NCBI RefSeq assembly: GCF_004123295.1
Contig: NZ_SDMK01000002.1
Location: forward strand, 558,001-622,000
Direction: 5' to 3'
Length of the DNA: 64,000 nt
DNA from: Silvibacterium dinghuense
Lineage (GTDB): Bacteria > Acidobacteriota > Terriglobia > Terriglobales > Acidobacteriaceae
Part shown: positions 1 to 64,000 of the stretch, one piece after another
Layout: each line of letters starts with the position of its first letter
How positions within the stretch are numbered: the first letter of the stretch is position 1
Translations under genes and position numbers: made by a program
Notes under the pieces: generated by a model
The model's input: the letters and a program-made list of their open reading frames with translations, nothing else
Database searches by the model: none
What the model was told of the DNA's origin: nothing

Positions 1-522
1 CCCGTCAAGCGCGCCGTCGACGTCGTGAAAGTCTTCACCGAAGTTGTAAAGCAGGTACCAGCAAAGCTGCTGATGGTCGGCGACGGTCCCGACCGCTCGC
101 AGGCCGAATGGCTCGCCCGCCGCGCGGGCATCCAGGATCGCATCCACTTCATGGGCAAACAGGCCAGCGTCAACGACCTGCTCCCGCTCGCCGATCTCAT
201 GGTCATGCCCAGCGAGATGGAGTCCTTCGGCCTCGCCGCTCTCGAGGCCATGGCCTGCCGCGTCGTACCTATCGCAACCGCTGTGGGTGGCGTGCCCGAG
301 CTCGTGCAGGATGGCGAGAACGGCCGCCTCTTCGACGTCGGCGACATCGACGGCATGGCCAGCGCAGCAATCGATCTGCTCAGCGACGATACCAAATACG
401 CGGCCATGGCTGCTGCTGCCCGCAAAACCGCGCAGCAGCGTTACTGTGCTTCGAAGATCATTCCGCTCTACGAGAAGTACTACGAGCGCGTCGTGGAGCG
501 TGCGGCCGGCGTCACGATCTGA
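1..522 (+). CDS. bshA: GT4 glycosyltransferase, BshA-like, C-terminal part (5' end outside window)
   Basis: The reading frame is open from base 1, so the gene starts upstream of the window and only the last 173 residues are seen. They form the C-terminal Rossmann half of a GT-B (GT4) glycosyltransferase: the opening PVKR..D, then LLMVGDGP, a PSEMESFGLAALEAMAC block carrying the nucleotide-sugar-binding Glu residues, and GGVPELV. The PVKR opening and the ESFGLAALEAMAC block are typical of BshA, which joins N-acetylglucosamine from UDP-GlcNAc to L-malate in the first step of bacillithiol synthesis. Family is secure; the BshA assignment is inferred from these motifs and could be another GT4 enzyme. 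The last 43 bases overlap the 3' end of the convergent kinase gene. Confidence 0.75.
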   Translation, partial: PVKRAVDVVKVFTEVVKQVPAKLLMVGDGPDRSQAEWLARRAGIQDRIHFMGKQASVNDLLPLADLMVMPSEMESFGLAALEAMACRVVPIATAVGGVPELVQDGENGRLFDVGDIDGMASAAIDLLSDDTKYAAMAAAARKTAQQRYCASKIIPLYEKYYERVVERAAGVTI

Positions 523-1826
523 GCCTCGTCCCCCTCACCACCCACCGGCACAATCACCGTGACCTTTGTGCCGCGCCCCGGCCGACTGGTTACGTCGAAG
601 AGCGCCGCGCCTCCGTACAGCACCTCCAGCCGCTCGCGCACATTCTTCATGCCGATGCCGGTACCGCGGAGCACGCCGCTTGAATGCGAGCGGCCCGGTG
701 CAATCCCCACGCCATCGTCTTCCACCTCGATAATCATGCGCTCGCCTTCGAGCCGGCTGCGAAGCGTGATCGTACCGCCTCCGATGCGCGGCTCCAGCCC
801 ATGCTTGATGCTGTTCTCCACCAGCGGCTGCAGCAGCATGCTCGGCACCGGGTAATCCAGCGTGCGCGCATCGATCTCCTTCACCACTTTCAGCTTGTCC
901 GCGCCAAAGCGAACCACCTCGATGCCGAGATAGTCCTCGGTAAAACTCAGCTCCTCGCGCAGCAGAATGTAGGAGTCGTGATCCTTGAGCAGAGCCCGCA
1001 GAATATTCGCCAGCTTCACGATCAGCTCCCGCGCTTGCTCGGGACGGAAGCGCACCAGCGAAGCAATCGAGTTCAGCGTATTGAAGAGAAAGTGCGGATT
1101 GATCTGCCGCTGCAGCGCGTCCAGCCTCGCCTCCAGCACCAGCCGCTTCTGCTCCTCGAGTGACCGCTCGGTACGAATCGCATTCCAAACCTTCAACGGA
1201 ATGCCGACGACCACCGGCGCAACAAACCAGATCGCCAGCCGTGGGCCCCAGGAGCTCGGATGCAGTGAAAATAGCCACCGCGGATAGGCACGGTGAATCC
1301 ACTCCCGACATATCTCCATGCCGACGATCAAAAACATCAGGAGAATCTGGCGATCGAAGCGTGGCTTGCGCAGGTTGCGCCTGATCCAGCGATAGATGCT
1401 CAGGTCCACAAACGGCGAAAAGGACCAGACCTCTTCTTCCTCGGCAAACTTTCCGAAGAGCCCGGCCGTCAGGCCAACGGCCAGGTTAAAGGGCAACGCC
1501 AGATATTCGTGATGAAGCAGTGCCGGCAAGGCCAGAAAACCACCGCCAACCAGCGCAGCGAAAGGCCCAAAGAGAATGCCGAGGATGACCGTAGCTTCGA
1601 ACGAGAGATCCGCAGCCAGAAAATTTGGCACGGTGAACCGCATCCACACACCAAGCCCGAGCGGAATACAGATGAACGCCAACAAGCCAAGAACCTGTGC
1701 CGGACGGCGGCGGCTGGCAAAGAGCAGATTCTGGAAGGTACGCGAGCGTGCGAGGGCGCTCGAAACCGCGGCGGCAACGCCCAGCTTGACCAGCAGCGTG
1801 ATAAAGATAAGCCGCGACTCGTTCAC
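480..1826 (-). CDS. LytS/YpdA-type sensor histidine kinase
   Basis: 448-residue membrane histidine kinase. The N-terminal ~210 residues hold several hydrophobic segments and the Gly/Ala-rich stretch GILFGPFAALVGGG of the 5TM-LYT sensor domain. A coiled coil (about 218-238) leads to the His_kinase box INPHFLFNTLNSI (about 241-253), with the phospho-acceptor His, and then an HATPase_c domain with LQPLVENSIKHG (N box) and DDGVGI and GTGIGMKNVRERL (G boxes). Such kinases normally signal to LytTR-type response regulators; none is present in the window. The start codon is GTG, with TAGAGT six bases upstream and no clear Shine-Dalgarno sequence. It diverges from ribA, and its 3' end overlaps the bshA-like gene by 43 bp. 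Confidence 0.9.
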   Translation of the reverse strand: MNESRLIFITLLVKLGVAAAVSSALARSRTFQNLLFASRRRPAQVLGLLAFICIPLGLGVWMRFTVPNFLAADLSFEATVILGILFGPFAALVGGGFLALPALLHHEYLALPFNLAVGLTAGLFGKFAEEEEVWSFSPFVDLSIYRWIRRNLRKPRFDRQILLMFLIVGMEICREWIHRAYPRWLFSLHPSSWGPRLAIWFVAPVVVGIPLKVWNAIRTERSLEEQKRLVLEARLDALQRQINPHFLFNTLNSIASLVRFRPEQARELIVKLANILRALLKDHDSYILLREELSFTEDYLGIEVVRFGADKLKVVKEIDARTLDYPVPSMLLQPLVENSIKHGLEPRIGGGTITLRSRLEGERMIIEVEDDGVGIAPGRSHSSGVLRGTGIGMKNVRERLEVLYGGAALFDVTSRPGRGTKVTVIVPVGGEGDEAQIVTPAARSTTRS

Positions 1827-1832
1827 TTCTTT

Positions 1833-1838
1833 ACTCTA
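1833..1838 (-). promoter_or_regulatory. -10-like TAGAGT, leaderless-type, for the LytS-like kinase
   Basis: On the minus strand TAGAGT is followed by six bases and then the GTG start at 1826. The spacing equals the usual -10 to transcription-start distance, so the transcript could begin at the start codon. Weak hexamer match (4 of 6 to TATAAT). Confidence 0.4.
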
Positions 1839-1887
1839 ACGCCAGATGCCGGAAATGCCCCCGAATCGATCCCCAGGGAGCCGCATC

Positions 1888-1893
1888 TATAAT
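1888..1893 (+). promoter_or_regulatory. -10 TATAAT, leaderless-type, for ribA
   Basis: A perfect TATAAT ends six bases before the ATG at 1900. No Shine-Dalgarno sequence and no good -35 hexamer are visible. Transcription would be expected to start at or next to the A of the ATG, giving a leaderless mRNA; this also supports ATG 1900 over the upstream ATG at 1846. Confidence 0.6.
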
Positions 1894-1899
1894 GTATCT

Positions 1900-2553
1900 A
1901 TGCCGTTGCAGAATGTTCGAAAGGTTGCGGACGCGGACTTCCCTTCCCGCTGGGGTCATTTCCGCATCCTGGGATTTGAAGGGGACGTCGTCTCTCCTGA
2001 GCCTTGCCGAGAAGGCACAACGGCACCGGCTCTTCGTGTCGAGGCAGCAGTGGCGCTGGTCATGGGCGACATTCACGCCGCTCCGCCGATCGTCCGCATT
2101 CATTCGCAGTGCCTCACCGGCGATGTCTTTCATTCGCTGCGCTGCGATTGCCGCCAGCAGCTCGAGCTTGCGCTCTCGACGATCACCGAAGCCGGCACTG
2201 GCATCCTGCTCTACGAGCAGCAGGAAGGCCGCGGCATCGGCCTTATGGCCAAGCTCAAGGCCTATGAATTGCAGGATCAGGGTCTGGATACCATCGAAGC
2301 GAACGTCCAGCTCGGCTATAAAGCGGACTGCCGCGAATTCGAACTCCCCGCCGAAATCCTCAAGAAGCTGGGCATCAATGCCGTCCGGCTCATGACCAAT
2401 AATCCGGAAAAAGTCGCAGCTCTCGAGTCGGCCGGCATCCAGGTCGTCGAGCGCATCTCAGCCGAGATCGAGCCGGAGAAGACCTTCGAGCGTTACCTCC
2501 AGGTCAAGCGCGACAAGATGGGCCATCTCATCGCCCCGCAACCGGTCAAGTAA
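1900..2553 (+). CDS. ribA: GTP cyclohydrolase II (standalone)
   Basis: 217-residue GTP cyclohydrolase II, which opens GTP to 2,5-diamino-6-ribosylamino-pyrimidinone phosphate in the first committed step of riboflavin synthesis. Zinc ligands C71, C82 and C84 lie in SQCLTGDVFHSLRCDC. The substrate loop QQEGRGIGL (108-115) and the catalytic Asp/Arg pair in KADCREF (D143, R145) are intact, followed by TNNPEK. The frame stays open upstream to an ATG at 1846, but those 18 residues are not family-like and a perfect -10 box sits between the two ATGs, so the start at 1900 is preferred. A second, degenerate copy of this domain is in ribBA at 46833-47996, so this gene is probably the functional source of the activity. 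Confidence 0.93.
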   Translation: MPLQNVRKVADADFPSRWGHFRILGFEGDVVSPEPCREGTTAPALRVEAAVALVMGDIHAAPPIVRIHSQCLTGDVFHSLRCDCRQQLELALSTITEAGTGILLYEQQEGRGIGLMAKLKAYELQDQGLDTIEANVQLGYKADCREFELPAEILKKLGINAVRLMTNNPEKVAALESAGIQVVERISAEIEPEKTFERYLQVKRDKMGHLIAPQPVK

Positions 2554-2608
2554 CCACCGCCATTACAAATTCAGCCCCGCCCGGATCTGCACAGCGTGCA
2601 GCGGTCCT

Positions 2609-3655
2609 TCAGCTTTCCGGCGAAGGATTGGGAGCAGGGCTTTCCGTTTTTTCTGGCAATGGCTCTGCTGGGGCTGTCGCCTGGGGAGCCGGCGCAATGC
2701 CGCCAATCTGCACCAGCGGCGGCGCAGCAGGCTGCGCTGTCCCCATGGCAGCCTCGTGCTGGCGTTTTGTCATAGCATCCAGATCCACCGGGAACCCACC
2801 GGGCACAATCACCGGCTGCGCATAACGGAACTTCAGCTCGGAGGTCGTAACCGTCAGAACAATCAGCAATGCGAACATTACCAGCACGCAGATGGCGCTG
2901 CCCTCCGGACCATAATCGCCGCCGGTAAGCCATGCCGGACCGATGGTATTGCTCAGGATCACCGGCGAAAAATTCGTCAGCCCGCTGATGGGCAGCCCAA
3001 ACAGGATGCCCATCGAGACATTCCATCCCAGATGAAAGCCCCAGCCCACCCAGAGCGCGCGTGTGCGCAGCCATGCCAGCGAAAGCAGGCAGCCGGCAAG
3101 AAACGTCACAAAGGTGCTGGCCGCTGTCGATCCAGGATTGCCAAGGTGAATCAAGGCAAACAGGGCTGAGAGCACGATCGTGGCCGGCACCGGGCCAAAG
3201 GCCTCAATCAGTCGCTGAAAAGGATAACCGCGAAAGGCGACTTCCTCGGCCAGCGCAGCAATGGCGAGAATAGCCACATCGAGCACCAGCAGCGGAATCT
3301 GCGCCCAGCCCGTAAAGAACGTAATGACAAGACCGCCGGCGAGCGCAATCGGCAGCACGCACGCCACCATGCCGCCCCAGCCGAGCGCCGCACCGAGACC
3401 TACCTCGCGCCGCCAGCCGCTGCGCAAAGCCAGCCCCATGAGCTTGATCGGTGTACGCTGGCTCTGCCCGGCATAGGCCATCCCTGCATAACCCGCAATC
3501 AGCAGGAAGAGCAGCACGATGCGGTTCACCAGTTCGAGCCATACGCCCGAACTCAGGCCGAGAGCCACACGCTGCGCGATCTCACGCGCTACATAGAAGT
3601 AGCAAACGCCGATCAGAAACCACAAAAACGAGCGGAAACGTGAGCGCTGGTTCAT
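2609..3655 (-). CDS. CPBP-family intramembrane glutamic endopeptidase
   Basis: 348-residue polytopic membrane protein with about eight hydrophobic segments. It carries the CPBP (CAAX protease and bacteriocin-processing, Abi) motifs in order: EEVAFRG with the paired Glu and the Arg, then an HLGNPGS motif and HLGWNVSMG, supplying the membrane-embedded catalytic Glu and His residues. Family members cleave prenylated or other membrane substrates; the substrate here is unknown. The C-terminal ~50 residues are Pro/Ala-rich and low-complexity (APAPQATAPAEP), probably a disordered tail. The ATG is preceded by a GAGAGGTGG Shine-Dalgarno-like stretch. It is separated by about 70 bp from accA upstream and may be read through from it. 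Confidence 0.85.
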   Translation of the reverse strand: MNQRSRFRSFLWFLIGVCYFYVAREIAQRVALGLSSGVWLELVNRIVLLFLLIAGYAGMAYAGQSQRTPIKLMGLALRSGWRREVGLGAALGWGGMVACVLPIALAGGLVITFFTGWAQIPLLVLDVAILAIAALAEEVAFRGYPFQRLIEAFGPVPATIVLSALFALIHLGNPGSTAASTFVTFLAGCLLSLAWLRTRALWVGWGFHLGWNVSMGILFGLPISGLTNFSPVILSNTIGPAWLTGGDYGPEGSAICVLVMFALLIVLTVTTSELKFRYAQPVIVPGGFPVDLDAMTKRQHEAAMGTAQPAAPPLVQIGGIAPAPQATAPAEPLPEKTESPAPNPSPES

Positions 3656-3725
3656 ACCACCTCTCGGCAGTCCTCACCGCGCTCTGGCACGCATACGATC
3701 TGCCGGAACGTGAAGACGAAAGGCA

Positions 3726-4682
3726 TCAGGCGGTATAGAACTGCGCGATGTTGCGGAATTTTTCGTAGCGCTGATTCAGCAACTCATCGGTCGAGAGCGC
3801 CTTCAGCTCATTCAGATGCCAGCGCAGCTTCTCTGCCAGCAGTTGCGCCGCTGCCTCCGGATCCTCATGCGCGCCTTTACCCGGCTCCGGAACGATATCG
3901 TCCACGCAACCCAGTTCGTGGATATCCTCCGCCGTCGCCTTCAGCGCCGCTGCCGCCTGCGCGCGCTTTGAGGCATCACGCCACATAATCGACGCACAGG
4001 CCTCGGGTGAGATCACCGAATAAATCGCCTTCTCCAAAATCAACACACGGTCGGAGACCGCCAGCGCCAACGCACCGCCGGAACCACCCTCTCCCGTCAC
4101 CGTCGCAATCGTCGGAACCCGCAGCCGCGCCATCTCGCGCAGGTTGCGGGCAATCGCCTCGCTCTGGCCGCGTTCTTCCGCGCCCAGCCCGGGATTCGCG
4201 CCCATCAGGTCGATAAACGTGAAGATCGGGCGGTTGAACTTCTCCGCCAGCTTCATCGCGCGCAGTGCTTTGCGATAACCTTCCGGATCCGGCATGCCGA
4301 ACTTACGAAGCACTTTCTCCTTCGTCGTCCGGCCCTTGAGGTTGCAGATAACCATCACCTCTTCGCCCTCGAAACGGGCAAAGCCGCACAGCATCGCCGG
4401 ATCGTCACCGAAGTTACGATCGCCGTGAATCTCGCTGAAATCAGTAAAAATCTGTTCGATGAATTTCATCGGATCGGGGCGCTGCGGATGCCGCGCCAAT
4501 TCAGTCTTGGTCCATGCAGCGGGGACGGTTTCAACGCCGGAAGTAAGGTGCGGTGCAGTGCCTTGAGCGTGATCAGTCATAAATACAGTTGCGGCATTGC
4601 CGGAAAATTCACCGGCTCGCGTCGCTCTCCCGATTGTAGAGATGCCGGCGGTGCAATACAAACCCGCCGGCCCCTTATGCAT
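3726..4682 (-). CDS. accA: Acetyl-CoA carboxylase carboxyltransferase subunit alpha
   Basis: The alpha half of the biotin carboxyl-carrier:acetyl-CoA carboxyltransferase, which makes malonyl-CoA with AccD (not in the window). Family blocks visible: LARHPQRP, HGDRNFGDD, LKGRTTKEK, FGMPDPEGYRKALR, GAEERGQSEAIARNLREM, GEGGSGGALA, YSVISPEACASI. It lies just downstream of dnaE, an arrangement also known in E. coli. The ATG at 4682 has GGGGAT upstream and gives 318 residues, close to the E. coli length, but the first ~34 residues do not resemble AccA; ATG 4580 (284 residues) is the alternative. Odd: the normally near-invariant TPGAYPG loop reads LMGANPG, and the usual N-terminal helix is not recognisable. 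Confidence 0.9.
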   Translation of the reverse strand: MHKGPAGLYCTAGISTIGRATRAGEFSGNAATVFMTDHAQGTAPHLTSGVETVPAAWTKTELARHPQRPDPMKFIEQIFTDFSEIHGDRNFGDDPAMLCGFARFEGEEVMVICNLKGRTTKEKVLRKFGMPDPEGYRKALRAMKLAEKFNRPIFTFIDLMGANPGLGAEERGQSEAIARNLREMARLRVPTIATVTGEGGSGGALALAVSDRVLILEKAIYSVISPEACASIMWRDASKRAQAAAALKATAEDIHELGCVDDIVPEPGKGAHEDPEAAAQLLAEKLRWHLNELKALSTDELLNQRYEKFRNIAQFYTA

Positions 4683-4691
4683 GTCATCCCC

Positions 4692-8207
<3,516 letters not shown>

Positions 8208-8293
8208 GATTCTTCCTCGATTCTATTCCTCATGGCTCGCCGTATCCGCATAGGCATTGCATGTTACGGCTGAGGAAAACCCGGTACAAAATC

Positions 8294-9772
8294 TCAGTCA
8301 CGCACAGGCTCTTCTGTAGACGCGCCCTGCCCATCGGCAGGCAGCCACAGGGTAAAAATAGCGCCGCCGCCGGGCCGGTTGCCCATCGTCACCCCGCCGC
8401 CATGCGCGATCATGATGGCCTTCACAATCGCCAACCCCATGCCAGTGCCCGATGTACCCGGCTTCTGGTTTCGCCCCCGGAAAAACTTGTCGAAAATATA
8501 CGGCTGATCCGCCTCATCGATTCCGGGCCCCCGGTCTTCGAGGCTCACCATCAGCCGGTAGTCCTCAACGCGTGCCCAGATGCGCAGGGATGAGGCATCC
8601 GGCGAATAACGTGCCGCATTTTCGATCAGATGCCGCAGCACCCGCCGCACCAACTCGCGATCCAGCAGCACCCGCGGCAGGTTATCCGGAATCTCCACTG
8701 TGACTGCGCGGTTGCCCAGCGGGCCGCGCGCCTCTTCAAGCGCCATCGCCACCAGATCGGCAATTTTCTCGGGCTTCGGCTTTACCTGAATACCCTGCGC
8801 ATCCAGCTGGGCCATCTCCACGGCACGGCCGATCAGCAGGTCCAGCCGCGCCGACTCCTCTTCGATCACCGCGTACATTTCCGAACGCCCTTCGTTCGGC
8901 AGATTCGGGTGGCTGAGCAGTGTCGATGCCGCCGCGCGGATCGAGGTCAGCGGCGTACGCAGATCGTGTGTCACAGAATCGAGCAGCGCCGAACGCAGCC
9001 GTTCGCTCTCGCGTGCAGCCTCCACGTGCGTACTTTGTTCGATGGTGGCCGCGCGCTCCAGTGCAATGGCCACCAGCGCGCCGATAGCCTCGAGCTGTAC
9101 ATGCGAAGCGCTGCTGCCCAGCACGGCCAGAGCCCCCACCGAGCGCATGCCGAACATCAGCGGCACCACCTGCGCGCCATCAATCGCGCGCGCCCCCGTC
9201 TCGAGTGCCAGGGCCGCTTTGCGCAACTCCGCTGCCGGAAGCAGCACAGCCTCAGGGTCCGAGTAGTGTGCCGCGTCATGATCCCGCACATAAAGCGCCA
9301 CGGCCCGAAAACCAAAAATCGTCGCCGCAATCGACGGTGCCTGTCTTGCCAGCGAACGGAAATCATCCTGCAGCATCAATTGCTGACTGAAGCCGTAGAG
9401 CTGCTCCACTTCCTGCCGCCGCGCCTCCGAGATACGCGTCTGCTGCCGAGCCGTATCCGAGAGATGACTCACCAGGATGCCCACAGAGAGAAACGCGCCC
9501 AGGGCAATCCAGTTCTGCGGATCGTGAATCGTGAAGGTCCCGATCGGAGGCAGAAAGTAGAAGTTATAGAGCAGCGCGCACAACACCGAGAGATAGATCG
9601 AATGAACGATTCGGAAGCGTGATGCAGTCAACAGCACCAGCACCAGGAAGGTGAGTGCCGCGGTGGTCTGGTTGATTTCTGCAAGGTAGCGGCAAACCAG
9701 CGCCACAGCCACCGCCGCTGCGGTGATGCCCAGGAACGAAACCAGCTCACGGCGCACGCTCTGTCGATCCAT
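8294..9772 (-). CDS. kdpD: KdpD-like sensor histidine kinase lacking the N-terminal KdpD/Usp module
   Basis: 492 residues from ATG 9772; the frame continues upstream but the extension is not family-like. Order: four closely spaced hydrophobic segments (about 10-105) of the DUF4118 type of KdpD, a GAF-like domain (about 130-280), HisKA with SVTHDLRTPLTS (phospho-acceptor His), and HATPase_c with LIENAARYSP, EDRGPGI and GTGMGLAIVK. E. coli KdpD has about 400 further N-terminal residues (KdpD and Usp domains, binding ATP and c-di-AMP) that are absent here. It is transcribed away from kdpE over a 58-bp gap, so it is very likely the KdpE partner. Its input must come from the membrane or GAF part. 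Gene symbol given by context and C-terminal similarity. Confidence 0.85.
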   Translation of the reverse strand: MDRQSVRRELVSFLGITAAAVAVALVCRYLAEINQTTAALTFLVLVLLTASRFRIVHSIYLSVLCALLYNFYFLPPIGTFTIHDPQNWIALGAFLSVGILVSHLSDTARQQTRISEARRQEVEQLYGFSQQLMLQDDFRSLARQAPSIAATIFGFRAVALYVRDHDAAHYSDPEAVLLPAAELRKAALALETGARAIDGAQVVPLMFGMRSVGALAVLGSSASHVQLEAIGALVAIALERAATIEQSTHVEAARESERLRSALLDSVTHDLRTPLTSIRAAASTLLSHPNLPNEGRSEMYAVIEEESARLDLLIGRAVEMAQLDAQGIQVKPKPEKIADLVAMALEEARGPLGNRAVTVEIPDNLPRVLLDRELVRRVLRHLIENAARYSPDASSLRIWARVEDYRLMVSLEDRGPGIDEADQPYIFDKFFRGRNQKPGTSGTGMGLAIVKAIMIAHGGGVTMGNRPGGGAIFTLWLPADGQGASTEEPVRD

Positions 9773-9830
9773 ACTCGCGTCGATGATACAGTCAGGAACG
9801 ATGGGCCCCAAGCGGCGCCCTGGTAAAACC

Positions 9831-10520
9831 ATGGCTGAACGAGTTCTTGTCGTCGACGACGAAGCGCAGATCACTCGCGTACTGCGCACCGCACTCTCCG
9901 CACAAAACTATGATGTCCGCACCGCAAACGACCCCGAAGAGGCACTGCATCTCTTCGAAGAGTGGGCGCCGGACCTGATCATCACCGATCTCATGATGCC
10001 CGGCATGACCGGCGTCGAGCTCTGCCGCGCCATCCGCACCCGCAGCAAGGTGCCTATCCTCGTGCTTTCGGTCCGCGAACAGGAACGCTCCAAAGTCGAA
10101 GCGCTCGATGCCGGAGCGGATGACTATGTCACCAAGCCCTTCAGCATCCAGGAACTGATGGCCCGCGTCCGCGCGCACCTGCGCCGCGCCCCGGAACGAG
10201 TCACCGATGCCCCCGTCACGGTCGGTGACTTTATCGTCGACATCGCGGCCCACGCAGTCACCGTTGCAGGCCGCTCTGTGCACCTCACCCCCAAGGAATT
10301 CGACCTGCTGCTGCTCTTCGCCCGCAATGCCGGCAAGGTGCTCACCCACCGCGCACTGCTGACTGCCGTCTGGGGTGCGCAATCTGCGCAACAGCCTGAA
10401 TACCTGCGCGTATTTGTCGGCCAGCTGCGCAAGAAACTGCAAGGGGATAGCGGCAAGGAATACATTCAGACCGAGCCCTGGGTGGGCTATCGCTTCCTCC
10501 CTGACGGAGGCACCGAATAG
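9831..10520 (+). CDS. kdpE: Response regulator KdpE (OmpR family)
   Basis: 229 residues. The receiver domain (1-120) has the acidic pair in VVDDE, phospho-acceptor Asp in LIITDLMMP, and the conserved Lys in YVTKPF. The OmpR-type winged-helix domain (about 130-225) shows HLTPKEFDLLLLFARNAGKVLTHRALL and YLRVFVGQLRKKL, typical of KdpE. The start at ATG 9831 (MAERVLVVDD) was chosen because the receiver fold begins immediately; the open frame upstream is filler. It heads the run to the porin and kdp genes on the same strand and is expected to activate them when potassium is limiting. Confidence 0.93.
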   Translation: MAERVLVVDDEAQITRVLRTALSAQNYDVRTANDPEEALHLFEEWAPDLIITDLMMPGMTGVELCRAIRTRSKVPILVLSVREQERSKVEALDAGADDYVTKPFSIQELMARVRAHLRRAPERVTDAPVTVGDFIVDIAAHAVTVAGRSVHLTPKEFDLLLLFARNAGKVLTHRALLTAVWGAQSAQQPEYLRVFVGQLRKKLQGDSGKEYIQTEPWVGYRFLPDGGTE

Positions 10521-10603
10521 CACCCATTACGACTTCCTTATAAATCCCTTACGAGGTGCTTAGCGTCCTGCTTGTTTACTGAGTTTTAGTCGATGATCTC
10601 AGT

Positions 10604-12073
10604 ATGACAACCCTGCGTGACACCTCGAAGTTTCTGATTCTGATCGGTCTGCTCCTCCTGGCATTGCCTCTCGTCGCACAAGGCTCTGCGGCGTCCAATT
10701 CGCAGCAGCCTCCAGCAAATGACGGCGAAGTGCAGCAGCTGCGCGATACCGTCAAGCTTCTTGAGCAGCGCGTCAGCGCGCTCGAAGCTGAGATCGGTCG
10801 GCAATCCCACGCCGACTCGGCCACTGCCACCACAGAAGCCTCGAGCCTGACCGCGGCCACCAAGGAACTTTCCCCCACCCCGCCGTCCGCAACGCTTCCC
10901 GCGCCGGCTTCGCCCCCGGCAGCCGCGGTATCGATCCTCCCCACGCAGCTTCCCGGCGGCGCCACGCTCGGGTATGACATCGACGGCTACTACGAGTACG
11001 ACTTCAACCATCCCATCGGCCGCGTCGACTACCTCCGTGCCTACGATGTCCTGAGCAACGCCTTCAGTCTGAACCAGGCCGGAATCGTCTTCGACCTCGA
11101 TCCCGATGTCTCCCATGGCCGCCGCTACGGCGCGCGCCTCGACCTGCAGTTCGGCCAGGCGACTGAAACCAGCCAGGGCAACCCTGAAAATGAACCCCGC
11201 CCCGATATCTACCGGAATATTTTCCAGGCTTATGGCACCTATGTCGTCCCCGTCGGTTCGGGTCTAAATGTGGACTTCGGCAAGTGGGCCAGCTCGCTGG
11301 GCGCCGAAGGCAATTACACCAAGGACCAGCTGAACTACACCCGGTCTTTCTTCTTCAACTATCTGCCCTTCTATCACATGGGCATACGCACTTCGTACAA
11401 GGTCAACAGCTGGCTTACCGCCAACTACTGGATCGTGAACGGCACCAACCAGACCGAGCCCACGAACTCCTTCAAGGACGAGCTCTTCGGCTTCAACCTT
11501 CAACCCGCAAAGAGCGTCGCCTGGACGATCAACTATTACCTCGGGCAAGACCATCCCGACGTAACTACATCCACCGGCTGCACCACGCCGGTACAACCCG
11601 GCCTCTGCTTCACTCCGATCTCACCGGCGCCCGACGGCAAGCTTCATATCTTCGACAGCTATGCCACCTGGACCGTGAACCCGCGCCTCTCATTCACCGG
11701 CGAAGGCGACTACGTCATCGAACGCGAGTGGGCCAACGCCGCTCCCGGCGAATCTTCCGCGCCCTCGCATGTGGATGGCGGCGCCGCCTATGTGCATTTC
11801 CAATGGACGCCCCGCACCGCGCTCACCGCACGCACGGAATATCTCTCCGACCGTGGCGGTCTCTTCAGCGGCACGACGCAGGCGCTCAAGGAAGGCACCT
11901 TCACCTACGAATACAAGCTTGCTGACAATCTGCTGGCACGCATGGAATACCGTCGCGACTGGACAAACGTGCCTTTCTTTTTAACCGACAAAACAGGACT
12001 GCTCTCCGATCACCAGACCACCGCCACGCTCGGCCTTGTCTGGTGGTACGGAGGACGGCAAGGCGCCTGGTAA
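10604..12073 (+). CDS. Outer-membrane beta-barrel porin (BBP2/OmpL-like) in the kdp operon
   Basis: 489 residues. A signal peptide (hydrophobic core LILIGLLLLALPLVAQG) is followed by a short coiled coil (about 45-65, EVQQLRDTVKLLEQRVSALE), a Pro/Ala/Thr-rich spacer and then a long region of alternating aromatic and polar residues ending in ATLGLVWWYGGRQ, typical of a porin barrel. The middle part (DGYYEYDFN, NQAGIVFDLD, VDFGKWASSLGAE, YTRSFFFNYLPFYHMGIR) matches the putative beta-barrel porin-2 family. It begins 83 bp after kdpE and ends 29 bp before the micro-ORF leading kdpF, so it is most likely part of the kdp transcription unit and may let potassium across the outer membrane. Substrate specificity is inferred from context only. 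Confidence 0.85.
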   Translation: MTTLRDTSKFLILIGLLLLALPLVAQGSAASNSQQPPANDGEVQQLRDTVKLLEQRVSALEAEIGRQSHADSATATTEASSLTAATKELSPTPPSATLPAPASPPAAAVSILPTQLPGGATLGYDIDGYYEYDFNHPIGRVDYLRAYDVLSNAFSLNQAGIVFDLDPDVSHGRRYGARLDLQFGQATETSQGNPENEPRPDIYRNIFQAYGTYVVPVGSGLNVDFGKWASSLGAEGNYTKDQLNYTRSFFFNYLPFYHMGIRTSYKVNSWLTANYWIVNGTNQTEPTNSFKDELFGFNLQPAKSVAWTINYYLGQDHPDVTTSTGCTTPVQPGLCFTPISPAPDGKLHIFDSYATWTVNPRLSFTGEGDYVIEREWANAAPGESSAPSHVDGGAAYVHFQWTPRTALTARTEYLSDRGGLFSGTTQALKEGTFTYEYKLADNLLARMEYRRDWTNVPFFLTDKTGLLSDHQTTATLGLVWWYGGRQGAW

Positions 12074-12102
12074 CAAGCCCTCGTACTACGCAAGGAGCAA
12101 TT

Positions 12103-12189
12103 GTGCTGGACATACTTATGCTCGTCATCACCGCGGCCTTCTTCATTGTGGCCCTGCTCTATCTCGCCGCCTGCGAGCGGCTAAGGTAG
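12103..12189 (+). CDS. 28-residue single-span membrane peptide upstream of kdpF
   Basis: A GTG-started micro-ORF with a strong AAGGAG Shine-Dalgarno sequence at 12092-12097, five bases before the start. It encodes one hydrophobic segment (residues 4-23, LMLVITAAFFIVALLYLAA) ending in CERLR. It sits 29 bp after the porin and 14 bp before kdpF, in the same direction. I recall similar short peptides with a C-[ED]-R-L end next to kdpF in other phyla, but cannot verify that here. It could be a second small accessory subunit of the KdpFABC complex. It is shorter than most gene finders report. Confidence 0.65.
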   Translation: MLDILMLVITAAFFIVALLYLAACERLR

Positions 12190-12203
12190 CCCCTGAGGAA
12201 ACC

Positions 12204-12293
12204 ATGGATATCACTACCCTGATCGTTGTCCTGCTCACCATTGCGCTGCTGGTGTATCTGGTCTTTGCGCTGCTTTCCCCGGAGAAATTCTGA
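12204..12293 (+). CDS. kdpF: Potassium-transporting ATPase subunit KdpF
   Basis: 29-residue single-span membrane peptide (MDITTLIVVLLTIALLVYLV then FALLSPEKF). The ending LxxPEKF is the KdpF signature. KdpF is the small lipid-like subunit that stabilises the KdpFABC complex. TGAGGAA lies upstream at suitable spacing. Its stop codon is one base before the kdpA start, so translation is probably coupled. Confidence 0.92.
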   Translation: MDITTLIVVLLTIALLVYLVFALLSPEKF

Positions 12294-12294
12294 A

Positions 12295-14019
12295 ATGACC
12301 GCGAATGGATGGCTGCAGATTCTTCTGCTGCTCGCTGCAGTTGTAATACTGATGCGCCCTCTTGGCCTTTACATGGCTGCTGTATTCGAAGGGCGTAAAA
12401 CCTTCCTCGATCCCGTCATCCGCCCCGTCGAGATGCTGGTCTACCGACTCTGCGGCGTCAAGCACGAGGAAGAGATGAACTGGCGTGAATACGGCACAGC
12501 CGTCATGCTCTTCAGCTTCGTCTCCATGCTGCTGACCTATGCCATCCAGCGGCTCCAGCATATCCTCCCCTGGAACCCGCAGGGTCTGCCCGGCGTCGAG
12601 CAGGCCCTGGCCTGGAATACAGCCAGCTCTTTCACCACCAACACCAACTGGCAGTCGTACGTACCCGAAGCCACCATGAGCTACTTCACGCAGATGGTCG
12701 GCCTCGCCTATCACAACTTCCTCAGTGGAGCAGTCGGCATCGCTGTCGCCATTGCCCTCCTGCGCGGCATCGCACGCAAGCAGTCCTCGACCATCGGCAA
12801 CTTCTGGGTCGACAGCACGCGCAGCGTCCTCTACATTCTGCTGCCCATCTGCCTCATCCTCGCGCCGGTGCTCATCGGCCAGGGCGTCGTGCAGAACCTG
12901 CATCCTTACACCACCGCGCACACGCTCGAAAACGGCACGCAGACCATCGCCCAGGGCCCTATCGCTTCGCAGGAAGCAATCAAGATGCTCGGCACCAATG
13001 GCGGCGGTTTCCTGAACGCCAACAGCGCGCATCCGTTTGAGAACCCCACCCCCTTCAGCAATTTCCTTGAGATTCTCGCCATGTTCCTCATCCCCGCGGC
13101 GCTCACTGTCACGCTGGGACGCATGGCAGGCTCGCCCGGACATGGCTGGGCGGTCTTCTCCTGCATGCTGCTGCTATGGCTGGTCAGCGTCTTCTGCATT
13201 TATGCGGCGGAAACGCACGCCCATCCGCTCCTGCACGGCGTCGATCAGCAGCACACCGCATTACAGGATGGCGGCAACCAGGAGGGCAAGGAGATCCGCT
13301 TCGGCCAGGCCGGCTCGGCGCTCTTCGCCGGAACGACGACCGACATCAGCTGCGGCGCAGTCAACGGCATGCATGACTCCTTCACCCCGCTCGGCGGCCT
13401 CGTCGTCCTCGCCAACATCATGCTCGGGGAAATCGTCTTCGGCGGCGTCGGCTCCGGTCTCTACGGCATGCTCATCTATGTCGTGCTGGCTGTCTTTATC
13501 GCCGGTCTCATGGTCGGCCGTACCCCGGAATACCTCGGCAAGAAGATCGAAGCCTTTGACGTGAAGATGGCCATGCTCTATGTGCTCATCTTCCCGCTCC
13601 TCATTCTCGTGCTCACGGCGATTTCCGTGCTCGCGCCGCAGATGGGTCTTTCCAGCCTCAATAACGGTGGCCCGCACGGCCTGACGGAAATCCTCTACGC
13701 CTTCACCTCGGCTGCCGGCAACAACGGCTCGGCCTTTGCCGGACTCAATGCGAATACCCACTGGTACAACATCGCGCTCGGCTTCACCATGCTTTCCGGT
13801 CGCTTCCTGATGATGGTGCCGATGATTGCCCTGGCCGGAAATCTTGCCCAGAAGAAGAGCGTACCGCCTTCACCGGGAACCTTCCCCGTGAACTCCTCGC
13901 TCTTCACCATTCTGCTCACCGGCGTCATCCTCATCGTCGGCGCGCTGACTTTCTTCCCCGTACTCTCGCTCGGACCGATCCTCGAGCACCTGCTGCTGAA
14001 GCAGGGAGTCCTTTTCTAA
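12295..14019 (+). CDS. kdpA: Potassium-transporting ATPase subunit KdpA
   Basis: 574-residue potassium-selective channel-like subunit of the high-affinity K+ ATPase, with about ten membrane segments and four selectivity-filter-like loops. Recognisable pieces are TNTNWQSY (first filter loop), [21 protein letters not shown], and [13 protein letters not shown] near the C terminus. Start ATG 12295 directly follows kdpF; the frame extends further upstream only through kdpF sequence in another frame. Length is normal for KdpA. Confidence 0.97.
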
Positions 14020-14041
14020 ATCACGTCGGAGAGATACCAAA

Positions 14042-16072
14042 ATGGCAGAAAAACAGAGTCTCTGGAATCCGGCGATCCTCGGGCAGGCGGCGGTGGGCGC
14101 CATCACCAAGCTCAATCCCCGCCTGATGCTCAAGAATCCGGTCATGTTCGTCGTCGAGGTCGGCAGCGTCCTCACCACTGCGCTGCTTATTCAGGACGTC
14201 GTCCTGCACCGGCCCATCGGTTTCAATCTTCAGATCACCCTTTGGCTGTGGTTTACCGTGCTCTTCGCCAACTTCGCCGAAGCCATGGCCGAAGGCCGTG
14301 GCAAGGCCCAGGCAGACACGCTGCGCAAAGCCAAAGGCGAAACCATGGCCTACCGCTACAACGAGCACGGCTCTCTTGAGGCCGTATCCAGCTCCGCGCT
14401 TCGCTCCGGGGATGTCATCAAGGTAGAAGCCGGCCAGTTCATCGCCGGCGACGGCGAGGTTATCGAAGGCGTGGCCTCGGTCGACGAATCGGCCATCACC
14501 GGCGAGTCCGCGCCCGTCATCCGTGAAGCCGGCGGCGACCGCTCGGCCGTCACCGGCGGCACGCGCGTCCTCTCCGACTGGGTGAAAATCCGCATCACCT
14601 CCAACCCCGGCGAAACCTTCCTCGACCGCATGATCGCGCTCGTCGAAGGGGCTTCGCGGCAGAAGACCCCGAATGAGATTGCGCTGAGCATCCTGCTCTC
14701 CGGCCTCACCATCATCTTCCTGCTCGCCGTCACCACGCTCCAGCCCTTTGCCATTTACTCGCACGCGCCGCAGACCATCTTCGTGCTCGTCTCGTTGCTC
14801 GTCTGCCTGATTCCCACCACCATCGGCGGCCTGCTCTCCGCCATCGGCATCGCCGGCATGGATCGTCTTGTGCAATACAACGTCCTTGCCATGTCCGGCC
14901 GTGCTGTCGAAGCAGCGGGCGACGTCAACACTCTGCTGCTCGACAAGACTGGCACCATCACCCTCGGCAACCGCCAGGCTACGGAATTCTTCCCTGCTCC
15001 CGACATCAGCACCGAGCGCCTTGCCGACGCCGCGCAGCTCGCATCTTTCTCGGATGAAACCCCGGAAGGCCGCTCCATCGTCGTCCTTGCTAAGGAGAAG
15101 TACAACCTCCGCGGCCGCGACCTCACCAACATGCGCGCCGAGTTCGTGCCCTTCAGCGCGCAGACCCGCATGTCCGGCATCGATCTCCCCGGCACCGCGA
15201 TCCGCAAAGGCTCTGCCGATGCTATCGCCCGCTTCCTCGAGCAGCAGGGCTCAAGCCTGCCGCGCAAGGTCAGCGATAAGGTCGAAGAGATCGCCCGCAT
15301 GGGCGGCACGCCGCTCGTCGTCGCGGAGAACTCCACCGCGCTCGGCGTCGTCTACCTCAAGGACATCGTCAAGGGCGGCCTCAAGGATCGTCTCGCCCGC
15401 CTGCGCGCCATGGGCATCCGCACCATCATGATCACCGGCGACAATCCCCTCACCGCCGCTGTAATCGCCCGCGAAGCCGGTGTCGACGACTTCCTCGCCG
15501 AAGCCAAGCCCAAAGACAAGATGGACCTCATCAAGCGCGAGCAGGCCAAGGGCAAGCTCGTTGCCATGACCGGGGACGGCACCAACGACGCACCCGCGCT
15601 CGCTCAGGCGGACGTAGGCGTCGCCATGAACTCCGGTACGCAGGCCGCGAAAGAAGCCGGCAACATGGTCGATCTCGACTCCAACCCTACCAAGCTCATC
15701 GAGATTGTGGAGATCGGCAAACAGCTTCTCATGACCCGTGGCGCGCTCACCACCTTCTCCATCGCCAACGACGTGGCGAAGTACTTTGCCATCATCCCGG
15801 CGATGTTCGCCGGCGCTTTCCCGGTGCTCAATGCGCTGAATATCATGCACCTGGCCACGCCGCATTCTGCGATTCTCTCCGCCGTGATATTTAACGCGTT
15901 AATCATCATCGGCCTCATCCCGCTGGCGCTCAAGGGCGTCAAGTACGAACCGAAATCGGCGGCGGCTCTGCTGCGCCGCAATCTGCTCATCTACGGTGTG
16001 GGAGGCGTCATCGTCCCCTTCATCGGCATCAAGGCGATCGATATCGTCATCACCGCTCTTCACCTGGCGTAA
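14042..16072 (+). CDS. kdpB: Potassium-transporting P-type ATPase subunit KdpB
   Basis: 676-residue catalytic subunit, P-type ATPase class IA. The phosphorylated Asp is D301 in [10 protein letters not shown]; the actuator TGES loop is at 153-156, and S156 corresponds to the Ser that is phosphorylated for inhibition in E. coli KdpB. The P domain shows [20 protein letters not shown] and [20 protein letters not shown], and the last part shows [16 protein letters not shown]. All catalytic motifs are intact. The gene starts 22 bp after kdpA, with GGAGAG upstream of the ATG. Confidence 0.98.
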
Positions 16073-16105
16073 GCCTTGAGAGAAACAGACACAGGAACAA
16101 ACACG

Positions 16106-16672
16106 ATGACCTCGCAACTCAATATCGCCATCCGCTTCACGCTGGTCACTACACTGCTGCTGGGAATTCTCTATCCGCTCGCCGTAACCGGGTTTGCGCA
16201 CTTCACCATGCCCGCAAAGGCCGATGGCGAACTCATCCAGCACAACGGTCAGGTTCTCGGCTCCGAGCTTCTCGGGCAGAGCTTCGCCGGAGACAGCTAC
16301 TTCCACGGCCGTCCTTCTGCTGCCGGCAACGGGTATGACGCCTCCAATTCCGGAGGCTCCAACCTTGCGCAGTCCAGCAAGAAACTTGTCGACCGCATTT
16401 CCGGGGATGTCGCTACATATCAGAAGAGCAACCCGGGCCAGCCCGTGCCGATCGATCTCGTCACCACTTCCGGCTCCGGCCTCGATCCGGATATCAGCCC
16501 CGCAGCCGCGCTCTACCAGGTGCATCGCGTCGCCGCAGCCCGTCATCTGTCCGATGACACCGTGCGCGCGCTCGTCGAACAGCACATCACCGGACGCCAG
16601 TTCGGTATTCTCGGCGAGCCGCGCGTTAACGTGCTCGCTCTCAACCTTGCACTGGACGCTCAGTCGAAGTAG
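16106..16672 (+). CDS. kdpC: Potassium-transporting ATPase subunit KdpC
   Basis: 188 residues with one N-terminal membrane segment and a periplasmic domain. KdpC hallmarks: TLLLGILYPLAVTG, GSELLGQSF, YFHGRPSAAG, YDASNSGGSN, VTTSGSGLDPDISPAAA, and LVEQHITGRQFGILGEPRVNVLALN. KdpC assists ATP binding and assembly of the complex. ATG 16106 with an AGGAAC upstream is preferred over an in-frame TTG at 16076. It is the last gene of the run; no kdpD follows. It ends four bases before the convergent kynU. Confidence 0.96.
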   Translation: MTSQLNIAIRFTLVTTLLLGILYPLAVTGFAHFTMPAKADGELIQHNGQVLGSELLGQSFAGDSYFHGRPSAAGNGYDASNSGGSNLAQSSKKLVDRISGDVATYQKSNPGQPVPIDLVTTSGSGLDPDISPAAALYQVHRVAAARHLSDDTVRALVEQHITGRQFGILGEPRVNVLALNLALDAQSK

Positions 16673-16676
16673 CGCA

Positions 16677-17885
16677 TTACATCGTACTGCGGCGAAGGCG
16701 TCCCAAGGCCTTCGCCGCAGTACGCATCTCCTCTTCCCGCGTAAGACAATCCGGACAAAGCCTCAGCCATGGCCCGCGCGCGTCGCAGACAATACCCTCA
16801 CGCTCCAGCGCCTGCACCCACGCCTTTGCATCCTTCGCATAAATCGAAAGAAACGCGCCATGAGCGCCGTCTCCGCCGCGCATCGGTCCAATCCCCTCAG
16901 CGTCCAGAAGGCCACGTAATAGCGCAAGCTGCTGCAGACTATATGCCCGCAGCCGCTCGATCCCCATCGCCTGCACAAACTCCTGGCCGCTGCGTGCCTG
17001 GTAATAGGTAAAAACCGGTGGGGTGGATTCGAGAAAGCCATCGCCTCCCTGCTTCAGCAGAGGAGGATCAGGCCGCTCGTATGCGAATGTCTCTTCTTTC
17101 GCGAACCATCCGATATCCAGCGGCTTCAACCCCTCGCCCATCACCTGCGGTGAAAGATACAGGTAGCAAGCCCCCGGCCCTCCGCGCAGATATTTGTAAC
17201 TGCCACCGATTAAGAAGTCCGCGCCCAGTTGCTGCACATCCACCGGCACCACGCCAACGGCATGATAGGCATCGACCAGCAGTCGGGCTTCATGGCGATG
17301 ACAGGCCACAGCCAGCTTCTCAAGTCCATCCAGCAGCTGCCCGGTCATAAACATCACCATCGAGACCACCACCAGGTCGACTCCAGCCTCCAGCGCTGCA
17401 ATCAGCGCGTCGACATGATAGGAGCCCTCAGAATCCGCGTCGATCCATCGCAGCTCAATCTCACCCATCGCTGCATATTGCCGCAGGATCACGTCAATCG
17501 AGTCGAACTCGCCTCGCGTCGTCAACACCCGCAGCCTGCCCGGCAGCGCATTCAACACCGTGCGCAGTCCCTGGCCGGCCGAGGCCTTCGGCACAATGCA
17601 ATCCGGCCGAGGCGCATGAATCATCCGTGCGATACGCGCGCGAAATGCCTCCTGCTCTGCGAGCCATGGAGCCCACGCCTCATCCAGCCCGCGATACCAG
17701 ACGCTCACCGCCTCCGCCAGGTCATCAGCCATGGCGTCCAGCGGTCTGCCCAGCGAATGATTGGCGAGGTAGATGCGATCGCTCGCCAGCACCCGCGAAA
17801 ACAGCGGCGCAAGATGCCGTTGGATCAGACCTTCTTCAAGCGGCCTTCCTGCAAATGCTGCCACCGCCTGCGCGATACGGCTCAT
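16677..17885 (-). CDS. kynU: Kynureninase (aminotransferase class V fold)
   Basis: 402-residue PLP enzyme. Kynureninase cleaves (3-hydroxy)kynurenine to (3-hydroxy)anthranilate and alanine. Visible features: the opening [10 protein letters not shown] (compare IYLDGNSLG in the family), the PLP-binding Asp in DAYHAVG (D205), and the Schiff-base Lys in [17 protein letters not shown] (K231). ATG 17885 overlaps the kynA stop codon by four bases (ATGA), so the two are translationally coupled; the longer open frame upstream lies inside kynA. Pairing with tryptophan dioxygenase supports the function. The kynurenine formamidase step has no gene here. Confidence 0.85.
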
Positions 17886-18733
17886 TTCTGCCTCAGCCCG
17901 GTCCGTACAGCTAACAGCTCCGGGAAAAAGGTTAGCTCCAATGCCTGCCGCAGAAAGCCCACGCCAGACGACCCGCCTGTTCCCTGCCGGAACCCGATAA
18001 TCCGCTCCACCGTCTTCATGTGCCGGAAGCGCCAGAGCTGGAAGTACTCCTCCACATCCACCAGCTTTTCGCACATCTCATAGGCATCCCAGTAGGCCCG
18101 CGGATGCTCATAGATCTCGCGAAGCACGGCCACCAGCTCATCCGAGCGCTGGTGCGGCTCACTCCAGTCCCGATCCAGGCACCCCTCCGGCACGGCCAGT
18201 CCGCGCCGCTTCAGATGCAGCAGAAATTCGTCGTACAGGCTCGGCGCCGTCAGCGCGTCCAGCAGGTCCGCGTGGATGACCTCATCGTGCGCAAACACCT
18301 TCAGCGCCTCGCGATTCTTATTGCCCAGGAGAAACTCCAGCTTCCGGTACTGATAGGACTGAAAGCCGGAAGCATGTCCCAGCACCCCGCGAAACTCCAT
18401 GTACTCCGAAGGGGTCAGCGTTTCAAGCACCGCCCACTGCTCGAACAGCTGCATCTGGATGAGCTTCACCCGCGACAAAATCTTGAAGCACGGATCGAGT
18501 TGATCCCCCCGCACCAACCGCATCGCCGCCTCCAGCTCATGAATCATCTGCTTGATCCATAGCTCCGAGACCTGGTGCTGAATAATAAACAGCATCTCGT
18601 CGTGGTGAGGAGGATTGGAAAGCGGCTTCTGCTGCGAAAGCAACTGCGGCAGGCACAGATACCCTGCATAACTCATGCGATCGGCAAAATCCGTCACGAT
18701 ACTCGATTCAAGCGGCCTGCGATTCTCGTCCAA
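17882..18733 (-). CDS. kynA: Tryptophan 2,3-dioxygenase
   Basis: 283-residue haem dioxygenase that oxidises L-tryptophan to N-formylkynurenine. Key residues can be matched to the well-studied bacterial enzyme: substrate-site H53 in FIIQHQ, the proximal haem ligand H238 in [13 protein letters not shown], and T252 in [19 protein letters not shown] is the family opening. The start codon is TTG with GGGGGAG seven bases upstream. It is the first gene of a two-gene operon with kynU. Confidence 0.95.
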
Positions 18734-18824
18734 CGCTCACTCCCCCTGTTCCTGTCTACCGTGTTCCCGTCTCACGCCGGAACAGCCTCGTCTCCATGCC
18801 ACCTTCGATCATAGGCGACCGCCC

Positions 18825-18853
18825 CTGCCAATTCCGGCGCTGCTGGTTATAAT
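18825..18853 (+). promoter_or_regulatory. Sigma-70-type promoter before the FHA-PP2C gene
   Basis: A -35-like CTGCCA (18825-18830) and a perfect -10 TATAAT (18848-18853) are separated by 17 bp. The start codon at 18905 is about 45 bp beyond the expected transcription start, so this would be a conventional leadered transcript. Confidence 0.5.
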
Positions 18854-18904
18854 CGCAACTGCACCCTGCTCCCCTGCCGTCTTTTCTGCCGGAGTCACGC
18901 ACGT

Positions 18905-20527
18905 ATGACAGAGCTGCCGTCCACCCCGCTCACCCTGATCGATGGAGCCCGCGAAGTCCAGCTCCTCATCACCCAGAGCCCCTTCACCGTCGGCCGCATG
19001 CCGGGGAGCGACCTGCTGCTCGAGCACGAATACATCTCGCGCCGCCACGCCGAAATTCAATTCCAGGCCGGAGCCTTCATCCTCGTCGATCAGGGCAGCC
19101 GCCATGGCACCTTCGTCAACGGACATCGTGTACAGCGCCACAAGCTCGAGATCAACGACACCATCCACTTCGGCACCACCGACGGCCCCATGGTCCGCTT
19201 CGGCGTGCGCGGCCACACTTCCAGCTCCACCATGCGCTCGCTCATCGATCACCTTCATCCCGCGAATGAGCCCAACACCGCCATCGAGAAACTGAGCTGG
19301 TTCCTGGAAGCCGCCCGCAAGCTGAACGACGTCGGAGCCGTGGACCAAATCCTCTCCGCCCTTGTCGAAACCACGCTCGAGCTCACCCGCGTCGAGCGCG
19401 GATTTGTCTTCCTCTGCGACACGCGAACCAGAACCCTCAAGCTCGCCGTCGGCCGCGGCAGTGACGGTTCCGTCCTCAGCGACGAAGCCACCATCTCCCA
19501 CAGCGCCATCCAGCAGGCCATTCACGGCGAAGGCCAGTTCATCGTCACTGACACGCTCAGCGCCGAGACCGGTGCGCCGTCAGACAGCATCATCGCCCAG
19601 AACATCCGCACCATTATCTGCATTCCGCTGCGCAGCCGCAGAATCAACGCTGAAACACAGTGCAGTGATGTTCTCGGCATTCTCTATCTCGACAACCGCC
19701 TCCAGCCTGGCCGGCTCACCAAGGTCGATAATGACCTGCTCAAGACCATCGCCACCGAAGCCGCCGCGCTCATGGAGAATGCGCAACTCGCCATCGAGGA
19801 AGAACACGCCCGCCGCTATCGCGAAGAGCTGAATATCGCCGCCAGCATCCAGCAGGACCTGATGGCCGTCCAGCCTCCCAAAACCAGTTATGCAAAGATC
19901 GAAGCCCGCTTTGCGCCTTGCAAGGAAATCGGCGGCGACTTCTATGACGCCGTCGAAGGCAATGGCTGCGTCTACGTCGTCATTGCCGATGTTTCCGGCA
20001 AGGGCGTCTCTGCCGCGCTGCTGGCGCAGACCCTCCAGGGCATGGTCTACGCACAGCTCGCCGCCGATCAGCCCCTCGACGTCATCGCCCGCGCCCTGAA
20101 TCGCTACATCTGCGTCAAGGACATCAGCAAATACGCCACCATCGTCATAGTTCGCCTGGAAAGCAGTGGTCATCTCACCTATGTCAACTGCGGACATGTG
20201 CATCCACTGCTCAAGACCAGCGATGGGGTGCGTGAGTTGGCGCTGTCCAACCTGCCTGTCGGCATGATCGAAAACGCGGACTTCCGTCAGCATGAAGTGC
20301 AGCTTGAGCCCGGCACGCGCGTACTGCTCGTTACCGACGGCGTCACCGAGGCCGTCGACGAATGCGATGGATTCTTCGGCAACAATCGCCTGGAAGAGGC
20401 CTTCCTGCAAAGCAGCCAACTACAGGACATCTTCCTCTCGCTGTCCACCTTCTGCGGAGCGGCTTCCTCAGCCGACGACTGCACCCTCGTCGAAATCACC
20501 TACCTCGGCAACTCCGCGACAGCATAG
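18905..20527 (+). CDS. FHA-GAF-PP2C (RsbU/SpoIIE-type) serine/threonine phosphatase
   Basis: 540 residues in three domains. The FHA domain (about 8-95) has FTVGRMPGSDLLL, ISRRHAEI and GSRHGTFVNG, the phospho-threonine-binding loop residues. A GAF domain follows (about 130-295). The PP2C SpoIIE-type domain (about 310-535) has metal-binding Asp residues in EIGGDFYDA and VIADVSGKGVSAALLA, with VTDGVTEA near the end. A short linker helix (EEEHARRYREELNIAASIQQDL) precedes the phosphatase. Such proteins dephosphorylate anti-sigma-antagonist or other regulatory proteins in response to a signal sensed by GAF. FHA-led versions imply coupling to a Ser/Thr kinase; none is in the window. Confidence 0.9.
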   Translation: MTELPSTPLTLIDGAREVQLLITQSPFTVGRMPGSDLLLEHEYISRRHAEIQFQAGAFILVDQGSRHGTFVNGHRVQRHKLEINDTIHFGTTDGPMVRFGVRGHTSSSTMRSLIDHLHPANEPNTAIEKLSWFLEAARKLNDVGAVDQILSALVETTLELTRVERGFVFLCDTRTRTLKLAVGRGSDGSVLSDEATISHSAIQQAIHGEGQFIVTDTLSAETGAPSDSIIAQNIRTIICIPLRSRRINAETQCSDVLGILYLDNRLQPGRLTKVDNDLLKTIATEAAALMENAQLAIEEEHARRYREELNIAASIQQDLMAVQPPKTSYAKIEARFAPCKEIGGDFYDAVEGNGCVYVVIADVSGKGVSAALLAQTLQGMVYAQLAADQPLDVIARALNRYICVKDISKYATIVIVRLESSGHLTYVNCGHVHPLLKTSDGVRELALSNLPVGMIENADFRQHEVQLEPGTRVLLVTDGVTEAVDECDGFFGNNRLEEAFLQSSQLQDIFLSLSTFCGAASSADDCTLVEITYLGNSATA

Positions 20528-20529
20528 CG

Positions 20530-23091
20530 CTATTCTTCGCGCAGCACCTCGAGCGGTTTCTGTCCCAGGATGCGGAAGCTGGCGATCCATCCCGTCGCGA
20601 CGGCGAGTACCGCCGTCGCCAGCATGGCCAGCGCACTGCCTGCCCAGGAAAAGCGAAAGACAACATCCATCCGGTGCAGCAGAATCCGCGCCAGGAGATT
20701 CGCAAACAGCGCTCCGACCAGGCCGGCCAGCAGTCCCAACACGACGAACTCCACGCTGAACACCTGCGCAATCCGTCCACGGCTCGCACCCAGCGTCTTC
20801 AACACCACCACTTCGCGAATCCTGCGGAAGCGCGTGCTGGCCACGCTCGAAGCCAGAATGATCGCGCCGGAAAGGATCGAGAACCCGGCCAGGAACCGGA
20901 TCACCATCGTGATGTGATCCACCACTCCCTGGATGGTCGCGAGGATATCCGCCAGGTTCACCACTGTCACCGTCGGATACGCCGCAAACAGCGACCGCTC
21001 GAGCACAGGAATCTGCTCGGGCGCGATGTGCACTGCGCCATACCACGTCGCCGGCACATCCTTCAGCAACCCTGGAGCAAGAATGAACTCACTCCGCGCA
21101 AAGGCATGCTCGCCGTCTACCTTGTAGATGGCCGCGACGGTCGTGGCAATCTCTCTGTCATCTGTGGAGAAGATCACTTTCGATCCGGGGTGCAATTGCA
21201 GCCGCCGCGCTACGCCGTCCACCACTGCCAGCGATGGCTGCGCATCGCTCGTCCACCACTGCCCTTCGGTGATTTTTGTCCCGCGTGGCTCCGCACTCGC
21301 CCACGTAATCGCCGCCGAACGCAGCAGCCGCTTCGGATAGTTCTTCACCCGCAACTGCTCCACGTCCACACCGTCGATGCTCACGATCCGCGACGAGATC
21401 ACCGGAATCGTCTCCAGCCTGCCCTGCGTCCCCGGCTGCCTCTCCACCAGCGCCCGCACTCCGTCTACTTCATCGCGCGCAATATCGACCAGAAATACAT
21501 TCGGCGTATCCGGGGCAGCCGCGCTGTGCATCTCCCGCACGACCGAGCGCTGCATCAGAAAGACGGCGAAGATCAGCATCACGCCCGTGCCCAGTGCGGC
21601 CAATACCGCTGCCGACTGGTTTCCCGGCCGGTAAAGATTCGCGAGCCCATGCCGCAGTGCTGACGGCAGATGCAAACGCGTCCGGTTAAGAAACACCCGC
21701 AGCAGGCGCAGCAGCATCGATGCAGCAAGGAGAATCGTAATCAGTACAGCAAACAAGCTGCTCGCAAACCACGCCCCGTTCTGCCATGAATCCGAGAGCG
21801 CGCCAGCAATGCCAGCCAGCCCCGCAAGAATGACAAGAATCGCCGCCCACTGCAGCCACCGATCGCGCAGAAACCAGCCGCGCCGGCCGCCCTGCGATTC
21901 CTCCACCTGGCGCCGCAGCACGGCAATCGGCCGCACGTGCCGCACATCCAGCAACGGAGGCAGGCAGAAGAGCAGCGTCGTGAATACACCCGTCGCCAGC
22001 GCTGCGCCCACCGGCCGCACCGCCAATGCCAATGGAGGCCGCAGCGGCAGCAGCGCGCCGAAGAGCGTCGGCAGCGCCATTTCGACCGCAAACCCGAGGA
22101 TCACCCCCAGCAGCCCACCCGCAAGCCCGAGAAAGACTGTCTGCAACAGGTAGATACGCAAAATATCCGACGACTGCGCACCGATCGCCTTCATGATCGC
22201 CAGGATTTCCATGCGCTGTTGCAGATGGGCTCGCATCGCCATCGCAACACCGATCGCACCCAGCACCATCGCCACCAGGCAGATCAGGCTCAACAGGCCG
22301 GTCGCACGGTCCAGTCCATTCGTGATCTCCGGGCTGGTCTCGCGAAAATCTGAAATCTGCGCATCCGGCAGAATGTGCTCTAACTGCGGACGCAGTGTGG
22401 CGATGCTCTCGCCCTTACCCGGCAGTTTGAAAAGATAGCGCTCTGTCGCGCGAGTGCCTTCCCCCAGCAATCCGCTTTGCTCCATCGCGTGACGCGTAAT
22501 CATCACCCGCGGGCCAAGTCCCACCCCGGCCGACATCCGGTCCGGCTCGCGCACAATCACCGCCGCGATGCGCAGGTAGCGGGTGCCGATTTTCAGCTCA
22601 TCGCCCACCTTCGCATGCAGCCGCACCAGCAGGTTATCGTCCACCAGCGCCGTGTCGTCGTGTAAAGCATCGCGCAGCGGCTGCGACGGGCTCAGCACCA
22701 CCGTGCCATAGAACGGATACGCACTCGGATCGACCGCTTTCAGCGAGACCAGCAGTGGCACCGGATCGCCGTGCACCGAGGCCATCGAAACCGTCTCCGT
22801 CACCTCGGTCCGTTCGACACCCTTGCTCGCCAGTGCATCGAGATCCTGCGATTCCCGCTGCGTCGGCAGCCGGAACATCCTCGCCGAGAGATCGGCTGCC
22901 ATGATGCCCCGCGCATCGCCCAGCAGAGCTTTCTGGAAGGACTGGCTGAAGCCGCGCACGCCGGTAAGCGAAGCCACTCCCACCGCCACCGATAGCAGCA
23001 CAAAGAGAAATTTCGCACGCGAAGCGCGCAGCTCACGCCACGCAATGCGGGCAGCCGTGCCCCACGGCAGCGCAGGCTTCTGAGCTGTCAT
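20530..23091 (-). CDS. ABC transporter permease, YbbP-type (FtsX domains)
   Basis: 853-residue permease with two FtsX-type membrane units. The N-terminal segment (VLLSVAVGVASLTGVRGF), a periplasmic MacB-like domain, a first FtsX core (about 255-380, with EILAIMKAIGAQSSDILRIY), a middle membrane pair, a second periplasmic domain and a final FtsX core (REVVVLKTLGASRGRIAQVF) are all visible. The coupling-helix pattern LKTLGAS binds the ATPase. Its start overlaps the stop of the ATPase gene by four bases. Relatives are lipid or envelope-related exporters beside esterases, and a GDSL esterase gene is close by on the other strand. Substrate unknown. Confidence 0.88.
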   Translation of the reverse strand: MTAQKPALPWGTAARIAWRELRASRAKFLFVLLSVAVGVASLTGVRGFSQSFQKALLGDARGIMAADLSARMFRLPTQRESQDLDALASKGVERTEVTETVSMASVHGDPVPLLVSLKAVDPSAYPFYGTVVLSPSQPLRDALHDDTALVDDNLLVRLHAKVGDELKIGTRYLRIAAVIVREPDRMSAGVGLGPRVMITRHAMEQSGLLGEGTRATERYLFKLPGKGESIATLRPQLEHILPDAQISDFRETSPEITNGLDRATGLLSLICLVAMVLGAIGVAMAMRAHLQQRMEILAIMKAIGAQSSDILRIYLLQTVFLGLAGGLLGVILGFAVEMALPTLFGALLPLRPPLALAVRPVGAALATGVFTTLLFCLPPLLDVRHVRPIAVLRRQVEESQGGRRGWFLRDRWLQWAAILVILAGLAGIAGALSDSWQNGAWFASSLFAVLITILLAASMLLRLLRVFLNRTRLHLPSALRHGLANLYRPGNQSAAVLAALGTGVMLIFAVFLMQRSVVREMHSAAAPDTPNVFLVDIARDEVDGVRALVERQPGTQGRLETIPVISSRIVSIDGVDVEQLRVKNYPKRLLRSAAITWASAEPRGTKITEGQWWTSDAQPSLAVVDGVARRLQLHPGSKVIFSTDDREIATTVAAIYKVDGEHAFARSEFILAPGLLKDVPATWYGAVHIAPEQIPVLERSLFAAYPTVTVVNLADILATIQGVVDHITMVIRFLAGFSILSGAIILASSVASTRFRRIREVVVLKTLGASRGRIAQVFSVEFVVLGLLAGLVGALFANLLARILLHRMDVVFRFSWAGSALAMLATAVLAVATGWIASFRILGQKPLEVLREE

Positions 23092-23774
23092 GGCAGTGGC
23101 TCCACATTCATCACATCGGAGATCACCACCCCGTCCCTCAGATGGATCTGCCGGTCTGCACGTTCCGCAATCTGGGGATCGTGCGTCACCATCACCAGCG
23201 TGGTTCGCGAAGCCCTTTGCCGCCCGGTCAGCAGCTCCAGCACATGCTGTCCGTTCACCGAGTCAAGATTCCCCGTAGGCTCATCGGCCAGCACAATCGG
23301 CGGCTCCAGCATGAAGGCCCGCGCCAGCGCCACGCGCTGCTGCTCACCGCCCGAAAGCTGGACCGGATAATGCTGCAGCCGGTCCGCAAGCCCCACTGCC
23401 GTCAGCAGCTGCGTCGCCTTTGCCCGTCCGTCGCCGCGCGCATTCAGCTCATGCGGCAACAGCACATTTTCAAGCGCCGTCAGTGTAGGGATCAGCTGGT
23501 ACGACTGGAAGACAAATCCGATCTTGCTCCCGCGCACCTCCGCCAGCCGGTCTTCATCCAGGCCGCCGATCGCCGTGCCGTCCAGCAGCACATCGCCCTC
23601 GCTCGGGGAATCGAGCCCCGCCAGCAGCCCCAGCAGCGTGCTCTTGCCCGAGCCAGAGGCCCCCATGATCGCCACAAACTGCCCCTGCGGAATCAGCAGA
23701 TCGATCCCACGCAGAATCTCCACCGTGCGCGTGCCATTGCGAATCGACTTCCTCAAGCCCCGAACTTCGATCAT
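23088..23774 (-). CDS. ABC transporter ATP-binding protein, YbbA/LolD-type
   Basis: 228-residue ATPase of the MacB/LolD/YbbA class. Walker A GASGSGKSTLLG, Q loop FVFQSYQLIP, signature LSGGEQQRVALARAF, Walker B PIVLADEPTGNLD and the switch His in VMVTHDPQIA are all intact. ATGA overlap with the permease gene shows a two-gene operon. Family members power non-canonical export or mechanical work on the envelope rather than classic substrate import. Confidence 0.93.
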   Translation of the reverse strand: MIEVRGLRKSIRNGTRTVEILRGIDLLIPQGQFVAIMGASGSGKSTLLGLLAGLDSPSEGDVLLDGTAIGGLDEDRLAEVRGSKIGFVFQSYQLIPTLTALENVLLPHELNARGDGRAKATQLLTAVGLADRLQHYPVQLSGGEQQRVALARAFMLEPPIVLADEPTGNLDSVNGQHVLELLTGRQRASRTTLVMVTHDPQIAERADRQIHLRDGVVISDVMNVEPLP

Positions 23775-23931
23775 CCCGGTCTCCGTCTTCCTTCAGGCTA
23801 TAGCGGAATGCGGGGAAACATATCCAGCGTCACGCCTCTTCCGTCGCCTTTCCATCAAGAATTTGTCAAGAATCGTCAAGAAAAGGTCTAACTCCCCTCT
23901 CGCGAAAAACACGTTCCCCCGGATTCCGCTC

Positions 23932-23937
23932 TACAAT
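23932..23937 (+). promoter_or_regulatory. -10 TACAAT, leaderless-type, for the GDSL esterase
   Basis: TACAAT ends six bases before the GTG start at 23944, and no Shine-Dalgarno sequence precedes the start. Consistent with transcription starting at the start codon. Confidence 0.55.
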
Positions 23938-23943
23938 GCAGGC

Positions 23944-24573
23944 GTGAAGCTGTTTTCTTTCGCCGTCCTTGCCGCTGTCCTCTTCCTTCTTCCTGCCTCC
24001 GCACATGCGGCAGCGTCTGACAGCCAGCCCGTCATCGCCTGCTTCGGAGACAGTCTCACCGCGGGCCATGGCGCCGCATTCGGCCACGCCTACCCAGACT
24101 ACCTGCAGCAACTCCTCGACGCCCGCGGCTATCGCTATCGCGTCGTCAACAAGGGCATCAGCGGCGATACCACCAAAGACGGTCTTGCCCGCGTAAAAGA
24201 CGTGCTCGCGGCGCACCCCGCCATCGTCGTCGTCGAGTTCGGCGGCAACGACGGCCTGCGCGGCCTGCCCATCACCGCCACCCGCGCCAATCTCGACCAG
24301 ATCATCGCGCTACTCAAGGATGCCGGCGTGAAAGTAGTGCTCGCCGGCATTACCCTTCCGCCCGACTACGGCCCGGACTACATCCGCGATTTCAACCAGA
24401 CCTACGCACTCGCAGCGAAGAAGTTCAACATTCCGCTGCTGCCCTTCCTCTATGCGCACGTCTACACCGTGCCCGGCACCATCCAGGCGGACGGCATCCA
24501 CGCAACCGCCAAAGGCAATCAGCTCGTCGCCGAAAATGTCTTCGGCCTGCTCCGCCCTCTGCTGAAAAAGTAA
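23944..24573 (+). CDS. Secreted SGNH/GDSL esterase, TesA-like
   Basis: 209 residues with a signal peptide (VKLFSFAVLAAVLFLLPAS, cleavage near AHA-AAS). SGNH blocks: FGDSLTAGHG with the nucleophile Ser, the Gly of KGISGDTTKDGLAR, FGGND with the oxyanion Asn, and DGIHATAKG with the Asp and His of the triad. This is the TesA/lysophospholipase-like arylesterase group, acting in the periplasm. Such genes are often adjacent to ybbA-ybbP, as in E. coli, and here the divergent ABC pair starts about 170 bp away. The GTG at 23944 is the only start that gives a clean signal peptide. Confidence 0.88.
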   Translation: MKLFSFAVLAAVLFLLPASAHAAASDSQPVIACFGDSLTAGHGAAFGHAYPDYLQQLLDARGYRYRVVNKGISGDTTKDGLARVKDVLAAHPAIVVVEFGGNDGLRGLPITATRANLDQIIALLKDAGVKVVLAGITLPPDYGPDYIRDFNQTYALAAKKFNIPLLPFLYAHVYTVPGTIQADGIHATAKGNQLVAENVFGLLRPLLKK

Positions 24574-24582
24574 TGATTGCAG

Positions 24583-25458
24583 TTACAGAAGCACAACCGT
24601 TGGCTGAAAGAGCGTTCCCGCAATACGCTTCGCGATGCCCGCAAGCTCGCTCTGCCCGCGGAACACCTTCACCAGCGAGACCTGCGTAAACTCCGGCAGA
24701 TTGATCTGCATGCCATTGCGCATGCGTCCGATCGTCTCCGCATCTGCCGTCACATTCGGAATCTCCGGCAACAGGGTACGCGGATGCGGCAGCCGCGTCG
24801 TCAGCTCACCTGCGCGCGCCCAGTTCTCGATCTCCCCAAGCGGCAGCGCCTCCTCGATACAGAACGGCCCTGAGGTCACGCGCCGCAGGCTCGCCAGGTG
24901 CGCGCCCGTTCCCAGTACCTGCCCTAGCTCGTGCGCGACCGAGCGCACATATCCGCCGGCCGAAATCTTCATGCGGAAAGCCGCAGTATCGCCCTCGAAC
25001 GAGGTGATTGCGAACTCGTCGATGCGCACCCGCGCCGTCTTCAGTTGCGGCGTACCGCCTTCGCGCACAATCTTGTACGCAGGCTTGCCGCCAATCTTCT
25101 TTGCGGATACGGGAGGCGGCAGCTGGTCCATCTCGCCGGAAAAGCGCGCAGCCGCTGCCAGAACTTCATTCATACTGAAGGCCACAGGCACAGGCTCAGA
25201 GGCAGCCTGCCCCTCGGCATCATAAGTATCGGTTGAAAACCCAAAGCGGATGGTGCCCGTGTAGCTCTTCTCATGCGAGCCATAGAACTGTGCCAGCCGC
25301 GTGTATTTGCCGAGCAGAAGCGGCAGCACACCGGTGGCCATGGGATCGAGGGTACCAAGGTGCCCGATGGACTTTTCGCCAGTGGCTCGGCGCACCCGAG
25401 CCACCACGTCGTGCGAAGTCATCCCACCGGGCTTATCGATAACGAACAGACCGTTCAC
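24583..25458 (-). CDS. truB: tRNA pseudouridine-55 synthase
   Basis: 291 residues. Converts U55 in the T loop of tRNAs to pseudouridine. Opening GLFVIDKPGGMTSHDVV, catalytic D38 in GHLGTLDPMATGVL, then Y(T)GTIRFGFSTDTYDAEG, a GGYVRSVAHELG motif and LRRVTSGPF. Length is typical. The GTG start is preceded by TATCAT six bases away. It lies downstream of folE on the same strand with a 39-bp gap, so it may be transcribed both from its own promoter and by read-through. Confidence 0.95.
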   Translation of the reverse strand: MNGLFVIDKPGGMTSHDVVARVRRATGEKSIGHLGTLDPMATGVLPLLLGKYTRLAQFYGSHEKSYTGTIRFGFSTDTYDAEGQAASEPVPVAFSMNEVLAAAARFSGEMDQLPPPVSAKKIGGKPAYKIVREGGTPQLKTARVRIDEFAITSFEGDTAAFRMKISAGGYVRSVAHELGQVLGTGAHLASLRRVTSGPFCIEEALPLGEIENWARAGELTTRLPHPRTLLPEIPNVTADAETIGRMRNGMQINLPEFTQVSLVKVFRGQSELAGIAKRIAGTLFQPTVVLL

Positions 25459-25464
25459 CTATCC

Positions 25465-25470
25465 ATGATA
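25465..25470 (-). promoter_or_regulatory. -10-like TATCAT, leaderless-type, for truB
   Basis: On the minus strand TATCAT is followed by six bases (GGATAG) and then the GTG start of truB at 25458. Same geometry as at the other leaderless-type starts in this window. Confidence 0.45.
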
Positions 25471-25497
25471 AGTGCCCGGCCCGTGGAGAAACCGTTC

Positions 25498-26166
25498 TTA
25501 GAAAGAGTGTTGTCCGCGTTCGCGTACCAGGGAGAGAAATTCGTTGCGCGTGTTCTGCTTCTGGAAAACCCCGAGCATGGCCGAAGTCACCGTGGACGAA
25601 TTCTGCTTCTCTACGCCGCGCATCATCATGCACAGGTGTCGCGCCTCGATCACCACACCCACGCCCTGCGGCTTGATGGCCTCGTCGATCGCCTCAGCAA
25701 TCTGCCGCGTCATCCGTTCCTGCACCTGCAGGCGCCGCGCAAACACCTCTACCAGGCGCGGAATCTTGCTCAGCCCGATCACCTTGCCATTCGGGATATA
25801 GGCCACGTGCACACGCCCGAAGAACGGCAGCATGTGATGCTCGCACAGCGAGAACATCTCGATGTCCTTCACGATCACCATCTCGTCGTAGTCCACATCG
25901 AAGAGCGCACCGCGAAGAATCGCCGTCGGGTCCTGGTGATAGCCGTGGGTGAGAAAGCTCATCGCCTTTTCCACCCGTTCCGGCGTACGGATCAGCCCAT
26001 CCCGCGTCGGATCTTCATCGAAACGCCGCAGCAGCTCGCGATAAATATCCTGCGTCGAGATGCCCTCAAGGCCCGTCTGCCCTGCAATTTCCTCCCGCAG
26101 ATCCTTCGCCGCGCCCTTGGCTGCGGTCTTTATGGTCGGCATCGTCGCCACCTGGTTGTTCTTCAT
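25498..26166 (-). CDS. folE: GTP cyclohydrolase I
   Basis: 222 residues. Converts GTP to 7,8-dihydroneopterin triphosphate, the entry to folate, queuosine and biopterin-type pterins. Zinc and catalytic residues are visible in [13 protein letters not shown] and [31 protein letters not shown] and [12 protein letters not shown] are family blocks. The start ATG overlaps the stop of the upstream PTPS gene by four bases, so it is translationally coupled to the pterin genes. Confidence 0.96.
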
Positions 26167-26624
26167 GCCGCACTTCCCTTTCCAAAGCTCTGCACCGTTC
26201 CCGCCACTGGCACCGGAAACTCGAATGAATTATTGGAGGTTTCCTCGGTGCGAACCGATGCAATTTCTGCTGACCCGAAGCTGAGCGGAAATGCCGCCGT
26301 CAGCCTGCGATGCACCACGATGTTGAAGTTCTCCGTCGTCGGCACCAGCTCGCGAAAGTCCTCATGCAGGTTCAGATTCGTGTGATCGAACACATCCAGC
26401 ACTTCCCTCCGCACGCACGCATCGAGTTCCACCAGGTCGCACACCATGCCGGACTCTTCATCCACCGGGCCGCTCACAATGACCTCAATGAAGTAGTTGT
26501 GCCCGTGACCATGCGGATTGTTGCACTTGCCGTACGCCGCGCGGTTCTCCTCTGCACTCAATTGTTCGGAGTGCAGCCGGTGCGATGCGCTCAGCATGTA
26601 GCGGCGTCCAAAGTAGGCTCTCAT
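26163..26624 (-). CDS. 6-pyruvoyl-tetrahydropterin synthase / QueD family protein, copy 1
   Basis: 153 residues. Members take dihydroneopterin triphosphate to 6-pyruvoyl-tetrahydropterin or 6-carboxy-tetrahydropterin. Zinc-binding His residues are H15 (SASHRLH) and H40/H42 (PHGHGHNY), and the catalytic Cys is C34 ([11 protein letters not shown]). VFDHTNLN and [14 protein letters not shown] carry the other active-site residues. The C-terminal ~20 residues are not conserved. Its ATG follows the stop codon of copy 2 with no gap. Which of the two is a QueD and which another PTPS type cannot be told from the motifs alone. Confidence 0.9.
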
Positions 26625-27032
26625 CTACTCTCCGTAATAGTCCGCGAACAGCTCGGGGAGCTCGTATACGCGCACGCGATACAGCCGCGCCCCGGGAATC
26701 TTACCTTCCAACCGCTTCCAGACCGCAATCGCAATGTTTTCCGTCGTCGGCACTGCCGTCGCAAATTCCGGCACCTCGAGATTGAGATGGCGATGGTCAT
26801 AAACACTCACCACCTCGCGCTCCAATACCTCTTTGAGTTGCTTGAGATCGACGACAAATCCGGTCGCAGGATCGATCTCACCTGCCACCGTCACCTCGAG
26901 CGTGTAATTGTGCCCATGGCCATTACGATTGGCGCACTTGCCGAAGCGGCGCAGGTTCTCCTCTTCGCTCCAGGCAGGGTTCCAGTAATAATGTGCGGCA
27001 GAAAATTCGGCTTTGCGCGTTAACAGAATCAT
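26625..27032 (-). CDS. 6-pyruvoyl-tetrahydropterin synthase / QueD family protein, copy 2
   Basis: 135 residues. Same family as the neighbour: H14 in FSAAHYY, catalytic C33 and zinc ligands H39/H41 in GKCANRNGHGHNY, SVYDHRHLN, PTTENIAIAVWKRL, and a C-terminal Glu in VRVYELPEL. The two copies are clearly diverged (different His-site spacing and insert ENLRRFGKC versus ENRAAYGKC), so this is an old duplication rather than a recent one. It lies 45 bp downstream of the GT2 gene and directly before copy 1 and folE. Confidence 0.9.
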   Translation of the reverse strand: MILLTRKAEFSAAHYYWNPAWSEEENLRRFGKCANRNGHGHNYTLEVTVAGEIDPATGFVVDLKQLKEVLEREVVSVYDHRHLNLEVPEFATAVPTTENIAIAVWKRLEGKIPGARLYRVRVYELPELFADYYGE

Positions 27033-27077
27033 GCGTTGGCTACCTTCAGCGTAGATGCCGAATCACAGCCTCCGGCT

Positions 27078-28130
27078 TCACCGATTGCTGCTGGCGTATT
27101 CGCGTCCCTTCCAGCTTACCCGCTTGGTGACGGTGTGGTGAAACCAGCTGCGATACAAGAGTGCCGCGAACAGCGGCAACGCCAGCGGTGTCACCAGGCA
27201 ATCCATAAACGGAAAATTCGATTTCGCGACCCGGCGATAAAAGCGCCACAGATTTCGCACCCACAACAGCCCCAGAACCGCCATATACCAGAGCGGAAGC
27301 CCATGCTCATAAAGCGCCACCGCCAGCACCGGCAGCCCGAACAGCAAGAGAAAATCCAGCACCCGCCACGCCGCAAGCGCCAGCGAATTGCCAAAGAGCA
27401 GCGCCAGGTTCTTGGTCCATCCCTCGTACATCGCGCCGAAGCTGCGATACATCCGCGTAGCGACTGCATCCGGCGCATAGCGGAAGCGCAGCCCCAGTTT
27501 GCGCCGCTTCCAGATCCGTGCCAGCTCCACGTCCTCAAGCACGGCCTCTTTCACCGCCTCGTGGCCGCCATAGGCAAAATACACATCGCGCCGCACCAGC
27601 AGAAACTGCCCGTTCGCCGCCGCCGCATGACTCGCCGGATCGGAGACCTTCGCCGGCGGATATGCCAGCGCCAGTTCGCTGAAGACCAGAGGCATCAATG
27701 CCTTCTGCGCCAGCCCCGTCACCACCTGCCGCGGCGAATAAGAAAGCATCGTGACCTCATGCCGCTCCGCCTCCACAATCGACCGGCTCAGGTGTCCCGG
27801 CTCATGGATCGTATCCGCATCCGTGAACAGCAACCACCCGCCACGGGCCGCCTTCGCTCCAGCCCACACTGCATTCGCCTTGCCCGTCCAGCCCTTCTCG
27901 AGAGCAGGCGCTGTCAGCACCGTCACGCCAGCAAAGCTGCGGGCCATCTCGGCGGTATGGTCGGTCGACCCATCGTCCACCACCAGCACTTCCCAGTCAC
28001 GGCCCAGCAGCCACGTCTCCTCGGATTGCTCCACCAGCGAACGCAGGCAATCACCCAGGCAGTCTTCTTCGTTGCGCGCGGGAATGATGACGGAAAGTCG
28101 GAGAGAGGCTTCAGCGGAGGGCTCGTACAC
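27078..28130 (-). CDS. Membrane-anchored family 2 glycosyltransferase (HpnB-like)
   Basis: 350 residues from GTG 28130. GT-A catalytic domain: LSVIIPARNEEDCL, EVLVVDDGSTDHT, the metal-binding FTDADT, and an EDVELARIW acceptor motif. The C-terminal ~100 residues contain three hydrophobic segments, as in HpnB-type and dolichol-linked GT2 enzymes, so it acts at the inner membrane. An in-frame ATG at 28190 would run 43 bp into the divergent gene at 28148-28660; the GTG at 28130, six bases after a TATAAT, is preferred. It leads the same-strand run into the two PTPS genes, folE and truB. Sugar donor and acceptor unknown. Confidence 0.85.
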   Translation of the reverse strand: MYEPSAEASLRLSVIIPARNEEDCLGDCLRSLVEQSEETWLLGRDWEVLVVDDGSTDHTAEMARSFAGVTVLTAPALEKGWTGKANAVWAGAKAARGGWLLFTDADTIHEPGHLSRSIVEAERHEVTMLSYSPRQVVTGLAQKALMPLVFSELALAYPPAKVSDPASHAAAANGQFLLVRRDVYFAYGGHEAVKEAVLEDVELARIWKRRKLGLRFRYAPDAVATRMYRSFGAMYEGWTKNLALLFGNSLALAAWRVLDFLLLFGLPVLAVALYEHGLPLWYMAVLGLLWVRNLWRFYRRVAKSNFPFMDCLVTPLALPLFAALLYRSWFHHTVTKRVSWKGREYASSNR

Positions 28131-28135
28131 CGCTC

Positions 28136-28142
28136 TATTATA
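28136..28142. promoter_or_regulatory. Overlapping divergent -10 boxes, both leaderless-type
   Basis: On the plus strand TATTAT (28136-28141) is followed by six bases and then GTG 28148. On the minus strand TATAAT (28142 to 28137) is followed by six bases and then GTG 28130. The two boxes share five base pairs, so RNA polymerase can occupy only one direction at a time. The two start codons are only 17 bp apart. Confidence 0.6.
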
Positions 28143-28147
28143 AAAAC

Positions 28148-28660
28148 GTGACCATCTGGAGAAGAGGCGTTTCCCTCGGCGTAGCAGCAATCCTGTTCCT
28201 GCTCAGCACCTTCGCGCTGACCGGCTGCAACCGCGGCGACCACCCCGCGCAGGTCGGCGAACTCGCCCCCGACTTCACCATCCATGACGAAGGCCAGACG
28301 ATCAGCCTCGATCAATATCGCGGCAAAATCGTCGTGCTCAATTTCTGGGCTTCCTGGTGCACCTACTGCATCGAGGAGTTCCCCTCCATGGAGCAGCTCC
28401 AGAAGCAATTCCCCAATCTCGTCGTGCTGGCCATCGCCTTCGACTCCGACCCCACCGACTACCGTCAGTACGTCCAGGACAACCACCTCACCAACATGGT
28501 CATCGCCCTCGACCGGACCCAGAAGTCGAACCTCGCTTTCGGCACCACCCGGCCGCCGGAGAGCTATGTCATCGACCCCAGCGGCCGCATCCGCCGCAAG
28601 TTCATCGGTCCCGCCGATTGGAGCAATCCCGAGATTCAGGGTTTTCTGCGCAGTCTATAG
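28148..28660 (+). CDS. TlpA-family thiol-disulfide oxidoreductase, lipoprotein
   Basis: 170 residues. A hydrophobic N terminus ends in the lipobox LTGC (residues about 24-27), so it is probably an envelope lipoprotein. A redoxin/thioredoxin fold follows: APDFTIHDEG, VVLNFWASWCTYCIEEFPSM with the CxxC active site (WCTYC), AIAFDSD, and RPPESYVIDPSGRI with the cis-Pro region. TlpA/ResA-type proteins reduce disulfides in periplasmic substrates such as apocytochromes. GTG start; no Shine-Dalgarno sequence is visible. Confidence 0.9.
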   Translation: MTIWRRGVSLGVAAILFLLSTFALTGCNRGDHPAQVGELAPDFTIHDEGQTISLDQYRGKIVVLNFWASWCTYCIEEFPSMEQLQKQFPNLVVLAIAFDSDPTDYRQYVQDNHLTNMVIALDRTQKSNLAFGTTRPPESYVIDPSGRIRRKFIGPADWSNPEIQGFLRSL

Positions 28661-28724
28661 CCTGGCGGCACAGTCTGTTCCGGGAACGCAGAAAACGCGC
28701 TGTCTCAGCGTACAAAGTCCTTGC

Positions 28725-28730
28725 TATCAT
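28725..28730 (+). promoter_or_regulatory. -10-like TATCAT, leaderless-type, for the 91-residue protein
   Basis: TATCAT ends seven bases before the ATG at 28738. It includes the first two bases of another ATG at 28729, which argues for 28738 as the true start. Confidence 0.45.
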
Positions 28731-28737
28731 GGCTGGC

Positions 28738-29013
28738 ATGACGCAGCTTGAGGTTCTTTACCGCTACGAGAAGCACCCCACCGAAGCCGCTGTTGTTGCC
28801 TGGGGAAACACGCGCGAGGTCTACGGCATCCGCCGCATCCAGATCGACAAGGAATGGAAGACCATCCGCGTCGAGTACGACGCCACCCGCCTCACCAAGC
28901 CCGTCGTCTATGAGCTGCTTCGCCGCGCCGGCATCGATCTGGTCGAAGAGCTGCCTCTTATCCCACCGCAGCCCGTCGTCGAAGAAGCGGCCGCTACTGC
29001 GCCGGCAAAGTAG
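28738..29013 (+). CDS. Conserved-type small protein of unknown function
   Basis: 91 residues from ATG 28738 (ATG 28729 is an alternative). No recognised domain. The sequence MTQLEVLYRYEKHPTEAAV, a central RIQIDKEWKTIRVEYDATRL and VVYELLRRAGIDLVEE suggests a small beta-alpha-beta fold; the pattern of a short strand pair followed by a helix ending in RRAGI resembles a ferredoxin-like or HMA-like fold, but the metal-binding CxxC is absent. The C-terminal ~20 residues are Pro/Ala/Glu-rich. A good terminator follows at 29071. Cytoplasmic, no signal peptide. Confidence 0.7.
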   Translation: MTQLEVLYRYEKHPTEAAVVAWGNTREVYGIRRIQIDKEWKTIRVEYDATRLTKPVVYELLRRAGIDLVEELPLIPPQPVVEEAAATAPAK

Positions 29014-29070
29014 CAGGCACAGGCGTCAACGCAGTCTGCCCTTCGCAGAGCAGACTAGCCGGTATAAACA

Positions 29071-29101
29071 GAAAGACGACGCAGGAAACGCGTCGTCTTT
29101 C
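29071..29101 (+). terminator. Rho-independent terminator after the small protein gene
   Basis: A perfect 12-bp stem (GAAAGACGACGC / GCGTCGTCTTTC) with a 7-base loop; the right arm ends in T-rich CTTTCATCTTT. Confidence 0.75.
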
Positions 29102-29268
29102 ATCTTTGCGCAGGCTGTAAACCGGTGGTTAAGCATAGGCACAATCCGGGCGGGATCAACCGGAATCGGCACCCGCTCCATCAAAGCCCTAAAAACGAAC
29201 TGCCGCAGAATCGCCTCACCGATTCTCTGAAAGGTGGGCTATTATGCGGCTAAGTCGTTTCAAATCTA

Positions 29269-29345
29269 TGGTGCGCCCAGAAGGATTCGAACCTCCGGCC
29301 TACTGATTCGTAGTCAGTCGCTCTATCCAGCTGAGCTATGGGCGC
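29269..29345 (-). tRNA. tRNA-Arg (anticodon ACG)
   Basis: Cloverleaf on the minus strand: 7-bp acceptor stem GCGCCCA/TGGGCGC, D arm GCTCAGCTGGATAGAGC, anticodon stem ACTGA/TCAGT with loop CTACGAA (anticodon ACG, read as ICG after deamination), variable AGGCC, and T arm GGAGGTTCGAATCCTTC. The discriminator A and CCA are encoded in the DNA (29272 to 29269). Confidence 0.96.
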
Positions 29346-29413
29346 GTGCTTGAGGCGCTCTTACATCGCCTCAACTTCACTAAATATAGCAACTTACCGC
29401 CGAGAACGCAACC

Positions 29414-29451
29414 GGCAGCGGGAAGATTCTGAGGAAATCTGCCCCGCTGCC
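29414..29451 (-). terminator. Hairpin after the secretin gene
   Basis: GGCAGCGGG / CCCGCTGCC (9 bp) with an inner AGATT/AATCT pairing. It lies 33 bp beyond the stop of the minus-strand secretin gene. No strong T run follows, so termination function is uncertain. Confidence 0.4.
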
Positions 29452-29483
29452 AGACCGCGAATGGCAGACCGCATCACGCGGCC

Positions 29484-31253
29484 TTACGGGTGCGCGGGCT
29501 GATCTCCCTTGGCCGGTTGCGGCGGCTGTGCATCCGTAGCAGGTTTGGCTGTTTGCTCCGCCATTTTCGCCCTGGCGATCCGCTGGATCTGAATCGTATC
29601 TCCCGCTCCGCTGTCAATTTCCGGGCTGGTGGCATCGTTGTTTTGCGCCGCTCGCACAATGTGCGGCACGAGCATAAAAACGATCTCTTCATCGGTGTTC
29701 GTTTTATCCTGGGTGCTGAAAAGGTACTTGAGAAGCGGCACCTCGCCTGCTCCAGGCCATCCGCTCACCGATCCGGTGACTTCTCTTTCCACCAGTCCGG
29801 CCAGAACGCTCGGTTCACCATCCTTCAGCCGCACCGTCTCCTCGGCCTTCTGCTGCGCAATGATCGGCTCCGATACGTCGTCAATGGTCTCCGTGCCGGA
29901 TACGGAAGAAACCTCGACTGCCATCTTCAATGTCACATCGCGGTTCTGGTGAATCGTCGGCGTCATCTCCACTTTCACGCCTACGTCGATGTATTGGAAC
30001 TGCGTCTCCACCGCGCTCGAGCTGGACGACGTGGCGGTGGTATACGAACCGGTCGAGTACGGGTACTTCTCGCCGATATTCAAGGTCGCCTTCTGACCAT
30101 CGAGCGCACGCACGGTCGGATTCTGCAGGAGCCTGGTCGTCGAATCCGACAGCAACAGCTCAGCCTGCGCCTCTCCAATCGAATAGCTATAGGAGGAATT
30201 GCGTCCGATGGCATTGAGCGTCGTGCTCGAATTCGAAGAAACAGACAGCGAGGTTGGCGGGGAGAGCCCAAGGTCGTGCTCTTTTGTGCGGCTCACTTCC
30301 ATCACGTACACATCCACCAGGACTTCCGGCTTGGGCCGGTCGATATCGGCAATGATGTTCTTCGCCAGCAAAAGCTCATCGGGGGTACCGCGCATCACGA
30401 TCGCGTTCTGCCCCTGCACCGCATACAGTCGGGCGCCCTGCATCAGGTTGCGAAGCGTCGTCTGCACGTCATTGAGGTCACTTTGCTGCGAAACATTCTG
30501 CAGGTAGAAGGTTCGCACCGCCTCCGTGTCGAGCAGCTTGCGCTTTGTCCGGTTGTCCGCGGCCACGTAGATCGTGTTGTGGGTTACCGGCTTGTAAAAA
30601 GTCCCGGAAACCTGTGCAAGTACCCGCAGAGCCTCGGCCGGAGATACGTCCTTCAGATCCAGGGTTACCGATTTAGGCTGAAGATCCGGGTCCACCAGCA
30701 CATTCAGGTTCGCGATCTTGCCGATGGTGCGATACAGCGTGGCTGGGTCCTGGGTTGCATGCAGCGTCATCGGCGTCGGCGGCAGCGGGTCGAGATGCGT
30801 CGGCGGCGCAGCTTCGTCCGAATCTTCCTCATTCACCGGCGGCGCCTCTGCCTTCTGATCGCGTTTCCGCAGCAGCTCTTCCGTTTTCGTAATATCCTGC
30901 GCAGCCAGGTCGTTGGCCGGGTCCATCTCCCTGGCCCGGAAGAACTCCACCAGCGCCTGCACCGGCTGGCCGCTCGCCACCAGGCTCTCGCCCTTCCTGA
31001 TATGCACTCCTGCCGCCTGCGTCCGCAGACGAGCGACCGCAAGCTTGTATGCCAGGTCTCCGGGAGACTTCTCGAGGGCCTGCGTGTAGTCGCTGTATGC
31101 CGTCTCCAGATCCTGACGCGCTTCCGCGGCCTGCCCTGCCTTAAATAACTTCTTCGCTGAATCGGCCCTGGCCGTTCCTGTCGTACCCAGGATTGCGAGT
31201 AGCGACACTGCCGCAACTCTGCGCAGTGATTCTTCTGAAATCTTGCTGATCAT
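29484..31253 (-). CDS. TPR-containing secretin (type II/IV secretion GspD/PilQ-like)
   Basis: 589 residues from ATG 31253 (an upstream ATG at 31340 adds a basic non-family stretch). A signal peptide (VAAVSLLAILGTTGTARA) precedes a TPR-like region (about 35-130, with DYTQALEKSPGDLAYKLA and FRAREMDPANDLA), an STN/secretin-N-like domain (about 170-235, NLNVLVDPDLQPKSVTLDL), a KH-type N1 domain (FYLQNVSQQSDLNDVQTTLRN) and the secretin barrel (about 330-540). The barrel shows LQNPTVRALDGQKATLNIGE, VEMTPTIH, and near its end EVPLLKYLFS then EEIVFMLVPHIVR. A Ser/Thr-rich stretch (TTATSSSSSA) interrupts the barrel. It would form an outer-membrane ring. No other secretion genes are adjacent except the divergent secretin-like gene. 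Confidence 0.88.
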   Translation of the reverse strand: MISKISEESLRRVAAVSLLAILGTTGTARADSAKKLFKAGQAAEARQDLETAYSDYTQALEKSPGDLAYKLAVARLRTQAAGVHIRKGESLVASGQPVQALVEFFRAREMDPANDLAAQDITKTEELLRKRDQKAEAPPVNEEDSDEAAPPTHLDPLPPTPMTLHATQDPATLYRTIGKIANLNVLVDPDLQPKSVTLDLKDVSPAEALRVLAQVSGTFYKPVTHNTIYVAADNRTKRKLLDTEAVRTFYLQNVSQQSDLNDVQTTLRNLMQGARLYAVQGQNAIVMRGTPDELLLAKNIIADIDRPKPEVLVDVYVMEVSRTKEHDLGLSPPTSLSVSSNSSTTLNAIGRNSSYSYSIGEAQAELLLSDSTTRLLQNPTVRALDGQKATLNIGEKYPYSTGSYTTATSSSSSAVETQFQYIDVGVKVEMTPTIHQNRDVTLKMAVEVSSVSGTETIDDVSEPIIAQQKAEETVRLKDGEPSVLAGLVEREVTGSVSGWPGAGEVPLLKYLFSTQDKTNTDEEIVFMLVPHIVRAAQNNDATSPEIDSGAGDTIQIQRIARAKMAEQTAKPATDAQPPQPAKGDQPAHP

Positions 31254-31405
31254 CCGTCCTGCCAGTGATGTAAGGTTCCTGCGCTTATGCCGGGTTCGCC
31301 ATGCGCAGCCACACGGCGCAAGCCTCCAGCGGATGAACAATTCTCCGTGTCCGGGCGTCTTTTTCTTTGCCTGCCGATGCGCAGAGCCCGGGGAGTGAAC
31401 TGCTC

Positions 31406-32866
31406 ATGATTCAACAGACGCGAAGAGTGCGGGTAGCGTTCGCACCATGCTCTCTTCGCTCACACCGGTGGAAGCGAAGCTCGCTGGCCGCCCTGCTCAC
31501 CCTTTCCGCTCTGTCTGGCCGCGCCGCGGTCACACCGGCTCCGGTGACGCACAACATGCACCTGCGAGGCGACGCGCAGACGGTCATTACCCAGGCCCTT
31601 GCCGAGTTCGGAGAATCGGCACAGTTTCCCGGTCTGCCGCCTCGTCAGCCAATCCGCTTCGACATGGACGACAGCGATCGTGCCACCACGCACCGGATGC
31701 TGGCCATGCTCACCCACACGCTCCTGGTCCCCAGCGGGCCAAACAAGGTCCTCATCATCCCGGACACCCCGCAGAACGAGAAACAGTACCTCGTCGAGGA
31801 CAGCGAGACCATCCACCTTCCGAGCCTTACCAAGGATGCTTCCAAACGGCGATCCGAGGTCGAAAGCATCCTCACCACCGTTTTTTCCATTCCGCATGTC
31901 TCGTTTCAAAGCGACGGCGTCACGATCACCTCGGACCCCGAAACCCTGCAACAGGTCAACGACGTCCTCCGAAACCTTTACACCCATGACTCGCAGGTGC
32001 AGCTGCACATCCAGTGCTATCTCACCAGCCACAACCGCGACCTGGATGCGGGACTCACGCCGCCAGCCAGCACCACCGTCTTCAACGTCCTGACGGAGGC
32101 CGACAGCCTCGTCTCAAATAATGAATCGGTGATCGAAGCCGCCATCGAGGACGGCCTTATTTCATCCTCCGCCAGTGAACTCGAGCTCGCGATCCTGCTG
32201 GTCGAGTATGGCTATGCCAGCGGCACACCGCTCGGTTCTTCCTTCGAGGTATTCGGCAACGGCATCACCACCACCGGCGTCGAGCCCGACTCGATCACCC
32301 TCAACAACAGCCTCACCAACAGCACCGTCACCGAGCTGCAGGATGCCACCCTCCACCTGTTGAACGAAGAAACCGGAAAATTGCACATCGGGGAAAAGTA
32401 CCCGGTAGTCACCGAAACCTACTCCTCGACCTCCACGAGCCTGACCACCAGCCTTTCGACTTCAACGAGCACTCTGGCCCAGCCGGCGATCGAGTATGAA
32501 GACCTGGGCCTCGTGCTCGAAGCCACTCCCATCATTCATGCAAGCGGGAGCATCGATCTCAGCCTGAAGCTTGCCCTTCGCTCTCTGTCCGGGAACTCGG
32601 CGAACGGTAACCCCATCATCGATGACCAGGAATTCTCCTCCGCACTCACGGTGCGCGCCGGCATGTCCACCATGATGGTGAGCAACCTCACCCACAGCGA
32701 CACCGGCACGAATACCGGCCTGCCGGGCCTTGACACGACCAACCGCAGCACTTCCGGCCAGGATGAGCAGCTCGTCGTCGTGATCACCCCGGAGGTGACC
32801 CGCTCTGCCCGGCCGCACATCGAAGCGGATACAGAGATAAAGCCGGCTGGCCAGGGCGCAAGCTAG
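31406..32866 (+). CDS. Secretin-domain protein, short form without TPR
   Basis: 486 residues from ATG 31406, with GGGAGTG upstream; an in-frame TTG at 31367 would add a non-family stretch. A basic N terminus and hydrophobic segment (SLAALLTLSALSGRA) suggest export. Then come an N-terminal secretin-type region (DAQTVITQALAEFGESAQF), an N1-like domain (VESILTTVFSIPHVSFQSDG) and a secretin core with LLNEETGKLHIGEKYPVV, a Ser/Thr-rich insert, VLEATPIIHASGSIDLSLKL and the end signature EQLVVVITPEVTRS. The usual VPxLGxLF motif is reduced to GLPGLDTT. It diverges from the TPR secretin 150 bp away; both share GEKYP and the Ser/Thr-rich insert at the same place, so they look like distant paralogues. 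Confidence 0.75.
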   Translation: MIQQTRRVRVAFAPCSLRSHRWKRSSLAALLTLSALSGRAAVTPAPVTHNMHLRGDAQTVITQALAEFGESAQFPGLPPRQPIRFDMDDSDRATTHRMLAMLTHTLLVPSGPNKVLIIPDTPQNEKQYLVEDSETIHLPSLTKDASKRRSEVESILTTVFSIPHVSFQSDGVTITSDPETLQQVNDVLRNLYTHDSQVQLHIQCYLTSHNRDLDAGLTPPASTTVFNVLTEADSLVSNNESVIEAAIEDGLISSSASELELAILLVEYGYASGTPLGSSFEVFGNGITTTGVEPDSITLNNSLTNSTVTELQDATLHLLNEETGKLHIGEKYPVVTETYSSTSTSLTTSLSTSTSTLAQPAIEYEDLGLVLEATPIIHASGSIDLSLKLALRSLSGNSANGNPIIDDQEFSSALTVRAGMSTMMVSNLTHSDTGTNTGLPGLDTTNRSTSGQDEQLVVVITPEVTRSARPHIEADTEIKPAGQGAS

Positions 32867-32916
32867 GTTGTATCCCCATATAGCTGGTCTGAGACTAAAG
32901 AACATACCCTTATCGT

Positions 32917-33036
32917 TGTCATCCCGACCGGAGCGCAGCGCAGTGGAGGGACCTGCGGTTTTGCCGGTACAGGGAGAACCGCAGGTTTCTCCACTCCGCA
33001 GGACGATGAAACTGTCCTGCTCCGGTCGAAATGACA
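32917..33036. repeat. MITE-like intergenic inverted repeat
   Basis: A 120-bp palindromic element. Terminal inverted repeats of 18 bp (TGTCATCCCGACCGGAGC at 32917-32934 and its complement with two changes at 33019-33036) enclose a second inverted pair (32942-32960 with 32977-32995, containing ACCTGCGG). It has no coding potential. I recall closely similar CCGACCGGAGC elements in many acidobacterial genomes, which cannot be checked here. Confidence 0.75.
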
Positions 33037-33104
33037 GCCTTTACGATCGCTATAGGTGGATATAGCTAGAGCAAAATCCGACATCCACAAAAATCATGCC
33101 TGCA

Positions 33105-33143
33105 ATAAGACGAGGCCCGGGGATTACCCGGGCCTCGTCTTAT
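33105..33143. terminator. Strong bidirectional hairpin between the secretin-like gene and tonB
   Basis: A perfect 17-bp stem (ATAAGACGAGGCCCGGG and complement) with a 5-base loop GATTA. It sits 42 bp past the tonB stop. The AT-rich stem ends give short U-rich tails in both directions, so it could end both converging transcripts. Confidence 0.75.
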
Positions 33144-33184
33144 AAACGGCCTGTTTAATAATAATTATTATTAAACAATAGCAC

Positions 33185-34297
33185 TTAGTAAATTCGGAAG
33201 TTCACCTCGATATTGACCTGCACTGCCACCGGGTGTCCCTGGTAATACGCGGGTTTGAACTTGTACTGCTTCACCGCTTCGATGGCTTTTTCGTCCAGTC
33301 CCATGCCCAGCGGCCGGATTACACGAATCTGCTGAGGGTTTCCCTGCGGATCGACGATGAGGGAAACAAGGCAGATGCCCTGGTACTTGGCACGCCGCGC
33401 CTCATCCGAAAACTCAGGATCAACCGAGTACACCAGCTGCGGAGCAGAAACGCCGCCGCCGGGGTGCATCACGCCACCGCCATAACCGCCACCCTGGCCA
33501 GGTCCCACACCACCGCCGGAACCGGAGCCGATACCGCCGCCGTGTCCGCTACCGAAGCCAGAACCGGAACCGGAGCCCTGCGAGGCCAGCGCCACCTGCG
33601 GGGAGTTGGGCAGGCCGATGTTCGGCATGTTGGGATTATCCGGCAGCTTCACCTGCTGCGGCATGACGATCGTGGGCTCCACCGCCAGCTTGGGGTGGTC
33701 ATTCCGGATGATCTGCGGTGGAACGGTCTGCGTCTTCGCAATCTTGGGCAGATGCCCCTTGGAAGCCTCGACGACCTCGTGCGCACCGCCACCGCCGCCG
33801 CCGCCCATCGACTGGTTCATCTTTACCGTCATGGGGATGAACGGCTTGACGTCCACCGTCGTGGCCACTTCTTTCTTCTGGATCGGCCGCGTCTTCCACT
33901 GCCTCCAGGCATAGAACAAGGCCAGCAGAATCAGGAGGTGCAGCACAATGGCGATGCCCGTCGAGACGGGATCGCGTTTGACCGCCATCCGATCGGCCAC
34001 CGCGACAGGCTTCGAGGTCAGCTCGAGCGGTGGAAGCTTCTTCGGGAACAACAGATCCTGAATGCTGCCCAGCAGCGTCTTCCAGACCGGTTCGGTCTGC
34101 GTAGCGTCGACAACTTCAACTGGCTGAGAACTCAACTGCAGCGGAGGCTGCTTGGAAGACGAAAAGGCGTCGCGCAGATTTGCCATCAGCGACGACCACA
34201 TGGAACCGTCGGCTTCTACCAGAAGATGTGCTTCCTCTTCTGCCGGCCGTGTTTTGGGTGATTCCAGATCCGGAGGTGTCAAGAGCTCGTTGCCCAT
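33185..34297 (-). CDS. tonB: TonB-family energy transducer with duplicated N-terminal motif
   Basis: 370 residues. The C-terminal TonB domain (about 290-370) has YSVDPEFSDEARRAKYQGI, VSLIVDPQGNPQQIRVIRPLG, LDEKAIEAVKQYKFKPA and NIEVNFRIY. A single membrane segment lies at about 112-131. Between them is a long Gly/Ser/Pro-rich periplasmic linker (with MGGGGGGGA and several GSGSG runs). Unusually, about 110 residues precede the membrane segment and hold two copies of a ~31-residue unit (W34-D64 and W72-D102: W..L...., D, ..K..PPL.L.S.PV.V.D). TonB passes proton-motive force to outer-membrane receptors. ExbB/ExbD genes and receptors are not in the window. Confidence 0.85.
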   Translation of the reverse strand: MGNELLTPPDLESPKTRPAEEEAHLLVEADGSMWSSLMANLRDAFSSSKQPPLQLSSQPVEVVDATQTEPVWKTLLGSIQDLLFPKKLPPLELTSKPVAVADRMAVKRDPVSTGIAIVLHLLILLALFYAWRQWKTRPIQKKEVATTVDVKPFIPMTVKMNQSMGGGGGGGAHEVVEASKGHLPKIAKTQTVPPQIIRNDHPKLAVEPTIVMPQQVKLPDNPNMPNIGLPNSPQVALASQGSGSGSGFGSGHGGGIGSGSGGGVGPGQGGGYGGGVMHPGGGVSAPQLVYSVDPEFSDEARRAKYQGICLVSLIVDPQGNPQQIRVIRPLGMGLDEKAIEAVKQYKFKPAYYQGHPVAVQVNIEVNFRIY

Positions 34298-34559
34298 ATT
34301 CTCTGCCGGTCGTTCCTTGCTCCGGCTATCCCCCCATTATGGACGACCTACGGTCCACTTGTCTTGAATCGGAGACGAACACATCCTCCCTGTATCCCGG
34401 AAGGAACTGCGCCACAACTCTCTGTCCTGCAAAATAGACGGCACATCCGCCGGTAAGTTACGCAATCGGCGCCCTCTTTCACCGGATACAATGAAATTTC
34501 AGAATCACGCCGATCCAATCCGCTGATGTGCAGCGGGATCGCACTACACAGTAGGAGAC

Positions 34560-37439
34560 ATGATGTCCGCAGCGCCCGAACTCAAGGCGACCCTTACCCT
34601 GCCTGAAACCAAGTTCCCCATGAAGGCGAATCTGCCGCAGAATGAGCCGCTTCGCCTCAAGCAGTGGTCCGAGGAAGGCCTCTACGAGCAGATCCGCAAG
34701 GCCAGGAAGGGCGCGGAGAAGTACATTCTCCATTACGGCCCTCCCTACGCCAACGGCCCCATACACCTGGGCCACGCGCTACAGAAGTGCATTAAGGATT
34801 TCATCCTCAAGTCGAAGACCATGTCCGGCTACGACGCGCCGCTCGTCCCCGGCTGGGATTGCCACGGCCTGCCCATCGAGATCAAGGTGGACGAAAAGCT
34901 CGGCCGCAAGAAATTGGAGATGCCGGCGCTCTCCGTCCTTCGCGCCTGTCGCGAGTACGCGCAGAAGTTCATCGACCTCCAGCGCTCGCAGCTGATCCGC
35001 CTGGGCGTCTTCGCCCATTGGGACAAGCCGTACCTCACCATGTCCAAGCCCTATGAGGCCAAGACCCTTGAAAGCTTCTACGACTTCTTCGAGAAGGGCT
35101 TTGTCTACAAGGGCTTGAAGCCTGTCTACTGGTGCCTGCACGACAAAACCGCCCTCGCCGAAGCGGAAGTCGAGTATGAGCAGCACACCAGCCCGAGCGT
35201 GTACGTCCGCTATCCGTTGACCAGCGCGCCCGAGGCCATCGACCCTGCGCTTGCCGGCAAGACCGTCTTCACCATCATCTGGACAACCACTCCCTGGACA
35301 CTGCCCGCATCGCTCGCCGTCGCCTTTCAACCGGAGTTCGACTATGTTGCACTGGAGCAGGACGGCAATACCTATATTGTTGCCGAAGGCCTGGCCGCCG
35401 CTGTGCGCGAGGCCTGCAACCTGCAGTCGGCCACCGAAGTAGCGAAGTTCAAAGGCACCCAGCTCGACCGCGTCACCTTCCGCCATCCCTTCCTGGAAGA
35501 GCGCACTATTCTCGGCGTGAATGCCGACTACGTGACCGCCGACGCCGGCACCGGCGCCGTGCACACCGCCCCGGCTCATGGCGCGGATGACTTCTATACC
35601 GGTGCGCGCTATGGCCTTGAACAGACGTGCAATGTGGACAATGAAGGCCGCCTGCGCAATGGCCTGCCCAACTGGGAAGGCAAGACCGTCTGGGAGGCAA
35701 ATCCGCTCATCATCGATCTGCTGCAGGAGCGCGGCGTGCTCATGGGCCGCCAGGATATCTACCACTCTTATCCGCACTGCTGGCGCTGCCACAACCCGGT
35801 CATTTTCCGCGCCACCGAGCAGTGGTTCATCAGCATGGAGACGCCGCTCAAGAATGCGGACGGTAGCGAGATCACCTTCCGCCAGCGCGCCCTCGACGAA
35901 ATCAAGGGCGTCAAGTGGGATCCGTCCTGGGGTGAGGAGCGCATTTCGAACATGATCGCCACCCGGCCCGATTGGTGCATCTCGCGCCAGCGCCTCTGGG
36001 GCGTGCCCATCGCCGTTTTCCTCTGCAATGCCTGCCATGAGCCGCTGAGCGATGCGGCACTCTATCGCCGCATCGTTGCACTCTTCCATGAAGAGGGCGC
36101 GGAGGCCTGGCACAAATATTCGGTCGCCGACCTGCTACCCGCCGGAACCGCCTGCGCAAAGTGCGGAAACGCACAGCCAAAGGAAGGCCTCGACGCCTTC
36201 CGCAAGGAAACCGACATCCTCGACGTCTGGTTCGACTCCGGCATCAGCTGGAATGCCGTGCTCGTCGGCAACGAGGAGCTGCAGTTCCCTGCCTCGCTCT
36301 ATATCGAGGGCGCGGATCAGCATCGCGGCTGGTTCCACTCGTCGCTTCTCTGCTCTACCGCTATCAAGGAACAGGCTCCCTACCTTAAGGTCGCCACCGT
36401 CGGCTGGACACTCGATGAACAGGGCCGCGCTTTCTCGAAGTCGCTCGGCAACGGCGTCGATCCGGTCGATATCGCCGACCGCCTCGGCGCCGAGATCGTG
36501 CGCCTCTGGGCCGCGAGCGTCGACTTCCGCGAGGACGTGACCGCCAGCGAGAACCTGATGCAGCGCGCCGCCGAGAACTACCGCAAGCTGCGCAACACTT
36601 TCCGTTTCCTGCTCGGCAACCTCAGCGGCTTCGATCCGGTGAAGGATGCCGTGGCCGAAAGCGAGCTGCTACCGCTCGACCGCTACATGCTGGCCCGCAC
36701 ACGCGAACTGACAGAAAAAGTTCTGGCGTGGTATGCGCAATTCGAGTTTCACCGCGTCTACCACGCTGTGAACGAATTCACCATCGTAGACCTGAGCGCG
36801 CTTTACCTCGACGTGCTCAAGGACCGCATGTACACCTTCGCGCCCGTCAGCCGCGAGCGCCGCTCCGCGCAGACTGTGATCTGGAAGATCACCGAAGCGC
36901 TGGTGCGCCTGGTCGCGCCCATGCTCACCTTCACCGCCGACGAGGTCTGGAGCTATCTGCCCAAGATCGAAGGCCGTGAAAACAGTGTGCACCTGGCGCT
37001 CTTCCTTGAGCCCGACCAGATCGCGACGAAGGATGACGCGCTGCTTGCCGACTGGGGCAAGTTGCTCGAGCTGCGCGATGTTGCATTGAAGGCTCTCGAG
37101 GAGGCACGCAAGGAAAAGCGCATCGGCAAGGCTCTGGAAGCCAAAGTCGAGTTACGGGGCGTGTACCGTGGGTTCGAATCCCACACTCTCGCCCGCTACG
37201 CCGAATCCTTAAAAGAGCTGTTTAACGTTTCGGCCGTCGAGCTCATCCCCGGCAACGAAGAAGCCGTCACCGCGACCGTACTTCCCGCCGATGGCGCCAA
37301 GTGCAACCGCTGCTGGAACTACCGCAACGACACTGCTGCTTTCGGTCCCTGGTCAGACGTCTGCGGCCGCTGCGCCGCTGCGCTCCGCCAGATGCCGGAA
37401 TTTGCGCCTTTTGAGGCGGCAGGGAGCGTGAACGCGTGA
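34560..37439 (+). CDS. ileS: Isoleucyl-tRNA synthetase
   Basis: 959 residues, class Ia synthetase charging tRNA-Ile, with editing (CP1) domain. The HIGH motif is PIHLGHA (about 67-73) and the KMSKS-loop equivalent is AFSKSLGN (624-631); the usual Met is Phe. TTTPWTLPASLA and GADDFYTGARYG mark the editing domain, and zinc Cys pairs are CNRCW (about 914) and CGRC (about 934) at the C terminus. ATG 34560 has TAGGAG upstream. Odd: residues 867-878 (GVYRGFESHTLA) are encoded by a tRNA-like 3' fragment (see 37151-37193). The 262 bp upstream to tonB hold no gene. lspA overlaps its stop codon. Confidence 0.97.
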   Translation: MMSAAPELKATLTLPETKFPMKANLPQNEPLRLKQWSEEGLYEQIRKARKGAEKYILHYGPPYANGPIHLGHALQKCIKDFILKSKTMSGYDAPLVPGWDCHGLPIEIKVDEKLGRKKLEMPALSVLRACREYAQKFIDLQRSQLIRLGVFAHWDKPYLTMSKPYEAKTLESFYDFFEKGFVYKGLKPVYWCLHDKTALAEAEVEYEQHTSPSVYVRYPLTSAPEAIDPALAGKTVFTIIWTTTPWTLPASLAVAFQPEFDYVALEQDGNTYIVAEGLAAAVREACNLQSATEVAKFKGTQLDRVTFRHPFLEERTILGVNADYVTADAGTGAVHTAPAHGADDFYTGARYGLEQTCNVDNEGRLRNGLPNWEGKTVWEANPLIIDLLQERGVLMGRQDIYHSYPHCWRCHNPVIFRATEQWFISMETPLKNADGSEITFRQRALDEIKGVKWDPSWGEERISNMIATRPDWCISRQRLWGVPIAVFLCNACHEPLSDAALYRRIVALFHEEGAEAWHKYSVADLLPAGTACAKCGNAQPKEGLDAFRKETDILDVWFDSGISWNAVLVGNEELQFPASLYIEGADQHRGWFHSSLLCSTAIKEQAPYLKVATVGWTLDEQGRAFSKSLGNGVDPVDIADRLGAEIVRLWAASVDFREDVTASENLMQRAAENYRKLRNTFRFLLGNLSGFDPVKDAVAESELLPLDRYMLARTRELTEKVLAWYAQFEFHRVYHAVNEFTIVDLSALYLDVLKDRMYTFAPVSRERRSAQTVIWKITEALVRLVAPMLTFTADEVWSYLPKIEGRENSVHLALFLEPDQIATKDDALLADWGKLLELRDVALKALEEARKEKRIGKALEAKVELRGVYRGFESHTLARYAESLKELFNVSAVELIPGNEEAVTATVLPADGAKCNRCWNYRNDTAAFGPWSDVCGRCAAALRQMPEFAPFEAAGSVNA
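37151..37193 (+). other. tRNA-Ser-like 3' fragment inside ileS
   Basis: GTGGGTTCGAATCCCAC at 37168-37184 is a perfect T arm (5-bp stem, 7-base TTCGAAT loop). It is preceded by GTGTACC, resembling the end of a class II variable arm, and followed by ACTCTCGCC, resembling a Ser tRNA acceptor 3' strand. No matching 5' half (acceptor, D arm, anticodon arm) lies upstream, so this is a fragment and not a tRNA gene. It is read in frame by ileS as GVYRGFESHTLA. Confidence 0.6.
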
Positions 37440-37948
37440 CCCTCGCCAAAAGTCAGACGCTCGACATGCGGGGATGGCTCTTCGGCCTCTCCGCGCTCAT
37501 CATCGGCCTTGACCGCTGGACGAAACACCTGGTCAGCCATCACATCGGGCTTGGGGATGCGATCACCGTAATCCCAGGCGTCTTCCGCATCTCGCATGTA
37601 CTCAATTCCGGCGCGGCCTTCAGCCTGTTCACAGATTCGCCGCACCCCGAGCACACGCGCTGGTTCCTCATCGCCTTTTCGCTGATCGCAGCGATTGTGG
37701 TTCTTGGCATCCTGCTGCGTATTGGCCGGCGCATGACCTTGACCGCGGTCGCTCTCGCGCTGGTTCTCGGCGGCGATATCGGCAACCTCTGGGATCGCAT
37801 GCGCACCGGCCTGGTCGTCGACTTCCTCGAAGTCCACATCGTTCACTATCACTGGCCAGACTTCAACGTAGCGGACTCGGCCATCGTCACCGGGGGCATC
37901 CTGCTTCTGCTCGCCACCCTCTTCACCAAAGATGAAAGCCATGCCTAG
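37436..37948 (+). CDS. lspA: Lipoprotein signal peptidase (signal peptidase II)
   Basis: 170 residues, four membrane segments. Cleaves signal peptides of prolipoproteins before the lipidated Cys. Catalytic aspartates D129 (VVDFLEVH) and D147 (FNVADSAIVTGG) match E. coli D123 and D141; VLNSGAAFSLF and LGGDIGNLWDRMRTG are the other family blocks. The GTG start overlaps the ileS stop codon (GTGA), a frequent ileS-lspA coupling. Confidence 0.96.
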   Translation: MTLAKSQTLDMRGWLFGLSALIIGLDRWTKHLVSHHIGLGDAITVIPGVFRISHVLNSGAAFSLFTDSPHPEHTRWFLIAFSLIAAIVVLGILLRIGRRMTLTAVALALVLGGDIGNLWDRMRTGLVVDFLEVHIVHYHWPDFNVADSAIVTGGILLLLATLFTKDESHA

Positions 37949-38906
37949 GCGTTGGCTAACTGCGATCCTCTTCGGATTCGCATTGTCCGGCCTGCTGACT
38001 CTGTTTGCAGGCCGGACACACGCAGCTCAGCCACCCCAGCAGCTCGTTCTTCTCGATACCGATATCGGCGATGACATCGACGATGCCTTCGCGCTCGCGC
38101 TCATCGAGCGCAGTCCTGATCTGAGGCTCCTCGGCGTCACCACCGCATTCGGGGATACCCATCTTCGCGCCCGCCTCGTCCGCCGCTTCCTCGATGCAAC
38201 CGGCTTTGCCTCAGTCCCCGTCGCGGCGGGCGTACCGACTACGCCGAAGACCACATTCACTCAGGCCGCATACGCAAACAGCAGCGGCACCGCGCATATC
38301 TCCTCCCTCTCCGGCCCTGATTTCCTTCTCGATCAGATCCGTCGCCATCCCGGCCAGATCACGCTGCTGGCCATTGGTCCTGAGACGAATCTCGCTGCCG
38401 CCATCGACAAGGACCCGGCGACCTTCCGCACATTGAAGCGCATCGTGATCATGGGCGGTTCGGTAGACCGCGGCTACGATGGCCACACCCACGCCGATCC
38501 CGAGTGGAATATCCTTTGCGACATCCCGGCTGCGCAAAAGGTCTTCACCTCGGGTGTGCCCATCGCGCTCATGCCGCTCGACTCGACAATCCTTAAGTTT
38601 CCTCCGGATCAGCTGCAAGAGCTCTTCTCGCACCGCACACCGCTTATCGGTCAGCTGCATGAGCTTGAAACCGAATGGAGCAAAAATTCACCCTATGCCG
38701 GTCCCACGCTAGCTCCAACACTCTTCGATCCCATGACCGTCACTTACGCAGTGCGTCCCGATCTCTGCCCCACGACGCCGCTGCATCTGGTCATCGACGA
38801 TAAGGGCTTCACGCGGCGCACGGCCGGCACACCGAATGTCGGCGCATGCCTGAAGTCCGACCCCGGCGCATTCTTCCACTTCTATCTCTCACGAGTCTCC
38901 CGCTAG
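37932..38906 (+). CDS. Exported inosine/uridine-preferring nucleoside hydrolase family protein
   Basis: 324 residues. A signal peptide (AILFGFALSGLLTLFAGRTHA) is followed by the calcium-binding Asp cluster DTDIGDDIDDAFAL (42-55). GPETNLAAAI, IVIMGGS and ADPEWNILCD are the next family blocks, and TLFDPMTV stands where LHDP is usual (the His is replaced by Phe). Nucleoside hydrolases release the base from ribonucleosides; export suggests scavenging in the periplasm. It overlaps lspA by 17 bp, so it is probably in the ileS-lspA operon. Loss of the His may alter substrate choice. Confidence 0.88.
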   Translation: MKAMPRRWLTAILFGFALSGLLTLFAGRTHAAQPPQQLVLLDTDIGDDIDDAFALALIERSPDLRLLGVTTAFGDTHLRARLVRRFLDATGFASVPVAAGVPTTPKTTFTQAAYANSSGTAHISSLSGPDFLLDQIRRHPGQITLLAIGPETNLAAAIDKDPATFRTLKRIVIMGGSVDRGYDGHTHADPEWNILCDIPAAQKVFTSGVPIALMPLDSTILKFPPDQLQELFSHRTPLIGQLHELETEWSKNSPYAGPTLAPTLFDPMTVTYAVRPDLCPTTPLHLVIDDKGFTRRTAGTPNVGACLKSDPGAFFHFYLSRVSR

Positions 38907-38909
38907 GTT

Positions 38910-39668
38910 ATGCGCCGCTTCCGTCCGATTTTTCTTGCTCTCTTTTTCTCCGCACTGCTCTCGCGTGCTTTTGCGCAGGACACCTACCGCATCGTCCACA
39001 CCTACCCGCACGATCCCGAGTCCTTCACCCAGGGCCTTGTCTTTGTGGACGGCCATCTCTACGAGAGCACGGGACTCAATGGCCGCTCCTCGCTGCGCAT
39101 GGACGACCTCGAGACCGGGCATGCGCTGCAGAAGCTCGACATTGACCCGAAGTACTTTGCCGAAGGCCTGACCAACTGGGGCAGCACGCTGGTGCAACTC
39201 ACCTGGAAGGCGAACACTGCTTTTGTCTATGACCGCTTCAGCTTCCGCCAGCTCAAGACCTTCCATTACGACGGCGAAGGCTGGGGGCTTACGCAGGACG
39301 GCCACAGCCTCATCCTCAGCGATGGCACCGCCACGCTTCGCTTCCTCAATCCCGAGACCTTTGCCGTGCGCCGCCGCATCACGGTGAGCGACCATGGCAT
39401 ACCGGTGAAGGAGCTGAACGAGCTCGAATACATCCACGGCGAAATCTACGCCAATATCTGGTTTCAGAAGCGCATCGCCCGCATTTCTCCGGCCACCGGC
39501 AAGGTTCTCAGTTGGATCGACCTCAGCGGCCTGGTCGCCGATGCCGGTGTCACCGACGAAAATGCCGTCCTCAACGGCATCGCCTACGACGCGCAGCACG
39601 ATCGCCTCTTCGTCACCGGCAAACTCTGGCCGAAGCTCTACGAGATCAAGATCGTGAAGCAGCCATAG
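38910..39668 (+). CDS. Secreted glutaminyl-peptide cyclotransferase (bacterial/plant type)
   Basis: 252 residues with a signal peptide (FLALFFSALLSRAFA). Five-bladed beta-propeller glutamine cyclotransferase: HDPESFTQGLVFVDGHLYESTGLNGRS, EGLTNWG, QLTWKANTAFVYD, GEGWGLTQDG, LNELEYIHGEIYANIW, and the C-terminal VLNGIAYDAQHDRLFVTGKLWPKLYEI. These enzymes cyclise N-terminal Gln to pyroglutamate on exported proteins. It starts three bases after the nucleoside hydrolase stop, so it closes the ileS operon. Confidence 0.9.
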   Translation: MRRFRPIFLALFFSALLSRAFAQDTYRIVHTYPHDPESFTQGLVFVDGHLYESTGLNGRSSLRMDDLETGHALQKLDIDPKYFAEGLTNWGSTLVQLTWKANTAFVYDRFSFRQLKTFHYDGEGWGLTQDGHSLILSDGTATLRFLNPETFAVRRRITVSDHGIPVKELNELEYIHGEIYANIWFQKRIARISPATGKVLSWIDLSGLVADAGVTDENAVLNGIAYDAQHDRLFVTGKLWPKLYEIKIVKQP

Positions 39669-39691
39669 GGCTGCTGCGCGCAGGGCGGATC

Positions 39692-40037
39692 GCCTTCGGC
39701 CCCCGCTCCCGCTGGTCGCGATTGAGAAAGCATAAGCCCGACGGTGGCCCACACAAGCCCGGTTTTAGCTTGAGTGGGGTAGCGCTAGACTGAATTCGGG
39801 TGCCCCACATCTCGTGCCGTTCGAGATGTGGGTTCGCAGAACGAACCGCGAAGGTCCGTACCTCCCGCCCAAGCGCGGAGCTTGGATGGGGCACCCGTTT
39901 CCGTTTTCACCGCAAAGAACCTCAATCGCGACCAACGAGAGCGGGAGCCGAAGGCAGAATGCCGCGCGGTTAGCGTCGCGACCAGCGGGAGCGGAGGCCG
40001 AAGGCACAAGGCCTGGACGGCCAGTCCCTCGTATAAT
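39692..40037. repeat. Composite intergenic repeat cluster upstream of uvrA
   Basis: A gene-free stretch (39669-40115) containing three copies of a 28-bp core (GCGACCAGCGGGAGCGGAGG then CCGAAGGC): inverted at 39692-39719, and direct at 39928-39955 and 39978-40005. An 11-bp perfect hairpin CCCACATCTCG / CGAGATGTGGG lies at 39804-39832. Between 39747 and 39780 is an inverted copy of the ACTCAAGCCAAAA..GGCTTG module also found at 48.6 kb. Further core copies occur at 46743, 48679 and 63369. It is non-coding; open frames through it are accidental. Confidence 0.8.
40032..40037 (+). promoter_or_regulatory. -10 TATAAT at the end of the repeat, candidate uvrA promoter
   Basis: A perfect TATAAT directly follows the repeat sequence GGCCTGGACGGCCAGTCCCTCG. 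No good -35 is seen at 16-18 bp. The uvrA start is about 80 bp downstream. No obvious SOS box was recognised. Confidence 0.35.
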
Positions 40038-40115
40038 GGAGAATGGATTTCTTTGTGCTGCCCACGGCATTCCTGCACTAGGGAGTGCCCGGCGCATGGA
40101 ATACGGGGCTTACGT

Positions 40116-43076
<2,961 letters not shown>

Positions 43077-43090
43077 CCGTCCCATAGCAG

Positions 43091-44431
43091 GTGAACTTTT
43101 TGCAGCCCCTTCGTATCTCGCTTCTGTCGTTGTTCGTGCTTTCTCCGCTGGCTCTCAGCGCCCAATCGAACCAGCTTCCGCCTGGCTCGTCCGAACCGGA
43201 TCAGACCCCGGCCAAGCAGCAGTCCGCCGCACCACAGCCCACCGATGGTCCGCTGGCAAACATCGAAAACGAGATCGAGCAGAAGCATTTCGACCAGGCG
43301 CGCACGCAGCTTGACCCATACCTTTCCGCACATCCGGATGATGCCCGCGCTCTCTTCGACCGCGGCTATTGCGACGATGCCGAGGACAAGAGCGAGCAGG
43401 CTCTCACCTGGTACCGCAAGGCGGTCGCCGCCGATCCCAATCAGTTCGAGCCGCAGATGGCGCTCGGCCTGCTGCTCGCCCAGCAGAACTCGACCGATGA
43501 CGCCGTAAAGGCGCTCCAGGCCGCCGTCGCCCTTGAGCCCAACCCGCCGAACCCGGCAGCCAAGGCGCAGGCCTACCGCACGCTCGCCCGTTTGCTCGAG
43601 AAGTCTAATCCCGACGACGCCCGCGACGCGCTGCTCGCCGCCCTCAAGCTGACTCCGGAGACCACCGACGATACGCTGCTTACCGCCTCCATTGCCGAGG
43701 CAGAAGACGATGATGCTGTCGCCGAGCAGGCTTATCGCCAGGTTCTTAAGGTTGAGCCGGAGAACGGTACAGCCATCTCCGGCCTTGCGCACCTGCTCAT
43801 CGCCCAGAAAAAGTTCGACGAAGCAGCGCCGCTGGTCCACTCCGCGCTGCTCCGCGATCCTGATGATCCGGCGCTGAACGCACAGTACGCTGCTCTGCTC
43901 GCTGCGCAGGGTAAAGACGACGAGGCGACTGCCACCCTCGAAAAGCTGCACACGCTGAAGCCGCAGGACCGCCAGGTATCGCTCATGCTCGCCGACTCCT
44001 ACGTCAGCGCTGGCGCCCTGGATAAGGCCGATGCGCTGTATGCAGCCCTCATCGCCGCCTCACCCAACGATGCGGACCTGCTCTCGGCCCGCGGCCAGGT
44101 GCTCATCGAGGAGCAGAAGAATGCCGAGGCGTTGCCCCTTTTCCAGCAGGCCGTAAAGCTGGCTCCACAAAACGCCGATGCATGGAGTGGGGTAGCCTTC
44201 GCCGCCTCGAAAACCGGCAATCCCACCCTGGAACTGGATGCTCTTGCAGCCAGATCAAAATTGGCCCCCGAAACGCCTGCTACTTACTTTCTTTGGGCCA
44301 CCGCGCATGACAAGCTGCACCATACCAAGCAGGCAGTGGAGTATTATCGTCTGTTCCTGAGCGCAGCTCAGGGCAAGCTGCCGGACGAGGAGTGGCAGGC
44401 GAAGCAGAGGCTGGCGCTTCTCGCCAAGTAG
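43091..44431 (+). CDS. Exported tetratricopeptide-repeat protein
   Basis: 446 residues. A signal peptide (LLSLFVLSPLALSAQS) and a Pro/Gln-rich spacer precede about ten TPR-type helical repeats through residue 440 (for example DDARALFDRGYCDDAEDKSEQALTWYRKAVAADP cut into units, and DADLLSARGQVLIEEQKNAEA). TPRs are protein-interaction scaffolds; partner unknown. The GTG start is 14 bp after uvrA. Two further small exported helical proteins follow, so the three may form a periplasmic set. Confidence 0.8.
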   Translation: MNFLQPLRISLLSLFVLSPLALSAQSNQLPPGSSEPDQTPAKQQSAAPQPTDGPLANIENEIEQKHFDQARTQLDPYLSAHPDDARALFDRGYCDDAEDKSEQALTWYRKAVAADPNQFEPQMALGLLLAQQNSTDDAVKALQAAVALEPNPPNPAAKAQAYRTLARLLEKSNPDDARDALLAALKLTPETTDDTLLTASIAEAEDDDAVAEQAYRQVLKVEPENGTAISGLAHLLIAQKKFDEAAPLVHSALLRDPDDPALNAQYAALLAAQGKDDEATATLEKLHTLKPQDRQVSLMLADSYVSAGALDKADALYAALIAASPNDADLLSARGQVLIEEQKNAEALPLFQQAVKLAPQNADAWSGVAFAASKTGNPTLELDALAARSKLAPETPATYFLWATAHDKLHHTKQAVEYYRLFLSAAQGKLPDEEWQAKQRLALLAK

Positions 44432-44474
44432 ACATCCCACGCCGTAGACGTGCCGTAGCACCGGGAGGTGCACC

Positions 44475-44939
44475 ATGCGGTTCGTAAGACTTATTCTTCT
44501 CACCGTCGCCGCCCCCACGGTTCTGGCTCTCAGCCCATCCTCAGCCCAGGCGGCCACAGAAAAATTCCTGGACAGCCAGCAGATCGCGGCGCTCGAGACA
44601 CGCGCCGCGCAGGCCGCTCCGAAAGAGCAATGCTTCCTGTACGCGGAGCTCGCTCATTCCATGGCAGAGATTGCCGGCCAGCAGCTCAATGCCGGAGACG
44701 AGCGCGATGCCGCCGAGTCCATCCGAGCGGTTCAGCGATACGCAGACAAGATCCACATGAATGTCGCGGACGACGCGCGCAAGCTCAAGAACGCGGAGAT
44801 CCTCATGCGGCAGACGGCTTTCCGCCTGAAGGCGATCATGCTCGACGCCTCGCTCGATGACCGCCCCTCGCTTGAAAGCACCCTGAAGCAGCTCGATAAG
44901 GTGGAATCCGAAATGATGCTCCAGGTTTTCCGGCACTGA
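44475..44939 (+). CDS. Exported helical protein of unknown function
   Basis: 154 residues. Signal peptide (LILLTVAAPTVLALSPSSAQA) followed by a fully alpha-helical-looking domain rich in Ala, Glu, Lys and Asp (residues about 30-150, e.g. CFLYAELAHSMAEIAGQQLN and KLKNAEILMRQTAFRLKAIM). No known domain recognised. A GGGAGGTG Shine-Dalgarno sequence is present. It is 43 bp downstream of the TPR gene. Confidence 0.7.
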   Translation: MRFVRLILLTVAAPTVLALSPSSAQAATEKFLDSQQIAALETRAAQAAPKEQCFLYAELAHSMAEIAGQQLNAGDERDAAESIRAVQRYADKIHMNVADDARKLKNAEILMRQTAFRLKAIMLDASLDDRPSLESTLKQLDKVESEMMLQVFRH

Positions 44940-44990
44940 GTTTGCAGGACAAAAAGCACAATCTGGCCATCCTGCATCTAAAGTGATGGA

Positions 44991-45599
44991 GTGAAAGAAA
45001 ACTCTGTGCCAGCCAGTCTCATTTCGCGCAGCCGTACTAACTGCCCCCCCTGCAGCCGGCGGTCCCTGTCCAGGCTTGTCGTTTCTTTGCTGTTCTGCGC
45101 CGCTTTTCTCGCACCCGCGTTTCTCCATGCGCAGAATGACAAAGATCCGCTCAACGACCAGGAAGTGGACCAGATCCGCGAACTGCGCAATCAGCCCGTG
45201 GAGCGCATCAAGCTCTACCAGAAATTCATCGAGGCGCGGATCAGCGCCATCAAAGAGATTGGCGCACACCCGAAGACAGACGATCGCAAGGCCGAGTTGC
45301 GGGCCAAGCTCGAAGAGTTCACCCATCTCTCCGATGAGCTGCAGGACAATCTCGAGACCTTCGATGACTCCCATGCGGATATACGCAAAGCGTTAAAGGA
45401 TCTCGTTCCGGTCAGCTCGAAGTGGAAGGAAATTCTCCAGGCCGCAGTTCCCGATCCGGCCTATGATTTTTCCCAGGAAACCGCCCTCGACTCTGCACAA
45501 AGCACAGCCGATCAGGCCCGCGAACTCCTCCAGAGCCAGCAAAAGTATTTTGCCGAACACAAAAACGAAGCCAATAAAAATGGCACCGGTCCCAGTTAG
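44991..45599 (+). CDS. Exported coiled-coil protein of unknown function
   Basis: 202 residues from GTG 44991. An N-terminal basic stretch and hydrophobic core (LVVSLLFCAAFLAPAFLHA) form a signal peptide. The mature part is charged and helical (VDQIRELRNQPVERIKLYQK, and later ALDSAQSTADQARELLQSQQ), probably coiled coil. No known domain. TAAAGT lies six bases before the GTG, in the leaderless-type arrangement. It follows the other exported helical protein by about 50 bp. Confidence 0.7.
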   Translation: MKENSVPASLISRSRTNCPPCSRRSLSRLVVSLLFCAAFLAPAFLHAQNDKDPLNDQEVDQIRELRNQPVERIKLYQKFIEARISAIKEIGAHPKTDDRKAELRAKLEEFTHLSDELQDNLETFDDSHADIRKALKDLVPVSSKWKEILQAAVPDPAYDFSQETALDSAQSTADQARELLQSQQKYFAEHKNEANKNGTGPS

Positions 45600-45643
45600 G
45601 TCGAGAAATCTCTCTTCTTACGCTTCTTGATATCCTTGAAGCA

Positions 45644-46330
45644 GTGAATCCTGAGCTCGTCCGCTGGTTTGAAGAGGAGTATCGTGTGCTGCGCCCGCGC
45701 GCACCGATGCCTGCCTTCGAAGTCCGTTTCTACCGCTTCACCAGCCTCAACACCACCATCCGGCTCCGCGAAGGCGTTCTGAAAGTCCGGCTCTCGGACA
45801 TCCTGGAAAGCGCCCCTGAGTCTGTTCTCCGCGCCATCGCGCATATTCTTATCGCCAAGCTCTACCGCAAGCCGATCGAGACGGCACACGCGACGCGGTA
45901 CCGGCGCTACACCTCCAGTGAGGTCGTCGTGCGGCATACCGAGCGCATCCGCCAGTCACGCGGCCGCAAACGCATCTCCACAGCCAAGGGCGACCACTAC
46001 GACCTCGACGAAGTCTTCGAGTCCATCAATATCCGCTTCTTTCATGGATTGCTCGGCCGCCCCATGCTTACCTGGAGCGAGCATCGCGCGCGCCGCCTGC
46101 TGGGCCACTATGACGCGGCACATAACACCATCATGATCAGCAAGGTGTTCGACCGCCGCAACACTCCGCGCTATGCCATCGAATACCTGATGTACCACGA
46201 AATGCTGCATCTCAAGCATCCGGTGAAGACCCGTAACGGACGCCGCTGCGTGCATTCGCGCGAGTTCCAGGCCGACGAGAATCTCTTCCCCGAGCTTGAC
46301 CAGGCCAAGGCCTTTCTCCGCACGTTATAG
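45644..46330 (+). CDS. SprT-like zinc metallopeptidase-type protein
   Basis: 228 residues, no signal peptide. HExxH zinc motif in YLMYHEMLHLKHP (about 184-196), followed by a His/Asp-bearing HSREFQADENLFPE segment, as in SprT/WLM-type domains. The N-terminal half (YRRYTSSEVVVRHTERIRQS) is basic and may bind nucleic acid. Family members include DNA-protein crosslink peptidases and ribosome-associated YgjP-like proteins; function here not known. GTG start preceded by TATCCT seven bases upstream, with no Shine-Dalgarno sequence. Confidence 0.78.
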   Translation: MNPELVRWFEEEYRVLRPRAPMPAFEVRFYRFTSLNTTIRLREGVLKVRLSDILESAPESVLRAIAHILIAKLYRKPIETAHATRYRRYTSSEVVVRHTERIRQSRGRKRISTAKGDHYDLDEVFESINIRFFHGLLGRPMLTWSEHRARRLLGHYDAAHNTIMISKVFDRRNTPRYAIEYLMYHEMLHLKHPVKTRNGRRCVHSREFQADENLFPELDQAKAFLRTL

Positions 46331-46400
46331 ACACGCATCCCTGTTAGACTCAGCTTCGAGCCGGGTTCCATCCGGCCTCGATTTTCTTCAAGGAGTCACC

Positions 46401-46661
46401 GTGTCCGAAAACCAGCCCCAGAATGAAGTGAAGATCACCGTCCGCCCCAACGGCCCATTCCGCGTAGAAGGCGCCGTCACGCTGGTCGATGCTCAGGGAG
46501 GCCAGTGGGATCTGACCGGCAAGCCGGCTTTCTCGCTCTGCCGCTGCGGCGCCTCCGCCAACAAGCCTTTCTGCGATGGCGCGCACAACAAGATCGGCTT
46601 CCAGGCCAATGACACCGCACCGCCGCCGGCCGTTCCTCCCACCGCCACCGAGAACAGCTAA
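46401..46661 (+). CDS. CDGSH-type iron-sulfur domain protein
   Basis: 86 residues from GTG 46401, with AGGAG five bases upstream. The CDGSH cluster motif CRCGASANKPFCDGAH supplies three Cys and one His for a [2Fe-2S] cluster. An N-terminal beta-rich portion (KITVRPNGPFRVEGAVTLVD, DLTGKPAFSL) matches small bacterial CDGSH proteins. The last 20 residues are Pro/Ala-rich. Probable electron-transfer or redox-sensing role in the cytoplasm. Confidence 0.9.
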   Translation: MSENQPQNEVKITVRPNGPFRVEGAVTLVDAQGGQWDLTGKPAFSLCRCGASANKPFCDGAHNKIGFQANDTAPPPAVPPTATENS

Positions 46662-46742
46662 CCTCCCTTTCAAGACCGGAGGCCGGCAGCGCGCCCCCTC
46701 GCCTGCCGGCCTTTCAGTATTTCTGGATGTCTTCCGCAGAGC

Positions 46743-46770
46743 GCGACCAGCGGGAGCGGAGGCCGAAGGC
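46743..46770 (+). repeat. Copy of the 28-bp intergenic repeat core
   Basis: Identical over 28 bases to the core copy at 39978-40005. It lies between the CDGSH gene and ribBA; the surrounding 46662-46832 holds no gene. Confidence 0.8.
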
Positions 46771-46832
46771 AATCCGCCCTGCGCGGAGCAGCCGGACTCG
46801 CCAGCAGCCTGCAAGTGGCGGACAATAGGTGC

Positions 46833-47996
46833 ATGAGTACCACAAGCCCGTTCACCGATGTACCCGGCGCCCTGGCGGAGTTTCGCGCCGGCCGCATGAT
46901 CGTCGTCGTCGACGATGAGGATCGCGAAAACGAAGGCGACCTCACCCTGCCCGCTGAGTTCGTCACTCCGGAAGCCATCAATTTCATGGCGAAGTATGGC
47001 CGCGGGCTCATCTGCCTCACACTGACCGAAGAGCGCGCCGACTACCTGCGTCTCGATCCGATGACGCAACAGAACTCTTCGCGTTTCGGCACCGCCTTCA
47101 CAGAGACCATCGAAGCGCGCGAAGGCGTAACCACCGGCATCTCCGCCGCCGACCGCGCTCACACCATCAAGGTCGCCATCGATCCGCGTTCGACGGCGCA
47201 CGATCTCGCCCGCCCTGGCCATGTCTTCCCGCTCCGCGCCCGCCGCGGCGGCGTTCTCGTCCGCGCCGGACAGACCGAGGCCTCGGTCGATCTCTCCCGC
47301 ATGGCTGGCCTCGTGCCCGCAGGCATCATCTGCGAAATCATGAATGACGACGGCAGCATGGCGCGCGTACCCGACCTCATCAAGTTCTGCGAAGAGCACA
47401 ACATGAAGATGCTCACCGTCGCCGAGCTTATCCGCTACCGGCTGCAGAACGAGCGCTACATCTTCCGCGTCGCTGAGAGCGTGCTCGACACCCCGCACGG
47501 CGAATTCCGCGTCATCGCCTATGAGAGCGAAGTCAACGGCGGAGAAAGCCATCTCGCTCTCGTCAAGGGCGACGTCGGCAAAGGCGATCAGCCTGACCTC
47601 GTCCGCGTGCATTCGCATTGCCTGGCCGGCGACATCTTCGGCGCATCCACCTGCGACTGCCGTCATCTCGTGCAGCAATCTCTGAAACAGATCGCGGAAG
47701 CCGGACACGGCGCTCTCATCTATCTGCACAACACCACCCGCGGCTTCGACATCGACCGCACCGTGCAGCCGCATCGCATTCTCTTCCATCGCGAAGCGCG
47801 CACCAGCGATCCAGACCGACACCAGCGCATCCTGCGCCAGGTCGGACTCGGCGGCCAGATTCTCGCCGACCTCGGCATCACCCGCATCCGCCTGCTCTCG
47901 AACACACCTACACACGTGCCTGCTCTCCAGGGCTTCAACGTGGAGATCGTTGAACAAGTGCCTGTGCTCGCGGCCTCACCACAGGAGACGACATAA
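46833..47996 (+). CDS. ribBA: 3,4-dihydroxy-2-butanone 4-phosphate synthase with degenerate GTP cyclohydrolase II domain
   Basis: 387 residues. The N-terminal RibB domain (about 10-205) is complete: [64 protein letters not shown] and GHT-equivalent [13 protein letters not shown]. It makes dihydroxybutanone phosphate from ribulose 5-phosphate. The C-terminal domain keeps the zinc cysteines (C263, C274, C276) but the EGRGIGL loop is NTTRGFDI, the catalytic Asp of the D-x-R motif is not found (RILRQVG instead), and TNNPxK is SNTPTH. The second activity is therefore probably lost, and ribA at 1900-2553 should supply it. GACAAT lies six bases before ATG 46833. Confidence 0.9.
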
Positions 47997-48075
47997 AGCG
48001 GGAACTTTCTTCCTGCTGTTTGCGTAGCCGGTAAAGGCGCATCTGCGCTAAAGCTTTACCCGGGAGCCAACTTCT

Positions 48076-48555
48076 ATGCGACGCTTGTTGTACGCCGCCC
48101 TTACTGCACTGCTCTTCTGCGTGGCCGCTCACTCAGCCCACGCAGAGGGCGACCGGGTTTCCTTCCTGCACGATATCCACGTCACATCGAATGAAGAGGC
48201 GCATGACCTTGTCTGCTTTGCCTGCTCTATTCATGTCGATGGTCCGGTTCACGGCGACACGGTCGCCTTCCTTGGCAGTATCCAGGGCAATGCGCCCATT
48301 GACGGCGATGCCGTCGCCTTTCTCGGGGACATCACCATCGGACCCAATGGGCATGTCGACAAGGACTGTGTCGCATTTCTGGGTTCGGTCCTACAGCACG
48401 AGCCAGGACAAGTGGGCAAGGATGTCGTCGAATTCCCTTTCATCCTGATTCTCATCCCCATCTGCCTCATTGTGTTTATCGTTTATCTCGTGCGCGCCCT
48501 GTTCCGCCGCCCGCGGCCACCCTTCCCCATGCCACCACCACCGCCTTTCAGATAG
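48076..48555 (+). CDS. Exported membrane protein with short beta repeats
   Basis: 159 residues. Signal peptide (LYAALTALLFCVAAHSAHA), then a region of ~20-residue repeats built on VAFLG (DTVAFLGSI, DAVAFLGDI, DCVAFLGSV), reminiscent of bactofilin-like beta-helices. A C-terminal membrane segment (FILILIPICLIVFIVYLV) and a Pro-rich tail (PPFPMPPPPPFR) follow. Two Cys in LVCFACSIHV may form a disulfide. Function unknown. The intergenic stretch before it holds a GGTAAAG/CTTTACC hairpin (48030-48060). Confidence 0.75.
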   Translation: MRRLLYAALTALLFCVAAHSAHAEGDRVSFLHDIHVTSNEEAHDLVCFACSIHVDGPVHGDTVAFLGSIQGNAPIDGDAVAFLGDITIGPNGHVDKDCVAFLGSVLQHEPGQVGKDVVEFPFILILIPICLIVFIVYLVRALFRRPRPPFPMPPPPPFR

Positions 48556-48573
48556 CGCAAGTAGCAATGCGTG

Positions 48574-48732
48574 CCTCACATCTCGTTCTGCTCAAGATGT
48601 GGGTCGCAGAACGCCGAAAAGATCGTGCTCCCCCACTCAAGCCAAAAGCAGGCTTGAATGGGCCACCCGGCCAGTGCCGCGACCAACGGGAGCAGAGGCC
48701 GAAGGCGGAAGGCCTGAACGGCCAGTCCCCTG
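48574..48732 (+). repeat. Composite intergenic repeat upstream of lysA
   Basis: A second copy of the composite found before uvrA: a CACATCT/AGATGTG hairpin (48577-48601), GGGTCGCAGAACG, the CCCCCACTCAAGCCAAAA..GGCTTGAATGGGCCACCC module, the 28-bp core with two changes (48679-48706) and GGCCTGAACGGCCAGTCCC. It lies directly before lysA, as the other copy lies before uvrA. No coding content. Confidence 0.8.
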
Positions 48733-48771
48733 TTACCCTCGATAGAGAATCCTGCAGTAGATCGAGGCACA

Positions 48772-50049
48772 TTGGTACCCGTTCGACCCTTTGAATATCC
48801 CGGCAGCAAGGCTCCGCTCTCCTGCGGACCCGTTTCGCTCGCATCGCTCGCCAAGAAGCACGGCACGCCGCTCTACGTCTATTCGGCAGATGCCATCCGC
48901 TATCGCTTCGGCCTATTCCAGCAGGCCTTCGCCGGACAGCGCCATCTCATCTGCTACGCCGTCAAGGCAAACTCCTCGCTCGCGATTCTTAAACTGCTCG
49001 CCGCCGAAGGCGCAGGCTTCGATATCGTCTCGGGCGGTGAACTCGAGCGCGTGCTCGCCGTCGCTCCCGAGGCCGCAGGCCGCGTCGTCTTCTCCGGCGT
49101 CGGCAAGACCGCACCCGAGCTCGATCTTGCGCTCCGCTCCGGCATTCTGCTCTTCAACGTGGAGAGCGAAGGCGAGCTCGAGCTTCTCGCCGAGCGTGCC
49201 GCGAAGCTTCGCAAGCGCGCCCGCATCGCCCTGCGCGTCAATCCTGATGTCTTTGCCGAGACGCATCCCTACATCTCCACCGGCCTGCGCGAGCACAAGT
49301 TTGGCATCGATATCCGCCGTGCCCGCGCCGTCTATCGCCGCGCCGCTCAGGACAAGTGGCTTGAGCCAGCAGGCATCAGCGTCCACATCGGCTCACAGAT
49401 TCGTACCGCCGACCCCTTCGGCGCCGCTGCCGATCGTGTTGCCAAGCTGGTTCGCGATCTCCGCAAAGATGGCCTGCCCATCCAGTACCTCGACGCAGGC
49501 GGTGGCCTCGGCATTGAATATCACGCTGCTCAGCCCTTCCATCCCGAAGAGAAGGTACAGCAATACGCCGCAGCAGTACGCGCAGCGGTCAGCGAGCTCT
49601 CCGACATCACGCTGCTGCTCGAGCCCGGCCGCTTTCTCGTCGCACAGGCCGGTGCGCTTCTCGCCCGTGTCCTCTATGTGAAGAAGAATGGCGAGAAGAC
49701 CTTCGTCATCACCGATGCGGGCATGAACGATCTCATCCGCCCCACGCTCTACCAGGCGCATCATGAGATTCTGCCCGTCGAGCCACCATCCTCGCGCCGC
49801 ACCATCACGGCGGATGTGGTCGGCCCGGTCTGCGAGAGCGGCGACTTCTTCGCCCGCGACCGCGTGCTTGCGCCGCTTAAGCCTGGCGACCTCGTCGCCA
49901 TTCTGGACGCAGGCGCCTACGGCATGTCACTCGCCTCGAATTACAACACCCGTGGCCGCGCCGCCGAGGTGCTGGTCGAAGGCAAGCGCGCACGGCTGAT
50001 CCGCCGCCGCGAAACATTAGCTGACATGTTAAGTACGGAGACTCCTTAG
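48772..50049 (+). CDS. lysA: Diaminopimelate decarboxylase
   Basis: 425 residues from TTG 48772, with GAGG four bases upstream. PLP alanine-racemase-fold decarboxylase for the last step of lysine synthesis. PLP Lys is K65 in CYAVKANSSLAIL; SGGELERVLA, HEFGID-like EHKFGID, the HIGSQI motif, GGGLGIEY, EPGR and CESGDFFARDR (active-site Cys) are present. The family core begins only at about residue 15, so a later start is possible but no better start codon is seen. Confidence 0.95.
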   Translation: MVPVRPFEYPGSKAPLSCGPVSLASLAKKHGTPLYVYSADAIRYRFGLFQQAFAGQRHLICYAVKANSSLAILKLLAAEGAGFDIVSGGELERVLAVAPEAAGRVVFSGVGKTAPELDLALRSGILLFNVESEGELELLAERAAKLRKRARIALRVNPDVFAETHPYISTGLREHKFGIDIRRARAVYRRAAQDKWLEPAGISVHIGSQIRTADPFGAAADRVAKLVRDLRKDGLPIQYLDAGGGLGIEYHAAQPFHPEEKVQQYAAAVRAAVSELSDITLLLEPGRFLVAQAGALLARVLYVKKNGEKTFVITDAGMNDLIRPTLYQAHHEILPVEPPSSRRTITADVVGPVCESGDFFARDRVLAPLKPGDLVAILDAGAYGMSLASNYNTRGRAAEVLVEGKRARLIRRRETLADMLSTETP

Positions 50050-50148
50050 CTGTTAGCCACTAGCTTCTAGCTCTTAGCTGCAGTGGCCGCCACAACGCAC
50101 GCGGTGCCCGCGATCTGGCTAGAAGCTAAAAGCTAGCAGCTAATAGCT
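50048..50148. repeat. TAGCT-rich imperfect palindrome
   Basis: Left arm 50048-50079 and right arm 50117-50148 are inverted copies (about 25 of 32 positions match), with a 37-bp spacer. Both arms are made of repeated TAGCT/AGCTA words. It starts inside the last bases of lysA and fills the gap before the esterase. Confidence 0.65.
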
Positions 50149-50195
50149 TCTTCACCTTGTCATCACGCCATCCACGCAGGTATGTTGATGGCGTG

Positions 50196-51782
50196 ATGAC
50201 TCGCGCCCTGAAAGTCGCTGCCCCTCTTGTCTTCGCATTTTCACTCACCGCCCTGGCTGCCAATTCTCTTGTCGTCAAGACAAATAAAGGAAAAGTCCAG
50301 GGCGCTCCGACCTCCGATGGTCAGGTCATCGCCTTCAAAGGCATCCCTTACGCCGCCCCACCGGTCGGCGATCTCCGCTGGAAGCCACCGATCCCCGCGG
50401 AAAAGTGGAACGGCATCCGGCAGGCTACCGAGTACGGCTCACACTGCGTGCAGACCAATCCCTTCCCGGACATGGTTTTTCATGATCCCAGCGAGAGCGA
50501 GGACTGCCTGACGCTGAATGTATGGGTGCCAAAAGGCGCAAAACCAGGCTCGCTGCCCGTCATGGTCTGGATCTATGGCGGCGGCTACTATGCCGGTGGA
50601 ACCTCCGAGGCTCGCCAGGACGGCCAGTTCCTCGCGCATCGCAACGTGGTCGTGGTAACCCTCAACTATCGCCTCGGCATCTTCGGATTCTTTGCCCATC
50701 CCGGCCTCAGCGCCGAATCGCCGCATCACGCATCCGGCAACTATGGCCTCATGGATCAGACTGCAGCCATCGAATGGGTCGTGCGCAACATCAAGGCCTT
50801 CGGTGGCGATCCGAAGAACCTTACTCTCTTCGGGGAGTCCGCAGGATCGTTCTCCGTCAGCGCGCAGCTGGCCTCGCCGCTTGCAAAAGACCATATTCAG
50901 AAGGCCATCGGCGAGAGCGGAGCCGCCTTCTTCAGCAGCGGGCTGAGCTTCCCCGCACGCGAAGCTGCAGAGAAAATCGACGCAGACTTTGCCGAAGCAG
51001 CCTTCCACACGACGAATATTGCAGATCTGCGCAAAGTCTCCGCTGCGGATCTGGTAAAAGCCTCGACGGCGAAGACCACGCCGCCTCCGCCGCGCTTTGG
51101 CCCGGATGTCGACGGCTATTTCCTGCCCGACAGCGTGCCCAATATCTACGCTGCCGGAAAGCAGGCGCACATCCCCCTGCTCGCAGGATGGAACGCGGAT
51201 GAGGTTCGCGGTGCTGTCCTGCTCGCTCCGCAGAAAATGACCGCCGAGCGCTTCAGAACCCAGGCCCAGGCCGAGTTCACGACGAACGCCGACAGGTTCC
51301 TTGAGCTCTACCCTGCGAATACCGACGAAGAGGCCGTACAGTCGGCCGGAGACTACGTCAGCGATCGCTTCATCGCGTTCTCCACCTGGCGCTGGCTAGA
51401 AGCACAGGTAAAGACCGGGAGCGCGCCTGTCTATCGCTACCGCTTTGACCTGCCCGCTCCCACGGATAAGTTCCACCCCGTCGCCACCGGCGCATTCCAC
51501 TCCGATGACATCGAATACGTCTTCGGCACACTCGATTCACGGCCGGATGCGAAGTGGCGTCCCGAAGACCGCGCGCTCTCCGACCAGATTCAGCAATACT
51601 GGACCAATTTCGCCCGCACCGGCGATCCCAATGGCCCAGGTCTGCCGAAGTGGCCCACCTACAACGCGGATGACGACTGGCAGATCATGCATCTGAATGC
51701 GACATCGGAAGCCAAACCCGAAGTTCAGCGCGACCGTTATCTCTTCCTCGACAGCGTATGGAGCGCTCCGAAAAAGCCGTAA
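50196..51782 (+). CDS. Exported type-B carboxylesterase
   Basis: 528 residues from ATG 50196. Signal peptide (VAAPLVFAFSLTALAANS). Alpha/beta hydrolase of the carboxylesterase/cholinesterase family: KGIPYAAPPVGDLRW, EDCLTLNVWVP, the oxyanion loop IYGGGYYAGG, nucleophile Ser in FGESAGSFS, an acidic member in the WNADEVRG region, and catalytic His in GAFHSDDIEYVFG. Hydrolyses esters in the periplasm; substrate unknown. An open frame to TTG 50157 would add 13 non-family residues. It ends at a hairpin shared with the converging gene. Confidence 0.92.
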   Translation: MTRALKVAAPLVFAFSLTALAANSLVVKTNKGKVQGAPTSDGQVIAFKGIPYAAPPVGDLRWKPPIPAEKWNGIRQATEYGSHCVQTNPFPDMVFHDPSESEDCLTLNVWVPKGAKPGSLPVMVWIYGGGYYAGGTSEARQDGQFLAHRNVVVVTLNYRLGIFGFFAHPGLSAESPHHASGNYGLMDQTAAIEWVVRNIKAFGGDPKNLTLFGESAGSFSVSAQLASPLAKDHIQKAIGESGAAFFSSGLSFPAREAAEKIDADFAEAAFHTTNIADLRKVSAADLVKASTAKTTPPPPRFGPDVDGYFLPDSVPNIYAAGKQAHIPLLAGWNADEVRGAVLLAPQKMTAERFRTQAQAEFTTNADRFLELYPANTDEEAVQSAGDYVSDRFIAFSTWRWLEAQVKTGSAPVYRYRFDLPAPTDKFHPVATGAFHSDDIEYVFGTLDSRPDAKWRPEDRALSDQIQQYWTNFARTGDPNGPGLPKWPTYNADDDWQIMHLNATSEAKPEVQRDRYLFLDSVWSAPKKP

Positions 51783-51798
51783 CCTCTTCTCGAAACGC

Positions 51799-51837
51799 AA
51801 AAAAGACCGCCTGGCTCCTCATTGGAACCAGGCGGTC
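51799..51837 (-). terminator. Rho-independent terminator after the small secreted protein
   Basis: A 10-bp perfect stem GACCGCCTGG / CCAGGCGGTC with a 13-base loop. On the minus strand it is followed by six T bases. On the plus strand only a weak T-rich tail follows, so it mainly serves the minus-strand gene, possibly both. Confidence 0.8.
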
Positions 51838-51856
51838 CTTGCTTTCTCCCTGAAAG

Positions 51857-52180
51857 CTACGACTTGGCTTCCACCGCGGCAACTGTGATCGTATCGCCGT
51901 CAACGGTGCCCGTCACGGTTACATCTTCACCGGCATGCGCGGCCACAGCATCGGTCTTGCCCTTCAGTTGATAGACCTTCCCGTCCTTCACCAGCACCGG
52001 CTGGCTGCCGCCCTTCATGCATCCCTTGATGCACTTGGTTGCGGCCTCACTTGGTGAGCTATGCTCAGCGCCGCAGTGCGCTTCGCTGACAAACCCTGAG
52101 ATCTGCTGCGCAGGTTGCGCAAAAAGAACCGGAACACCCAAAACCAGGGTTCCCACGATTGCTGCCATCCGAATCTTCAT
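51857..52180 (-). CDS. Small exported Cys-containing protein
   Basis: 107 residues from ATG 52180, with GAGGAGG upstream. Signal peptide (MAAIVGTLVLGVPVLFA), then ISGFVSEAHCGAEHSS and KCIKGCMKGG with three or four Cys, then a beta-rich end (PVLVKDGKVYQLKG, EDVTVTGTVDGDTITVAAVE) resembling small OB-like exported proteins of Acidobacteria. No function known. The His and Cys residues could bind a metal. Its own terminator is at 51799-51837. Confidence 0.8.
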   Translation of the reverse strand: MKIRMAAIVGTLVLGVPVLFAQPAQQISGFVSEAHCGAEHSSPSEAATKCIKGCMKGGSQPVLVKDGKVYQLKGKTDAVAAHAGEDVTVTGTVDGDTITVAAVEAKS

Positions 52181-52224
52181 ACTGCCTCCTCGCTGCCTGC
52201 TCATCTTACCCACCCGAGTTTACG

Positions 52225-53670
52225 CTACTTCTCCTGGTCGCCCGCTGTAAAGCCTGTCCACGGCCCTGCTTTCATATCGCGCAACACAGGCGCCTGCCAG
52301 GAATATTCCGGATGCGCCGCCAGAAACGGCTTGGCCAGAAAGTCCTCGCCGCACGGATGCCCGGCACGCGCCACGATGCCCATCTTTGCCGCCATGTCGC
52401 TATCTGTAGCTTTGCCCTGCACCGCGCCGCCCGGATAGTACGGCCCCCAGTCCCACTGCGGCACGCCATCCTTCGTCGCGTCCACATGTCCGCACAAGGA
52501 GCGCTCGCCGGCTTTCTCCGTCTTCAGGAAGCTGTCTTCATGATCGGCAAGAAACCGCTCCGCCAGGGATACATCGATTCTGCCTTTGTACTCCTTCATC
52601 AGCTGCTCCCAGCGCACGCGCCGCGCATTCGGAGAGGAGGACAGGTCGTTGATATTGAAACCATCCGTCTCGTCCTTGATCAGGCTTGGATCGCGCGCAA
52701 AGTTTGAGCTGACAAAGTAGCCATCCTTCTTTCGCCACACCGGCGAGTGCTTCAGACCGAGTTCGAGATAGGCGATCTCACCAGTTTTTCGATCGCCGAT
52801 CAACCAGTCATTCGCATAGCCGCCATTATTCCCTTCAAGCATCGTGGCGAGATAATCGTCGATCGAGTTCGCATACTGCAGCGCCTTGCGCGAGCGCACG
52901 AACTCCGGCTTGCCCTTCGAGTTCCATCCCTCGAACTGTGTGATCGTCGTTTCGGTCATCAGGATTCCAGCGTCATTGATCCCGAAATCGTCTCCGCTGG
53001 TAATGACTCCTGCCGAGCCGTCCATCAGAATGCGGTGTCCTTTTGCCGGCTGCATGTCGAAGATCACCACCGAACGCTCGCCATCGGCATAAGACGACCA
53101 GTTATTGTGCGCAATCACAATCTTGCCGTCCTTCGTGTAGCTGCCCGTTGCGATAAACGCGCTGCAGTTCCCCGGGGCCTTCGGATCTGTCTTTGCCAGA
53201 TCGGGCCGCGCACCCGCCGCCGTCTCCTTGCTCTTGTCCAGCCACGGCACGTAATACTCCGTCAGCTCGGTATTGCCGTTGATCGCCACGATGTCCCAAA
53301 GGTCGAGATTGCCTCCGTGCGCCTTCACCCCGGCGGCAATGCCCTTCAGTTCCGCCTGATATTCCGGATCGATCTGCGGCCACAGCATCGTGCGGCTCGC
53401 ATCGCGAAAGAAGGCCCAGTCGCGATGCGTGGAATGCTCGGCCTCGAGCTTCAATGCCTTGTAGTTGTCCTCTATTTCGTCCGCGAGGAGATAACCGTGC
53501 TGAAAGCCGATCGTATCCGGGCTACCCTCAAGATGCACATACGTCCAGCCGCCGCGCTCGAAACGGTAAGCATGCTCTAACCGAGGATCACTGTGATTTT
53601 GGGTTGCTGCAAAGCTGAGCGGAGCCGCAAGAGCGGCAACCGCGAAAAGCACACGAAAGAATCGAGACAT
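52225..53670 (-). CDS. Exported Ntn-hydrolase, phospholipase-B-like / C45-type peptidase
   Basis: 481 residues. Signal peptide (RVLFAVAALAAPLSFA). The sequence GNCSAFIATGSYTKDGKI places a Cys at the likely self-processing site, and GKIVIAHNNWSSY, GYLLADEIEDNYKALK and ITSGDDFGINDAGI are blocks shared with phospholipase-B-like and C45 acyltransferase families. These proteins cut themselves before the Cys, which then becomes the N-terminal nucleophile for amide or ester hydrolysis. Substrate not predictable. The ATG has a weak AGAGGCGGG upstream. 53671-53808 holds only the terminator of the next gene. Confidence 0.78.
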   Translation of the reverse strand: MSRFFRVLFAVAALAAPLSFAATQNHSDPRLEHAYRFERGGWTYVHLEGSPDTIGFQHGYLLADEIEDNYKALKLEAEHSTHRDWAFFRDASRTMLWPQIDPEYQAELKGIAAGVKAHGGNLDLWDIVAINGNTELTEYYVPWLDKSKETAAGARPDLAKTDPKAPGNCSAFIATGSYTKDGKIVIAHNNWSSYADGERSVVIFDMQPAKGHRILMDGSAGVITSGDDFGINDAGILMTETTITQFEGWNSKGKPEFVRSRKALQYANSIDDYLATMLEGNNGGYANDWLIGDRKTGEIAYLELGLKHSPVWRKKDGYFVSSNFARDPSLIKDETDGFNINDLSSSPNARRVRWEQLMKEYKGRIDVSLAERFLADHEDSFLKTEKAGERSLCGHVDATKDGVPQWDWGPYYPGGAVQGKATDSDMAAKMGIVARAGHPCGEDFLAKPFLAAHPEYSWQAPVLRDMKAGPWTGFTAGDQEK

Positions 53671-53732
53671 GCCCGCCTCTGACCGGAAAGAAGGATGGTC
53701 TCCATCCTACAGGCTGACGCTCTTCGCTAAAG

Positions 53733-53765
53733 AAAAAGAGAGCGGCGAATCTTCTCGCCGCTCTC
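53733..53765 (-). terminator. Rho-independent terminator after the CCA-adding-type gene
   Basis: An 11-bp stem GAGAGCGGCGA / TCGCCGCTCTC, followed on the minus strand by five T bases. It lies about 45 bp after the stop codon. Confidence 0.8.
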
Positions 53766-53808
53766 TTGTCACGCTTCCTTGCGGAAGCTGTTTGTTTGCT
53801 GCCTGGCT

Positions 53809-55731
53809 CTAGCGCTTCTTTGCCGGCTTGGCCGGTGCTTTCTTTGCAGGAGCGGCTTTCTTGGCGACAGGCTTGGCCGGGGCCTTTGCCGGAGCAGCTT
53901 TCTTCGCGACAGGCTTAGGAGCAGGTTTCGCAGTCTTGACCGGCGCCTTGGCCGTACTCTTCGCCGGAGCGTGCTTCGTGGCAGGTTTCGCAGACTTGGC
54001 AGGCGCGGCCGGAGCCGGCTTGTGCGCCGCCTTCGCCGGGGCCTTCGCAACAACCTTGGCTGGAGTGTTCTTTGCCGGGGCTGGCTTGGCCGCAACCGCC
54101 TTGGCCGGCACAGCTTTTACCGCAGGCGCAGCCTTCACCGGCTTTGCCGCAGCCTTGGTTGCAACCGCCACAGGTTTCGCTGCCGCCGGTTCCTTCTTCG
54201 GCTCGGCTTTCACTTCCGGCTTGGGCTTTGCCTCTGCCTTTGCGGCAACCGGCTTGGCGCGCACCGGAGGAGGCACCGAATGATCCTCGTCCATCTCGTC
54301 GTCTGCTTCGTCCTCGTCGTCGAGGTTTCGCTCCGCCTCTTCTTCGAGTTCGTCGCGGGTAGGCAGATCTTCCTCGTCGTCCAGATCCTCTTCTTCGGCC
54401 TTGATCTTCACGCTGCCGCGCTTGCCGCGCGTGCGCTTGATGCTGACCGGCGGAGGAGGAGCCGGCGGCGAATGCGGCTCAAGAAAAGCACGCATGGCTT
54501 CGTCCGTCGCCAGATTGCCGTCCATCAGCTGGAAGAAGATCTCCTGCACCAGGTCTTCGTAACCCGGCAGATCCGGCGCAATGCGCATCTCCAGCATCAA
54601 TGCGGTCGGAATCTTCTGCCGGAATTCCGGCCAGACTGTCGAGAAGTTCTTGAACTTCGTCTGCACCGCGGCATTCTTGCTCGTATAAGCCAGCCACAGC
54701 ACCGCCTCCGGCGCATAGCTGGTCAGCAGCTTCCAGGTTGCCGAGGGTGAAGCATTTTTCTTATCCAGCAGTTCTTTCTGGAACTCCTTTGCCGACTCGT
54801 CCAGATGCTCCCACTGGCGTACAAATCCCGGACGCGGGAAGAGCTTCTTGAGTGCGTCAAGCTCTTTCGCCGGCAGCTTGGCCGTCAGCAGCTGGGTCTG
54901 CGCTGCCGAGTGATCCGGATGAATGCCCTGCATCAGCAGCTGGATCAGGGTCGTATGCAGCGCCTCAAGTCCATGCACGTCCGCCTTCGCCGAGGTCCAT
55001 GCCGGGTCCAGTACCTTCAGCCAGCCTTCGGTCTCGAGCGCCTTCAGCGCCTTCAGACCGTCGTCCTCGTGCCCGATCTCTTCCAGCTCATACCCCTTCA
55101 GGTAAGGAGTAATCGCCGCGATCGCATTCTCTTCCTTGGCGTTTTCGTACCGCGTGCGGGTACGCTCGTCCATCTCCCAGCCGGTCCGGGCGAGCAGACG
55201 CGTCGCGCGCAGAAGCCGCGATGGATCTTCAATGAAGCCATAGGGGCTCACCAGGCGCAGAATCCGGGCTTCCAGATCGGCAATCCCGTTCAGCGGGTCC
55301 AGCAGCAGGCCGTAAGACCCTTCATTCAACGAGACCGCCATCGCATTCGCGGTGAAGTCGCGCCGCCGCAGGTCTTCGAGGATCGGAGCCCACTCGTACA
55401 CCGGCTTGCCCGGCTTCGGAAAATGCTCCCGCCGGGCGCTCGAAACCTCCACACGGATACCGTGCAGCCAGAAAAACAAAGTGCGGGAGGGCTCGTACTC
55501 ACCCCACAGCGCGGCGCCTGCTTTCTCTAAATCTTTCTTGAGTTTAAGGGCGTTTCCTTGAACCGAAAAGTCAAGATCGCGCACGGGGAAGCCTGTCGTC
55601 AGGTCGCGCACTGCGCCACCCGCCAGAAAGACATTCATGCCGTGCGCACGGGCGACATCGCGAACCGTGGTCAGGGAGTTTCGCTGCGCCAGGGAGAGAC
55701 GGTTTTCCAGGAGATAAACGTAATCGGGCAT
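53809..55731 (-). CDS. CCA tRNA nucleotidyltransferase / poly(A) polymerase family protein with histone-H1-like tail
   Basis: 640 residues. The class II nucleotidyltransferase head (about 1-270) has GGAVRDL, metal-binding Asp residues in RDLDFSVQG, RRRDFTANAMAV, and EDPSRLLRATRLLARTGW. A helical body follows to about 430. Then comes an acidic stretch (about 445-488, Asp/Glu runs) and 151 C-terminal residues (490-640) almost only Lys, Ala, Pro and Val in PAK-type words, as in histone-H1-like proteins and AlgP. The tail is about a quarter of the protein and has no counterpart in standard CCA-adding enzymes. No HD domain is seen. Whether it adds CCA, CC, A or poly(A) cannot be told. tRNA-Arg in this window encodes its own CCA. 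Confidence 0.88.
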   Translation of the reverse strand: MPDYVYLLENRLSLAQRNSLTTVRDVARAHGMNVFLAGGAVRDLTTGFPVRDLDFSVQGNALKLKKDLEKAGAALWGEYEPSRTLFFWLHGIRVEVSSARREHFPKPGKPVYEWAPILEDLRRRDFTANAMAVSLNEGSYGLLLDPLNGIADLEARILRLVSPYGFIEDPSRLLRATRLLARTGWEMDERTRTRYENAKEENAIAAITPYLKGYELEEIGHEDDGLKALKALETEGWLKVLDPAWTSAKADVHGLEALHTTLIQLLMQGIHPDHSAAQTQLLTAKLPAKELDALKKLFPRPGFVRQWEHLDESAKEFQKELLDKKNASPSATWKLLTSYAPEAVLWLAYTSKNAAVQTKFKNFSTVWPEFRQKIPTALMLEMRIAPDLPGYEDLVQEIFFQLMDGNLATDEAMRAFLEPHSPPAPPPPVSIKRTRGKRGSVKIKAEEEDLDDEEDLPTRDELEEEAERNLDDEDEADDEMDEDHSVPPPVRAKPVAAKAEAKPKPEVKAEPKKEPAAAKPVAVATKAAAKPVKAAPAVKAVPAKAVAAKPAPAKNTPAKVVAKAPAKAAHKPAPAAPAKSAKPATKHAPAKSTAKAPVKTAKPAPKPVAKKAAPAKAPAKPVAKKAAPAKKAPAKPAKKR

Positions 55732-55973
55732 GCGTGAACGAATCGCTGCAAAAATCTACGCCTGGACTCCAACTCTTACCTAACTAGTCTTGCTTACAAT
55801 AAGTTAGAGGCAACTCCCGGGCGTTTACAAATTTTCAATGTACCACACCGTTCCCCGCTTGGCTATACGATTGCACAATTTCTGCGGCATTGCGTGCCGC
55901 TCATGCAACAATTCTTTATCATTCCTGGGAAGATTTTCTCCATTCCCATCGAGAAATTTTCGGATCACGCTGC

Positions 55974-56477
55974 ATGTCCTCCAGCCGCAAGAAAGTGATC
56001 GTCCGCAAGCTCTCCCGCGACTGGGTACCGGGCTATCTGCCCGCGGACGGCTTCGTCCGGGGCGGCTCGGTGGAACTGCTGGGGCTCGACGGCAAAGTCG
56101 CCTTTATCGATGTCACCCAGGTGAAGTGGATCGCCTTCGTCCGCGACTTCAACTCCGGTGAAACGGCGAATCCGGAGCGACTGCTTCGCAAGACCTTCAC
56201 CGGGCGCCCCCGCACTTCGGGCATCTTTCTCCGCCTCCGGCTTACCGACGGCGAGCTGCTCGAAGGCGTAGCGGCCAATGACTCCAGCCTGATCGCCTCG
56301 CACGGCGTCTTCCTCACTCCGCCTGACACCCGCTCCAATACTCAGCGCCTGTGGGTACCGGCCGGGGCGGTCAGCGAGCTGGAGGCGATCTCTGTGATCG
56401 GAAACGCAGCGAAACCCAAGCCCGCCTCAAGCCAAGCCCTCGAAACGTCTACGAGCGCCCAGGAAGAACTGTTCTAA
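55974..56477 (+). CDS. Protein of unknown function with small beta-barrel-like domain
   Basis: 167 residues from ATG 55974; the frame is open further up but the extension looks non-coding. The first ~110 residues alternate beta-like stretches (KVIVRKLSRDWVPGYLPADG, VELLGLDGKVAFIDVTQVKW, GIFLRLRLTDGELLEGVAAN) and resemble SH3/PilZ-like or DUF6982-type proteins, which I cannot verify. The last 35 residues are Ala/Pro/Ser-rich. No signal peptide. The 242 bp upstream (55732-55973) hold no gene. It ends 10 bp before the convergent permease gene. Confidence 0.7.
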   Translation: MSSSRKKVIVRKLSRDWVPGYLPADGFVRGGSVELLGLDGKVAFIDVTQVKWIAFVRDFNSGETANPERLLRKTFTGRPRTSGIFLRLRLTDGELLEGVAANDSSLIASHGVFLTPPDTRSNTQRLWVPAGAVSELEAISVIGNAAKPKPASSQALETSTSAQEELF

Positions 56478-56487
56478 GCTTTTCCGC

Positions 56488-58971
56488 TCATTGGCTACGG
56501 AGGACGCGAGCCGGATCGATGGCCGCAACGCGCAGAGCCGGGAGTAGCGATGCCGCCATGGCCAGCAGCAGGATCACCCCCACGGACAGTGCCAGCACTA
56601 GTGGATCGACCGGGCTCACTTCAAAGAGGAAGCTGCTGAGAGAGCGTGCAGCGAGGATGGCCCCACCAACTCCGAGCAGGCATCCCCAGATAGCCAGCCG
56701 AGCGCCGGAGGCCATCACCAGTGCCAGCACATTGCGCTGCCCTGCTCCCAGAGCCATCCGGATGGCCATCTCCTGCACCCTCTGCTCCGCAGTAAAGGCA
56801 ATCACCCCATACACCCCCGCTGAGGACAACAACAGGGCCGCGAGCGCAAACGCCGACAACGTGTGCGTATAGAAACTGCGCTCCCCCTCGGCCTGATCCA
56901 CCTGTGCCTCCATCGTGTGCATGCGATGAAGCGGTAATTGCGGATCGAGTGCGCGCACCTGCTGTTCCAGCAGCGGCATCGCCGCCTGCGGAGCCAGCCT
57001 CGCCCGCAGCACGATTGCTCCCCCTGAGCCATAGATCAGCGAAGGGTTTCCCACGCTCCCCAATGCTGCCAGACCCTGATCTGCCGTCTCGTAGAACTGC
57101 ACCTTCCGCGGTCCGTCCGGCGACCCCTCTTTGACGTCCGCGACCTCACCGACGACCGTCAGCCATTGCGTCCCTGTTATCCCCAGCCGTATCCGCCGTC
57201 CGATCGGGTCCTGCCCGGGCCACGCCTGCTCTGCCAGCCCCCGACTCACGACTGTGGCCAGTTGCCCCGTCGCGTTGTCCCTCGCATCCAGATAGCGGCC
57301 GCGCAATAAGGGAATCCCCATCGCCCGAAAATACTGTCCCTCTACCGAAACCAGCGTCGCCAGATCATGCCCGGCAAGCGATTCCGCATTGCCCTCGGCG
57401 AAATACGGCGAATCCTGGTCGACTCCAGAAGCAGGCAGGATCGACGTCATCCCTGCGGCCTCGACACCTGGCAGCAATTCCAACCGCCGCACCAGCTCGC
57501 GGTTGAATGCATCCACCTTCTGCTGGCTGTCGTAGACCTTTCCCGGCAATCCGTAGTTCGCCACCACGACATTCTCCGGCGCAAAGCCCAGAGGTACCGC
57601 CCGCATCCGCGCGAAGCTGCGCAACAGCAGTCCGGCCGAGGCCAGCAGGATCAGAGCTACGGCTATCTCCATCACGACCAGACCGGAGCGCAGCCTCCCA
57701 TGCACAGCACCGGAGCTTGCCGTCCGTCCGCCCTCGCTGAGCGTTGCATTCACCGGCACCCGCACCGCGGCAAAGGTCGGAGCCAGAGCACAGACTATGC
57801 CGGTCGCCATGGCCAATCCTAGAGCCAGCAACACCACCTGCGGGTTCAGGTGTATCCCATTCAGCCGCGGCAGCGTCTCCGGCAATGTGGCCACCAGCAC
57901 CCGATCCGCTATCGCCGCCGCCAGCATCCCTAGCGTGGCTCCGGACAGGCTGAGGAGCAGGCTTTCCACCACTGCCTGCCGCAGCAGGTCTCCAGGACGC
58001 GCACCCAGCGCCAGCCGCACGGCGATCTCCCGCCGCTGCTCAATTGCCCGCACCAGCATCCAGCCGGCGGTATTGGCACAGGCAATCAGCAGGACAACGA
58101 GCACCGCAGCCGAAAGCGTCTTCAGCAGCGGCTGCGAGGCCTCCACCGTTTCCTCCAGCAGCCCCCGGACCACCGGATGCACGGTGTAGCCCGCTATCGC
58201 CGCAGCATGCTCTCGCACCGTTTCGGCTGATACGACAGCAGCATCCTCGGCGGCGACAGCGCGGCTCACACCTGCTTTCAGACGTCCCACCATATAGAAC
58301 TGCCAGTCGGCGGCCTCTGTGGTCAACTCATCCTGCGTCAGGGACATCGGCACCCAGAGCTCGCTGTGCTCCTCATGCCCAAGCACCAGCGGGAAATCGA
58401 AGCCGCGCGGCATGACGCCAATCACCACGTATGGCCGGCGGTTCAGCTGAACAGTCTTACCCAGTACCGCGGGATCGGCCTGAAACCTCGCCTTCCAGGT
58501 TCCATAGCTGAGCACCGCCAGCCGTTCCTGCCGTTCATCCTCGGCCTGCGTATACCAGCGCCCCAGCAGCGGATGCACTCCGAGCGCAGTAAACACCCCG
58601 CTCGACATGCGCGCCCCGCGCACAATCGCCGGCTCGCCTGCGCCGCTCAGCTCCAGGCTCAAAGAGAGATACCCACCCAGTCCATCGAAGCTGTGTGTCT
58701 GATGGATGTAATGCAGAATGTCCGGACCGGTGACTCCTTCTTCACCATTGCCGGTGATTCCCGGCCCCTGAAGGACATCGGTCAACACGACCAGCCGGTC
58801 AGAATCGGGAAACGGCAGCCGATGGAGAAGAACACCTTCCACCACAGAAAAAACCGCTGTTGCCGAGCCGATTCCCAGCGCCAGCATCAAAATGACTCCG
58901 ATGGAATACCGGGGAGAGGCCCACAGGCGGCGTGCCGCGAGGCAGATGTCCAGAATCACGAGTGAAGGCAC
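56488..58971 (-). CDS. ADOP-type MacB-like ABC transporter permease (FtsX domains)
   Basis: 827 residues. Layout of the acidobacterial duplicated orphan permease group: N-terminal membrane segment (LMLALGIGSATAVFSVVEGVLL), MacB-type periplasmic domain (about 55-260), FtsX core (about 280-420, with REIAVRLALGARPGDLLRQ), second membrane start, second periplasmic domain (about 460-680) and a final FtsX core (EMAIRMALGAGQRNVLALV). There is no ATP-binding gene beside it, which is usual for ADOP. GTG start. Function unknown; relatives move macrolides, peptides or lipoproteins. It diverges from lpxD. Confidence 0.9.
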   Translation of the reverse strand: MPSLVILDICLAARRLWASPRYSIGVILMLALGIGSATAVFSVVEGVLLHRLPFPDSDRLVVLTDVLQGPGITGNGEEGVTGPDILHYIHQTHSFDGLGGYLSLSLELSGAGEPAIVRGARMSSGVFTALGVHPLLGRWYTQAEDERQERLAVLSYGTWKARFQADPAVLGKTVQLNRRPYVVIGVMPRGFDFPLVLGHEEHSELWVPMSLTQDELTTEAADWQFYMVGRLKAGVSRAVAAEDAAVVSAETVREHAAAIAGYTVHPVVRGLLEETVEASQPLLKTLSAAVLVVLLIACANTAGWMLVRAIEQRREIAVRLALGARPGDLLRQAVVESLLLSLSGATLGMLAAAIADRVLVATLPETLPRLNGIHLNPQVVLLALGLAMATGIVCALAPTFAAVRVPVNATLSEGGRTASSGAVHGRLRSGLVVMEIAVALILLASAGLLLRSFARMRAVPLGFAPENVVVANYGLPGKVYDSQQKVDAFNRELVRRLELLPGVEAAGMTSILPASGVDQDSPYFAEGNAESLAGHDLATLVSVEGQYFRAMGIPLLRGRYLDARDNATGQLATVVSRGLAEQAWPGQDPIGRRIRLGITGTQWLTVVGEVADVKEGSPDGPRKVQFYETADQGLAALGSVGNPSLIYGSGGAIVLRARLAPQAAMPLLEQQVRALDPQLPLHRMHTMEAQVDQAEGERSFYTHTLSAFALAALLLSSAGVYGVIAFTAEQRVQEMAIRMALGAGQRNVLALVMASGARLAIWGCLLGVGGAILAARSLSSFLFEVSPVDPLVLALSVGVILLLAMAASLLPALRVAAIDPARVLRSQ

Positions 58972-59073
58972 CTCGGGAACGGCAGCAGAGGATAGAGGCG
59001 GTACAACTTAGTAAGCGGCGAAAGCTCCTGCCTCGTCAAGCCGAAGCGGCTCCAGAGCAAATCCCTCACACGG

Positions 59074-59079
59074 TACAAT
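59074..59079 (+). promoter_or_regulatory. -10 TACAAT, leaderless-type, for lpxD
   Basis: TACAAT ends seven bases before the lpxD ATG at 59087; CGCCACC between them has no Shine-Dalgarno character. Confidence 0.55.
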
Positions 59080-59086
59080 CGCCACC

Positions 59087-60100
59087 ATGAAGCTCGCTGA
59101 ACTGGCGCTGTTGCTCGACGCGGAACTGCATGGCAATGGGGATCTGGAAGTCAACGGCGTTGCCGGCATCGAACATGCCGGTCCCGACCAGGTTACCTTT
59201 GTCGCCAATTCCCGCTACACCGCCCTGGCACGCACCACTGCTGCAGCAGCCGTCGTCGTAGCTCCGGATTTTCCTGAAATCTCCGCCGCGACGCTGCGCC
59301 TGAAGAACCCCTACTTTGCCTGGTCGAAGGCCATCCGCATCTTCCATCCTGACCCGGTCTACGCGCCCGGCATTCATCCCTCGGCCTCGATTCATCCCAC
59401 GGCCACCATCGGCAAGGATGCTCATATCGGAGCCTTCGTCGCGGTCGAGGAAGGCGCGGTCATCGGCGATCATGCCGTACTTCTGCCCCATGCCGTGATC
59501 TACCCTTACGCGGTCATCGGCGATCACTTCTTTGCCCACGCGCACTCCGTGGTCCGTGAGCACTGCCGTATCGGGAACCACGTCGTTCTCCAGAACGGCG
59601 TGGTCGTCGGCTGCGACGGATTCGGTTTTGCCAAAGACAATGCCGGCGCCTGGCAGAAAATCCCTCAGCCCGGCCCGGTCGTCATCGGCGACCATGTCGA
59701 GATCCAGGCCAACTCCTGCATCGATCGCGCCAGCGTCGGGGAAACCCGCATCGACTCCGGCGTCAAGGTCGACAACCTCGTCCAGGTGGGCCACGGCTCC
59801 AGTGTCGGGGAGCATACCCTGCTCTGCGCCCAGGTGGGCCTTGCCGGATCGTCGGAGATTGGCCGGAATGCCATCCTCGCCGGTCAGGCCGGCGTCGCCG
59901 GTCACTGCCGCCTGGGGGACGGCGTCATCATGACCGCGCAATCCGGCGTCTCCCATGATGTGCCCGACGGCAAGATGATCAGCGGCTCCCCAGCCTTCGA
60001 CAATCGCCAGTGGCTGCGCTCCACGGCCATCTTCACTCGCCTGCCGGACATTGTGCGTCAATTGCAGAAACGGGATAAACCGGAGAAAACAAATCTGTAA
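59087..60100 (+). CDS. lpxD: UDP-3-O-(3-hydroxyacyl)glucosamine N-acyltransferase
   Basis: 337 residues. Adds the second acyl chain in lipid A synthesis, cytoplasmic face. An N-terminal uridine-binding domain (about 1-95) is followed by a left-handed beta helix of hexapeptide repeats (IHPTATIGKDAHIG, IGDHAVLLPHAVIYP, IGNHVVLQNGVVVG) and a C-terminal helix. Catalytic H236 in DNLVQVGHGSSVG corresponds to E. coli H239, and GCDGFGFAKD is the LpxD-specific block. Its presence shows an outer membrane with lipid A. No other lpx genes are adjacent. Confidence 0.95.
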   Translation: MKLAELALLLDAELHGNGDLEVNGVAGIEHAGPDQVTFVANSRYTALARTTAAAAVVVAPDFPEISAATLRLKNPYFAWSKAIRIFHPDPVYAPGIHPSASIHPTATIGKDAHIGAFVAVEEGAVIGDHAVLLPHAVIYPYAVIGDHFFAHAHSVVREHCRIGNHVVLQNGVVVGCDGFGFAKDNAGAWQKIPQPGPVVIGDHVEIQANSCIDRASVGETRIDSGVKVDNLVQVGHGSSVGEHTLLCAQVGLAGSSEIGRNAILAGQAGVAGHCRLGDGVIMTAQSGVSHDVPDGKMISGSPAFDNRQWLRSTAIFTRLPDIVRQLQKRDKPEKTNL

Positions 60101-60144
60101 GAGAGCGGCGAAGTTCTCCGGTTTCGCATCCAATTTCATTGTCC

Positions 60145-60954
60145 ATGTCCAATGAAACAGAAAATTCGCGCGGCCATGAGAGCGATTCCGCTCAGGCCCT
60201 GGCTGACCCCATCCGAGTGCTCCTGCTCGACGATCACCTGGAAAACCTCGTCCTGCGCTCGACGATTCTGCGTAAGCACGGATATCTGACCGAGACCGCA
60301 TCGACGATTCACGAGGCCATCCAACTTCTCGGCGAGATCGATATCGCCGTGCTCGATTACCACCTCGGCGCCGGTCAGTTCGGCACCGAAGTGGCCAATG
60401 CACTCCGCCGGCAACGGCCCGAGGTGCCGATCATCATTCTCTCGGCAACCCTCGAGCGGCGTTTCGGCGGCGTCGAGGATATGCACCTGCTCAAGGGCTA
60501 CAGCTCCATCGACGACCTGCTCACCGCACTCCGCTCCTTCGAGGCCAAGCTCCGCGGAAAACCCGTGGTGGTCGATGCCCGCGACTTCTTTTACTCGCGC
60601 ATCAGCATGGCCATGGGCGAGGACGTCTTCCTCGAAGTGCTGGACCGGGATGGCACCTGGCAATATGTCAACGAAACCTGCGCCAAGCTCTTCGAACGCT
60701 CCCGGGACTGGTTCCCCGGCCGCAACATCTTCGTCGAAATGCCGGATCTTGCCCCCGACTGGCGCGATATTCTGCACACCGTGGCTTTAACGCGGGAAAC
60801 CTATATCGACCGCACCTACCGCGGCCTGCTCAACCTGCCCAGCAAGGGAGAGGAGTGGGTGTGGAATGTAGTTGCTTTCCCCATTACCCTGCACAACCGG
60901 GAAACGGGCGTCGTCGTGACAGCCCGCGCCCTGGAACGCAAGCCTACGATATAG
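60145..60954 (+). CDS. Response-regulator receiver with PAS-like output domain
   Basis: 269 residues from ATG 60145. The receiver domain (about 25-135) has LLLDDHLENL, phospho-acceptor Asp in AVLDYHLGAG and a Lys in LLKGYSS. The second part (about 155-265) has a PAS-like pattern (FLEVLDRDGTWQYVNETCAKLF, ending VVAFPITLHNRETGVVVTAR). No DNA-binding or enzymatic output domain is present, so it may relay signals through protein contacts. It starts 44 bp after lpxD in the same direction. Confidence 0.8.
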   Translation: MSNETENSRGHESDSAQALADPIRVLLLDDHLENLVLRSTILRKHGYLTETASTIHEAIQLLGEIDIAVLDYHLGAGQFGTEVANALRRQRPEVPIIILSATLERRFGGVEDMHLLKGYSSIDDLLTALRSFEAKLRGKPVVVDARDFFYSRISMAMGEDVFLEVLDRDGTWQYVNETCAKLFERSRDWFPGRNIFVEMPDLAPDWRDILHTVALTRETYIDRTYRGLLNLPSKGEEWVWNVVAFPITLHNRETGVVVTARALERKPTI

Positions 60955-60974
60955 CTTTCACCACTGCTTCAGGC

Positions 60975-61397
60975 ATGATGGATGGCATGCGTACCGGCCC
61001 CATCCGTTTCCATATCGCTTCCGCACCCCGCGCTAGCCTGCTGCGGGTTCTTCCTCTTATTGCCTTGTCCGGCCTCTCACTCGCGCCGATGGCCTGCCGT
61101 TCCGCGTTCATTGCGGCGGACATCCGAAACGATGGCGATACTCCGATCCGACTGATCGAAGTCGATTACCCAAGCGCCAGCTTCGGCACCCAGCTGCTCG
61201 CACCCCACGCAACCTACGACTATCGCTTCAAGGTGCAGGGCTCCGGGCAGATCAGCCTCTCCTTCACGAGCAACGACGGCGTTTCGCACACCGTGAAGGG
61301 GCCGGAACTGATCGAAGGACAGGAAGGCCGGCTCAGCATGGCCATCGATTCTGCGAACCACGTTACCTGGTCTGAGCGTCTGATGAAGGCCCGCTGA
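60975..61397 (+). CDS. Exported protein of unknown function
   Basis: 140 residues from ATG 60975 (60978 and 60987 are alternatives). A hydrophobic N-terminal segment (LLRVLPLIALSGLSLAPMAC) looks like a signal peptide; the following PMACRS only loosely resembles a lipobox. The mature part is beta-rich (AADIRNDGDTPIRLIEVDYP, DYRFKVQGSGQISLSFTSND) and could be a small Ig-like or beta-sandwich domain. Function unknown. It ends 10 bp before a convergent gene. Confidence 0.65.
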   Translation: MMDGMRTGPIRFHIASAPRASLLRVLPLIALSGLSLAPMACRSAFIAADIRNDGDTPIRLIEVDYPSASFGTQLLAPHATYDYRFKVQGSGQISLSFTSNDGVSHTVKGPELIEGQEGRLSMAIDSANHVTWSERLMKAR

Positions 61398-61407
61398 CGC
61401 GCAGCCG

Positions 61408-62724
61408 CTACTCGGGCTCAGGCATGGTCGGATGAATCGGGGCCGGTGCGGTTGTTTGCGTATTACCGGAGCTTGCAGGAGTGGACGCAGCCGGCTGCTG
61501 CGGACTTCCCTGGCTCTGCGTACCGGATTGTGTCCCTGAAGCAGTCGTGGACCCTGGCGCTGTCGTAGATGCAGATGAAGACGAGCTGTCCGTCCCCTTG
61601 GGGAACTGCACCGGTTGCATCTGCGGCGTGTTCTTGTCCGCATCGGCAGGCAGCTTCTCTCCCGGCATGCGCAGGGTAGGAGGAGCGTGCGGAGCACTCT
61701 CGCCATTTGCCGGCACCGGCGGCGCATCACCCAGCTTCACAATGCGAGTATTCTCCGCCGGCTGCGTATTCCAGTAATCACCCATCTCGTTCTGCGTGCG
61801 GATCACTGGTGGCTCACCGACCTTCGCGATCTCGACACGGATGACACGGTTGCCGTTGAAGCGCACGAATTGCACCGGTTCAGGTGGCTCGCCATAGATC
61901 CACTCCTCGAAAGGCGTCTGCCCGTCTACCTCGCGTACCTTGTCGCGCGGGGTGCCCAGAGCGCTCAATACCATCCGGTCATTCATTCCCACCAGCACAT
62001 GGTGTTCGAGGATGGTCTTACGCAGGGCCGGGGGCAGTGTATCGGTAAAGGCCTGCTGCGGTGATTTCACAGAAAAGTCCACGACCGGCTTGAGCAGCGC
62101 CTCTACCTGCAGACCCGTCAGGTCCGGAACCTCATGCGCAAACTCCAGCACGATCCGGGTGCCGCTCGGCTGCTGGCCGTCGTCTGCAACCACGGGAGCC
62201 GTATAGTTTGGATCGGCTCCAACGGAAATATGGCGGAGAAACTTGTGTTTATGCTCCGGACCGCCGTTGAAATCGAGCACGATGCGGTCTTTCTCGATGC
62301 GGATATCGGTGATATTCACCCGCTCACCGGCCTTCACGGAAAGGCCGTGCGAACGAACCGCTTCCGCGTAATCCGATCCCGAGGGATGCAGCGCGCCGTT
62401 GGCATGCAGCGTAAGCGTGGTGATGGGCAGCGGGCGCATCGAAAACCCCTGCTCGGCCTGAAGAAAACGCAACAGGTCCTCGCGATTGTGATTGGTCAGA
62501 GGCTCCTGCGGCAGAGGAATACTGGTGGGCTGAAATTCGAGATAGCGCGCCTCAATGCCTTCGGGGGTGACGGTGAAGACCTGAGCGACGGAGTTGCCGC
62601 CTGAGAACAGCAAAAGAAGAACGGCGAGGCCAACAATCAAAGCCGGATTGCGATAGCAACGGCCTACGGGCGAGCGGCGAAAAAGACAGTGCGCAGAGCC
62701 GGACAAAGCGGAGGAGTCTCGCAT
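61408..62724 (-). CDS. Exported protein with Ser/Thr/Pro-rich C terminus
   Basis: 438 residues; ATG with a strong AAGGAGGT upstream. Hydrophobic segment (ALIVGLAVLLLLFSGG) then AQVFTVTPEGIEARYLEF. A middle region (about 105-215) alternates beta-like and charged stretches (VNITDIRIEKDRIVLDFNGG, GTRIVLEFAHEVPDL). Around 240-300 there is a region (VLVGMNDRMVLSALGTPRDK, EEWIYGEPPEPVQFVRFNGN) like the beta-alpha unit of small BamE/SmpA-type folds. The last 120 residues are low-complexity Ser, Thr, Gln and Pro. No function assigned. Confidence 0.75.
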   Translation of the reverse strand: MRDSSALSGSAHCLFRRSPVGRCYRNPALIVGLAVLLLLFSGGNSVAQVFTVTPEGIEARYLEFQPTSIPLPQEPLTNHNREDLLRFLQAEQGFSMRPLPITTLTLHANGALHPSGSDYAEAVRSHGLSVKAGERVNITDIRIEKDRIVLDFNGGPEHKHKFLRHISVGADPNYTAPVVADDGQQPSGTRIVLEFAHEVPDLTGLQVEALLKPVVDFSVKSPQQAFTDTLPPALRKTILEHHVLVGMNDRMVLSALGTPRDKVREVDGQTPFEEWIYGEPPEPVQFVRFNGNRVIRVEIAKVGEPPVIRTQNEMGDYWNTQPAENTRIVKLGDAPPVPANGESAPHAPPTLRMPGEKLPADADKNTPQMQPVQFPKGTDSSSSSASTTAPGSTTASGTQSGTQSQGSPQQPAASTPASSGNTQTTAPAPIHPTMPEPE

Positions 62725-62856
62725 CGCGACCTCCTTTGTGGCACAAGGATGATCCTATTCCGGAGAATTGGCAAGCCGGTTGTCTACGAGGTGAAAACAC
62801 TTATGGCATAGGAGCCCGCACGTTGCCCGTAACCGCCAGACAGCCGAAGCTGCCGC

Positions 62857-63315
62857 TCAGGCCGACCACGAGGCGGTGCTCTCCGGCTCCGAAGACGGAT
62901 GGGGCAGCGATGGCGATGCCGCTGGCCGCCAGGCCGACCGCTGCCGCAGCAGTTCCAGCACTTCCGGGTCTTTGGAGACAATCTGCCAGGCTTCGCGCAC
63001 GTCGCGCACGCAGGCGATTGCCTCTTTCAGCCGCGCAGTCGATGCCAGCCGTGAGCCCTCAATGCACAGCGCGAAGATCGCCGCGTAAAACTCCGAAAGC
63101 GCCTGCGCGGACTTGCCTCCTATATCCATCCTCAGCCGCGACTGAAGGTGCATCAGGATATCGAGCGTGCGCTTGATGGCGATGCGGCGCTCGGCTATAT
63201 CTCCTGCTTCAATCGCCTGGATGGCCCGATAAAGAAAACGGATCATGCCATCGTAGAGGGCGACGATCAGCTCGACCGGGTTCATACCCGCGATCGCCTT
63301 CTGCTGGTAGCTCAT
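62857..63315 (-). CDS. fliS: Flagellar export chaperone FliS
   Basis: 152 residues. Four-helix chaperone that keeps flagellin unfolded for export. Family signs are YQQKAIAGMNPVELIVALYDGMIRFL near the N terminus (aligning to the FliS opening with P-x-x-L-I-x-x-LYDG), AIEAGDIAERRIAIKRTLDILMHLQ and DIGGKSAQALSEFYAAIFA. The C-terminal ~25 residues are Pro/Ser-rich. It follows fliD on the same strand at about 150 bp, the common fliD-fliS order. Confidence 0.88.
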   Translation of the reverse strand: MSYQQKAIAGMNPVELIVALYDGMIRFLYRAIQAIEAGDIAERRIAIKRTLDILMHLQSRLRMDIGGKSAQALSEFYAAIFALCIEGSRLASTARLKEAIACVRDVREAWQIVSKDPEVLELLRQRSAWRPAASPSLPHPSSEPESTASWSA

Positions 63316-63368
63316 ATCTCGTTACACCACGCTCCCTGCGCACTGCGGGACCGGCCGTCCATGCGTCT

Positions 63369-63389
63369 GCCTCCGCTCCCGATGGTCGC
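63369..63389 (-). repeat. Partial copy of the 28-bp intergenic repeat core
   Basis: A 21-base inverted copy of the core (reverse complement GCGACCATCGGGAGCGGAGG then C) in the gap between fliD and fliS, one base different from the main form. Confidence 0.6.
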
Positions 63390-63467
63390 GAAACTGTCTA
63401 CTTTAACCGAGATGAAATCAGAGGGAGACCGGGTCGCACCGGCTTTATGGGCCGGCGCGATCCGGCT

Positions 63468-64000
63468 CTATCCGTTCGTACTCTCGTTGTAGCCAGTGAT
63501 CGCGCTATAAAGCTCGTTCACCTCATCCAGCTCTTCCGGAATCTCTTCCAGCGTGTAGTTGGCCTCGTTGAGCTCCGTGGTCAGGCTCGACTGCTGGGCT
63601 GTAATGTAGGCCTCTTCATTGCTGATGTTTGTCTCCAGCTCCGATTCGGTAGAGGAGTTATTCGAGATAGCCAGGCTGAGCACGCCGGTGGTACTCGAGG
63701 TTCCCAAGTTGTCGAGCACCGTCGTCAGGTTGCCGCCAAAGCTGGTATAGGTGCCGCTAGGCTCGAGGAAGTTGATGACATCCGCATAATTGCTATTCAG
63801 GACCGACTCCAGCGTGCTGGTGTTGAGACTGAGCGTGCCGTCATCGTTGGCCGTGATGCCAAGCTGAACCAGCGAAGTGATCGCATTGCTCTGCGATGAG
63901 GAGAAGGTCACCGTATCGCCAGTGGTTGTGTCCGTCAGGCTGCTGGAATTGACCGTGATCGCTCCGGCCGTGCCCGAGGTCGCATTCACCAAGCTCAACA
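63468..64000 (-). CDS. fliD: Flagellar hook-associated protein 2 (FliD), C-terminal part
   Basis: The frame remains open at the window end, so only the last ~177 residues are seen. LGITANDDGTLSLNTSTLESVLN and the helical end (EAYITAQQSSLTTELNEANY, LEEIPEELDEVNELYSAITGYN) match the C-terminal D0/D1 region of FliD, the filament cap that helps flagellin polymerise. fliS follows downstream. Together these show the organism is, or was, flagellated. Confidence 0.85.
   Translation of the reverse strand, partial: LSLVNATSGTAGAITVNSSSLTDTTTGDTVTFSSSQSNAITSLVQLGITANDDGTLSLNTSTLESVLNSNYADVINFLEPSGTYTSFGGNLTTVLDNLGTSSTTGVLSLAISNNSSTESELETNISNEEAYITAQQSSLTTELNEANYTLEEIPEELDEVNELYSAITGYNESTNG

Follow-up and report, generated by a model that had tools for sequence, protein, structure and literature searches.

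Rickettsia palindromic elements lie within housekeeping genes, where this foreign sequence is translated in frame. Short patch double illegitimate recombination (SPDIR) is a single event that proceeds from single-stranded DNA and is independent of RecA. It was reportedly defined by experiments in Acinetobacter baylyi, in work of Harms et al. that is said to have appeared in 2016 as PNAS 113:15066. In a review, SPDIR is named as a recombination process of bacterial transformation with relaxed identity needs, and its rates in natural populations are called "supposedly insignificant" (PMC7192050). In the genome of Silvibacterium dinghuense, ileS, the gene for isoleucyl-tRNA synthetase, contains an in-frame copy of 27 letters from the organism's own serine tRNA gene. 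Like the Rickettsia elements, this patch is a sequence of foreign origin read in frame in a housekeeping gene, but it is present in a single copy that can be traced to a tRNA gene. It resembles the attachment (att) sites of tRNA-integrating elements in being a 3' tRNA fragment away from its own gene; it differs from them in having other end points, in lying within a coding sequence where gene order is intact and in that no element or integrase was seen alongside. As in SPDIR, a short length of chromosome has been exchanged for a short ectopic one, which in SPDIR may be of intragenomic or extragenomic origin. SPDIR was studied experimentally, whereas here only the end product is seen in a wild genome, known from sequence and without an unpatched ancestor. 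None of the titles and abstract openings listed in literature searches describes a bacterial protein-coding gene with a piece of tRNA in it, and absence from print is not claimed.

The window, by which we mean the whole stretch of 64,000 nucleotides that was analysed, corresponds to G000:C2:558001-622000 of the own genome. In it, ileS occupies 34560..37439 on the plus strand and encodes 959 amino acids in an intact reading frame, as seen in the ORF list, by Pfam and by phmmer. The Pfam domains of IleS are tRNA-synt_1 (residues 33-661) and Anticodon_1 (residues 707-864), and phmmer matched the protein to two IleRS chains of solved structure, 8c9e_A (E 9.4e-258) and 1ffy_A (E 1.7e-233). The gene is flanked by TonB_C and Peptidase_A8 genes (Pfam); the latter is lspA (signal peptidase II; 37436..37948, plus strand, Peptidase_A8 E 1.3e-40), which lies directly 3' of ileS.

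The patch itself lies at 37164..37190 on the plus strand, reads TACCGTGGGTTCGAATCCCACACTCTC and is identical at 27 of 27 positions to positions 59-85 of the own tRNA-Ser(GGA) gene. It consists of nine whole ileS codons in phase 0 encoding YRGFESHTL, residues 869-877 of IleS, just past the Anticodon_1 domain match. Both the window sequence and the own tRNA-Ser gene show a complete T arm (GTGGGTTCGAATCCCAC) within the patch, at 37168..37184 on the plus strand, preceded by TACC, the last four bases 5' of the T stem, and followed by ACTCTC of the acceptor 3' strand. A previous sequence-only reading of this DNA had reported a T arm read in frame in ileS, which was borne out: 37158-37193 translates in frame to GVYRGFESHTLA, IleS residues 867-878. 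The same reading had taken the flanks of the T arm to be tRNA-like, and this holds in part. TACC and ACTCTC are found in the own tRNA, but the GTG at the left junction (37161..37163, plus strand) is absent from it at this place, and the GCC at the right junction (37191..37193, plus strand) fits it only by skipping one C. The origin of GTG is uncertain; it precedes the 27-mer in 7 of the 29 viral tRNA-Ser matches described below. Comparison with the own tRNA and with relatives indicates that GCC is most likely ileS sequence (LARY, as in the relative L006) rather than tRNA sequence minus one C. Upstream, the match ends abruptly, with ...AAATCC in the tRNA versus ...GGCGTG in ileS; downstream, the tRNA continues with CGCCA versus GCCCG in ileS. 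The patch alters a variable stretch of IleRS and leaves the enzyme uninterrupted.

The own tRNA set consisted of 46 genes called by ARAGORN in 47 fetched places (L179 yielded none). tRNA-Ser(GGA) is represented among them by a single gene of 90 positions at C2:484391-484480, on the same contig as the ileS patch and 110.7 kb away from it. When this gene and its flanks were searched against the own genome by BLAST, the ileS place ranked third of 16 matches (27/27, E = 4.9e-7), after tRNA-Ser(GGA) itself and the place of tRNA-Ser(GCT). The sequence-only reading had offered a captured tRNA fragment as one possible origin, to be abandoned if no tRNA of the genome matched past the universal core; the match to tRNA-Ser(GGA) reaches far beyond that core and supports capture. 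The own tRNA-Ser(GGA) reads TACCG...CACACTCTC, while the corresponding genes read TAACG...CACTCTCTC in G001, G002, G005, G007 and G008 and TAACG...CACACTCTC in G006. Among these seven genus genomes, only the own tRNA fits the patch at all 27 positions, because the six others have TAACG and five of the six also CACTCTCTC. The incomplete genomes G003 and G004 stand outside this comparison, since the pattern gave only another, GGGGG-type match there.

The background of tRNA matches was estimated from exact matches to the 46 own tRNA genes after the tRNA-Arg of the window had been masked. The longest matches in the 64-kb window were 27, 15 and 14 nt, followed by matches of at most 13 nt, and the longest in 20 order-3 Markov windows were 13-16 nt. 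In genome_contigs, which may leave out records of the own genome or of a very near one, the exact 27-mer gave 32 matches in 30 stretches, 31 of them inside ARAGORN tRNA-Ser genes. The remaining match (L035:918-944) lies about 190 nt past a tRNA-Ser gene, in the 3' half of a further tRNA-Ser. All 29 exact matches in viral_contigs were inside tRNA-Ser genes. When up to three mismatches were allowed in a search of the own genome and 60 relatives, 31 of the matches fell on the 30 loci fetched (L063-L092); of these 31, 30 were inside tRNA genes according to ARAGORN, the other being at a contig end. As to the tRNA-Ser half of L035, from Pelagibacteraceae AG-435-N04, it spans 884-947 and lies 3' of the tRNA-Ser gene at 639-728, and the short intervening stretch may hold a tiny ORF.

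The patch region of ileS was compared in 30 of the 60 relatives, 29 of them aligned and one, G003, represented by a partial sequence (L103). The 27-mer was absent from the 29 aligned ileS sequences and from the partial G003 sequence, and the longest match of the 29 to any own tRNA was 11-14 nt. The genus set of nine genomes provided the whole region in five besides the own (L004-L008); the partial match of G003 covers the region, that of G007 begins at about the last residue of the patch, and G004 gave no match. At the patch, the genus relatives have different residues, and their codons are unrelated. The finding that the sequence-only reading had named as fatal to a tRNA origin, namely the same residues encoded by unrelated codons in close relatives, was not seen.

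Loop lengths were taken from the protein alignment and from those rows that plainly show the loop (rows such as L009, L012 and L013, in which a wrong stretch was caught, were left aside), and the codon rows of L010 and L011 were not used. The loop has 21 residues in the own gene, 19 in L004, L005 and L006, 21 in L007 and 22 in L008, and the residues of the L007 and L008 loops, as long as or longer than the own, are unrelated to it. The ileS stretch around the patch varies in length within the genus, and the alignment to 8c9e_A shows a two-residue gap and poorly aligned residues at the patch. A length-tolerant region, as the sequence-only reading had described it, is in keeping with these 19-22 residues, but its expectation that residues 867-878 are an insertion is not: the alignment with relatives points rather to a replacement that made the protein two residues longer than in most of them. 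It suggests that about seven codons (~21 nt) were exchanged for nine (~27 nt), the replaced length being an estimate from species whose ileS nucleotide identity is no higher than 79% and not from a direct unpatched ancestor.

Nucleotide identity to the own ileS ranges from 72.6 to 78.7% in the genus relatives, which are too distant for the junctions to be read for microhomology. The nearest, L004 and L005, are 78.7% identical to the own ileS outside the patch, and the rough probability that 27 positions stayed unchanged since the split from them is 0.0015-0.0016. Because 27 unchanged positions are improbable at this level of identity, the copying event is probably younger than that split. By tblastn, lspA lies beside ileS in 28 of 30 loci, the own included; the two exceptions are L011, which has no room for it, and L027, with no match within 1488 bases.

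The patch is not part of a tRNA. The sequence-only reading had seen no tRNA 5' half, and the analysis agrees, as ARAGORN calls only the tRNA-Arg at 29269-29345 in the window. A search of 36900-37500 with Rfam gave three matches up to E 5, Plastid-psbl-rps4, tRNA-Sec and GHRLOS, all well under their gathering scores (15.6 bits versus 47 for tRNA-Sec). The Plastid-psbl-rps4 match, on the minus strand, is the same signal as the T arm, because it spans identical positions and its model contains the T-arm complement. A hidden or functional tRNA was rejected, since there is no complete cloverleaf, no ARAGORN call and no Rfam match that reaches its gathering score. We assign the patch no role as a tRNA or in regulation and infer that it is a scar, neutral or nearly so, that is translated within IleRS. 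That the host gene encodes a tRNA synthetase had been singled out in the sequence-only reading; it is without demonstrated meaning and looks like a coincidence, because there is one event, the donor belongs to another amino-acid family (a serine tRNA, in an enzyme for isoleucine) and there is no tRNA-like fold.

The genome contains 61 GGTTCRANTCC sites, 31 of them in tRNA places above the cut-off and 30 outside, ileS included. Among the other 29 sites outside tRNA genes, four are att-like tRNA 3' fragments. Two derive from tRNA-Met and lie outside called tRNA genes: L190 (G000:C1:1711893-1712069), with 33/36 identity from tRNA position 33, and L193 (G000:C1:2303509-2303685), with 42/46 from position 31. 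The other two derive from tRNA-Glu: L194 (also L210; G000:C2:784-960, at the contig start and about 0.9 kb from the contig end), with 34/37 from position 33, and L197, with 44/45 from position 32. The remaining 25 sites score 10-15 and resemble chance occurrences. A borderline case is L189 (G000:C1:1694203-1694379), with 24/29 identity to a tRNA-Arg 3' end including CCA, which may be a decayed tRNA remnant. The stretch of about 11.4 kb between tRNA-Glu(TTC) and the 44/45 copy of its 3' half (L209, G000:C2:409001-424500) looks like an integrated element. Besides an integrase gene close to the tRNA (L209:1877-3025, minus strand, Pfam Phage_integrase E 1.1e-25), it holds an ORF of 1862 aa that contains RHS repeats and matches Ntox47 at its C terminus.

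How did the tRNA sequence come to be in ileS? The sequence-only reading had listed chance, and a fortuitous convergence of ileS codons on something like a T arm could draw on the occurrence of 11-nt T-loop cores at 30 of 61 sites outside tRNA genes. We rejected it and regard its probability as negligible, for the match of 27 nt exceeds the background maximum of 15-16 nt and 31 of the 32 genome_contigs matches to the 27-mer are in tRNA-Ser genes, the other being in a tRNA-Ser half. A selfish in-frame repeat, comparable to the Rickettsia palindromic elements, would likewise be read in frame in a housekeeping gene, and the sequence is partly palindromic; such a repeat would be dispersed in multiple copies, however, and the 24-mer with up to three mismatches occurs at only two places in the genome, one of them the tRNA gene itself, which makes this origin next to inconceivable. 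The sequence-only reading had further suggested a former integration scar, in which an element using the tRNA-Ser 3' end would have entered ileS and, on exit, left part of its attachment site behind. The att-like fragments above show that this genome does hold such remnants, one of them with a phage-type integrase gene between it and its tRNA gene. Yet all four start at tRNA position 31-33, in the anticodon loop, and two reach the CCA end, whereas the ileS patch begins after the variable arm and stops short of the CCA end. Precise excision typically leaves at most a few bases of the crossover region, not 27. No integrase-like ORF was seen in the ORF list (ORFs of at least 100 aa) for 33000-40000 of the window, nor in that for the 20 kb around the tRNA-Ser gene; of four ORFs adjoining that gene, three matched MatE, Response_reg and DUF481 in Pfam and one had no match. 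With end points that differ, no integrase-like ORF nearby and the ileS-lspA order kept, we consider an att scar very improbable.

In a substitution of the kind favored below, the donor may have been foreign, a phage or another bacterium with a tRNA-Ser bearing the 27-mer; such tRNAs exist, as the 29 viral contigs show, and in 7 of the 29 the match extends to 30 nt with GTG included. The three extra bases, however, amount to a 1 in 64 chance per donor, most of the seven are near-identical tRNAs, and the own tRNA, already in the cell, suffices for the whole patch, so a foreign donor appears improbable. A broken or stalled fork in ileS could also have copied the tRNA-Ser stretch by template switching, or captured tRNA-derived DNA by end joining, with loss of local bases. 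The end product would be identical, and the net gain of two residues fits an insertion plus a deletion, but two steps or a coupled deletion would be required. In addition, the variable-arm hairpin of the own tRNA lies just 5' of the patch, and the GCGTG before ACCG can be read as a skip over this hairpin. We did not adopt this reading, which would lengthen the match by GCGTG, as it is based on five bases, of which GGC also occurs in the relative L004. Overall, template switching or end joining is an unlikely but plausible source of the patch.

We therefore favor, with a probability of roughly 0.7, a single recent ectopic short-patch substitution of the SPDIR type, templated by tRNA-Ser DNA. 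A short single strand or nascent strand with tRNA-Ser sequence would have annealed at ileS through a few chance-complementary bases and would, in the course of replication or repair, have been incorporated by copying or ligation, such that about 21 nt of ileS gave way to about 27 nt of tRNA-Ser sequence. To survive in ileS, such an event would presumably have had to preserve the reading frame and to fall where the sequence can vary. As in SPDIR, the segment is short and identical to an ectopic locus, local bases were replaced (about seven other codons in relatives, by estimate) and the flanks are collinear, with ileS-lspA intact. Against this substitution count the low natural rates given in the review, the fact that both the replaced length and any junction microhomology are estimated from relatives no more than 79% identical in ileS nucleotides, and the L007 and L008 loops, which match or exceed the own loop in length with other residues. 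A two-step history, with a longer insertion that was then trimmed, leads to the identical end state.

As far as can be seen, this tRNA-derived scar is ordinary in function and unusual in clarity. It belongs to a type of mutation already known, seen here plainly in nature; it is not a new system and reveals no regulatory link between tRNA-Ser and IleRS. It represents an ectopic short patch of identified source in a housekeeping gene of a natural genome, in which donor, recipient, end points and frame can all be read and which probably arose once the nearest relatives had split off. Such patches are easily miscounted as clustered point mutations, and the ileS case shows what to look for. It is conceivable, though we would give it long odds, that strongly transcribed tRNA genes, or single strands derived from tRNAs, are recurrent donors of in-frame patches in this lineage and that a property of the patched IleRS is altered. 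If this were true, tRNA-encoded peptides such as YRGFESHTL would become part of enzymes and provide protein evolution with raw material.
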